A DNA stretch of 29,568 nt from IMG/VR virus record IMGVR_UViG_3300024259_000115, positions 1 to 29,568 of that record. The stretch is one strand, 5' to 3'. The DNA comes from a virus. Below the pieces are notes generated by a model. That model saw only the letters and a list, made by a program, of their open reading frames with translations. It made no database searches and had not been told where the DNA came from. Both the position numbers and the translations under genes were made by a program. This document shows, piece after piece, positions 1 to 29,568 of the stretch. How positions within the stretch are numbered: the stretch's first letter is position 1; every line of letters begins with the position of its first letter.

Positions 1-353
1 TGGTCAACACCATAAACACTATGGCGGTTTACTGTGCGGAAGTCACGCACCCGCGCACGTTTGGCATAGTTCTGCCAAGTCTTAGGCCACGCTCGATAAG
101 CGGCCAGCAACTGACGGTCAAGGATGTCACCGAATAAATTCGGGAAATCGCTGGTCGTCATCGCTTCACGAAGCGTGCTTTCACGGCGGGCGCCGCTCCG
201 CACATCTGCGATCAGGCGTGCAGCTTCGGCTAATTTATTCAAATAGGCGGCGTTCTTTTGACGGGAGCGCACACCAGCCCCTTCTTTACCAAACAGAGCC
301 TGCACACTGGCATTCTCAGCCTGGATACTTTCAAGCATTTCTAGCATTTTCAT
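1..353 (-). CDS. major capsid protein, N-terminal part (runs off left edge)
   Basis: The reading frame is open from an ATG at 353 to the window edge and gives 117 residues of a longer protein. The stretch LREAMTTSDFPNLFGDILDR followed by RQLLAAYRAWPKTWQNYAKR and VRDFRTVNRHSVYG resembles the N-terminal arm of HK97-fold major capsid proteins of actinophage-like and Mu gpT-like type. The ATG at 353 is preferred to the one at 359 because AGGAGG (362-367) lies 8 nt before the former but only 2 nt before the latter. It follows protease/scaffold and decoration genes, which is the usual place for the capsid gene. Family assignment is by pattern and position only; the C-terminal two thirds are not visible. 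Confidence 0.8.
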   Translation of the reverse strand, partial: MKMLEMLESIQAENASVQALFGKEGAGVRSRQKNAAYLNKLAEAARLIADVRSGARRESTLREAMTTSDFPNLFGDILDRQLLAAYRAWPKTWQNYAKRARVRDFRTVNRHSVYGVD

Positions 354-365
354 GGTCATAACCTC

Positions 366-1127
366 CTATGCCACTGGTACGCAGAGCACGTAGACAATTC
401 CTGCGCCTACGTCGTCCCCGCTGTCATCATCAACGGTGGTAACTCGCAGGGTGCCACCTGCGGCAATTTCGGTATTAGCATCATTCAACGTGCCAGCACG
501 TACCAGCACATTATCTGCACCAGACCAGGCAATCGCATCAGAGATGGCATTTGCGCCATTGAAGAGCTGGATCGTATCGCTGGCTTCACCAGCACCGCCG
601 GTATGTTGCGCCCAGGCGTCGATCACTTTCACCTTTGAGTTGACAACGATATCTTCGTTGGCAGCTGCGCCACCCGCTACTGCGATCTGATGCAGCACGG
701 GGATCCCGGCCACAGCATTATCGGCTGCCACTTTAGCAAGATCGCGCTCGGTCAGCGCACCAGCAAGTGCCTGTCCGGGATGCCAAACTTCGATGGTCGT
801 GGTTGCAGCATCTTCAACGACTTCGCGGGCATATCCGAAGAAATACCCGTTCTGGGCATCGTTATTCAGCCCGTCGATGGCGTCGTCATAATAGAGCTTA
901 TCGCCAACTGCAATTGCACCAGCTTCACCGGTGACAGGGATATCAGCAATAAAATCACCAAAATTGACGGTTGTTTCTGTGGCTGCGTTCCCGCCATCCC
1001 CTTCATCGACCAGCGCAATACCGGTCATATTATTCCAACGGACAGCATCTCCGCTGTTTGGGGCTGCGGGATCGGTCACTACAACCGACATCTCGAAGCC
1101 AGGATCATATAAAATATTCTGTGCCAT
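366..1127 (-). CDS. capsid decoration/cement protein, DUF2190-like N-terminus
   Basis: A 253-residue acidic protein with a clear AGGAGG five bases before its ATG. Residues 1-125 (MAQNILYDPGFEMSVVV..., then AVGDKLYYDD and GYAREVVED) match the pattern of DUF2190 capsid cement proteins, which bind the outside of mature heads: a repeated small beta-barrel with a 'GDxLYYD' turn and a 'G.A.E' strand. Residues 130-253 look like a second, glycine- and alanine-rich beta domain, so it may be a two-domain decoration protein. It lies between the protease/scaffold gene and the capsid gene and is probably translated in the same late transcript. Assignment to head stabilisation is inferred from family resemblance and position. 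Confidence 0.7.
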   Translation of the reverse strand: MAQNILYDPGFEMSVVVTDPAAPNSGDAVRWNNMTGIALVDEGDGGNAATETTVNFGDFIADIPVTGEAGAIAVGDKLYYDDAIDGLNNDAQNGYFFGYAREVVEDAATTTIEVWHPGQALAGALTERDLAKVAADNAVAGIPVLHQIAVAGGAAANEDIVVNSKVKVIDAWAQHTGGAGEASDTIQLFNGANAISDAIAWSGADNVLVRAGTLNDANTEIAAGGTLRVTTVDDDSGDDVGAGIVYVLCVPVA

Positions 1128-1136
1128 GTCAGCCTC

Positions 1137-2492
1137 CTATCGGCCTTTAGCCGCTTGCGCAGCTGATTCTTTATCCATTCCCATTGCGGAGAAGGATTCT
1201 TCCAGCGATGCTTCAGCTTCTGCGAGCTTGGTTTCATCGCCATCTTCTGTATTGCTTTCGCCCAAACCTTTGATCTCACCAGTGCCGAGTAAATTTTGCA
1301 AATACTCAGTTTCGGCCTGCACAGCTTCTTCGATTTGGGTTGCAAAAGCATCCTTATCAAGCTCGCCATCCTTAACGGGTGGGTTCTTCGCCAGGCTTTC
1401 AGCCAGACGTGTGCGGGTGATCTCGGGCAAGTCGGTCACTTTCGCAACTTCAACTTTTGCAATATCACCTGCTTCTCGTAAAACAGACACTTCACGCAAA
1501 CGCGCAAGCTCTGTTTCATTACCTTTCGCTTCATCCAATTGAGTCTGGAGTGCGGCGTTGGCATCCTGCAATTTTTGCAGTTCGTCCATATCAACCTCCT
1601 CAGGTTCATGTGATTCCGAAGTCTCCAGACTTCGGGGCTTCTTATCAGCACCAGGTCGTGCTGCTTCAAATAAATTAAGGATTTGCCCGCCAGCCCCCGG
1701 CATCGTCACAAAATCGACCGTAGTGCGGGCGTTCTTCATCAGGTTCGTGACGATGGGGCCTGTGCGTCCATCTGCTTCACCCTCTACCACGCGCCCGGGC
1801 GTGCGGATGCTCAAACCGATATCGCCAGCCATATCATCAACAGCTTCACGATATGGCTTATAAACTTGCGCTTCCGCATAAAGACCAGCGCCTTCTTTGC
1901 CATTTTCATTCCATGCCGCATCTGTAATTAACTTTGCGGCCAGATCATTTAGATCACCTTCTGGGCGTTCGGCTTCTTCCTGGTCGGTCTGGTGGTTCCA
2001 ATACATCTTTGTGCCAGCGGGGAAGACTGTGGGGCCATCTCGCTCTAAAACTTCAGGCGGGTAATAGCCACTTGATCCCCAGCCCGGCTCAATGATCTTG
2101 ACCGGCGCAGTACCATCAGGGCGCACAGACTTTTCTTGCAGCGGGATAAACATCGCATTCGCACCAGATTCGACCAGCTCAATAGCCCCCTCCTGAGCCA
2201 CCACAGCACCCTGCTCACCCTCAGGCTTTACCCACGGCTTACGCTGATACAAATGCGGCGCATCCGCTTCCACTTTTGCACGGAAAGCATTCAACGCATC
2301 GCCGATGGCCGAAGAGAGAATGATCCGCTCGGGGCGGGTGATATAACCATCACCAAAGCGATAATCAGCAACCTCGGTAAAACGCAAATGAATGCGGCTC
2401 TCCATCCAATCACCCACGTTGGCTGCTTCATTCAACGCAACCAGATCGGCTTCGGTCAGTACGGTGTTTTTCTTTCTAAAGGGATTTTTCAT
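1137..2492 (-). CDS. capsid maturation protease fused to scaffold domain
   Basis: A 451-residue protein. Residues 1-280 form a head maturation protease-like domain: the conserved His is H167 in MYWNHQTDQEEAERPEGDL and the candidate nucleophile is S228 in DIGLSIRTPGR, followed by GPIVTNLMKNARTTVDFVTMPGAGG. This His/Ser pattern is known in herpes-fold phage proteases. Residues 300-350 (MDELQKLQDANAALQTQLDE...) form a coiled coil, and the acidic, Ala/Glu-rich tail to 451 is typical of a scaffold. The protein therefore probably organises the procapsid and then degrades itself. The start has AGGAG six bases upstream and overlaps the stop of the minor head gene by ATGA, indicating translational coupling. 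Confidence 0.8.
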   Translation of the reverse strand: MKNPFRKKNTVLTEADLVALNEAANVGDWMESRIHLRFTEVADYRFGDGYITRPERIILSSAIGDALNAFRAKVEADAPHLYQRKPWVKPEGEQGAVVAQEGAIELVESGANAMFIPLQEKSVRPDGTAPVKIIEPGWGSSGYYPPEVLERDGPTVFPAGTKMYWNHQTDQEEAERPEGDLNDLAAKLITDAAWNENGKEGAGLYAEAQVYKPYREAVDDMAGDIGLSIRTPGRVVEGEADGRTGPIVTNLMKNARTTVDFVTMPGAGGQILNLFEAARPGADKKPRSLETSESHEPEEVDMDELQKLQDANAALQTQLDEAKGNETELARLREVSVLREAGDIAKVEVAKVTDLPEITRTRLAESLAKNPPVKDGELDKDAFATQIEEAVQAETEYLQNLLGTGEIKGLGESNTEDGDETKLAEAEASLEESFSAMGMDKESAAQAAKGR

Positions 2493-3328
2493 TTCTTTCT
2501 CCTCGTCAACATGTCACATCTACAACCGGGGAAGCGCAAAGGGCGCTGATGCCCGGATGGGAATTCTTGATTTAGCCCGATATAACCTTTTGCTTCATTC
2601 TCTAAACAACCCTCAGAGACTTTGCCGTCTCCGACCGTTGACCACGCTTTTTCCATCGTGATCCCGGCATCCTGCAAGTCTTGCGCCACCATCAGGTTCG
2701 CTTCACTGTAGGCTTCGCCGGTCTCCGTGACCGCGATCAGGTGCGCACGGCTCTCGATATGTGCCTGTGGTTGGCCGATAGCAAACTGTTCATAACGCTC
2801 GATGATTGCCGCTGCCGTTCGCTTCGATGACCAGCCTTCATCTAAAGATTGCTGAAGAAGCGTGGATAAATATTTCTGTGTCGTGCTATCTATCTTTGCT
2901 ACGCGCTGTACACCGTAATCTTTCAGATAGGCCAATGCACGCGGATTCTTTAGATCGAAGGAGATCCCCAGCCCAAGCTCGGCAATGGCCTGATTTGCAC
3001 CGATCACCAAACTTTGTTCGGCCGCTTTCTGGATCGGGCCTACAAAGAAGGGTGCAGTCTTGACCGTGATCTCGTAAAAGCGCAGCATCCAGTCTGGATC
3101 ACCGGCTTTTACTTTCTTACTCACTGGCTTGCCCTGCAGGCGAAAAGCCTTTCGCATCGCCGTCTGCAAACGCACCGCCACCTTATCCACTTCGGCACGT
3201 TCATTTGCTTCACGCAATGCTTCAAATAAACTCAATACTTCTTCCCCTAAATCGACGCTTTTCGATTTGGGGGAAGTGCCCGAAGGGCGATGGGGGCGGG
3301 GGCTGGAAGCAGAAAAGCTATTTAGCAT
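2489..3328 (-). CDS. SPP1 gp7 / Mu F-like minor head protein
   Basis: A 279-residue protein taken from the ATG at 3328. This start has GGAG seven bases upstream and overlaps the portal stop by 11 nt; a longer open frame upstream would duplicate portal coding sequence. The C-terminal domain has the phage head-morphogenesis signature: HLIAVTETGEAYSEANLMVA, MEKAWSTVGDGKVSEGC, FPSGHQRPLRFPGCRC. In the family a CxxC and a CRC pair bind zinc; here the first Cys is replaced (SEGC), leaving three cysteines. Residues 10-24 come from an inserted palindromic repeat (PSGTSPKSKSVDLGEE). It lies directly after the portal gene as usual for this protein, which attaches to the portal inside the procapsid. A shorter homologue is encoded at 25998-26444. 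Confidence 0.85.
   Translation of the reverse strand: MLNSFSASSPRPHRPSGTSPKSKSVDLGEEVLSLFEALREANERAEVDKVAVRLQTAMRKAFRLQGKPVSKKVKAGDPDWMLRFYEITVKTAPFFVGPIQKAAEQSLVIGANQAIAELGLGISFDLKNPRALAYLKDYGVQRVAKIDSTTQKYLSTLLQQSLDEGWSSKRTAAAIIERYEQFAIGQPQAHIESRAHLIAVTETGEAYSEANLMVAQDLQDAGITMEKAWSTVGDGKVSEGCLENEAKGYIGLNQEFPSGHQRPLRFPGCRCDMLTRRKK
3243..3304. repeat. in-frame palindromic repeat, copy 1
   Basis: CCCCTAAATCGACGCTTTTC followed by GATTTGGGGG forms a hairpin, followed by a second small hairpin and GGGGGCGGGGGCTGG. It encodes residues near the N-terminus of the minor head protein (PSGTSPKSKSVDLGEE). Confidence 0.7.
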
Positions 3329-4919
3329 CAAACTTCTCCACCAACTTCTCCACAATCGCCTTAATCGCTTCCTCCGCTGGCATCGGCTCACGACTGGCCG
3401 CATCTTCATCGCCTTCATTCGGGTAAAGATCGGCCATGATTTCGTCCACATCATCCTGGGCTAAAGCTGTTAATAAAAGACGCTCCACAATTGGGGCACT
3501 GAAAGCGGCTATTTGCTGGCCGTTCAGGGTGGCGGCAGTCACGATTGCCTGTACAGCTTCTTTGACGTCTTTCACCAATACAGGCGGGAACTCGATTTCA
3601 AGCACCGGTTTGATGCCTTTTTTCCACTCAATTGAATGCTCAATTTGTCCGTTCACTTCTTCTGATGTGACGGTGCCAAAATCTTTCAGCGCACCGCCTG
3701 TGCTTTTGGTCGCGTTCAGGACGACGTAATTCAAGATATTGCGGAAGACTTCTGTCCACATTTCCTGTCGATTACGCATCTTGAGTTCGGTCGGGCGGTC
3801 GAGCGTTTTGCCTGTGGCCAGTGTGCCAACGCTCACATCGCCATAAAAGGTTTCGGGCAATCCGAATGTGGCAGCAACCATGAGCAGGAAACGGCGGCCA
3901 TCTTCGGGCGAGATCGATGCGCCGCGTAGCTGCATCGGTTTCAGATCCATGCCCTCGGCACCGATAAAGGTTGAACCAGCCACCGGCGATGGATTCGTCT
4001 CTCCAGCCGTACCACTATTGCCCAAGGTACTATTCAATTTGGATTTAGCGCTCGATACGCCGCGCTTGCCGCCTTGCGTTTTCATCTGAAAAGCAAAACG
4101 GCTGTAGGAGCGCATCAGGCTGGCTACATCTTCCAAAAAGTTTTTATAGGCACGTGCCCAATCGATGGCGGTATAGACCGAGCCGATCCCAAATTTCCAA
4201 TCGCTAAAGCCACCATCCCTGATGTGGTAAACGGGCTGATCCCATTTGATGGTGATATTGCCAAATTTGGACGGCTTGCTTATCGGGTTATATTGCCAAT
4301 CTGGGTAATAGGCTTTATGCCTGGTGGTATTCATCCGCCCGGTGCTGGGGTTCAGCTTGCGCGTTGTCCATTGGCGCAGGTAATACCAATTTGTTTTCGC
4401 ATCTTCAGGATCAGAGATGATCTTCTCGATCTCATCCGCTTGCAGGCTGCGCACCCGCACGCGCCCGTCTGTGGGGCGCACGAAAAAGACAAAGAAGATA
4501 TTCCCCGCTGTTTGCAGGTCTACTTCCTTATACATGCGGGCCTGGTGGCCGGTAAGCTCAGCCTGATTTTTTGGGTCTTTCCAGAAATCCTGAATAACCT
4601 GGTTGAAGGCAGGCGGCTTTGCGCGTACCGTGACACCCTGCGCCCAAACATAAAGGGCCTGCACCGAAACAGAGCGCTGGATAAGCGGGTTCTTCAGATA
4701 CATCAGCCGGGAAAGCTCAGCAATTTGCCGCAAACCTTCACGGCTAAATTCCATATCGCCTTCTGTCGTCATCTTCATCCAGTTGGCATCTTCAAGGGCC
4801 AGCTCTAAAGCGGCCAAACGCTCATGCAGGATTTCGTTATTATCGGCTTCCTGCTGGGCAATCTCTATCGCCGTTTCTGTCGCTTTGCGCAACTCTTGTA
4901 GATTTTCGTGTGCAAGCAT
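3318..4919 (-). CDS. phage portal protein
   Basis: A 533-residue protein between the terminase and the minor head gene, the classic portal position. The body shows portal features: an N-terminal coiled coil (EIAQQEADNNEILHERLAAL), then LMYLKNPLIQRSVSVQALYVWAQG, the beta-rich wing with DEIEKIISDPEDAKTNWYYL, KPMQLRGASISPEDGRRFLL, and AATFGLPETFYGDVSVGTLATGK, where SPP1/HK97-type portals carry a similar loop before the stem helices. The C-terminus is acidic (LYPNEGDEDAASRE). AGGAAG six bases before the ATG supports the start. It forms the dodecameric ring through which DNA enters and leaves the head. Confidence 0.88.
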   Translation of the reverse strand: MLAHENLQELRKATETAIEIAQQEADNNEILHERLAALELALEDANWMKMTTEGDMEFSREGLRQIAELSRLMYLKNPLIQRSVSVQALYVWAQGVTVRAKPPAFNQVIQDFWKDPKNQAELTGHQARMYKEVDLQTAGNIFFVFFVRPTDGRVRVRSLQADEIEKIISDPEDAKTNWYYLRQWTTRKLNPSTGRMNTTRHKAYYPDWQYNPISKPSKFGNITIKWDQPVYHIRDGGFSDWKFGIGSVYTAIDWARAYKNFLEDVASLMRSYSRFAFQMKTQGGKRGVSSAKSKLNSTLGNSGTAGETNPSPVAGSTFIGAEGMDLKPMQLRGASISPEDGRRFLLMVAATFGLPETFYGDVSVGTLATGKTLDRPTELKMRNRQEMWTEVFRNILNYVVLNATKSTGGALKDFGTVTSEEVNGQIEHSIEWKKGIKPVLEIEFPPVLVKDVKEAVQAIVTAATLNGQQIAAFSAPIVERLLLTALAQDDVDEIMADLYPNEGDEDAASREPMPAEEAIKAIVEKLVEKFDAK

Positions 4920-4929
4920 CTAATACTTC

Positions 4930-5202
4930 CTAGTCCAAAAAGTGATAGGTGTTCGGCTCGTGAGATTCGTCATAGTCAATACCCGTCTTCCAGATCACAG
5001 GTGGAAGACCGTCGCTATCTCCGAATCCTTTATTTCCATTGCTGTTGGTGAAAACCTGCATATTGCAAACGCCTTCATCGACAATCTCGCCTGTATCATC
5101 TTCAAAAACACGCACGATGATCGCGGGGCGAACTTCTCCGCTGCCCAAAACAAAGCCAACAATCCTGCCTACACTTGGTTTCCGATTCTTTTTTGCACTC
5201 AT
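4930..5202 (-). CDS. small SH3-like phage protein between terminase and portal
   Basis: A 90-residue protein with AGGAG seven bases before its ATG. The pattern VGRIVGFVLGSGEVRPAIIV, then CNMQVFTNSNG and NTYHFLD at the C-terminus resembles a family of small beta-barrel (SH3-like) phage proteins with 'HRPAIV', 'NLQVF' and a terminal 'TWHWP' that are common in siphophage head modules. The role is unknown. Its position between large terminase and portal suggests a late structural or assembly role, but nothing in the sequence proves that. Confidence 0.7.
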   Translation of the reverse strand: MSAKKNRKPSVGRIVGFVLGSGEVRPAIIVRVFEDDTGEIVDEGVCNMQVFTNSNGNKGFGDSDGLPPVIWKTGIDYDESHEPNTYHFLD

Positions 5203-5213
5203 TTCTCTGCTCC

Positions 5214-6779
5214 TTAATAAGCACTAATGCTTACCCGTTCTTCATAGACCACAACTTCGCCTTCGCGTTCAATATTCGGGAACTCGGCCACCAACTGCAC
5301 CCCGCCGCTGACGCTATCGATCTCATCATCGTGCCTGGCATTCGGCCCAAAAGCCGCTGCGGTACGGATGAAGCTCAAATTCCAGGGCGCACGCACCAAA
5401 AAGACTTTGCCCTGCTTGGCACGCAATCGCCACGGCTGCGCTCTGCTAACCTTGTCACCTGCTGGGTAAATGCCCATAATCGGGATCATTGCCAACTCAG
5501 GCGCGGCCAGAAAATCACGTAAAACCAAATGCTGGAAAGCGACGTCTTCCACTGCCCAGATCGTGCCGATCTCATCTTCAGAGAGCATCAAGGTTTTACA
5601 AGCGGGGAAAAACTCTTCCAAATCGCGGATCTTCAACATATCCCGAATATAGAGATTGCCATCGTCATCAAAAGCAACTGCACCCGTGGCATTGAAATCA
5701 CTGGTCTTGCTTTTGCCTAAAGCCAAATCTATAAATCGGAACCATTGCAAACCACCTGGTGCTTTATCCACGATCTTGAAATCGCCATCATCAAAGAAGT
5801 TGCCCACGGCCAAACGGGGCATCTGCAAAAACTGAGCAACATAATCAAAGTCACCCATATTGACAGAAATCTTTCGCAACGCTTCAGCTTCGTGTTGTTC
5901 TTTCCAGAGTGCTTCACCTGGTTTACGACCAAGCTGGTCGCCACCCATTGGTACATAAACGCCACGCAAGAGATTCTCGCGAAAAACTTCTTCCGTTTTT
6001 GGATACTGTTTCTGATCCAGTGCGATGGCGGGCATAAAGACTACATCCCACTGATCGGCATCAGGGTCAGAAACCATCTTTGTCAGGAGCTTGCCTGCCA
6101 GGTCTTCCACATCCCAGCGGGTCATAATCACGATCACTGCACCACCCTTTTCAATACGCGTATAAGCTGTGGATTGGTACCAGTTGAAATCATCGTCACG
6201 GTTTTTCTGGCTCGAAACTTCTTTGCGCCCTTTCACGGGATCATCAACAATAAAGAGATTCGCACCAAAACCGGTGATACCACCGCCCACACCAGCTGCT
6301 TGCATCCCGCCCATATGACCATCAATTTCCCATTTCGCTGCCGCTTTACTATCACGATCCAAAACCACAGGCTCATCCGAAGAAGACAAGGCCCCAAAAA
6401 CAGCATCGTATCTTTCTGATTTCACAAGATCACGCGCACCCTTCGAGTGGCCGGTTGCCAAATCTGCACCGTAAGAAGTCAGAATAATTTGCAGATCAGG
6501 GTTTTTCCCCAGCAACCAGGCAGGGAATTTGCGCGAAGCGGTTTGGCTTTTCCAATAACGCGGGGGCATAAAGATCATCAAACGCGGGATCCCACGCTCG
6601 CCACCGCTCAAAACATATTCAGCCACCTGCTGCAATTTCTTGCTCAGGTACTTCATATGCGGTGCTTCGGTCGGATGCTTTGGATCAACATATTTGCAGA
6701 AATCAAGAAAATAGCGTTCAGCACGAAGCTGAGCGCGTAAATCCTTCTTGACGGCTGCCTTTACGTCGTCTTTACTCAT
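5214..6779 (-). CDS. terL: terminase large subunit
   Basis: A 521-residue DNA-packaging motor. The ATPase domain has a Walker A-like MPPRYWKSQTAS at 71-82, Walker B LFIVDDP at 176-181 and the coupling motif IMTRWDVEDLAG at 218-229. The RNase H-like nuclease domain has D351 (FRFIDLALG), E411/D412 (WAVEDVAF) and the HDDEID cluster at 483-488. The usual glycine before Lys in Walker A is a tryptophan (W76), which is noteworthy. The gene overlaps the small subunit by four bases and precedes the portal gene, as expected. It acts on concatemeric DNA at the portal vertex; headful versus cohesive-end packaging cannot be told here. Confidence 0.95.
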   Translation of the reverse strand: MSKDDVKAAVKKDLRAQLRAERYFLDFCKYVDPKHPTEAPHMKYLSKKLQQVAEYVLSGGERGIPRLMIFMPPRYWKSQTASRKFPAWLLGKNPDLQIILTSYGADLATGHSKGARDLVKSERYDAVFGALSSSDEPVVLDRDSKAAAKWEIDGHMGGMQAAGVGGGITGFGANLFIVDDPVKGRKEVSSQKNRDDDFNWYQSTAYTRIEKGGAVIVIMTRWDVEDLAGKLLTKMVSDPDADQWDVVFMPAIALDQKQYPKTEEVFRENLLRGVYVPMGGDQLGRKPGEALWKEQHEAEALRKISVNMGDFDYVAQFLQMPRLAVGNFFDDGDFKIVDKAPGGLQWFRFIDLALGKSKTSDFNATGAVAFDDDGNLYIRDMLKIRDLEEFFPACKTLMLSEDEIGTIWAVEDVAFQHLVLRDFLAAPELAMIPIMGIYPAGDKVSRAQPWRLRAKQGKVFLVRAPWNLSFIRTAAAFGPNARHDDEIDSVSGGVQLVAEFPNIEREGEVVVYEERVSISAY

Positions 6780-7522
6780 TCAACATCCTCTTCATCCGTA
6801 GGGGAAAGGTCAGCGCTTTCCTGACCCGCTTGACCATCATCCAGCAAATCTTCATCTTCCTGCGCAAACTCTTCTTCCATCTCGGCAAAGAACTCTTCTG
6901 CATCTTCACCCAGTAATTCGATCTTTTTATCGGTCGGCATTTTGCGCAATTGGTCGAGCAATTGGCGACCCTTGCCAACCAGACCGCCTTCGTCGACCGT
7001 GATCTTCTGGTTGCGATTGATAATGCCTACAGCTTCCCAGAGCAAACGCCGCTCGGCAGTGGCTTTATAATCTGGCATCGATGCAACCAAACCGCTGGCT
7101 TCCATTGACCCGGGGATGTAATCCAATAAAACAGCGGTTTGCATACTAGCAATCATCTGGTCAATATAGGGGTACTTTCTGCGCCACTCGATAATGCGAC
7201 GCGAGCTGGTCAGCCCAAGCACTTCAACTGCAAAATCGTGCTGTGTTTTCGGGTAGCGATTATGCTTCGGTACGCAAGACCAGGCGATGAAAGCACCAAT
7301 TCTCCAGGGGATATTCGAGATCATCAGCTCGTTGAACTTCTCAGTCCAATCAGGTGCATCGTCGCTTTTGATAACTTTCTCTAAAGCCATATACGCAGCC
7401 AACTTACGCTCGCCGATTTCAGCGGGAGTAAGATTTATCTGACCAGCTTCCTCGGCATCTTTCACCAAGTCTGCAAAGCCATCCAATTGCATTTGCGTAA
7501 CGAGCTTTACTTTTGCCATCAT
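6776..7522 (-). CDS. terS: probable terminase small subunit
   Basis: A 248-residue protein immediately upstream of the large terminase, overlapping it by ATGA. Residues 75-120 (RIGAFIAWSCVPKHNRYPKTQ, HDFAVEVLGLTSSRRIIEWR) look like a helix-turn-helix DNA-recognition segment of the type seen in phBC6A51-like small terminases. The C-terminal 60 residues are strongly acidic (AEEFFAEMEEEFAQEDEDLL), a plausible partner-binding tail. Two adjacent ATG codons (7522 and 7519) can serve as start; only a weak GGATGAG lies upstream, and expression is probably coupled to the 33-codon gene that ends there. The function is inferred from position and architecture. Confidence 0.72.
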   Translation of the reverse strand: MMAKVKLVTQMQLDGFADLVKDAEEAGQINLTPAEIGERKLAAYMALEKVIKSDDAPDWTEKFNELMISNIPWRIGAFIAWSCVPKHNRYPKTQHDFAVEVLGLTSSRRIIEWRRKYPYIDQMIASMQTAVLLDYIPGSMEASGLVASMPDYKATAERRLLWEAVGIINRNQKITVDEGGLVGKGRQLLDQLRKMPTDKKIELLGEDAEEFFAEMEEEFAQEDEDLLDDGQAGQESADLSPTDEEDVE

Positions 7523-7620
7523 CTCATCTCATCCAACATCTTTTTTCTTTTCGCCATCCATACTTTTTGCTCAGCAATAAAGGCTTGGGTTTCTGCGATA
7601 AAAATAGAAACGACGTTCAT
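7519..7620 (-). CDS. small 33-residue coupled ORF before terminase
   Basis: A 33-codon frame encoding MNVVSIFIAETQAFIAEQKV followed by WMAKRKKMLDEMR. It starts 5 nt after the stop of the holin-like gene, with AAGG about 12 nt upstream inside that gene, and its TGA overlaps the tandem start codons of the small terminase gene. The peptide is amphipathic with a basic C-terminal half. It fills the gap in an otherwise tightly overlapping operon, which is the main argument that it is translated. Function unknown; it may only relay ribosomes. Confidence 0.45.
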   Translation of the reverse strand: MNVVSIFIAETQAFIAEQKVWMAKRKKMLDEMR

Positions 7621-7625
7621 AATTG

Positions 7626-7874
7626 CTACTGCCTTGGCCCAAAGATGAAGCCAATAATGCCTGCTGCCAACACACCCAAAGAATTTAGTGTTGACCAGTT
7701 ATTGATCCGAGATTCAAGATCATCTATATTGGTCTTTACAGCATTGATCTGTGTACCCTGCACCGCCACCTTGACGTGTAAACTGCGCAAAGTGCGTACT
7801 TCTGTTGTTAATGTCAAAATCTGTTCACTAAGAACAGCTAAGGTCACTTCACTACTTTGATTTGCTTCACCCAT
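7626..7874 (-). CDS. holin-like / XhlA-like protein with coiled coil and C-terminal membrane segment
   Basis: An 82-residue protein. I take the ATG at 7874 because TTGGAG lies six bases upstream; the in-frame TTG at 7886 is part of that Shine-Dalgarno sequence. Residues 5-60 form an amphipathic coiled coil (VLSEQILTLTTEVRTLRSLH...DDLESRINNW) and residues 63-78 (LNSLGVLAAGIIGFIFG) one membrane helix. This layout is shared with XhlA/haemolysin-type phage lysis accessories and with some phage membrane anchors. It sits next to a second holin-like gene, so a lysis cassette is plausible. No endolysin gene is visible nearby. A long inverted repeat ends just before its ribosome-binding site. Confidence 0.6.
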   Translation of the reverse strand: MGEANQSSEVTLAVLSEQILTLTTEVRTLRSLHVKVAVQGTQINAVKTNIDDLESRINNWSTLNSLGVLAAGIIGFIFGPRQ

Positions 7875-7890
7875 TGCTGGCTCCAAGGTT

Positions 7891-7959
7891 GGGGCGGCGG
7901 TCAGTCTCTTCGGGAAGGATTTAGACTTACCAAATGGCTCACGTTAGAACCACCGCCCC
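7891..7959 (-). promoter_or_regulatory. inverted repeat abutting the RBS of the 82-residue holin-like gene
   Basis: On the minus strand GGGGCGGTGGT (7959-7949) can pair with ACCGCCGCCCC (7901-7891), 11 bp with one G-U pair and a 47-nt loop. Inside the loop AGTCT and AGACT can form a smaller hairpin. The 3' arm ends 5 nt before TTGGAG, the Shine-Dalgarno sequence. It fills the 110-bp space between two holin-like genes and could time translation of the downstream one. No T-run follows, so it is not an obvious terminator. Confidence 0.55.
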
Positions 7960-7982
7960 ATACTATGATGAGCTTATTAGGA

Positions 7983-8195
7983 CTAAAGTCCCTTGAGTTC
8001 AGCACGGCTCTTGATGTATTCAAGAAGCGGGGCAACAGCCACCCATAAACCAACAATCGCTTTGATGGCGGTTTCAATTGCGCCATTCAAAGAATCAACC
8101 TGCTCAGCAGTCACAACGCCAAATAGAACGGCAATGCCAAGCAACTGAGCGAAAACGGTCAGCCAAAATTCGGTGGTTTTATATCCTGCTTTCAT
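7983..8195 (-). CDS. putative holin, two membrane segments
   Basis: A 70-residue protein starting at 8195, where AGGAG lies six bases upstream. It has MKAGYKTTEFWLTVFAQLLG with a first membrane helix at about 9-30 and a second at about 46-62 (AIVGLWVAVAPLLEYI), ending in a charged KSRAELKGL tail. Small phage proteins with 'YKTTEFWLT' and two helices are common and are usually annotated as holins or lysis-linked membrane proteins. Its leader contains a strong terminator-like hairpin and a conserved small hairpin (8213-8291), which suggests tightly controlled expression. The holin role is inferred, not shown. Confidence 0.65.
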   Translation of the reverse strand: MKAGYKTTEFWLTVFAQLLGIAVLFGVVTAEQVDSLNGAIETAIKAIVGLWVAVAPLLEYIKSRAELKGL

Positions 8196-8212
8196 AACTT
8201 TCTCCTCATAAC

Positions 8213-8257
8213 TGGTGGTTGAGTAGCCCATGCACTTGGGCGTATCGAAACCAAAAC
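8213..8257 (-). promoter_or_regulatory. conserved leader RNA element, copy A
   Basis: On the minus strand TTTTGGTTTCGATAC, a small hairpin GCCCA-AGTGCA-TGGGC, then TACTCAACCACCA, ending just before the RBS of the 70-residue holin-like gene. Copy B at 9768-9814 has identical flanks and the same AGTGCA loop, but the stem is GGAC...GTCC. Stem change with complementarity kept, and loop and flanks unchanged, is the pattern expected of a conserved RNA structure. GGTT and AACC in the flanks could add a closing helix. Confidence 0.65.
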
Positions 8258-8291
8258 AAAAAGCGCCCGATCTCATTTGAGATCGAGCGCT
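8258..8291 (-). terminator. intrinsic terminator / attenuator in leader of lysis-packaging operon
   Basis: Read on the minus strand, AGCGCTCGATCTC and GAGATCGGGCGCT form a 13-bp stem (one G-U) closed by a four-base loop and followed by TTTTTGTTTT. This is a textbook intrinsic terminator, but it lies between a strong promoter (8519-8546) and the genes that promoter should serve, so it is better read as an attenuator needing antitermination. Confidence 0.75.
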
Positions 8292-8335
8292 ACTTCGACA
8301 ATCTTGGCCCTTATAAAAAGGGCCTTGCTATTATT

Positions 8336-8473
8336 TAGCTCCCTGCAAGGCACTTTGCAATTGGGAGCGGCTTTCGGCAGTGCCGCCTATCACCGAGCGT
8401 CACGGGCTGCTTCATCATTTAAGTTTTTATCTTGTGAAATTGCTCCCTGCGTCTGGGGTTTGCGGCCCCAGAC
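8336..8473 (-). other. structured untranslated leader, several hairpins, no gene
   Basis: The 440 bp between 8196 and 8635 holds no convincing gene. Within 8336-8473 there are inverted repeats GTCTGGGG/CCCCAGAC (8451-8473) and GCTCCC/GGGAGC (8338-8368), and GGCCCTT/AAGGGCC lies nearby at about 8306-8326. Together with the terminator and element A they make a transcript leader of roughly 320 nt downstream of the promoter at 8519-8546. Confidence 0.5.
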
Positions 8474-8491
8474 TGGGTGGGGGTGCAGCGT

Positions 8492-8546
8492 GTTAGCCGT
8501 ATGGCTAACTCTGTTAACATTTTAACAGATTCAGAGTCTTTGTCAA
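8492..8546 (-). promoter_or_regulatory. strong sigma70 promoter with two palindromic operators (late promoter candidate)
   Basis: Minus strand: -35 TTGACA (8546-8541), 16-bp spacer, -10 TAAAAT (8524-8519). The -10 lies inside the perfect palindrome TCTGTTAA-CATT-TTAACAGA (8510-8529), and GTTAGCC-GTAT-GGCTAAC (8492-8509) covers the start-site region. It faces the holin, terminase and capsid genes. The GGCTAAC palindrome recurs at other control regions of the window. Confidence 0.75.
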
Positions 8547-8635
8547 GAGTCAATTTTCACGAAAAACAACCATATATGGGGGTTTACGAGCTAGCATAAC
8601 CGCCACATATGCCGTTATTCTTTTTGCTCAACAGC

Positions 8636-8869
8636 TTAGATAACGGGCTTATAAGCATAGAGACGCGCACCATTCATCACTATAGGGCGGCGGGTCAGTT
8701 CTTCATCAGCATAGCGTCGCCTCAGAATTGTATGTGCAGTTTTGCTGGATTTCCCGATCTTTTCGGCGTACATCTCAACGGTCAATTCGCCTTCCTGCAA
8801 AGCTTCGCCTGCCGCATCTTCTTCGATCAGGATCGCCCAGGCATCTTCAAAAAAGGCTTCGTTACTCAT
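8636..8869 (-). CDS. small winged-helix DNA-binding protein
   Basis: A 77-residue protein. Residues 28-60 (LTVEMYAEKIGKSSKTAHTI, LRRRYADEELTRRP) read as a helix-turn-helix and the last strand pair (VMNGARLYAYKPVI) as a wing, so a small winged-helix regulator is likely. AGGAG lies about seven bases before the ATG, which overlaps the stop of the phosphoesterase gene by ATGA. It is the last gene before the large operator-rich control region of the late genes, so it is a reasonable candidate activator or antiterminator of that region. That link is inference. Confidence 0.6.
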   Translation of the reverse strand: MSNEAFFEDAWAILIEEDAAGEALQEGELTVEMYAEKIGKSSKTAHTILRRRYADEELTRRPIVMNGARLYAYKPVI

Positions 8870-9753
8870 AGAATCTCCTCTGTGCGTAAATCTATATTAT
8901 TGAGAAAGGGGTGCATTGCCAGAAGCTTTCCATCTACAATTTCGAGAGCCAGCATCCCGATGCTCATCCGAGCGGTGCTTCTGGTTACTTTGCGGGCGTG
9001 CGAGCCAATAAAGCACATGGGCGGGGTGATATAGCCTTCGGTTTTGTAGATGGTAGCATCTATTTGATGTCTGGCGAAGCCGTAGGTAAAAACATGTGTA
9101 TGACCACGCAAAACCATATTGGGCGGCGTCTCGCTTCGGTCAAGGGCGTTGCGCAATTCTGATTTCAGGTAAAGGCTAAAGGCGTTTCCGTGTGTCCAGT
9201 TGCGTGTGCCGGGACCCGGGCCATGATGGGCGGCGTCGATCTTGTAGCCATCCACATCTAAAAGCCAATGGTCACTGATCTTGATATCCTTCTTGTGGTA
9301 TTCGTCTTGCAGCCAGGCGCTCAGCAGGGTTTCTGTGCTGCCTTCTCCCCAAACGTGTACGCCGGTGCCTTTGGTCATGCGCAGTTTTTTGAGATTTTTC
9401 ATCTCTAGCCAGGGCAGCAAGGTGGAGCGAGAGAGTATGACCTGCGCATTCATGGATGCTTCTGCCAGATCGTCCCTAAAGATATTGCCCTGTGTCAGAT
9501 CGCCCAAATCGAGCAGGCTGATCTCATCTTTGCCTGCGAGTTTTTTGATTTCACGCCGCGCTTCTTCGTGCCAACGCCAGATTCGTTTTTGGACGGGGCG
9601 CAGCTCTGGGTTGCGATACCCGGCGATAACGCGCCGACCGCTCTCGTCGAGATCAATTTCGGGAATCTCGGTCGTGGGGTTCACTAATCCGCCTGCGTTG
9701 CCGCTGTGAGTATCGCCCCGGACTGCAATGATCTTGCGTTTATACTTCGCCAT
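8866..9753 (-). CDS. calcineurin-like metallophosphoesterase
   Basis: A 295-residue protein from the ATG at 9753, with AAGGG nearby; an upstream in-frame extension would read through the leader hairpin and is rejected. The metal-binding motifs appear in order: GDTHSGN (D14, H16), LLDLGDL (D85), a GTGVHVWGEGSTETLL segment, AAHHGPGPG and RGHTHVF. These define a calcineurin-type phosphoesterase with a two-metal site. Related phage genes are common, but substrates are rarely known; nucleic acid processing or tRNA/DNA repair roles are possible. It forms a two-gene unit with the winged-helix gene and has its own promoter, attenuator-like hairpin and conserved leader element. Confidence 0.85.
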   Translation of the reverse strand: MAKYKRKIIAVRGDTHSGNAGGLVNPTTEIPEIDLDESGRRVIAGYRNPELRPVQKRIWRWHEEARREIKKLAGKDEISLLDLGDLTQGNIFRDDLAEASMNAQVILSRSTLLPWLEMKNLKKLRMTKGTGVHVWGEGSTETLLSAWLQDEYHKKDIKISDHWLLDVDGYKIDAAHHGPGPGTRNWTHGNAFSLYLKSELRNALDRSETPPNMVLRGHTHVFTYGFARHQIDATIYKTEGYITPPMCFIGSHARKVTRSTARMSIGMLALEIVDGKLLAMHPFLNNIDLRTEEIL

Positions 9754-9767
9754 ATTTTGCCCTTTAT

Positions 9768-9814
9768 TGGTGGTTGAGTAGGACGATGCACTTTGTCCGT
9801 ATCGAAACCAAAAC
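9768..9814 (-). promoter_or_regulatory. conserved leader RNA element, copy B
   Basis: Same arrangement as copy A: TTTTGGTTTCGATAC, hairpin GGAC-AAAGTGCATC-GTCC, TACTCAACCACCA, then the RBS, here of the metallophosphoesterase gene. Flanks and the AGTGCA loop are identical to copy A while the stem differs and stays paired. No coding explanation applies because both copies are intergenic. Confidence 0.65.
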
Positions 9815-9815
9815 C

Positions 9816-9843
9816 GCCGCCGTGAGAATATCACGACGGCGGC
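9816..9843 (-). terminator. terminator-like hairpin directly upstream of element B
   Basis: On the minus strand GCCGCCGT and ACGGCGGC form an 8-bp GC stem followed by GGTTTTGG. It sits in the same place relative to element B as the stronger terminator does relative to element A. The T-run is short, so termination may be weak or conditional. Confidence 0.5.
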
Positions 9844-9856
9844 TAACTCATCTATC

Positions 9857-10012
9857 TGACCCCCACATGCGGGGGGGTCTGCCCATTACTTACACAAGAT
9901 ATGGTAGCACAAAGAATCTAAAGATGCAAGCGCAGGGCATGTAGGGGTGGGTCTAAGACCCACCCTTACACAACCGCTTTTCTCTGTGTTCTCTGTGTTC
10001 TCTGTGGTGAAT
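9857..10012. repeat. gene-free spacer with host-type palindromes
   Basis: No gene is visible between 9754 and 10015. Besides the leader element it has a GACCCCC/GGGGGTC hairpin (about 9858-9880), a GGGTGGGTCTAAGACCCACCC palindrome (about 9945-9965) without a T-run, and a degenerate repeat CTCTGTGTTCTCTGTGTTCTC followed by TGTGGTGAA (9981-10012). A similar 'CTTAGTGACCTTCGTGGTGAA' lies at 13615-13645. Such repeats look like chromosomal intergenic sequence rather than phage sequence. Confidence 0.5.
9901..9929 (-). promoter_or_regulatory. sigma70-like promoter for the phosphoesterase operon
   Basis: Minus strand: -35 TTGCAT (9929-9924), 17-bp spacer, -10 TACCAT (9906-9901). Downstream lie a GACCCCC hairpin, a single GTTAGCC half-site, the terminator-like hairpin and leader element B, so the order promoter, hairpin, conserved element, RBS is the same as at the late promoter. 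Confidence 0.5.
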
Positions 10013-10015
10013 GTT

Positions 10016-10333
10016 TTACGCACTTACACCCACCGCCTTCCCCGTCGCATACTCCACAATATGCACCATCTCCGGCCCATAAAAGGGGATGCCAGCCTCC
10101 TGCATTAGATGGCTCACATTCGCCACCGACTGCGCCGTGACTTGGCTCATCTGCTCGGGGATATCCTCCTTGTCTGCGTACATCAGTTGCGCTCCGAAGA
10201 TGATCAAAAGATCATCCAGGCACTCATGCAGCTCTTCGGGCAACTTCTTTCTTATGGCCACGGTCGCATACTCTCCCATCACTTGCAAAAACGGGCGGGT
10301 AAAAACCTTCTCTTTCTTTACATCTGCACTCAT
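10016..10333 (-). CDS. 105-residue protein under control of a three-segment leader RNA
   Basis: A 105-residue soluble protein (MSADVKKEKVFTRPFLQVMG... LPEELHECLDDLLIIFGAQL) that I do not recognise; it looks mostly helical with an acidic central part. The AAGGA Shine-Dalgarno sequence lies 8 nt before the ATG. The SD and start lie within or beside GGAACAGGACA, which is perfectly complementary to an upstream leader segment. It appears to be a single-gene unit: a promoter at 10508-10537 precedes it and a spacer with hairpins follows. Having its own promoter and elaborate leader suggests its dose matters, but the function is unknown. Confidence 0.75.
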   Translation of the reverse strand: MSADVKKEKVFTRPFLQVMGEYATVAIRKKLPEELHECLDDLLIIFGAQLMYADKEDIPEQMSQVTAQSVANVSHLMQEAGIPFYGPEMVHIVEYATGKAVGVSA

Positions 10334-10501
10334 TGTCCTGTTCCTTTTGGTGTTGGATGCAAAAATCCGCTGTAGAGAGCATCGTCAGGAACAGGACAGT
10401 TCTTAGGCGACTCATATTCTACAGCGGATCTTTGTCCACGAATAAATTGTTCAACGGTGCTTAAACGAAACGCGCCGCCTTCTTACTGAACTGTCCTGTT
10501 C
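10334..10501 (-). ncRNA. three-segment regulatory leader RNA, locus 1
   Basis: The 168-nt leader of the 105-residue gene. Segment 1 (10488-10501, at the predicted transcript 5' end) and segment 2 (10389-10402) are perfectly complementary over 14 bp. Segment 2 (10388-10398) is also perfectly complementary over 11 bp to segment 3 (10334-10344), which abuts the ATG and overlaps the SD. ATCCGCTGTAGA/TCTACAGCGGAT (10418-10429 with 10365-10376) is a 12-bp stem followed by TTTTTG that encloses segment 2. A shorter helix joins AGGCGGC (10474-10480) to GTCGCCT (10405-10411). The alternatives are mutually exclusive, as in riboswitches and attenuators. A homologous leader is at 17286-17473. Confidence 0.75.
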
Positions 10502-10507
10502 ACCCCC

Positions 10508-10583
10508 ATCCTAGCATAGCCAGATTCAGCATGTCAAGAGCATTTGGCAAAGTGTTAACATGATGGCTAAGAGAGTTAGCCAT
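10508..10583 (-). promoter_or_regulatory. promoter of leader RNA locus 1 with GGCTAA operator
   Basis: Minus strand: -35 TTGACA (10537-10532), 18-bp spacer, -10 TAGGAT (10513-10508); the start site should fall at about 10501, the first base of leader segment 1. Upstream lies a perfect palindrome ATGGCTAA-GAGAG-TTAGCCAT (10563-10583), plus a GGCTAAC half-site at 10595-10601 and a GTTAACA at 10554-10560 like the one in the late promoter. Confidence 0.7.
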
Positions 10584-10596
10584 TTGGTTGTTTTGG

Positions 10597-10866
10597 CTAA
10601 CCAGATCTATCAACTTCTCTGATCACAAGCACATTCGCTCTTTTAGAATAGCCACAATAGATATGTTCAAAATTGTCTTTTGTGCCATATTTCTTTAGAT
10701 GTACTTCGTCGTATTGCGCGACGTCGTGCCGCAGGAAATCATCAGGAACTGCTATCCTAACAACATTAGGGTTATCGCTAGAAACTTCCATAATCGTAAA
10801 ATCATCAGCCATTCCAAATTCTTTTTGCGCCAAAGAACCAAACTGTATTAAATTATATTTATTCAT
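10597..10866 (-). CDS. hypothetical protein, 89 residues
   Basis: A small protein starting MNKYNLIQFGSLAQKEFGMA, with AAGGTGG before the ATG at 10866 and an 8-nt overlap with the preceding gene. It has a beta-rich centre (DDFTIMEVSSDNPNVVRIAV) and a C-terminal strand ending VLVIREVDRSG. I recognise no family. It is the last gene of the SSB-led early cluster, ending just before the operator region at 10563-10601. Confidence 0.65.
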   Translation of the reverse strand: MNKYNLIQFGSLAQKEFGMADDFTIMEVSSDNPNVVRIAVPDDFLRHDVAQYDEVHLKKYGTKDNFEHIYCGYSKRANVLVIREVDRSG

Positions 10867-11125
10867 CACTCGCCACCTTTTCCCATGGAGTAGCGGAATA
10901 ATCAGCTATGAACACATCATCAATAGGCGTGATCTCTTTTTGTTTTTCGCCTTCTCGCAAAACCTTCCAAGAACCATCATTCTGCAAACAAGATTTTACA
11001 ACGTCAAGCCCGCCACCTTCTACTATCTTGGTAATTTCGATCAACAAAACAATTGTGCGATTATTCGCAGGGTCATGCTTTACACGCACCCATTTATCGC
11101 CTGGCTTCAAATTATCCATGTCCAT
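10859..11125 (-). CDS. hypothetical protein, 88 residues
   Basis: Starts MDMDNLKPGDKWVRVKHDPA; the first residues and 'PGDKWVRVKHDP...IVLLIEITKI' suggest a small beta-barrel such as an SH3- or OB-like fold. The ATG shares a base with the stop of the zinc-finger gene upstream (TGATG), so translation is coupled. Function unknown; the setting is the SSB early cluster. Confidence 0.6.
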   Translation of the reverse strand: MDMDNLKPGDKWVRVKHDPANNRTIVLLIEITKIVEGGGLDVVKSCLQNDGSWKVLREGEKQKEITPIDDVFIADYSATPWEKVASDE

Positions 11126-11376
11126 CACTCACCGCCTTTTTTCGCTTTTTTCGCGCTTTTCGCGTTTAAAGCACTCAAACCATTATTCGCCACCCGCATC
11201 CACAAGGGCGCCTTCAGTCCACGCTTCACAAAAGCATCGCAAGAGAAACCAGCCTTCACAGCCAGTCTCACATGCTCGCTCTTTGAGTTAGAACACCAAT
11301 TCTCATCTTGCGGAACGCCGGGCAATAACCCGGCATCCCGCCAATATTGACAACTTTTGCATGTTTTTTTCGTCAT
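11125..11376 (-). CDS. small cysteine-rich (zinc-binding) protein
   Basis: An 83-residue protein beginning MTKKTCKSCQYWRDAG, with further cysteines at ENWCSNS and AGFSCDAF. The CxxC...C...C arrangement with W and F after the cysteines resembles small phage zinc-binding proteins of unknown function. The C-terminus is very basic (SALNAKSAKKAKKGGE), which fits nucleic acid contact. The ATG at 11376 is chosen because AAGG lies about 10 nt upstream; a TTG three codons earlier is less likely. It follows the SSB gene by about 33 bp. Confidence 0.65.
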   Translation of the reverse strand: MTKKTCKSCQYWRDAGLLPGVPQDENWCSNSKSEHVRLAVKAGFSCDAFVKRGLKAPLWMRVANNGLSALNAKSAKKAKKGGE

Positions 11377-11409
11377 TATTATCAACCTTTCACCTTCAGA
11401 GCAGGGGGG

Positions 11410-11847
11410 CTAAAAAGGAATATCATCTTCATTAAAGGGCATCCCGCCCAGCTCATTCTGCGCTACATCTGCCAAAGACTCTTCTGGCATCTCTTCACTC
11501 GCAGAGCCAGCATTCCGTTTGCTGCCCAAGAATTTTACTTCATTCGCCACCATCTCTAAACTGGCACGCGGCTCGCCATCCTTTCCTTTCCAGGCACGGG
11601 CGGGCTTCATCCGGCCATCGACGAGCACCTTATCGCCTTTCTTGACATACTGGTTGCAGATCTCGGCCAGCTTGCCCCAAGTCTCGACTTTGAACCAGGT
11701 CGTCTCTTTCACGCGCTCTCCGGCGTTATTCGTATACTGACGCTCGGTCGCCACGCTAAAGGTCGTCACCTGCTTCCCCGATGGCGTATAGCGCATCTCT
11801 GCGTCACGCCCGGCATTCCCTGCAATTATACTTTTTTGATAACTCAT
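11410..11847 (-). CDS. ssb: single-stranded DNA-binding protein
   Basis: A 145-residue SSB. The OB-fold begins MSYQKSIIAGNAGRDAEMRY and continues TPSGKQVTTFSVATERQY, ETTWFKVETWGKLAEICNQY, KKGDKVLVDGRMK; the C-terminus ends in the acidic tip NEDDIPF that binds partner replication proteins in bacterial SSBs. The length is a little shorter than E. coli SSB, mainly in the linker. GGAG lies seven to eight bases before the ATG. It presumably coats ssDNA during phage replication together with the primase-helicase at 18523-21618. Confidence 0.93.
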   Translation of the reverse strand: MSYQKSIIAGNAGRDAEMRYTPSGKQVTTFSVATERQYTNNAGERVKETTWFKVETWGKLAEICNQYVKKGDKVLVDGRMKPARAWKGKDGEPRASLEMVANEVKFLGSKRNAGSASEEMPEESLADVAQNELGGMPFNEDDIPF

Positions 11848-11848
11848 T

Positions 11849-12013
11849 TTATTGCTCCTTTTTTGTTATTTTATTTATATATTTCTCAAGCTCATCTTTG
11901 ATGGCGCGAGCATCTTCAACTAATTTATCCAAGATCAAGACTTCGACATTCTTGCCTAAAGCATTTACGATAGCATCAATGTCATCATTACGCCCATAAT
12001 CTGAACTATCCAC
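11849..12013 (-). CDS. small 54-residue ORF upstream of ssb
   Basis: A frame free of stops from at least 12013, read from a GTG, encoding a charged helical protein (DSSDYGRNDDIDAIVNALGK, then NVEVLILDKLVEDARAIKDE). It ends one base before the ssb ATG and contains the ssb Shine-Dalgarno sequence, so coupling is likely. The alternating hydrophobic pattern and absence of repeats look like real protein. No ATG exists in this frame and no good SD precedes the GTG, so the start is uncertain and it may be a remnant. Confidence 0.45.
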   Translation of the reverse strand: MDSSDYGRNDDIDAIVNALGKNVEVLILDKLVEDARAIKDELEKYINKITKKEQ

Positions 12014-12048
12014 CGGGTAGTGTGAGCAGTTTTGGGGTGACTGCCCAC

Positions 12049-12080
12049 CGAATAAAAACCTACGCAGACCCCAAAGTCTG
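12049..12080 (-). terminator. probable intrinsic terminator
   Basis: Minus strand GCAGAC-TTTGGG-GTCTGC forms a 6-bp stem followed by GTAGGTTTTTATT. It lies just after the stop of the 126-residue gene at 12093 and before the small ORF and ssb, so it would separate two transcription units or attenuate read-through to ssb. Confidence 0.5.
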
Positions 12081-12092
12081 CTCTACACGTGG

Positions 12093-12473
12093 TTAGGTGT
12101 CTCTTGGTTTCCAAAAATGCACTTTACTTGAAATCAAGCACGGACAGTCAAGCTGGTATGTTTCCTCGTCAAAATAAAACTTTGGCGGCTGGTTTGGTTC
12201 TGATGATTGCCAAAACTCGGCGGCTATATGCTCTATTGGCTGACCGAACTCCCAAGCGAGAACTTCAACACGCTGGAAAATTTCAGGTAATTTCTTGCTA
12301 ACACTTATCCAAGTCATAAAATTGACACCTAACCATTCTATATCGTGCATTGCTTTAGCATATAGGCGCATTTTTTCTGAAAAAATACGACGCAATGGAT
12401 CTGTGCTCTTATCCAAAATATCACAAGCATCTTCCATTTTGGAAAACAAGTAATCATAGCTACCACCACTCAT
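12093..12473 (-). CDS. MSGGS-type phage protein fused to a DUF551-like domain
   Basis: A 126-residue protein. The N-terminal 45 residues (MSGGSYDYLFSKMEDACDIL...) match a recurrent small phage family starting MSGGSY(D/N)YL. From residue 55 WISVSKKLPEIFQRVEVLAW and HFWKP near the end resemble the DUF551 pattern ('W.sv.drlPe....VLvw...... thW.p'). The two parts therefore look like a fusion of two usually separate small phage proteins. Neither has a known function. The start overlaps the upstream stop by ATGA. Confidence 0.65.
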   Translation of the reverse strand: MSGGSYDYLFSKMEDACDILDKSTDPLRRIFSEKMRLYAKAMHDIEWLGVNFMTWISVSKKLPEIFQRVEVLAWEFGQPIEHIAAEFWQSSEPNQPPKFYFDEETYQLDCPCLISSKVHFWKPRDT

Positions 12474-12835
12474 TTTATATCTCCATTACTATATTTGATT
12501 TGAAAATCTTCTGCCGACATCTTCCCGATCTTCATCAGGAACTCATCCAAACGCCGCTGCCCCAGCCGCTCTGAAAGCCAGGCGAAAGTTTTCGCCTGAA
12601 TATCCCACAAACAAATCTCACCGCACAGATCACAACGGACTGGCATCCAGCCGATCACGGGACCGAGCACATCCACTTCTTCAGGCATGTCCGCGCCATG
12701 GTCCACTCCGTTCCTGAAGAGCAGCAACTGCGGCACGCTGGCGCCGTTCCACTGAATCATGCCCAAAATATGCCCTGCCTTACACGTCCACAACTTTGCT
12801 GCCCTGCGCCCATTCCCGTTTTCTTGCTTCGCCAT
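12470..12835 (-). CDS. zinc-ribbon-like hypothetical protein, 121 residues
   Basis: Contains CKAGH near residue 18 and RCDLCGEI near residue 67, likely one zinc site split by a beta-rich stretch (QLLLFRNGVDHGADMPEEVD). The C-terminal third (LSERLGQRRLDEFLMKIGKM) is helical. I recognise no family. It ends with an ATGA overlap onto the next gene and belongs to the early cluster between the ASCH gene and ssb. Confidence 0.6.
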   Translation of the reverse strand: MAKQENGNGRRAAKLWTCKAGHILGMIQWNGASVPQLLLFRNGVDHGADMPEEVDVLGPVIGWMPVRCDLCGEICLWDIQAKTFAWLSERLGQRRLDEFLMKIGKMSAEDFQIKYSNGDIK

Positions 12836-12844
12836 CGTAGCCTC

Positions 12845-13132
12845 CTAGCTCACTCGTAAATTCTGCCCCGAGATCGCCACAGCCCCGCGCGGCACCCACG
12901 CCGCCAAAACCAACATCACCCCCTTGATACTGACCCCTTCACTCGCCCCCTTTGGGATCTGCGAAACGAAAGCATATTCAGCTTGCTTGCCCGTCTCAAG
13001 CTCATACGCCACCGCCGCATCGACCACCGCCGCACTCACCCGCTCCCCCAGCGCGAGAGACCATAAATATGCCTCGTATTCATACTCACCAACACGCTCA
13101 CGGTATAGCCCGCGCACGAACGAAATACCCAT
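12845..13132 (-). CDS. hypothetical protein, 95 residues
   Basis: Starts MGISFVRGLYRERVGEYEYE. I take the ATG at 13132 because it overlaps the upstream stop (TGATG) and GGGGGAG precedes it; a longer open frame upstream only reads the palindromic repeat. Its Shine-Dalgarno sequence is thus supplied by the repeat at 13136-13190. The middle is alanine-rich and helical (AAVVDAAVAYELETG), the end beta-rich. Function unknown. Confidence 0.55.
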   Translation of the reverse strand: MGISFVRGLYRERVGEYEYEAYLWSLALGERVSAAVVDAAVAYELETGKQAEYAFVSQIPKGASEGVSIKGVMLVLAAWVPRGAVAISGQNLRVS

Positions 13133-13590
13133 CACTCTCCCCCTAAATCCGCTTTTAGATTTGGGGGGATGCCTTTCAGGGCAGGGGGGCATATTCCCGC
13201 AGGATCCCAATAGATGATCTCAAAATCATCAAGCTCAACCAGAAACCTTTCAGGGTCTCCATAAGTACCACCAAAGAAATCGAAAAAATCAGCAACATTA
13301 GAAAAGCCATCTGCAATAGCCAGATCAATACTTTCTTTGGCCGTTAGCAATACAGGGCCACTATCAAGAATAAAATAGATCTCATATTGATTCGGCCAGA
13401 TCACAACCGGCTGCACCCTTGTACAAGGCGTCTCTGCGATCTTCTCGCAAGCCTTCGTCCGCATCCCTGTATACAGATACAACATATCCCCAACCTTCGT
13501 CGGGTTCTTTCTTCGCCGCCGAATCGTATGCGGCTTTCTTCCACTCAAAATCATTGGAGCAAATTCTTTCTTGAAGTTATATGCTGGCAT
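13132..13590 (-). CDS. ASCH-domain protein
   Basis: A 152-residue protein from the ATG at 13590 (AAGGA seven bases upstream). The start MPAYNFKKEFAPMILSGRKP, HTIRRRRKNP and VGDMLYLYTGMRTKACEKI is the typical phage ASCH signature: a beta-barrel related to PUA with a basic 'K.hTiR' motif, thought to bind RNA or modified nucleotides. The last 16 residues, KGIPPNLKADLGGE and neighbours, are encoded by a palindromic repeat also seen in three other genes, so the native C-terminus has been replaced or extended. The precise role is unknown. Confidence 0.8.
   Translation of the reverse strand: MPAYNFKKEFAPMILSGRKPHTIRRRRKNPTKVGDMLYLYTGMRTKACEKIAETPCTRVQPVVIWPNQYEIYFILDSGPVLLTAKESIDLAIADGFSNVADFFDFFGGTYGDPERFLVELDDFEIIYWDPAGICPPALKGIPPNLKADLGGE
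13136..13190. repeat. in-frame palindromic repeat, copy 2
   Basis: CCCCCTAAATC-N-GATTTGGGGGG, then GCCTTTCAGGGC and AGGGGGGC. It encodes the C-terminus of the ASCH protein (IPPNLKADLGGE) and supplies the RBS of the next gene. Confidence 0.75.
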
Positions 13591-13783
13591 AATCTTTTCC
13601 TTTTTCTTGTTTTTCCTTCGTGCTCTTAGTGACCTTCGTGGTGAAAGCGCTTCACCACCCCCCTGCCCCGCACCTGCGTCCCCCTTAATCACGGTACACG
13701 CTGCGCACGTACGCACCCGATTACGCAGAATTATTAATTGTTGTTAAATATCCATTAGTCATTTTTAGCAACAATCTAAGGGG
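13591..13783. other. gene-free spacer with host-type repeat and palindromes
   Basis: No gene seen. It contains a chromosomal-type spacer repeat (13615-13645), the palindrome GTGGTGAA-AGCGC-TTCACCAC (13638-13658), and a spaced inverted repeat ATTGTTG...CAACAAT near 13736-13777 just after the ParR-like gene. The last could be an operator or weak terminator; there is no T-run. Confidence 0.45.
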
Positions 13784-14017
13784 CTATTTCACCATACTAG
13801 ACAAAATATCATCCATAGATTGCGCCGCTTTCTCTCCATCAGCTTCTGTTTTTGTCTGCAAACCGCCCCCAGACCGTAATACAGCGCATAAACTCTGAAA
13901 CTTCTGACCAGTTGGCAGGCTTTTGTACCATTCGATCAGGTCATCGTCCTCGCCAGGGCGCAAAAGACCGTTGAAATACATTCGCTCAGATGGAATAGCC
14001 AGTTTTTTTCTTCCCAT
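13784..14017 (-). CDS. ParR-like adaptor of the ParM segregation system
   Basis: A 77-residue protein read from the ATG at 14017, with AAAGGATAAGG just upstream, beginning MGRKKLAIPSERMYFNGLLR. Residues 24-50 (DDDLIEWYKSLPTGQKFQSL, CAVLRSG) match the pattern 'D..li.wl.slp.g.rs..ir.lL' of ParR-type ribbon-helix-helix adaptors that bind centromere DNA and cap ParM filaments. It starts four bases after the stop of the ParM-like gene, as in parMRC operons. The short acidic tail (SMDDILSSMVK) could contact the filament. Identification rests on position and this weak pattern. Confidence 0.65.
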   Translation of the reverse strand: MGRKKLAIPSERMYFNGLLRPGEDDDLIEWYKSLPTGQKFQSLCAVLRSGGGLQTKTEADGEKAAQSMDDILSSMVK

Positions 14018-14021
14018 CGCC

Positions 14022-15008
14022 TTATCCTTTCCGCAAAAGCATCTTATATAAACCGCGGGAGATGGCAGAAACAGGATTATCTGGCACATATGCTTTCCCT
14101 CGGAAGTTTCTAACCAGATAATTCTTTAGCAAAACCGCCCCACCCCCAACCACGATCATCTTCTCAAAGCGCTGATGACTTTTGCCCCATCTATCCTCGA
14201 TAAAACCATCCACATCGACTTCCCAAGTTGGCAAAGCGTTTTTCAATTCTTCTTTCAATTGTCCTCTACGCAGCTTCATATCCAGTTTGCCCTTGCTAAA
14301 TCGATTAAGCGGGTCAACCAGCTCTAGCAAACGACGCACCCCAACCGTGGCCCCTCCGGTCAAATTCTCTGTATATTTGCTGTTTTCAACCACCATCGCC
14401 TCGCCCGTATTGAAGCCAATCGAGAGTACACCGGTCTCTTTCAGAAAAACACTTGCTCGATCAGCGATCAAAGCACCGTCCAGATCAACCGCATAGTCAA
14501 ACATCGCGCCCAAGGCTTGTGGAGCAAGATGCACTTTCTCCACATCTAACATATAGATTTCCCCATCTGCATCCCATTCGTGATGCCCGATCATCCACTC
14601 ACGTACCAGCTTCTGATACTCAAGAGCACGATCCCCCTGCATCATCTGCAAAGGCAATCCCACCATCAAAGCCAGCGGCTTATCAAAGAGACCATATTTT
14701 CTCTGATAAGTCGTCATCGCTCCATACCACAACGCCCGCATCTCAGGCGTGCCGGTCAGCCTGTTGAAATCAAGAGACTCAACTGGTCGTCCAAAATCAT
14801 GAGCATTCGCCCCCACATAAAACTCGCCAAATTCTCCCTTCACGACTATCGGGCGCTTGCTGCGCTTCATCCCGCCTACAGAAGCATATATCCGCCCACC
14901 GCGCACCGTAGCCGCCTGCGAAAGGAACTGCAAACCACCATCAGCTCCCCACAACTTATTCGCGCCCATTCCCAAATCTTCACCTAAATAAATCAATTCT
15001 TTATTCAT
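14022..15008 (-). CDS. parM: ParM/StbA-like actin-family segregation ATPase
   Basis: A 328-residue actin-fold protein. Phosphate-1 loop LGEDLGMGANKLWG at 8-21, phosphate-2 segment VLSIGFNTGEAMVV around 192-205, and adenosine motif KMIVVGGGAVLLKNYL near 290-305 are in the expected order for ParM/Alp7/Ta0583-type proteins. GGAG lies six bases before the ATG. Such proteins polymerise to push replicated plasmids apart. With the ParR-like gene downstream and a 33-bp palindrome upstream this forms a complete type II partition cassette, implying that the phage can persist as a plasmid. A phage role in intracellular positioning is an alternative. Confidence 0.82.
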   Translation of the reverse strand: MNKELIYLGEDLGMGANKLWGADGGLQFLSQAATVRGGRIYASVGGMKRSKRPIVVKGEFGEFYVGANAHDFGRPVESLDFNRLTGTPEMRALWYGAMTTYQRKYGLFDKPLALMVGLPLQMMQGDRALEYQKLVREWMIGHHEWDADGEIYMLDVEKVHLAPQALGAMFDYAVDLDGALIADRASVFLKETGVLSIGFNTGEAMVVENSKYTENLTGGATVGVRRLLELVDPLNRFSKGKLDMKLRRGQLKEELKNALPTWEVDVDGFIEDRWGKSHQRFEKMIVVGGGAVLLKNYLVRNFRGKAYVPDNPVSAISRGLYKMLLRKG

Positions 15009-15027
15009 TTTTCACTCCATATTGTAG

Positions 15028-15060
15028 ATATGCACTGCATTTTCAAAATGCGTTGCATAT
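15028..15060. promoter_or_regulatory. 33-bp palindrome, candidate centromere/operator (parC)
   Basis: ATATGCACTGCATTTT and AAAATGCGTTGCATAT are inverted arms of 16 bp with two mismatches around a single central base. It occupies the short gap just before the ParM-like gene, where parC/operator sequences lie in parMRC loci. It contains two TGCA(C/A)TGCAT-like half-sites. ParR binding is inferred from position. Confidence 0.6.
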
Positions 15061-15065
15061 CGGGT

Positions 15066-15758
15066 CTAATTATTCCTGGAAGACCAAACATCATCCAGCA
15101 TTTCAAAATCGCCATTCACGACCGCCTGCAAAACAAGCGTATTAATATCTTTAGGCTCTGCAAGCACATACTCACTATTAGACAGGCCAGGGTTCTCCTT
15201 CACCAAAACACCAGCCTTGACATACCCGGCCAGCACCTTTTCATGATTCGGGCGAGACATGCCATAAGCCCTCTTCATTGCCCGCTGTGAAATCGGTCTC
15301 CCATTCAAATACGCCTGCGCGATCTGCATCAAATAACGCCGCCCCTTCTCCGGCACACCGGTATCAGCCGAGCGCACAGAGCCATCCGGGTACTGAATTT
15401 TGATATACATCGTCGGACGCTTCCCATTCCCAACATCCGGGTTCTTATCCAAATTCACGCCAAAGAGATTCTCAAACCATGCCAGCTTGGACCATCTCCA
15501 TAGCGAATACCCAAAATAAAGACCGCCAGAGAGCCATGCCCATATCGCAGCGTTGATCCACAGATCATCCCTCCAATCTTTCTTCAACCCAATCAAAAAC
15601 GCCGCGCCAAAAACAACCACCATCACAGCAATAGATTGGAGCGATATAACCCAAACCCCCGCCTCTCGCTGAAGAAGATAACTCTTCTCCCCAGGCCTAC
15701 CCGATGGCTGCGCCGGAACGCTCGCATCCTGAACTTGCTTAGCATTTATAAACGTCAT
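15066..15758 (-). CDS. two-TM membrane protein with winged-helix-like cytoplasmic domain
   Basis: A 230-residue protein with membrane helices at about 35-58 (VWVISLQSIAVMVVVFGAAF) and 66-88 (LWINAAIWAWLSGGLYFGYS). The C-terminal half has a beta hairpin (MYIKIQYPDGSVRSAD) and then YLNGRPISQRAMKRAYGMSR, LAGYVKAGVLV, which reads as a winged helix. GGAGG lies seven bases before the ATG and the gene overlaps the lipoprotein gene by ATGA. Similar membrane-plus-wHTH proteins are known in phages and plasmids, but no function is established. It may tether DNA to the membrane beside the ParM module. Confidence 0.6.
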   Translation of the reverse strand: MTFINAKQVQDASVPAQPSGRPGEKSYLLQREAGVWVISLQSIAVMVVVFGAAFLIGLKKDWRDDLWINAAIWAWLSGGLYFGYSLWRWSKLAWFENLFGVNLDKNPDVGNGKRPTMYIKIQYPDGSVRSADTGVPEKGRRYLMQIAQAYLNGRPISQRAMKRAYGMSRPNHEKVLAGYVKAGVLVKENPGLSNSEYVLAEPKDINTLVLQAVVNGDFEMLDDVWSSRNN

Positions 15759-16480
15759 CCTTGCACCTCCGCATCTAGTAGCACCCTGCCCGCATCTGGA
15801 ATACCAATATCGCTCTGCCCCATCGCCTCCGCCACTTCACCGGTCTTTGAAAAGAGTGCCGTGCCTTTCTGCGCATCCATAGTCAATTTATGGATCAACG
15901 CCTGCCGATACACTTCCATCTTCTTATCGCTGGCGGGCTTTGTCACATCGATCATCCCGCTCTCACCCGTCAAAGTATCGTTCAGATAATATTTTGTCTC
16001 GCGCACATGCTGCAAACCGATCCGCCCCAAGAAACTATCAGCGGGGATTTTCGTCACATCGTCGAGCAGAAACTGCGGGCGCATCCCGTTTGCATCCAGT
16101 GGCATGATTCGGGCGCGAATCCAAGCCGCTGTCGCGTATGCTTTCGCTGTTTCCACCGTTCCATAAGAGAGAGACCAAGCCAAAGATAAAGCCACACCGA
16201 TCAGCCCAAAATAGACAAAACCGGTCACGATCTGCCCGCCGATTTGCGCCACTGCTTCAATGCTCGCCCAATACGCCGCCTTTTCATCGCGCTTTATATC
16301 TACCCAGTTGGCATCCGCCTGTCGAATAGATCGCGTTAGCTTGGCATCGAGTGCCGCCTGGTCAGCTTCCATCCGCGTTTTATACGCATCAGCATCCGCC
16401 CGTGGATTATCCAACTCGCACCCCGCCAAAAAGAACATCATCAAAACTAGAAAAATCAACCTTCCCGAAGATTTTTTCAT
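15755..16480 (-). CDS. lipoprotein with internal membrane helix
   Basis: A 241-residue protein with a signal peptide and lipobox (LIFLVLMMFFLAGC, Cys near residue 21), a helical segment KTRMEADQAALDAKLTRSIR, a membrane helix at about 85-108 (VTGFVYFGLIGVALSLAWSL), and a soluble C-terminal half with FLGRIGLQHVRETKYYLNDT. The lipid anchor outside plus a helix returning to the cytoplasm would put the C-terminus near the 230-residue partner encoded next. I recognise no family. It belongs to an operon of four consecutive membrane-linked genes. Confidence 0.6.
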   Translation of the reverse strand: MKKSSGRLIFLVLMMFFLAGCELDNPRADADAYKTRMEADQAALDAKLTRSIRQADANWVDIKRDEKAAYWASIEAVAQIGGQIVTGFVYFGLIGVALSLAWSLSYGTVETAKAYATAAWIRARIMPLDANGMRPQFLLDDVTKIPADSFLGRIGLQHVRETKYYLNDTLTGESGMIDVTKPASDKKMEVYRQALIHKLTMDAQKGTALFSKTGEVAEAMGQSDIGIPDAGRVLLDAEVQG

Positions 16481-16492
16481 TTTTCGTTTACC

Positions 16493-16573
16493 TCATAAGA
16501 TCAACAAATAGAAAACAGCCGCAACCACCAAACCACTCACAACTGCGCTCATATAAAAGTTAAATTTATTCAT
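16493..16573 (-). CDS. 26-residue single-span membrane peptide
   Basis: The frame encodes MNKFNFYMSAVVSGLVVAAV followed by FYLLIL, essentially one membrane helix. GGAGG lies five bases before the ATG, one of the best ribosome-binding sites in the operon, and the start overlaps the upstream stop by ATGA. The peptide ends 13 nt before the lipoprotein ATG. Its size, RBS and coupling argue that it is a genuine small membrane protein, perhaps a subunit of the membrane complex encoded by its neighbours. Confidence 0.6.
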   Translation of the reverse strand: MNKFNFYMSAVVSGLVVAAVFYLLIL

Positions 16574-16851
16574 GCTGTCCTCCATAGAAGAAATCCAATA
16601 AACGCTTTGAGAATCGAAACGCCAATAAATTGACCCCCAAAAACCCACTGGAAGCCATAGCTATCCATAATCAAATAACCAAGTCCCAGAAACACAACCT
16701 CGATAGCGGAAAACAACATAAACTGTCTCGGCATAGAACCTTTTTCTTTTTTCTTGGGCTTTATTTTTCTAACTTTCTCAACGTATTTTTCACATCGTTT
16801 TCGATATGCGGCAACAGTTTCACCTTTCCTGCGTGAAGCTATAGTATTCAT
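16570..16851 (-). CDS. small basic protein with two membrane segments
   Basis: A 93-residue protein: a very basic N-terminus (MNTIASRRKGETVAAYRKRC, KIKPKKKEKG) and two hydrophobic stretches at about 44-63 (MLFSAIEVVFLGLGYLIMDS) and 72-92 (GGQFIGVSILKAFIGFLLWR). It overlaps the genes on both sides (TGATG upstream, ATGA downstream). Function unknown; it belongs to the membrane operon led by leader RNA locus 2. Confidence 0.6.
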   Translation of the reverse strand: MNTIASRRKGETVAAYRKRCEKYVEKVRKIKPKKKEKGSMPRQFMLFSAIEVVFLGLGYLIMDSYGFQWVFGGQFIGVSILKAFIGFLLWRTA

Positions 16852-17285
16852 CAGGAAACCTCCCGTTCAGGCGACTTGACCCACCCACCCAGCACAGCCA
16901 CATCGTAAACAGTCTCTGCGATCATCTCCCCATTCATCACATTGCACAAACCCCCATTCTCTTCCATTACATCTACCTGATATCGCAAAATCAGATAATA
17001 ATCAAACAACGCCAAAGCGCTCGCTGAGCCTGTCGAAGCGCACCCTCCCCCTAAATCTGCACTTAGATTTGGGGGGATGTCGCCGAATGGCGACAGGGGG
17101 GCAGACAGGGGCGCAGATAGGGGGGCAGACAGGGGCAACGCCAGCGCAGCACGCAGCCGCTTCTCCGTCAAAGCCACGACACTCTTCAGCATCGAAAGCT
17201 CAATCGGTGGGTCCCGCAACTCAAGCATCGCAGATGCCAAAGCAGGGAGTTCTTCCTCTGTATAACTCAAGGGGGATTTATTCAT
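16851..17285 (-). CDS. 144-residue protein carrying repeat insertions, first gene after leader RNA 2
   Basis: Starts MNKSPLSYTEEELPALASAM at 17285, with AGGAG seven bases upstream; a longer in-frame reading (to 17534) would translate the leader RNA and is rejected. The N-terminal 50 residues and the C-terminal 55 (ALFDYYLILRYQVDVMEENG...) look native. Between them are SAPL repeats, the palindromic-repeat peptide PFGDIPPNLSADLGGG, and GCASTGSASALA from a second palindrome (GCTTCGACAGGCTCAGCGAG at about 17018-17038). The middle therefore seems to be a landing site for mobile palindromes. The function of the native parts is unknown. Confidence 0.65.
   Translation of the reverse strand: MNKSPLSYTEEELPALASAMLELRDPPIELSMLKSVVALTEKRLRAALALPLSAPLSAPLSAPLSPFGDIPPNLSADLGGGCASTGSASALALFDYYLILRYQVDVMEENGGLCNVMNGEMIAETVYDVAVLGGWVKSPEREVS
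17045..17102. repeat. in-frame palindromic repeat, copy 3
   Basis: CCCCCTAAATC-N-GATTTGGGGGG, then the hairpin TGTCGCC-GAAT-GGCGACA and GGGGGGC. It encodes PFGDIPPNLSADLGGG inside the 144-residue gene, and its end has expanded into tandem repeats. Confidence 0.78.
17105..17145 (-). repeat. short tandem repeat encoding LSAP units
   Basis: Directly beside a palindromic repeat, GGGGCAGACA/GGGGCGCAGATA-type 12-bp units are repeated about three to four times, encoding LSAPLSAPLSAPLS. This looks like slippage expansion of the end of the palindromic element (its own end is AGGGGGGCAGACA). Confidence 0.6.
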
Positions 17286-17473
17286 TCCAGTTCTCCTATT
17301 CAATTGTGTTAAAGCAAAGTCCCGCAACAGACCGATATTACCGGGAGAACTGGAATTCTTGCGGCGACACGGTTGATTCTGCTGCGGGACTTTACCCACG
17401 ATATTCAATTGTAAACCACGAGTGCTGTTAAACACAACATGTCGCCTTCGTGGGGTGAAGAATTCCAGTTCTT
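17286..17473 (-). ncRNA. three-segment regulatory leader RNA, locus 2
   Basis: A 188-nt leader with the same plan as locus 1. Segment 1 (17458-17472) and segment 2 (17346-17360) are complementary over 15 bp. Segment 2 (17344-17356) and segment 3 (17284-17296, containing GGAG and reaching the ATG) are complementary over 13 bp. AAAGTCCCGCA/TGCGGGACTTT (17383-17393 with 17316-17326) encloses segment 2. GGCGACA (17440-17446) pairs with TGTCGCC (17363-17369). Blocks shared with locus 1 in the same order are AAGGCG, GTTTAA..GCAC, ACAATT..AT.TCGTGG, AAAG..CCGC and GTCGCC..AAGAA. Segment sequences differ but pairing is kept, which supports a real RNA fold. Confidence 0.78.
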
Positions 17474-17480
17474 GAGATTC

Positions 17481-17509
17481 ATTATACATCGTCATCGCCT
17501 TTTTTGCAA
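17481..17509 (-). promoter_or_regulatory. sigma70 promoter of leader RNA locus 2 and membrane/par operon
   Basis: Minus strand: -35 TTGCAA (17509-17504), 17-bp spacer, -10 TATAAT (17486-17481). The start site should fall near 17474-17473, immediately before leader segment 1. The promoter overlaps the 3' end of the preceding gene. Downstream genes run without clear terminators through the membrane operon to the ParM/ParR pair. Confidence 0.75.
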
Positions 17510-17808
17510 TTGGTACTTGTAGTCCCGTAGCCAAACTTTAGTTTCAAATAATCAATTCTTTCACTCGTCTGCTTCGGGAAAGCACTGCTCTCCAAAATCA
17601 CAGCCCAACCATCGTTTGTGTTTCGCGTCATAACATCCAAACCTTCGCAAAGCTCACGAATCTCTTCTGGCATCAAATCAACGCCCATATACCTTAGGAT
17701 CTGTGCAAGATCATCAAATAAAAGATGCTTCACCTGTCCGTAAGAATAGATACGCCCAACCCACAACAAGCCCCCAAAGCAGGTTAGCACCAGAAGAATG
17801 CCGTCCAA
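17482..17808 (-). CDS. hypothetical membrane-anchored protein, about 108 residues
   Basis: I read it from a TTG at 17808, 16 nt after the stop of the upstream gene, giving LDGILLVLTCFGGLLWVGRI (a membrane helix) and then a soluble domain with DDLAQILRYMGVDLMPEEIR and GWAVILESSAFP. The frame is open to an ATG at 17901, but that start lies inside the neighbouring gene and has no Shine-Dalgarno sequence. The C-terminus (TNCKKGDDDV) overlaps the promoter of leader RNA 2. I recognise no family. Confidence 0.5.
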   Translation of the reverse strand: MDGILLVLTCFGGLLWVGRIYSYGQVKHLLFDDLAQILRYMGVDLMPEEIRELCEGLDVMTRNTNDGWAVILESSAFPKQTSERIDYLKLKFGYGTTSTNCKKGDDDV

Positions 17809-17824
17809 GACGGTCCGCTCTTTG

Positions 17825-18157
17825 CTATCGGGTGATGCCAAAGCGTCTCTTTCCTTTTGGTCTTGGCTTCCCGCACTTATCGCAAACAGTCTCATCATCA
17901 AAGTTGGGCTTAAAACGCTCGCATTCGCAAGTCAAATAACCAATAGCCCAAAAAGAATTCCATCGCTTTTTGTGTTTCAGAAACGTGGCGGGCATGAACA
18001 CAAGGTCATCTTTCCTATTCTCGTCAGGAACAATAATCCCGTGTTCAGCTGCAAGATTCACAAAAACCCACCCATCAACAGAGAAAGTCTCCTGATTCTC
18101 TTTCAGCAAAGCGCTAATAAACTTTCGCATCTTTTCATATTCGACATTCTTCGTCAT
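17825..18157 (-). CDS. zinc-ribbon hypothetical protein, 110 residues
   Basis: Read from the ATG at 18157 (GGAG five bases upstream): MTKNVEYEKMRKFISALLKE, a helical N-terminus, then VDGWVFVNLAAEHGIIVPDE and FMPATFLKHKKRWNSFWAIG, ending with a four-cysteine zinc ribbon (TCECERF...VCDKCGKPRPKGKRR) and a basic tail. It lies directly downstream of the putative origin and the primase-helicase. A role in binding nucleic acid is plausible from the ribbon and charge, but no family is recognised. Confidence 0.6.
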   Translation of the reverse strand: MTKNVEYEKMRKFISALLKENQETFSVDGWVFVNLAAEHGIIVPDENRKDDLVFMPATFLKHKKRWNSFWAIGYLTCECERFKPNFDDETVCDKCGKPRPKGKRRFGITR

Positions 18158-18224
18158 AAGTTCTCCATTTCGTTTTATATTGCCAAAAGTAGACAATTAG
18201 ACAAGCAATTTCTGGTCAAAGTGG

Positions 18225-18522
18225 TCAATTGTGCACATAGGGATTTTCTCTATGTGCACAATTGATAAAGCGTAAAAAAGAAAATCCGCTAAGCACCCGT
18301 ATGTGCACTATTCACCACTTTATGTATATATCGTCACTTATAAAAGTATGTTTATAAGAATTATTTGATAAAAAAAGCGCAAAAGTGACGATACAGGGCA
18401 AAGTGGTGAATAGTGACGATTTTTTAGCCCTTTTCGGGTGGGTAAAAATAAAATATTCGTATATATTTTTTTTAATCCCTATAGGGGGGTATAGTGCGTC
18501 ACTATCACCACTATCGCCACTT
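18225..18522. other. putative replication origin: palindromes and iterons
   Basis: A gene-free, AT-rich stretch just after the primase-helicase gene. It has a perfect 16-bp inverted repeat TCAATTGTGCACATAG (18225-18240 with 18250-18265). A second nested inverted repeat has arms CACTATTCACCACTTT (18306-18321 with 18401-18416) and ATCGTCACTT (18330-18339 with 18384-18393), and its centre is nearly pure A/T. Further related copies are AGTGACGAT (18413-18421) and GTCACTATCACCACTATCGC (from 18498). Clustered iterons, an AT-rich centre and location beside the replication gene fit an origin bound by the phage initiator. Confidence 0.65.
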
Positions 18523-21500
18523 CTAAAAAATAAAGTCATCCTGAACAATCTCAGGCTCACGCTCTTCACGCTGATATTGCGCTTCGCGGTGCAAACCAAA
18601 ACGCAGCTTTCCGGCATCAATAATTTCGCGGTTCAAGACCAATGCCTTGCCCCGATTTGTTTTCCACACATCAAAACGGAAGACATCTCTCCCTACAGTG
18701 CCAATTGTTCTTGGCTTGATATTATCTTTCCCTTTACCGACGCCATCTTCGTTATCATTCTCGGCATCCATGATTACATTGGCAATTCGAGCAGCGTCTT
18801 TAAAGTGAAGAAGGCGCACATTTCCATGTTGTTTTGTTTCGCTATAACTCACATATTGAGCATACTCTTTCACCTTTTCGGCATATTCTCGGCTCGCTTC
18901 AGGCTCCAAATCCATCTCCACGTCTTTTGCAATATCCGCCGCCACAATTGCCCGCAAGATCAACGCTTCAAACGAAGCCGATTGCTTCAACATCTCGTCT
19001 TCGTAATTTTCGCGCCCAATATTGCGTAAGTTTTTCAATAGCTCAATATCATTTTGCAAAATAGCTAAAACCTTGATTGGCCGTAACGTAGAGTTGATAC
19101 GTGCCGAAGTCTCTAAGTCACGCAAATATTCCTTATATTCTTTTCGTTGTTCTTCATTCAACTCCAGCTTTGGAAGCCATGTTGCTAACCGCCAATGCAG
19201 ACTTGCATTCCGTATCTCTTCCGCTTCAGTTTCTATTTCAGGAGGGTAATATCCGGGCTCAATATTGTGTTTGTCCAATGTCATCATATCGACCCGCGAC
19301 AAATAAAACTTCACGCAACGATTTTCAATACCTTGATCCTTGAATGGTTTGTACCCGGTAAATATCATCGGATGAAAACCCTCTCTTGCAGATATGCCAA
19401 AATCTTTCCGCCCATCTGCACGCATTACCTCCATAGTCTTCATATGTGTTGAGATGCGTGTTGAAAAAGACGCCTTGATATATGCAGACAAAGCGCCGTC
19501 ATCCTTTCGTATTGCCTCTTCAACCTCGTCGATCATCACCAATGCTTTGAAATAAGATGCCAATATGCGCAGCGATGCGTCCGTAGAAGCAGCAGAAACA
19601 GCCGCATACCGATAACCTGTAATCCCGACTAAATATCCCAAATCTGATTTACCACTCCCGCTACCACCCCGTAAGCTCAAAAATGTCAGCAGATCGAAAG
19701 CATCGAAAACCCAAGTGCTCAAAGAATACGAGCCTAAAAAGTCATAAACACTTTCGTTTTCCATATAAAAAAACTTTTTATAGAACTTTGTTCGCATTTT
19801 AATAAGCTCAAACGAATCAAGTAGCGCCCCCGTTCCCGTTGGCAAGCGAATAGCGCCCATACTCAAAAAATCAACCACATCCGGGCGTGTCACAGGCACG
19901 ATCTTCTTATTACCCATAATCACATAATCAGCCATCTTTACGACTTGTCGCTCATTTTTCTCAACATCGGTAATATGAGCATAAGCAAAACGTATCTTTT
20001 TTAACTTTTTATCATGGAAAACATCGATCAAATACCCGCAATTCTCAGTTTCATCTTCGGGATACCAGCCCCCCAAACTCTCTTCTTTGATAAATTTGTC
20101 ATCATCATCCCCATCATCAACCGCAGCCTGCTTCAATTGCTCCTTGATCCATTTTTGATAGGTGCTATCAGCCTTGGTTTTGGAAAGCTCAGGGTACAAG
20201 GCCTGCGCAAGAAAAGGCCCATAATCCACCCGCAGATCATTAGGCATCATCGTGATCAAAGGAATCACCATCCGCAAAGCCACTTGTCGTGATTGACCGC
20301 TCAATTCCCCCGCATATTCAGCCGCCATCAAAGAGATGGGAATAGAATTACTAGCAATCCCTTCACGGATGCCCCTTTTCGCTTCGTCTCGCTCTTTTTC
20401 ATCTTCAATCGTATCGCGCAAATATTGCGCCACATCGTTTGTATCCCCTATTTTCTTCTCAAAGCCATCAGGGCGTGTCCACTTCTTTGCTGGCGTGCGA
20501 GCCACCCACAAAGTAGCCCCAAAAGCAGTCGCTAAGGGAAAATCATTTCTTTTCCCTGTCACCACATTTTGCCCGGGCTTATCAGCATCCGTCACATAGA
20601 TAATATCTTCATATTCATCCTTCAACATCTGGACAATGCCGCTCTCATCCAAATATCGCCAAGAAGAACCACACAAAGCCATCGAAGCCTCGTCAAATTG
20701 CCCCCACGTCACCGCGCAGCCCTGCCCCTCCACAAGAAAGATACGTTTCCCACGGCGTTTGCCGCGCGAATGGTGTTCCCGATGCAACCAATTGAAAAAA
20801 GGCCGCCTTGGCCCCGCAATCGCACTATTCGGGTTATGAGATTTGCGCTTCTCATCGAAACCAGGCAAATAGCGCACCGAAAAATACGCGATCTTCCCCT
20901 TCAATTTATGCGTATACACCAACCCTGGGTTGTCGAGCAAACCATAAACATAGCTATCACTCAAATTCGCCGGATCAATATCGTGTTTTTTAGCCCACGC
21001 CTTCACGTCGCCCCTGTAGCCCAAAATCATCACAGCTTCAGGAGAGTCAGGGTCAATCCCGTGCAATTCAAATTCGCCCCGCATATCTTTATAAGCAGCA
21101 GCAGAATCGCGCCCCGTAAAACCCAACCCAGCAGATTTGATCGTCCGATCCGTCCAGCCCCGATCTTTAGCATAGGCCAAAGCAGCAGCATCGCCGATTT
21201 TTACATCTTCACCGCGTCCGCCCTTGGCCCCAACGAGCCACCGTACAAAAACCTTCTGCGCTACCCGAAGCGTATCCGCCTTAACTTGCTCAGCAACACG
21301 GGTTTTCAACCCTTCACCGCTCGCCTTCGTCAACGTCACGTTGGCCATCTTTGCCAAATAACGCAGAGCTTCAGTGAAATCCCAGCCAGGGTTATCCTTC
21401 AACACCCAATCGAAAATATCGCCGCCATCATCACACGCCCCAAAGCATTTCCAAGACTGCGTACCAGGCCACACCACCAACGAAGGCGTTTTCTTATTCG

Positions 21501-21618
21501 AGTGAAAAGGACAGAACCCCATCATCGAAGACCCGCTCCGCCGCAAATTTACAGATTTCGTTTCCGAAACCAAATTCTCAATATGAACCTGTTCCTTGAT
21601 GTCATCAATGATCGTCAT
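18523..21618 (-). CDS. bifunctional primase-helicase (CHC2 zinc finger, TOPRIM, P-loop ATPase)
   Basis: A 1031-residue protein. Residues 36-70 are a CHC2 zinc finger (C36, H39, C58, C62: FCPFHSNKKTPSL...WKCFGACDDGGDIF). Residues 290-400 form a TOPRIM domain (RIFLVEGQG with E297; IIYVTDADKPGQ with D344 and D346). Residues 645-760 are a P-loop ATPase: Walker A GGSGSGKSD at 651-659, Walker B ALVMIDEVEE at 692-701, and a GIENRCVKFYLSR arginine segment later. It thus primes and probably unwinds DNA at the phage fork. The helicase part is not DnaB-like; it looks closer to phage/plasmid SF3 or AAA-type ATPases. The start overlaps a 27-codon ORF by ATGA. Confidence 0.9.
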   Translation of the reverse strand: MTIIDDIKEQVHIENLVSETKSVNLRRSGSSMMGFCPFHSNKKTPSLVVWPGTQSWKCFGACDDGGDIFDWVLKDNPGWDFTEALRYLAKMANVTLTKASGEGLKTRVAEQVKADTLRVAQKVFVRWLVGAKGGRGEDVKIGDAAALAYAKDRGWTDRTIKSAGLGFTGRDSAAAYKDMRGEFELHGIDPDSPEAVMILGYRGDVKAWAKKHDIDPANLSDSYVYGLLDNPGLVYTHKLKGKIAYFSVRYLPGFDEKRKSHNPNSAIAGPRRPFFNWLHREHHSRGKRRGKRIFLVEGQGCAVTWGQFDEASMALCGSSWRYLDESGIVQMLKDEYEDIIYVTDADKPGQNVVTGKRNDFPLATAFGATLWVARTPAKKWTRPDGFEKKIGDTNDVAQYLRDTIEDEKERDEAKRGIREGIASNSIPISLMAAEYAGELSGQSRQVALRMVIPLITMMPNDLRVDYGPFLAQALYPELSKTKADSTYQKWIKEQLKQAAVDDGDDDDKFIKEESLGGWYPEDETENCGYLIDVFHDKKLKKIRFAYAHITDVEKNERQVVKMADYVIMGNKKIVPVTRPDVVDFLSMGAIRLPTGTGALLDSFELIKMRTKFYKKFFYMENESVYDFLGSYSLSTWVFDAFDLLTFLSLRGGSGSGKSDLGYLVGITGYRYAAVSAASTDASLRILASYFKALVMIDEVEEAIRKDDGALSAYIKASFSTRISTHMKTMEVMRADGRKDFGISAREGFHPMIFTGYKPFKDQGIENRCVKFYLSRVDMMTLDKHNIEPGYYPPEIETEAEEIRNASLHWRLATWLPKLELNEEQRKEYKEYLRDLETSARINSTLRPIKVLAILQNDIELLKNLRNIGRENYEDEMLKQSASFEALILRAIVAADIAKDVEMDLEPEASREYAEKVKEYAQYVSYSETKQHGNVRLLHFKDAARIANVIMDAENDNEDGVGKGKDNIKPRTIGTVGRDVFRFDVWKTNRGKALVLNREIIDAGKLRFGLHREAQYQREEREPEIVQDDFIF

Positions 21619-21698
21619 TTTGCGCCCCAGACATTCACCCAGCAGCAGCGAAAAACATCTTCACTTTTACCATCTTCTATCACAATGCAATTCTTCAT
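21615..21698 (-). CDS. 27-residue leader ORF of the primase gene
   Basis: Encodes MKNCIVIEDGKSEDVFRCCW followed by VNVWGAK. AAGG lies 8 nt before the ATG and the TGA overlaps the primase start (ATGA). It has three cysteines and two tryptophans in a very short peptide. Its most likely role is translational coupling to the large primase; a small functional peptide is also possible. Confidence 0.5.
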   Translation of the reverse strand: MKNCIVIEDGKSEDVFRCCWVNVWGAK

Positions 21699-22051
21699 GT
21701 CTTTGCCCTTTTTCTACACAAATTTTCTATAAAAAAATCACTATTCGCTCCCTAAAGAGCGTTTACCCTATTTCTCCAGCATATCTACCAAAACCCGACC
21801 CCTACCCCAAAACACACGCGGGGCCTCGAGAATTCACCCCCCCCCCTTCCTTTCGACTGTGCCCATCCGCATTATGCGACAAATATCCATACCCTTAGAC
21901 ACCTGATCGAGCAACGAAAGCGCACCCAAACGCGCCCTATTTGTCAGATAATGCCCCTTATCTAACAAAAGGGAGAGCTTTTTCCCCAGCCCACGCCCAC
22001 GCCCCAGCAAACGCAGTGAATAAGTGAAGATTGCGTTTTTTTTTTCTACTG
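21699..22051. other. gene-free spacer upstream of the replication gene
   Basis: No convincing gene on either strand. It contains a ten-C run (about 21838-21847), a ten-T run (about 22033-22042), the hairpins CGCTC-TTTAGG-GAGCG (near 21748-21763) and AGATAA/TTATCT (about 21944-21961), and a purine-rich minus strand. I find no strong promoter match for the replication operon. Part of it is likely decayed methyltransferase-region sequence. Confidence 0.4.
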
Positions 22052-22309
22052 CTATAAATAAGCGGCGGCGCAAGGCACAGACAGGGGGTGGGGTTGGCAA
22101 GGAAACCCTCCGCAAAGGACATCTGTGGCGGGCAAGTTGTGTTTTCCGACATTGCGTATATCTCCAAATCTAGGCACATTTGGCCAGTGCTTTGCTAAAA
22201 TCTTCTGGCAAAATGGATCAATCTCTACCTGAGCCACGCATTTCATTCCTGCACGCTCAAAGCCTAGATCAAATCCACCTATGCCAGCAAAAAGGCTAAT
22301 AAACTTCAT
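22052..22309 (-). pseudogene. truncated C5-cytosine DNA methyltransferase
   Basis: An 85-residue frame beginning MKFISLFAGIGGFDLGFERA, the AdoMet-binding motif I of Dcm-type enzymes, followed by QVEIDPFCQKILAKHWPNVP, FGDI and the catalytic motif GGFPCQP with its nucleophilic Cys. After PCQP the protein turns into PHPLSVPCAAAYL and stops. None of the later motifs (ENV, QxRxR, target recognition domain) can be found in any minus-strand frame downstream. A complete enzyme is about 300-400 residues, so this is a 5' fragment and catalysis is not expected. It starts three bases after the integrase stop. Confidence 0.75.
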
Positions 22310-22312
22310 ACC

Positions 22313-23200
22313 CTACATCCCTTCTACTAGACTCTGCTTCTCTTCAAAGCCACTGGCCAGATAGCGACGTGTGGTCTCTATGCTGGCGTGACCTAGCAGG
22401 TCCCTGATTTCTTCTATCGTTGCCTTGAATTCTTTCTCTAGCCGCTTGGCGAAGGTGTAGCGTAGCCAGTGCGGGGTAACGCCTTCTATGCCTGCGTTGT
22501 AGCCAGCATCTTTGACGTGGCGCAGCAGGGTGCGCTCGGAGATGTCGAAGAGAGAAGATGTATCCATAGCGGATGCAAGCCTAAATTCGAGCCAGTCGCC
22601 GAGTAGTTTGCGGGCAGATTTGCCCAGGTGGGCATCCCGCTCCTTGTTTCCCTTGCCGTGACGGATGGTCAATATCCACGTTCTATCGCCAATCCGCTTG
22701 AGATCGTCTATTTGCAAGGCGGCGATTTCGCTGACGCGCATCCCGGTGGTGAGCATGAGACCGACTGCGGTGAGTTCTCGCAGGGCAGATTTGATTTTGA
22801 AGGTGGTTTTTGCGCCGCGTAGGTTGATTTCTAGCTCGCGCATGATGGCGAGTCTTTCTGGTCTGGTGAGTGATCGGTTTTTGGATGCTTTGTAGCCGAC
22901 TTCTCTCATGCGGAGTGATTCTTTTAGTTGGGGCAGTTCGAGAAAATCGCAGAAGGTGCGTAGGGCTGAGACGCGGGCGTTCCATGTGTTTGCGGCTATT
23001 TTCTCTTCGTCGCTATGATGGCGGTATTCAATCAGGTCGAAGCTGGTGAGCCTTGCTGGCTCAAAAGTGCTAAAGTTGTCTGCTTGCCACCACTCACAAA
23101 AGACGCGCAGATGTTGCTCTGCGGCTTTGATGCTTTTATCGCTTTTGTGCTGGTACTTCTCTTTTAAGTAGGTTTTCCATTCTGCCTGCCAAGTATTCAT
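22313..23200 (-). CDS. int: tyrosine recombinase / phage integrase
   Basis: A 295-residue XerC/D-sized recombinase. The N-terminal SAM-like core-binding domain occupies about 1-95. The catalytic domain has R155 (TTGMRVSEIAAL), K183 (RHGKGNKER), H244 and R247 (TPHWLRYTFA), H271 (LLGHASIETT) and the nucleophile Y280 (RRYL). All key residues are present, so it should be active. AGGAG lies nine bases before the ATG. It sits about 115 bp from a tRNA-like element, a common attachment-site type. It probably integrates and excises the phage, although the window also has a serine recombinase. Confidence 0.92.
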   Translation of the reverse strand: MNTWQAEWKTYLKEKYQHKSDKSIKAAEQHLRVFCEWWQADNFSTFEPARLTSFDLIEYRHHSDEEKIAANTWNARVSALRTFCDFLELPQLKESLRMREVGYKASKNRSLTRPERLAIMRELEINLRGAKTTFKIKSALRELTAVGLMLTTGMRVSEIAALQIDDLKRIGDRTWILTIRHGKGNKERDAHLGKSARKLLGDWLEFRLASAMDTSSLFDISERTLLRHVKDAGYNAGIEGVTPHWLRYTFAKRLEKEFKATIEEIRDLLGHASIETTRRYLASGFEEKQSLVEGM

Positions 23201-23246
23201 TATTCACTGCTCCTGATTTACTGGTCTACTGATTTTTAGACTTCTC

Positions 23247-23282
23247 GCCCCGCTCGGTACACTTTACAAAACCGAGCGGGGC
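23247..23282. repeat. perfect 12-bp inverted repeat between integrase and tRNA-like element
   Basis: GCCCCGCTCGGT and ACCGAGCGGGGC flank a 12-base spacer. There is no T-run on either side, so it is a poor terminator. Lying between int and the tRNA-like element it may be an integrase-arm or processing structure. TCTCGT/ACGAGA (near 23295-23313) adds a second small hairpin. Confidence 0.6.
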
Positions 23283-23315
23283 ATTCAAAGGAGTCTCTCG
23301 TCGTCCAAACGAGAA

Positions 23316-23403
23316 TGGGACATTCGGGATTCGAACCCGACTTTCGCCGCGAAGGGCGTTTCCCTGGTGGCCAGAATCGTGTACTACGCCTTGGCACTGT
23401 CCC
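23316..23403 (-). tRNA. class II tRNA-like element, anticodon arm not canonical
   Basis: An 88-nt stretch starting GGGACA and ending TGTCCCA (6-bp acceptor plus discriminator A, no encoded CCA). It has a perfect T-arm (TCGGG-TTCGAAT-CCCGA) and a long variable arm (CGCC-CTTCGC-GGCG), as in Ser/Leu/Tyr/Sec tRNAs. In the 5' half no 5-bp anticodon stem with a seven-base loop and U33 can be drawn; CTGG-CCA-CCAG is the best hairpin. It is therefore a degenerate tRNA, an attachment-site remnant, or an unusual phage tRNA. Next to int, an att role is likely. Confidence 0.55.
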
Positions 23404-23411
23404 GTGCGTTC

Positions 23412-23867
23412 TTATTTCAAATTCGTAAGTGAAACCTTATATTCGTTCAAAACCATCGCTTCATGCTTATTGATCTTCGAGAGAAGCATCTTCAAGAGCG
23501 TCTTGCGTGGCTTCTCGTTTTTCACTTCCAAAGCCAGCGCTTCCAACAACGTGGCAGCTGATGCCGTCTCAATCGAGCTTTTAGCATATTGGATAGAAGA
23601 GAGCGCAATAGCATCAACCTGATGCTTGCTCACTTCACCCAGCTCGCCGCTCTCAAGCGCGTATTTGAGATCGAAGCTATATTCGATGCGGGGCATATTC
23701 TCGATCTTCTCTTTCCAATCCGTTGCGTGCAGGCTGGCATCGGTGGCACGTTTGAATTTCTCTTCGGAAAATTGTGTTTCTCCACGATTTGAGATATAGG
23801 CTCTATAAAACTTGTCTTGATGGGGGAGCTGGAATTTTTGATATCCACATTGAACTTGACCGTTCAT
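23412..23867 (-). CDS. hypothetical protein, 151 residues
   Basis: Starts MNGQVQCGYQKFQLPHQDKF at 23867, with AAGGTG about six bases upstream and a TGATG overlap with the preceding gene. Mostly helical; the C-terminal 70 residues (SSIQYAKSSIETASAATLLE, ALALEVKNEKPRKTLLKMLL) look like amphipathic helices. I recognise no family. It ends only 8 bp before the tRNA-like element. Confidence 0.6.
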   Translation of the reverse strand: MNGQVQCGYQKFQLPHQDKFYRAYISNRGETQFSEEKFKRATDASLHATDWKEKIENMPRIEYSFDLKYALESGELGEVSKHQVDAIALSSIQYAKSSIETASAATLLEALALEVKNEKPRKTLLKMLLSKINKHEAMVLNEYKVSLTNLK

Positions 23868-24109
23868 CACAGCACCTTCATCTTTTGAGCATATTCTTGC
23901 TTTTTGCGGGCTTCATATTTTGCAATTGCTTGCTCTGCCAAAGCCCTGCACTCAGGGTGGATCCACTGCAAGCCGAGTACTTCGTGATAACCATATTCTT
24001 CCAACCGGCCATCAACTTCATCACAAATACAACACGGCTCACCGCTGTGGATTGGCTCTCTCTCCACTTCTGCGGCGTGGGCTAAAAATAAACTGCCTAA
24101 ATTATTCAT
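23867..24109 (-). CDS. zinc-finger-like hypothetical protein, 80 residues
   Basis: Starts MNNLGSLFLAHAAEVEREPI with AGGAG eight bases before the ATG. PCCICDEVDGRLEEYGYHEV and WIHPECRAL supply a Cys2-(Cys/His)-Cys pattern likely to bind one zinc. The C-terminus is helical and basic (IAKYEARKKQEYAQKMKVL). Small proteins of this type are frequent in phage early regions; function unknown. Confidence 0.6.
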   Translation of the reverse strand: MNNLGSLFLAHAAEVEREPIHSGEPCCICDEVDGRLEEYGYHEVLGLQWIHPECRALAEQAIAKYEARKKQEYAQKMKVL

Positions 24110-24581
24110 TTTGAGTCTCCTTTAATACATCTTTAAATTGATTAGGTTGGTCTGGGTCATAACTACGCGGGTCTGCGCGCAGGGTTTTAGCAATATTCTT
24201 CAAACGTTCAATGCTGGTATGCTGATAGTCGCGTGCTGCTTCGCTTTTCATTAGCCCAACGACCAGGGCTTGGATATAGCGGTCAACATTCTGGTTCTGA
24301 TCCCCTGCATCCATAGCGATCGCCATCATATCTTCCAAAGCGTCTTTCGCGCGGTTTGGGAGCTGACGCTTATTTTGCGCATCTTCCAGCGCTTCCAGAC
24401 GGCTAAAAAACTTACGCAGCTGCCATCCCAGCAGGCCACCAGATGAAACAGCCAACGCGACCAGAGCCGCAATCAGATATAAATTCTCACTCATGAAATG
24501 CTCCCTAAAAATCAATAAGATCAACGCTGCCCCTAAACTCGTCATTAGTATGAAATAAAGAAAAATAACTTTGTTTTTCAT
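24102..24581 (-). CDS. membrane protein with possible dual start
   Basis: A 159-residue protein from 24581 (MKNKVIFLYFILMTSLGAAL..., weak GCGGAA upstream) or 130 residues from 24494 (MSENLYLIAALVALAVSSGG..., good GGGAG seven bases upstream). The long form has two membrane helices, at 4-26 and 33-54; the short form has only the second. The cytoplasmic part is helical (EDMMAIAMDAGDQNQNVDRY...RLKNIAKTLRADPRSYDPDQ). Two starts differing by one membrane span recall holin/antiholin pairs, but the large cytoplasmic domain argues for another role. Confidence 0.6.
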   Translation of the reverse strand: MKNKVIFLYFILMTSLGAALILLIFREHFMSENLYLIAALVALAVSSGGLLGWQLRKFFSRLEALEDAQNKRQLPNRAKDALEDMMAIAMDAGDQNQNVDRYIQALVVGLMKSEAARDYQHTSIERLKNIAKTLRADPRSYDPDQPNQFKDVLKETQNE

Positions 24582-24613
24582 CGTAATTCCGCTGACAAGC
24601 GTTTCCTTTCCTG

Positions 24614-24868
24614 TTACTCTATAGAAGAAGCGGCAACACTAACCCGTGAAACTGCTTCGCCATCTAACTGGAGCGCACCGTCTTTGCCCGGACATTCGCT
24701 CTCTTCTGAATTTCCCCCCAAATCGGACGCCCTTCCTATTTGGGGGGATGCCCCGATAGGGGCAGGGGGGCGGGGGCTGGCCATAATAAGCTCAGCGACA
24801 ACCTGCATCGCTGCCCAATAAGCAGCCACCTGCTCCGGTGGCATCGGGACGTATTCGACAGTTAGCAT
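24614..24868 (-). CDS. small protein interrupted by a palindromic repeat
   Basis: An 84-residue frame: MLTVEYVPMPPEQVAAYWAA, MQVVAELIM, then PIGASPQIGRASDLGGNSEE encoded by the palindromic repeat at 24712-24780, then a polar tail. The native part is only about 30 residues. The ATG lies inside the palindrome GTTAGCATTTTGGCTAAC and has no Shine-Dalgarno sequence, so it may be translated from a leaderless transcript under operator control. It may also be a decayed gene. Confidence 0.45.
   Translation of the reverse strand: MLTVEYVPMPPEQVAAYWAAMQVVAELIMASPRPPAPIGASPQIGRASDLGGNSEESECPGKDGALQLDGEAVSRVSVAASSIE
24712..24780. repeat. in-frame palindromic repeat, copy 4
   Basis: CCCCCCAAATCGGACGCCCT followed by TCCTATTTGGGGGG, then GCCCC-GATA-GGGGC and AGGGGGGCGGGGGCTGG. 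It encodes PIGASPQIGRASDLGG in the 84-residue gene. Its tail matches that of copy 1. Confidence 0.7.
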
Positions 24869-24909
24869 TTTGGCTAACTATCTTGACCATTTGGCTAATA
24901 AAGTTAGCC
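24861..24909. promoter_or_regulatory. two GGCTAA/TTAGCC palindromic operators
   Basis: GTTAGC-ATTTTG-GCTAAC (24861-24878, covering the start codon of the 84-residue gene) and GGCTAA-TAAAG-TTAGCC (24893-24909). The same half-sites occur at 8492-8509 and 10563-10601. Their position at three separate control regions suggests a single phage regulator. Confidence 0.65.
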
Positions 24910-24939
24910 GACTAATAGCGTTTTTTTTTTGCAACCGAC

Positions 24940-25227
24940 TTACTTCACGACCAACGCGCCATTCTCGGCACGCGCTAAAACGTCAGGAACCCTTGCAACC
25001 AGGCTATCAATGGCCCAATCTTTGCGCCAATCGCTACAATTTAGATAAACCCGAAAAAGATCTTCCAAAGAAGGCCCTGGGCTGCCATTCTCCCAAAGAG
25101 AAATAGCCTGTGGCGTAAGTGAAAAATTGTTCATAGCCACGCATATCGCAGCACCAAAGTTCTTTTGCGACAACATTTCATTTCTACGGTATTTCTTTGT
25201 GATACTTGCAAAACTATTCTCTTCCAT
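24940..25227 (-). CDS. XRE-like helix-turn-helix regulator (Cro-like)
   Basis: A 95-residue protein from the ATG at 25227 (AAGGA six bases upstream) with MLSQKNFGAAICVAMNNFSL, TPQAISLWENGSPGPSLEDL, FRVY as the helix-turn-helix core; 'Q.iS.WE.G.p.Ps...l' is the XRE recognition helix and following turn. The C-terminus (IDSLVARVPDVLARAENGAL) is helical. It is transcribed divergently from the CI-like repressor, and its promoter is back to back with the repressor's, so it is placed like Cro in a lysis-lysogeny switch. Confidence 0.75.
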   Translation of the reverse strand: MEENSFASITKKYRRNEMLSQKNFGAAICVAMNNFSLTPQAISLWENGSPGPSLEDLFRVYLNCSDWRKDWAIDSLVARVPDVLARAENGALVVK

Positions 25228-25261
25228 ATGATTATTCCTTGTTCTTGGTAGCTGCTTTTTC

Positions 25262-25304
25262 ATCAACTTTATTAATTTGTCTTCTAAGTTGATTTACTAA
25301 CTTA
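25262..25304. promoter_or_regulatory. operators of the lysis-lysogeny switch
   Basis: ATCAACTT (25262-25269) and AAGTTGAT (25286-25293) are a perfect 8-bp inverted pair, and TAAGTT (25285-25290) with AACTTA (25299-25304) form another sharing the middle half-site. They lie just downstream of the Cro-side promoter, where CI/Cro-type repressors bind. Confidence 0.6.
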
Positions 25305-25332
25305 CTTTATCATTATGTTATCACTTTTACAA
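25304..25332 (-). promoter_or_regulatory. promoter of the Cro-like gene
   Basis: Minus strand: -35 TTGTAA (25332-25327), 17-bp spacer, -10 TAAAGT (25309-25304). The start site would be near 25297, between overlapping operator half-sites. Confidence 0.6.
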
Positions 25333-25339
25333 GTATCAA

Positions 25340-25374
25340 TTGAATATATCAACAAAATAGACTATATTATCAAT
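25340..25374 (+). promoter_or_regulatory. promoter giving a leaderless repressor transcript
   Basis: -35 TTGAAT (25340-25345), 17-bp spacer, -10 TATATT (25363-25368), then six bases and the repressor ATG at 25375. The transcription start should coincide with the A of the ATG, as for lambda cI from PRM. No Shine-Dalgarno sequence is present. Confidence 0.75.
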
Positions 25375-25740
25375 ATGGACACTACCCTAAAAGAACTGCT
25401 AACCGAAAATTTTTTGAAGTGGCAAATAGCTCAGAAAGAAACAAAAACCCAGAGAGAATTTGCTGAAGAATGTCTTGATATTCACAAAGTCACCTTCAGC
25501 CGCATCTATAATGGAAAACAACCAGCCACTAAAAGTATGTTGGTCCGTTTTGCTGAAAAAACAGGCGACCCACGCTTCTACGATATCGCCGGTGTTCCAA
25601 GCGTTGACCCACTGCTTTCATACGTCTCAAGATCATGGGGTGATCTAAGCGAAGCCCAACAACATAAAATCAAAGAAGATATTGAAACTTACTTAAAGGG
25701 GGACGATGAAGAAGAAACGCTCGCCGAACTTCCCGCCTGA
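25375..25740 (+). CDS. CI-like XRE repressor
   Basis: A 121-residue protein beginning MDTTLKELLTENFLKWQIAQ. The helix-turn-helix covers KTQREFAEECLDIHKVTFSR, IYNGKQPATKSMLVRFAEKT: 'S..eFA..l.i....sri.nG...p....l..la..tgD' is a familiar phage repressor pattern. The end SEAQQHKIKEDIETYLKGDD is helical and acidic. There is no LexA-like protease domain, so induction would not be by RecA-stimulated autocleavage. It heads a plus-strand operon overlapping the next gene by 35 nt. Longer upstream in-frame starts would include the promoter and are rejected. Confidence 0.8.
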   Translation: MDTTLKELLTENFLKWQIAQKETKTQREFAEECLDIHKVTFSRIYNGKQPATKSMLVRFAEKTGDPRFYDIAGVPSVDPLLSYVSRSWGDLSEAQQHKIKEDIETYLKGDDEEETLAELPA

Positions 25741-25993
25741 AATCTGGGCTGTGCTTCCATTTAAAAAACGCTTGGCTATTGCACTAAAAATAATGGGCTA
25801 TAAACTGATCAATAACCCCCATATTCGGATTGCTGCGACCACAATTATATTGAGTTCTGTTGCTATCATTCACCTGCCAGAGCACCCCATTGCTATCCCC
25901 GCAGCCTATGGCACCGTGCTATCTGGCATTATTATCTTTCAAACACTGCGCACAAGATCGCAGAGAAGAACAATCGCCGCTCATTGGGTATAA
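25706..25993 (+). CDS. small membrane protein of the lysogeny operon
   Basis: A 95-residue protein: MKKKRSPNFPPEIWAVLPFK, a basic amphipathic N-terminus, then membrane helices at about 42-56 (IRIAATTIILSSVAII) and 62-80 (IAIPAAYGTVLSGIIIFQTL), ending in a basic tail. GGGGG lies a few bases before the ATG inside the repressor gene. Expressed with the repressor, it is likely made in lysogens; superinfection exclusion is a common role for such genes, but this is inference. Confidence 0.6.
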   Translation: MKKKRSPNFPPEIWAVLPFKKRLAIALKIMGYKLINNPHIRIAATTIILSSVAIIHLPEHPIAIPAAYGTVLSGIIIFQTLRTRSQRRTIAAHWV

Positions 25994-25997
25994 AAAA

Positions 25998-26444
25998 ATG
26001 AATGATAAAACCGGAGACTATTACAGCGAACAGAATTTGAAAGTTGCTCAAGATTTACAAAATGCTGGAATAAATATGGAGAAGGAGTGGTCTACGGTTG
26101 GCGATGATAATGTTTGCGAAATTTGCCAGCGAAATGAAGACACTGGTTGGATACCAATAAATCAACCTTTTCCTAGCGGACATCAAAGACCACTAGCACA
26201 CTCAAAATGCAGATGCGATATGCTTACTCGTCGCATAAAGACTCCCCACGACACAAAAAACACCGTAAAAGCAGAATCTGTCATCATTGAAGGTGATGCA
26301 ACCCCAGAACAAATTGAAGTAGCTTTTCAGCAGAAAGCTCAAAAAGAAAAAAACATAAAAAGCAAGAAAGCGGTCATCATCGCAGTATCAACAATTGTTA
26401 TCTTGACTTTCTGCTGCATTGTGTCGGCATTGCTATCCACATAG
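25998..26444 (+). CDS. membrane-anchored stand-alone gp7/Mu F-type minor head domain
   Basis: A 148-residue protein. Residues 9-75 (SEQNLKVAQDLQNAGINMEK, WSTVGDDNVCEICQRNE, FPSGHQRPLAHSKCRCDMLT) align without gaps to the C-terminal domain of the phage's own minor head protein (SEANLMVAQDLQDAGITMEK, FPSGHQRPLRFPGCRCDMLT). It keeps the complete zinc set CxxC and CRC. After a charged linker (QIEVAFQQKAQKEKNIKSKK) a single membrane helix (AVIIAVSTIVILTFCCIVSA) ends the protein. It lacks the large N-terminal head-binding part and is co-transcribed with the repressor. A lysogen-expressed decoy or exclusion factor is the attractive reading. Confidence 0.8.
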   Translation: MNDKTGDYYSEQNLKVAQDLQNAGINMEKEWSTVGDDNVCEICQRNEDTGWIPINQPFPSGHQRPLAHSKCRCDMLTRRIKTPHDTKNTVKAESVIIEGDATPEQIEVAFQQKAQKEKNIKSKKAVIIAVSTIVILTFCCIVSALLST

Positions 26445-26494
26445 CGAGATACGTACACCTAAAGGGTGCGTTGCATCTCATTAAAGGGAAAATC

Positions 26495-26869
26495 ATGAAT
26501 GACCTACAACAATACGCCTACGCAATGGCTAATGCGCCTAAAATAGCACGTGTCGGAATATGGCTTATCACAGGCAACGTATTGATTACAGGAATACCAG
26601 TACCACAAATAGAATATGACGATCTCTTTATGGAAGAGAGCTTTGCTTACTCAGCAAACTTAGGAAATCCTATTCCTGAAAGGAGCAAAACGCAAGCCAA
26701 AGCTAAAATTGAAGAAAGTGATTTCAAAAACACGAACACGATCTATCTTGCAGACGTTATTATCCACCTTGGCAGCACGACCGCCCAAACGCCTGTTATA
26801 AGCATCTTCGTCAACCACATATCCGCTTGGGGTGCAGGTCGCCCACCCCTCTTTGACCCCGACATCTAA
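26495..26869 (+). CDS. hypothetical protein, last gene of the lysogeny operon
   Basis: A 124-residue frame from the ATG at 26495, with AAGGG seven bases upstream: MNDLQQYAYAMANAPKIARV, GIWLITGNVLITGIPVPQIE, ending WGAGRPPLFDPDI. It appears beta-rich with polar residues. The last 210 bp are antisense to a good-looking minus-strand frame (26660-26962), so one of the two may be spurious or they truly overlap. No family recognised. Confidence 0.55.
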   Translation: MNDLQQYAYAMANAPKIARVGIWLITGNVLITGIPVPQIEYDDLFMEESFAYSANLGNPIPERSKTQAKAKIEESDFKNTNTIYLADVIIHLGSTTAQTPVISIFVNHISAWGAGRPPLFDPDI

Positions 26870-26962
26870 AATTGTATTAACGATCAATTCTGCCAATCTA
26901 GTCATTCTTCCCGCTTCATTTTCACTCATCGTACCAAGTTTATACCAGAAGTCCTTCTCCAT
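26660..26962 (-). CDS. hypothetical protein convergent with the lysogeny operon
   Basis: A 100-residue frame from the ATG at 26962 (AAGGAT eight bases upstream; TATGAT -10-like sequence near 27000): MEKDFWYKLGTMSENEAGRM, TRLAELIVNTILDVGVKEGW, GYVVDEDAYNRRLGGRAAKV. The first 70 residues look like authentic protein; the C-terminal 30 (FEITFFNFSFGLRFAPFRNR) look like antisense noise. It converges with and overlaps the plus-strand gene by 210 bp. Function unknown. Confidence 0.45.
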   Translation of the reverse strand: MEKDFWYKLGTMSENEAGRMTRLAELIVNTILDVGVKEGWATCTPSGYVVDEDAYNRRLGGRAAKVDNNVCKIDRVRVFEITFFNFSFGLRFAPFRNRIS

Positions 26963-27065
26963 CTTTAGCATCCTTTACTAAAAAGACCCCGCCCACTAGA
27001 ATCATAGCACAAAAAAGATAATTTTAAAAGTACCTACCCATAACGGAAACCAGCCCAAAACAAGC

Positions 27066-28592
27066 ATGTCCCTACTTCCACCCCCATCCACTCTACCCCC
27101 CAACGCCATTGTAGACACCTACATCAGAGATTCGGGCGGCCCTACCCAAGATCGCTCCACCGACCAGCAACTGCGCGAGATCCAAAAATATTGCGCCACC
27201 CACAAACTCCAACTGCGCCATAAATTTATAGACCAGGCCAAATCTGGCGGCAGCACAGCCACCCGAGAGAGCTTCAACGCCATGCTCGACACCTGCGCCC
27301 ACGCAGAAACCCGCCCCCAAGGCCTCCTGCTCTGGAACTACGCCCGCTTTGCCCGCGATCTCGACGACGCCATCTACTACAAATCCCTCCTAAAATCGCA
27401 GCATGTCACCGTCCACTCGCTCACCGACCCTGTTCCAGAAGGATATCATGGCCGGATAGTCGAACTGTTTATAGATATAAGCAATGAAGAAAAACGCCGT
27501 CAAACATCAACGGATGCGAAACGGGGCCTCCGTGATTTAGTCCTGCTGCACCGTTGTGTACCGGGTTTGCCGCCCCGTGGCTTCTACCGATCGCCCGTAA
27601 ACACAGGTACCCGGCGAGACGGAACCCCCCGCATCGCCCACAGCTGGGAACCAGACCCCGAGAAAATCCCCATCATCCAGGAAGCCTTCGCCATGAAAGC
27701 CGCAGGCGCATCGCTCAGCCAGATTCACGCAAAAACAAAACTATACAGCAGCCTAAACAGCTACAGAACCTTCTTCAATAACCAAATCTATATCGGCATC
27801 CTGCTCTATGGCGGCGAGATCATTCCCGACTACTGCGACCCCATCGTTGATATTGCCACATGGAAAAGCGTTCAAGCCCGCCTGAAAAAAGCTGGCCAGG
27901 GAAAAAGAAAAAAGATTCACCCCCGCCGCGTCAACTCACCCTATCTGCTCTCCAGCATCATCCTATGCGACAACTGCGGCGCACCCATGAACGGCAACAC
28001 CGCCACCAAACACGGCAAAAGAGACGAAGCCTATAGATGCTCAAAATCCAAAAGAAAAGCAGGCTGCAACAAAGGGCGCATCTCCCGCCATAAACTCGAA
28101 ACCGCCGTGCTTGGCACAATGAAAAACTACATCCTGCTGCCAGATAACCTGCAAGCCATTCACGATATCACCGCCAAAAACCTGCTCACCTTTGAAGCCA
28201 AAAGAAGAGAACGCCGCAAAATAGTCAGCAACGAACGCCAATCGCTCAGCAAAAGAATAGCCAATATCACCCTAGCCATCGCCGACGGCGGCCACTCAGG
28301 CGCCCTGCTCGATACCCTAACCCAACTTGAAAACGAACGCGCCCTGCTCATCGCCGAAACCAAAGAACTCAAAGAAGAGATCCAGCCGCTCCCCGAACTC
28401 AGCTTTGCAGAAATAGAGCAACAATCCCAAAACATCATCCACCAACTCGAAACCGCCACGCCCGAACAGATCCGTATAATCCTGCGCGGCTACCTGTACC
28501 AGGTCAGAGCACAAAAGAAAGATGGTGAAATATTCGGAACAATAACCTACTATTACCCCCCAGACATACAGGAACTCCCCCCACCTTTCTGA
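27066..28592 (+). CDS. large serine recombinase
   Basis: A 508-residue recombinase. The N-terminal resolvase domain has the catalytic Ser in TYIRDSGG (S23), with Y19, R21, R67 (STATRESFNAML) and R94/R97 (WNYARFARDLDD). A recombinase domain follows (PRGFY, EAFAMKAAGASLSQIHAKT, FFNNQIYIGILLYGGE), then a zinc ribbon (C301, C304, C325, C334), then a coiled coil of about 100 residues (AKRRERRKIVSNERQSLSKR...). All expected parts are present. It uses C-rich codons unlike the AT-rich lysogeny cluster beside it, suggesting separate acquisition. It could integrate the phage, be a passenger mobile element, or act on a different site from int. Confidence 0.88.
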   Translation: MSLLPPPSTLPPNAIVDTYIRDSGGPTQDRSTDQQLREIQKYCATHKLQLRHKFIDQAKSGGSTATRESFNAMLDTCAHAETRPQGLLLWNYARFARDLDDAIYYKSLLKSQHVTVHSLTDPVPEGYHGRIVELFIDISNEEKRRQTSTDAKRGLRDLVLLHRCVPGLPPRGFYRSPVNTGTRRDGTPRIAHSWEPDPEKIPIIQEAFAMKAAGASLSQIHAKTKLYSSLNSYRTFFNNQIYIGILLYGGEIIPDYCDPIVDIATWKSVQARLKKAGQGKRKKIHPRRVNSPYLLSSIILCDNCGAPMNGNTATKHGKRDEAYRCSKSKRKAGCNKGRISRHKLETAVLGTMKNYILLPDNLQAIHDITAKNLLTFEAKRRERRKIVSNERQSLSKRIANITLAIADGGHSGALLDTLTQLENERALLIAETKELKEEIQPLPELSFAEIEQQSQNIIHQLETATPEQIRIILRGYLYQVRAQKKDGEIFGTITYYYPPDIQELPPPF

Positions 28593-28593
28593 A

Positions 28594-28640
28594 TTTGCCT
28601 ATAGCGCTAACCCCTGTGGGGGCACCTCGCTATAGGCAAA
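28594..28640. terminator. strong hairpin after the serine recombinase gene
   Basis: TTTGCCTATAGCG and CGCTATAGGCAAA form a perfect 13-bp stem enclosing a CCCC-TGTG-GGGG mini-hairpin. The left arm starts two bases after the recombinase stop. There is no downstream T-run, so it may act as a transcript-stabilising 3' end or a recombination-related structure as much as a terminator. Confidence 0.6.
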
Positions 28641-28656
28641 CATTTGCCCACCCTAT

Positions 28657-28681
28657 AAAACCTCGCTAAATGCGGGGTTTT
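28657..28681. terminator. bidirectional intrinsic terminator
   Basis: AAAACCTCGC-TAAAT-GCGGGGTTTT: a GC stem flanked by A4 and T4, able to end transcription both from the recombinase gene (plus) and from the tail-end genes on the minus strand. Confidence 0.75.
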
Positions 28682-28722
28682 ATGTATCTACTAACTTTCA
28701 TACCGCACACTTTTCTCGATCA

Positions 28723-28935
28723 TTATTGAATCACCCCATCTATATCACAAATTCCAAGTTGCAACAAAACCGCCTTCAAAAGCGCAAGTTGCTCTGTGGG
28801 TTTCAAATTATCCACTATTTTCCCTTTATGCGACGCAGCGACCTGTCGAGCTTTCGTGCGTTGTTCTTTTTTCTTAGCACCCAGTATCTTATTTTCGTCT
28901 GAGCGTATTTTATTACCCCTTATTTTCTTAGCCAT
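28723..28935 (-). CDS. small basic hypothetical protein, 70 residues
   Basis: Read from the ATG at 28935, with GGAGG seven bases upstream and an 8-nt overlap with the tail chaperone gene: MAKKIRGNKIRSDENKILGA, KKKEQRTKARQVAASHKGKI, then a hydrophobic C-terminal segment (TEQLALLKAVLLQLGICDID). The basic half could bind nucleic acid or a phage structural partner. It is the last gene of the tail-end transcript. No family recognised. Confidence 0.55.
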   Translation of the reverse strand: MAKKIRGNKIRSDENKILGAKKKEQRTKARQVAASHKGKIVDNLKPTEQLALLKAVLLQLGICDIDGVIQ

Positions 28936-29266
28936 TTGGAGCCTCCGGGAAAACCACATCATCAGGAGTATCAAAATCCTGCGGAATATTCCGCAACGCC
29001 TGACGATAATCCTGCCAGATAACCAGCTCGTCGCCGGTCAGCGCCGCATCGGGCATTTGCGTCCAATCACATGCCGCTAAAAGGCGGTCTCGATCAGCCC
29101 GAATACTTTTCCATTCATCAACCAGGCAGTCAGCCACATCATCAGCAGAGAGATCAGGAATAGATGGACAAATTAGCTCACCTTCAGCGTCGATAAAAAA
29201 AGCACTTTTGTTAAGTGAAAATTTTTCAGCAAACTTTTTACCATCAAAATTGTTAGGTATTTTCAT
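28928..29266 (-). CDS. phage tail assembly chaperone-like protein
   Basis: A 112-residue protein whose C-terminal half has the strong pattern EWKSIRADRDRLLAACDWTQ, MPDAALTGDELVIWQDYRQA, LRNIPQDFDTPDDVVFPEAP, typical of phage tail-fibre/tail assembly chaperone proteins (Phage_tail_APC type: 'iRaeRdrLLa.tDWtqlpDapl...W..YRqaLRdiP....P..vvwP'). The N-terminal half (MKIPNNFDGKKFAEKFSLNK) is variable in the family. It lies just after a tail fibre gene, the expected position. It probably helps fold or attach the fibre. Confidence 0.8.
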   Translation of the reverse strand: MKIPNNFDGKKFAEKFSLNKSAFFIDAEGELICPSIPDLSADDVADCLVDEWKSIRADRDRLLAACDWTQMPDAALTGDELVIWQDYRQALRNIPQDFDTPDDVVFPEAPNG

Positions 29267-29276
29267 AATCTATATC

Positions 29277-29568
29277 CTAATTTGCTAATTTTACAATAGA
29301 AAATCGGCTTTGAGTGGATCCAATATCAAGATTCCCTCCAGATGCTTGATAAACCTGACATTCTACATAGTCGCCTGACGACATTTCAACGGGGAAAAAT
29401 GTAAAAGTTTGGTCTTCCCCTGCCCCGTTGTTCGGGAAAATGACTCCCCAAACATTTGCACCATTCAAATTAATCAATATTTGGCGGATACCTGTGTTAT
29501 TTGATGTAAATATAATATTTGCAATAACAAGATACTTACCATCTTCGGGAGCGGTCAAACGGCTGTTA
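29277..29568 (-). CDS. tail fibre C-terminal jelly-roll (C1q-like) domain, partial
   Basis: The frame is open to the right edge; the visible 96 residues end in a stop at 29277. TAPEDGKYLVIANIIFTSNN, TGIRQILINLNGANVWGVIF, DYVECQVYQASGGNLDIGST and FSIVKLAN form the strand pattern of C1q/TNF-like beta-sandwich heads common at the tips of phage tail fibres and in other receptor-binding trimers. It therefore probably contributes to host recognition. The start and upstream domains lie outside the window. Confidence 0.75.
   Translation of the reverse strand, partial: NSRLTAPEDGKYLVIANIIFTSNNTGIRQILINLNGANVWGVIFPNNGAGEDQTFTFFPVEMSSGDYVECQVYQASGGNLDIGSTQSRFSIVKLAN

Follow-up and report, generated by a model that had tools for sequence, protein, structure and literature searches.

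Paired leaders with private pairing keys before small phage genes: a possible family of translational RNA switches

Two leaders in a 29.6-kb viral record

The stretch of viral DNA analysed here (29,568 nt; hereafter the window) carries two leaders on its minus strand, each in front of a small orphan gene. Leader 2 (17472-17283) precedes a 144-aa orphan (16851-17285, minus strand), followed on the same strand by 93-aa, 241-aa and 230-aa proteins without matches and by an actin-like partition protein (14022-15008). A preliminary description of this DNA had placed a "membrane/par operon" here; the partition protein is indeed present, but the first gene is the 144-aa orphan. Leader 1 (10501-10331) precedes a 105-aa orphan (10016-10333, minus strand).

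The two leaders are homologous, as had been proposed, with 162 query positions aligned by nhmmer (E = 2.2e-5) and the linker blocks collinear. Their shared layout, read 5' to 3', consists of a sigma-70-type promoter, a 9-11-nt element (X) at the predicted +1, a core containing the helices P2 and P3, the complement of X (anti-X), and X once more over the Shine-Dalgarno sequence (SD) and ATG.

The leader 2 promoter, TTGCAA-17-TATAAT (17481-17509, minus strand like all features below), is of the sigma-70 type with 10 of 12 consensus matches, and segment 1 begins 8 nt past its -10 box, near the start expected from the preliminary description. Segment 1 is X (AGAACTGGAAT, 17462-17472), the predicted 5' end of the transcript; X plus the following 4 nt pairs with segment 2 as the 15-bp helix P1 (17458-17472 with 17346-17360, 100% complementary; the 15-nt segment 1 reads AGAACTGGAATTCTT). 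Downstream lie the P2 5' arm AGGCGAC (17441-17447), the P3 5' arm AAAGTCCCGCAGCAGA (17378-17393), the P2 3' arm GTCGCC (17363-17368) and segment 2, or anti-X (ATTCCAGTTCT, 17346-17356), which can alternatively form a small hairpin inside the P3 loop and is followed by CCCGG and the P3 3' arm TCTGTTGCGGGACTTT (17316-17331). The segment 3 region (17283-17297) holds the SD AGGAG, X (AGAACTGGAAT, 17294-17284) and the ATG (17285-17283), and segment 2 is 100% complementary to it over 13 nt spanning SD and ATG (17344-17356 with 17284-17296). Both pairings thus have the lengths first given for them, and their reading as mutually exclusive states of a homologous, structured switch RNA is supported. The enclosing stem flanking segment 2 is also present, but at 16 nt and 94% complementarity in the repeat search rather than the 11 bp originally described.

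Leader 1 has counterparts of the 1:2 pairing, the 2:3 pairing and the enclosing stem measuring 14, 12 and 17 nt. Its promoter is TTGACA-18-TAGGAT (10508-10537), followed by segment 1 (X, GAACAGGACA, 10492-10501), the P2 5' arm AGGCGGC (10474-10480), the P3 5' arm (10418-10434), the P2 3' arm GTCGCCT (10405-10411), segment 2 (anti-X, TGTCCTGTTC, 10389-10398), the P3 3' arm (10360-10376) and segment 3, comprising X and the ATG (GAACAGGACAATG, 10331-10343), with AAAAG just before it (SD AAGGA). The AGGCGRC/GTCGCC helix, in which an A-U pair had been noticed to become G-U, is present, and with different sequences the six further leaders described below have it too.

Leader 2 is unusually stable (z = -4.7) and leader 1 less so (z = -2.6), as scored with a folding program that cannot represent pseudoknots. 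Neither an internal promoter or conserved terminator able to free an antisense RNA nor a terminator-like site on the transcribed strand was seen within the two window leaders. Leader 2 holds one short reading frame, considered as a leader peptide, a counterpart of which was not noticed by eye in the other leaders.

Two repeat regions were observed elsewhere in the window. In the gap separating the leader 1 promoter from the gene upstream, 10560-10606 contains the inverted repeat GTTAGCCA-11-TGGCTAAC and an extra TTAGCCA; this may be an operator or a gene-end hairpin, and a terminator-like site was called on the plus strand at 10562-10584. Past the 3' end of the primase gene, interleaved inverted repeats cluster at 18218-18415, including a 19-nt TCAATTGTGCACATAG palindrome, 25-nt and 16-nt AAAGTGGT repeats and an 11-nt TATCGTCACTT repeat, and could represent a replication origin or an operator cluster.

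Further leaders and their covarying helices

The window terminase and its counterpart in virus Rctr41k share 63-65% identity, and an alignment of both led to 80 related loci. These were scanned for the leader architecture, defined as a k-mer X, its reverse complement and X again beside a start codon, together with a P3 stem. New leaders were found in L052 (two), L063 and L072; the extended records of L063 and L072 yielded one second leader each, and the G036 record carries the same two leaders as L052. The total is eight leaders in four phages, exactly two per phage in the sequence searched. Their X elements are GAACAGGACA and AGAACTGGAAT in the window, GAGCTCACGA and GAGCCTCTAA in L052, GGTCTGGCAA and GGTCGACAA in L063, and GAGCAAGGCA and GAGACAGCA in L072. 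The preliminary description would have been undermined by a lack of significant alignment between its two leaders and of further examples in related genomes; the alignment is significant, and six more copies occur in related phages.

A profile built from the eight leaders regained every one with an E-value no higher than 2e-27 and found no ninth in 2.4 Mb of sequence, and 240 dinucleotide shuffles of four phage sequences gave 0 scanner hits at the stem score of the real leaders. Blastn of the leaders against GenBank phages returned no match, the primase used as bait did not find relatives, and neither the small ORF nor the terminase matched the 400 genomes examined from the phylum of one Chloroflexi MAG. 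The leader-bearing phages look temperate.

Several candidates were inspected and rejected. A core-motif pattern matched 19 stretches in viral_contigs, 0 of which proved to be leaders, and refined patterns returned only the known leaders, near-identical copies and chance matches. In genome_contigs the refined patterns gave 71 matches, all without a leader-like X triple. L162 reached a profile E of 0.047 but has no repeats of the X/anti-X/X kind.

The anatomy is closely kept across the set. X starts 6-8 nt past the -10 hexamer in 8/8 leaders. After it come the P2 5' arm and a variable region, which in most leaders terminates with GTGG. The P3 5' arm and then the P2 3' arm precede anti-X; CCCGG usually stands between anti-X and the P3 3' arm, and the SD and X with the ATG close the leader. 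P3 crosses both P1 (X:anti-X) and P2; these helices would either form a joint pseudoknot or represent alternative states. Segment 1 can form a small hairpin in seven of the eight leaders and segment 2 in all eight, the hairpin loops being mutually complementary.

In a structural alignment of the eight leaders (A5), which is biased towards the helices because its blocks were hand-cut around them, 25 of 31 pairs in P1, P2 and P3 are altered on both sides and 98.4% of cells are paired. None of 500 shuffles reached the observed pairing, and slid controls were 40-51% paired. The helix between segments 2 and 3, which covers the ribosome binding site (RBS), has 8 of 9 pairs doubly changed and is 100% paired across the eight leaders, while several P3 pairs are invariant. 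G-U pairs are absent from the X helices (0/144 cells) and occur in P2 and P3 (11/173; Fisher p = 0.0012).

Three perfectly identical copies of X without wobble could also arise at the DNA level, where copying by template switching at inverted repeats, or insertion with target duplication, would keep X identical with no role for RNA. The cassettes do look mobile, as both of those in L052 lie antisense amid structural genes. Such copying fails to explain why segment 3 in every case reaches from the SD to the ATG, why segment 1 is always found at +1, or why the covariation of P2 and P3 includes G-U pairs of the RNA type, and we regard it as very improbable.

The promoter regions show two further features. 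Palindromes of the form GAACN4GTTC lie just upstream of the -35 element in both L052 leaders (L205:7470-7483 and 14653-14666) and in L072a (L202:6782-6795), within a GTTCTATTGA block common to these three leaders and also present in L072b; the G036 record has no occurrences besides those of its leaders. Gram-positive LexA/DinR boxes have this form, and SOS control of the L052 leaders and L072a is possible. Both L063-phage leader promoters (L199, L200) read TTGACA-N8-TAYAAT, with TTGACA only 8 nt above the -10 box. This is too near for a normal -35 element, and the motif may be an operator accompanying extended -10 promoters.

Private keys and a proposed switch

Unrelated genes do lie downstream of the leader copies, as had been reported, and from this a class answering to a shared signal, such as a riboswitch or ribozyme, had been put forward as the leading idea. 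That idea is not borne out by the switching segments, which are private to each copy, change in concert and lack wobble. Sequence-specific RNA-RNA recognition would be expected to produce these properties; a common ligand predicts none of them. Within the searched sequence of its own phage, X has no second exact copy outside the leader. Pairing of anti-X with the RBS of its own leader yields -19.8 to -23.2 kcal/mol, against -8.6 to -14.9 kcal/mol when the RBS belongs to the other leader of that phage, and the sister keys of L063 and L052 (two of the four within-phage pairs) still cross-pair at -12 to -15 kcal/mol. The two leaders of L052 (a and b) have entirely different 5-nt key cores at all three places, with the promoter nearly the same and the scaffold mostly kept. 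Judging from sequence comparison, this concerted triple change without wobble intermediates suggests that selection has favoured RNA-RNA recognition that is exact and distinct, and the privacy of the keys suggests that anti-X may also act in trans as a self-specific antisense.

The folded leader can probably open or shut its own gene by means of a private key. For the cis part, the alternative pairing that includes SD and ATG, covariation argues strongly; we infer the action in trans, the RNA processing and which way the switch works. The chances appear evenly balanced that each leader is a translational switch of this kind, in which two copies of X, one at the 5' end and one at the RBS, compete for anti-X and the gene is silenced by its own leader in cis or in trans. 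As the full-length transcript emerges, its 5' X would take anti-X first, forming P1 and leaving the RBS open. P1 (-22 to -28 kcal/mol) at least matches the stability of the RBS helix in most leaders and is able to form first, which should allow translation of a newly made full-length transcript; the same stability means that silencing in cis requires a factor that breaks P1. Once free, or once another transcript or a processed leader fragment with the same key provides it in trans, anti-X would pair with the RBS X and translation would stop. The small gene would fire upon first transcription and subsequently silence itself and identical incoming copies, in an immunity-like manner, and divergence of the keys would allow the two cassettes of one phage, and different phages, to avoid cross-silencing.

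The presence of X at the predicted +1 in 8/8 leaders would not be demanded by pairing in trans alone. It is compatible with a timer acting only in cis, as P1 would pair the extreme 5' end of the transcript. Here the intact primary transcript, with anti-X locked in P1, would be translated until trimming of the 5' end by a pyrophosphohydrolase or RNase freed anti-X and closed the RBS, giving a pulse of protein with no action in trans. We consider this rather unlikely, given that it leaves unexplained both the concerted divergence of the three-site key between sister copies and the absence of wobble.

The core of P2, P3, GTGG and CCCGG is over-elaborate for a plain antisense, and a protein or ligand could have a part in it. 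Some factor of the phage or host, by binding the P2/P3 pseudoknot core, could stabilise either P1 or the RBS helix, with X serving merely as the expression platform of a sensing leader. This would fit the retention of the core across diverged phages, with its invariant P3 pairs and GTGG and CCCGG blocks, and the several unrelated small genes behind the leader. An expression platform, however, needs neither exact three-way identity nor private, fast-changing keys, and no curated Rfam family, whether metabolite riboswitch, ribosomal leader or other, matched the leaders scanned (a set without L072b). As the principal explanation, sensing is improbable.

Returning to the private-key switch, the leaders may constitute a new family of phage RNAs, with the RBS of a gene duplicated at the extreme 5' end of its mRNA and one internal antisense, held by a pseudoknot, controlling both copies; this proposal is tentative and falls somewhat short of even. 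If it is true, each accessory gene would be given a private, evolvable RNA key, amounting to an immunity system for small genes, and the leader would mark fast-evolving accessory genes that possibly act on the host or its defences.

Known antisense leaders and the genes behind the leaders

To our knowledge, few phages have been described with self-specific antisense leaders, the classic cases being C4 of phages P1 and P7 and CI of P4. The c4-icd region of phage P1 has the same order as the leaders: a promoter, the a1/b1 targets, the C4 antisense, a2/b2 at the RBS, and the 73-aa icd. A triple search of phage P1 found TTGACAG and GTTAGTG each as target, complement and target, and the leaders likewise present target, antisense and target before a small ORF, with the downstream target at the RBS. 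The keys of C4, which controls icd-ant, differ between heteroimmune phages much as the private keys do. C4 is processed from its own leader by RNase P, with its b' loop occluding the RBS and its a' loop determining specificity (PMC5320573). Whereas C4 is a three-hairpin 77-nt RNA, cut by RNase P, with two separate 7-8-nt targets, the leaders have a single uninterrupted key of 9-11 nt at +1, with a predicted pseudoknot of P1, P2 and P3 as their core, and occur as two copies per phage. The Rfam models C4 (RF01695) and c4-a1b1 (RF03163) both match phage P1 but matched none of the leaders scanned (L072b not included) even at E up to 10, and a profile of the five related leader ORFs gave no alignment with Icd, and hence no icd/ant relative. 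As the models miss the leaders and the ORF family does not align with Icd, we describe the leaders as C4-like in their working and do not claim C4 identity; by analogy, they would appear to follow the same logic with an unrelated RNA.

The CI immunity of P4 (seqA, seqB, seqC) similarly has two target copies flanking an internal complementary antisense in one leader, and the triple search recovered TTCACAGG, its complement and TTCACAGG again. CI RNA pairs with seqA and seqC, one on each side, and acts by premature transcription termination (PMC4825925), whereas the downstream copy in the leaders covers SD and ATG and points to translation. IsrK of Gifsy-1 is also a prophage leader whose alternative structures hide or open the RBS of a small ORF, in cis and in trans (PMC4825925); compared by description, IsrK has its own terminator and activates, and the available part of that source describes no X/anti-X/X triple. 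If an unrelated RNA shares the target-antisense-target logic, such control arose more than once. The two differently keyed cassettes of each phage make orthogonality directly measurable, and a key swap would be a simple test.

The leaders stand before single small ORFs of 73-144 aa and serve as a signpost to small orphan phage genes with their own promoters. Five of the eight ORFs form one family, to which the two window genes show no similarity, and blastp found no link between the L072b gene and the other leader genes. Matches of the leader ORFs in PHROGs and PADLOC were sub-threshold, with none confident, and Pfam likewise gave no confident match for the two window genes and four of the five family members. 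A structure predicted for the small ORF (pLDDT 61) was inadequate for a fold search. A relative of the leader 1 protein, with 37% identity, lies at the extreme end of L024, where any leader would be lost beyond the end. In the L063a and L072b cassettes the gene is followed by terminator-like hairpins, and the leader-gene cassettes, which often stand alone, look like accessory morons.

The 144-aa ORF itself contains short tandem repeats (ggggcagacagg) and a stretch read as DIPPNLSADLGG (window 17022-17130). The ORF at 13132-13716 finishes with a similar stretch, GIPPNLKADLGG (window 13132-13240), and the two are possibly copies of a small repeated insertion that lengthened the 144-aa gene.
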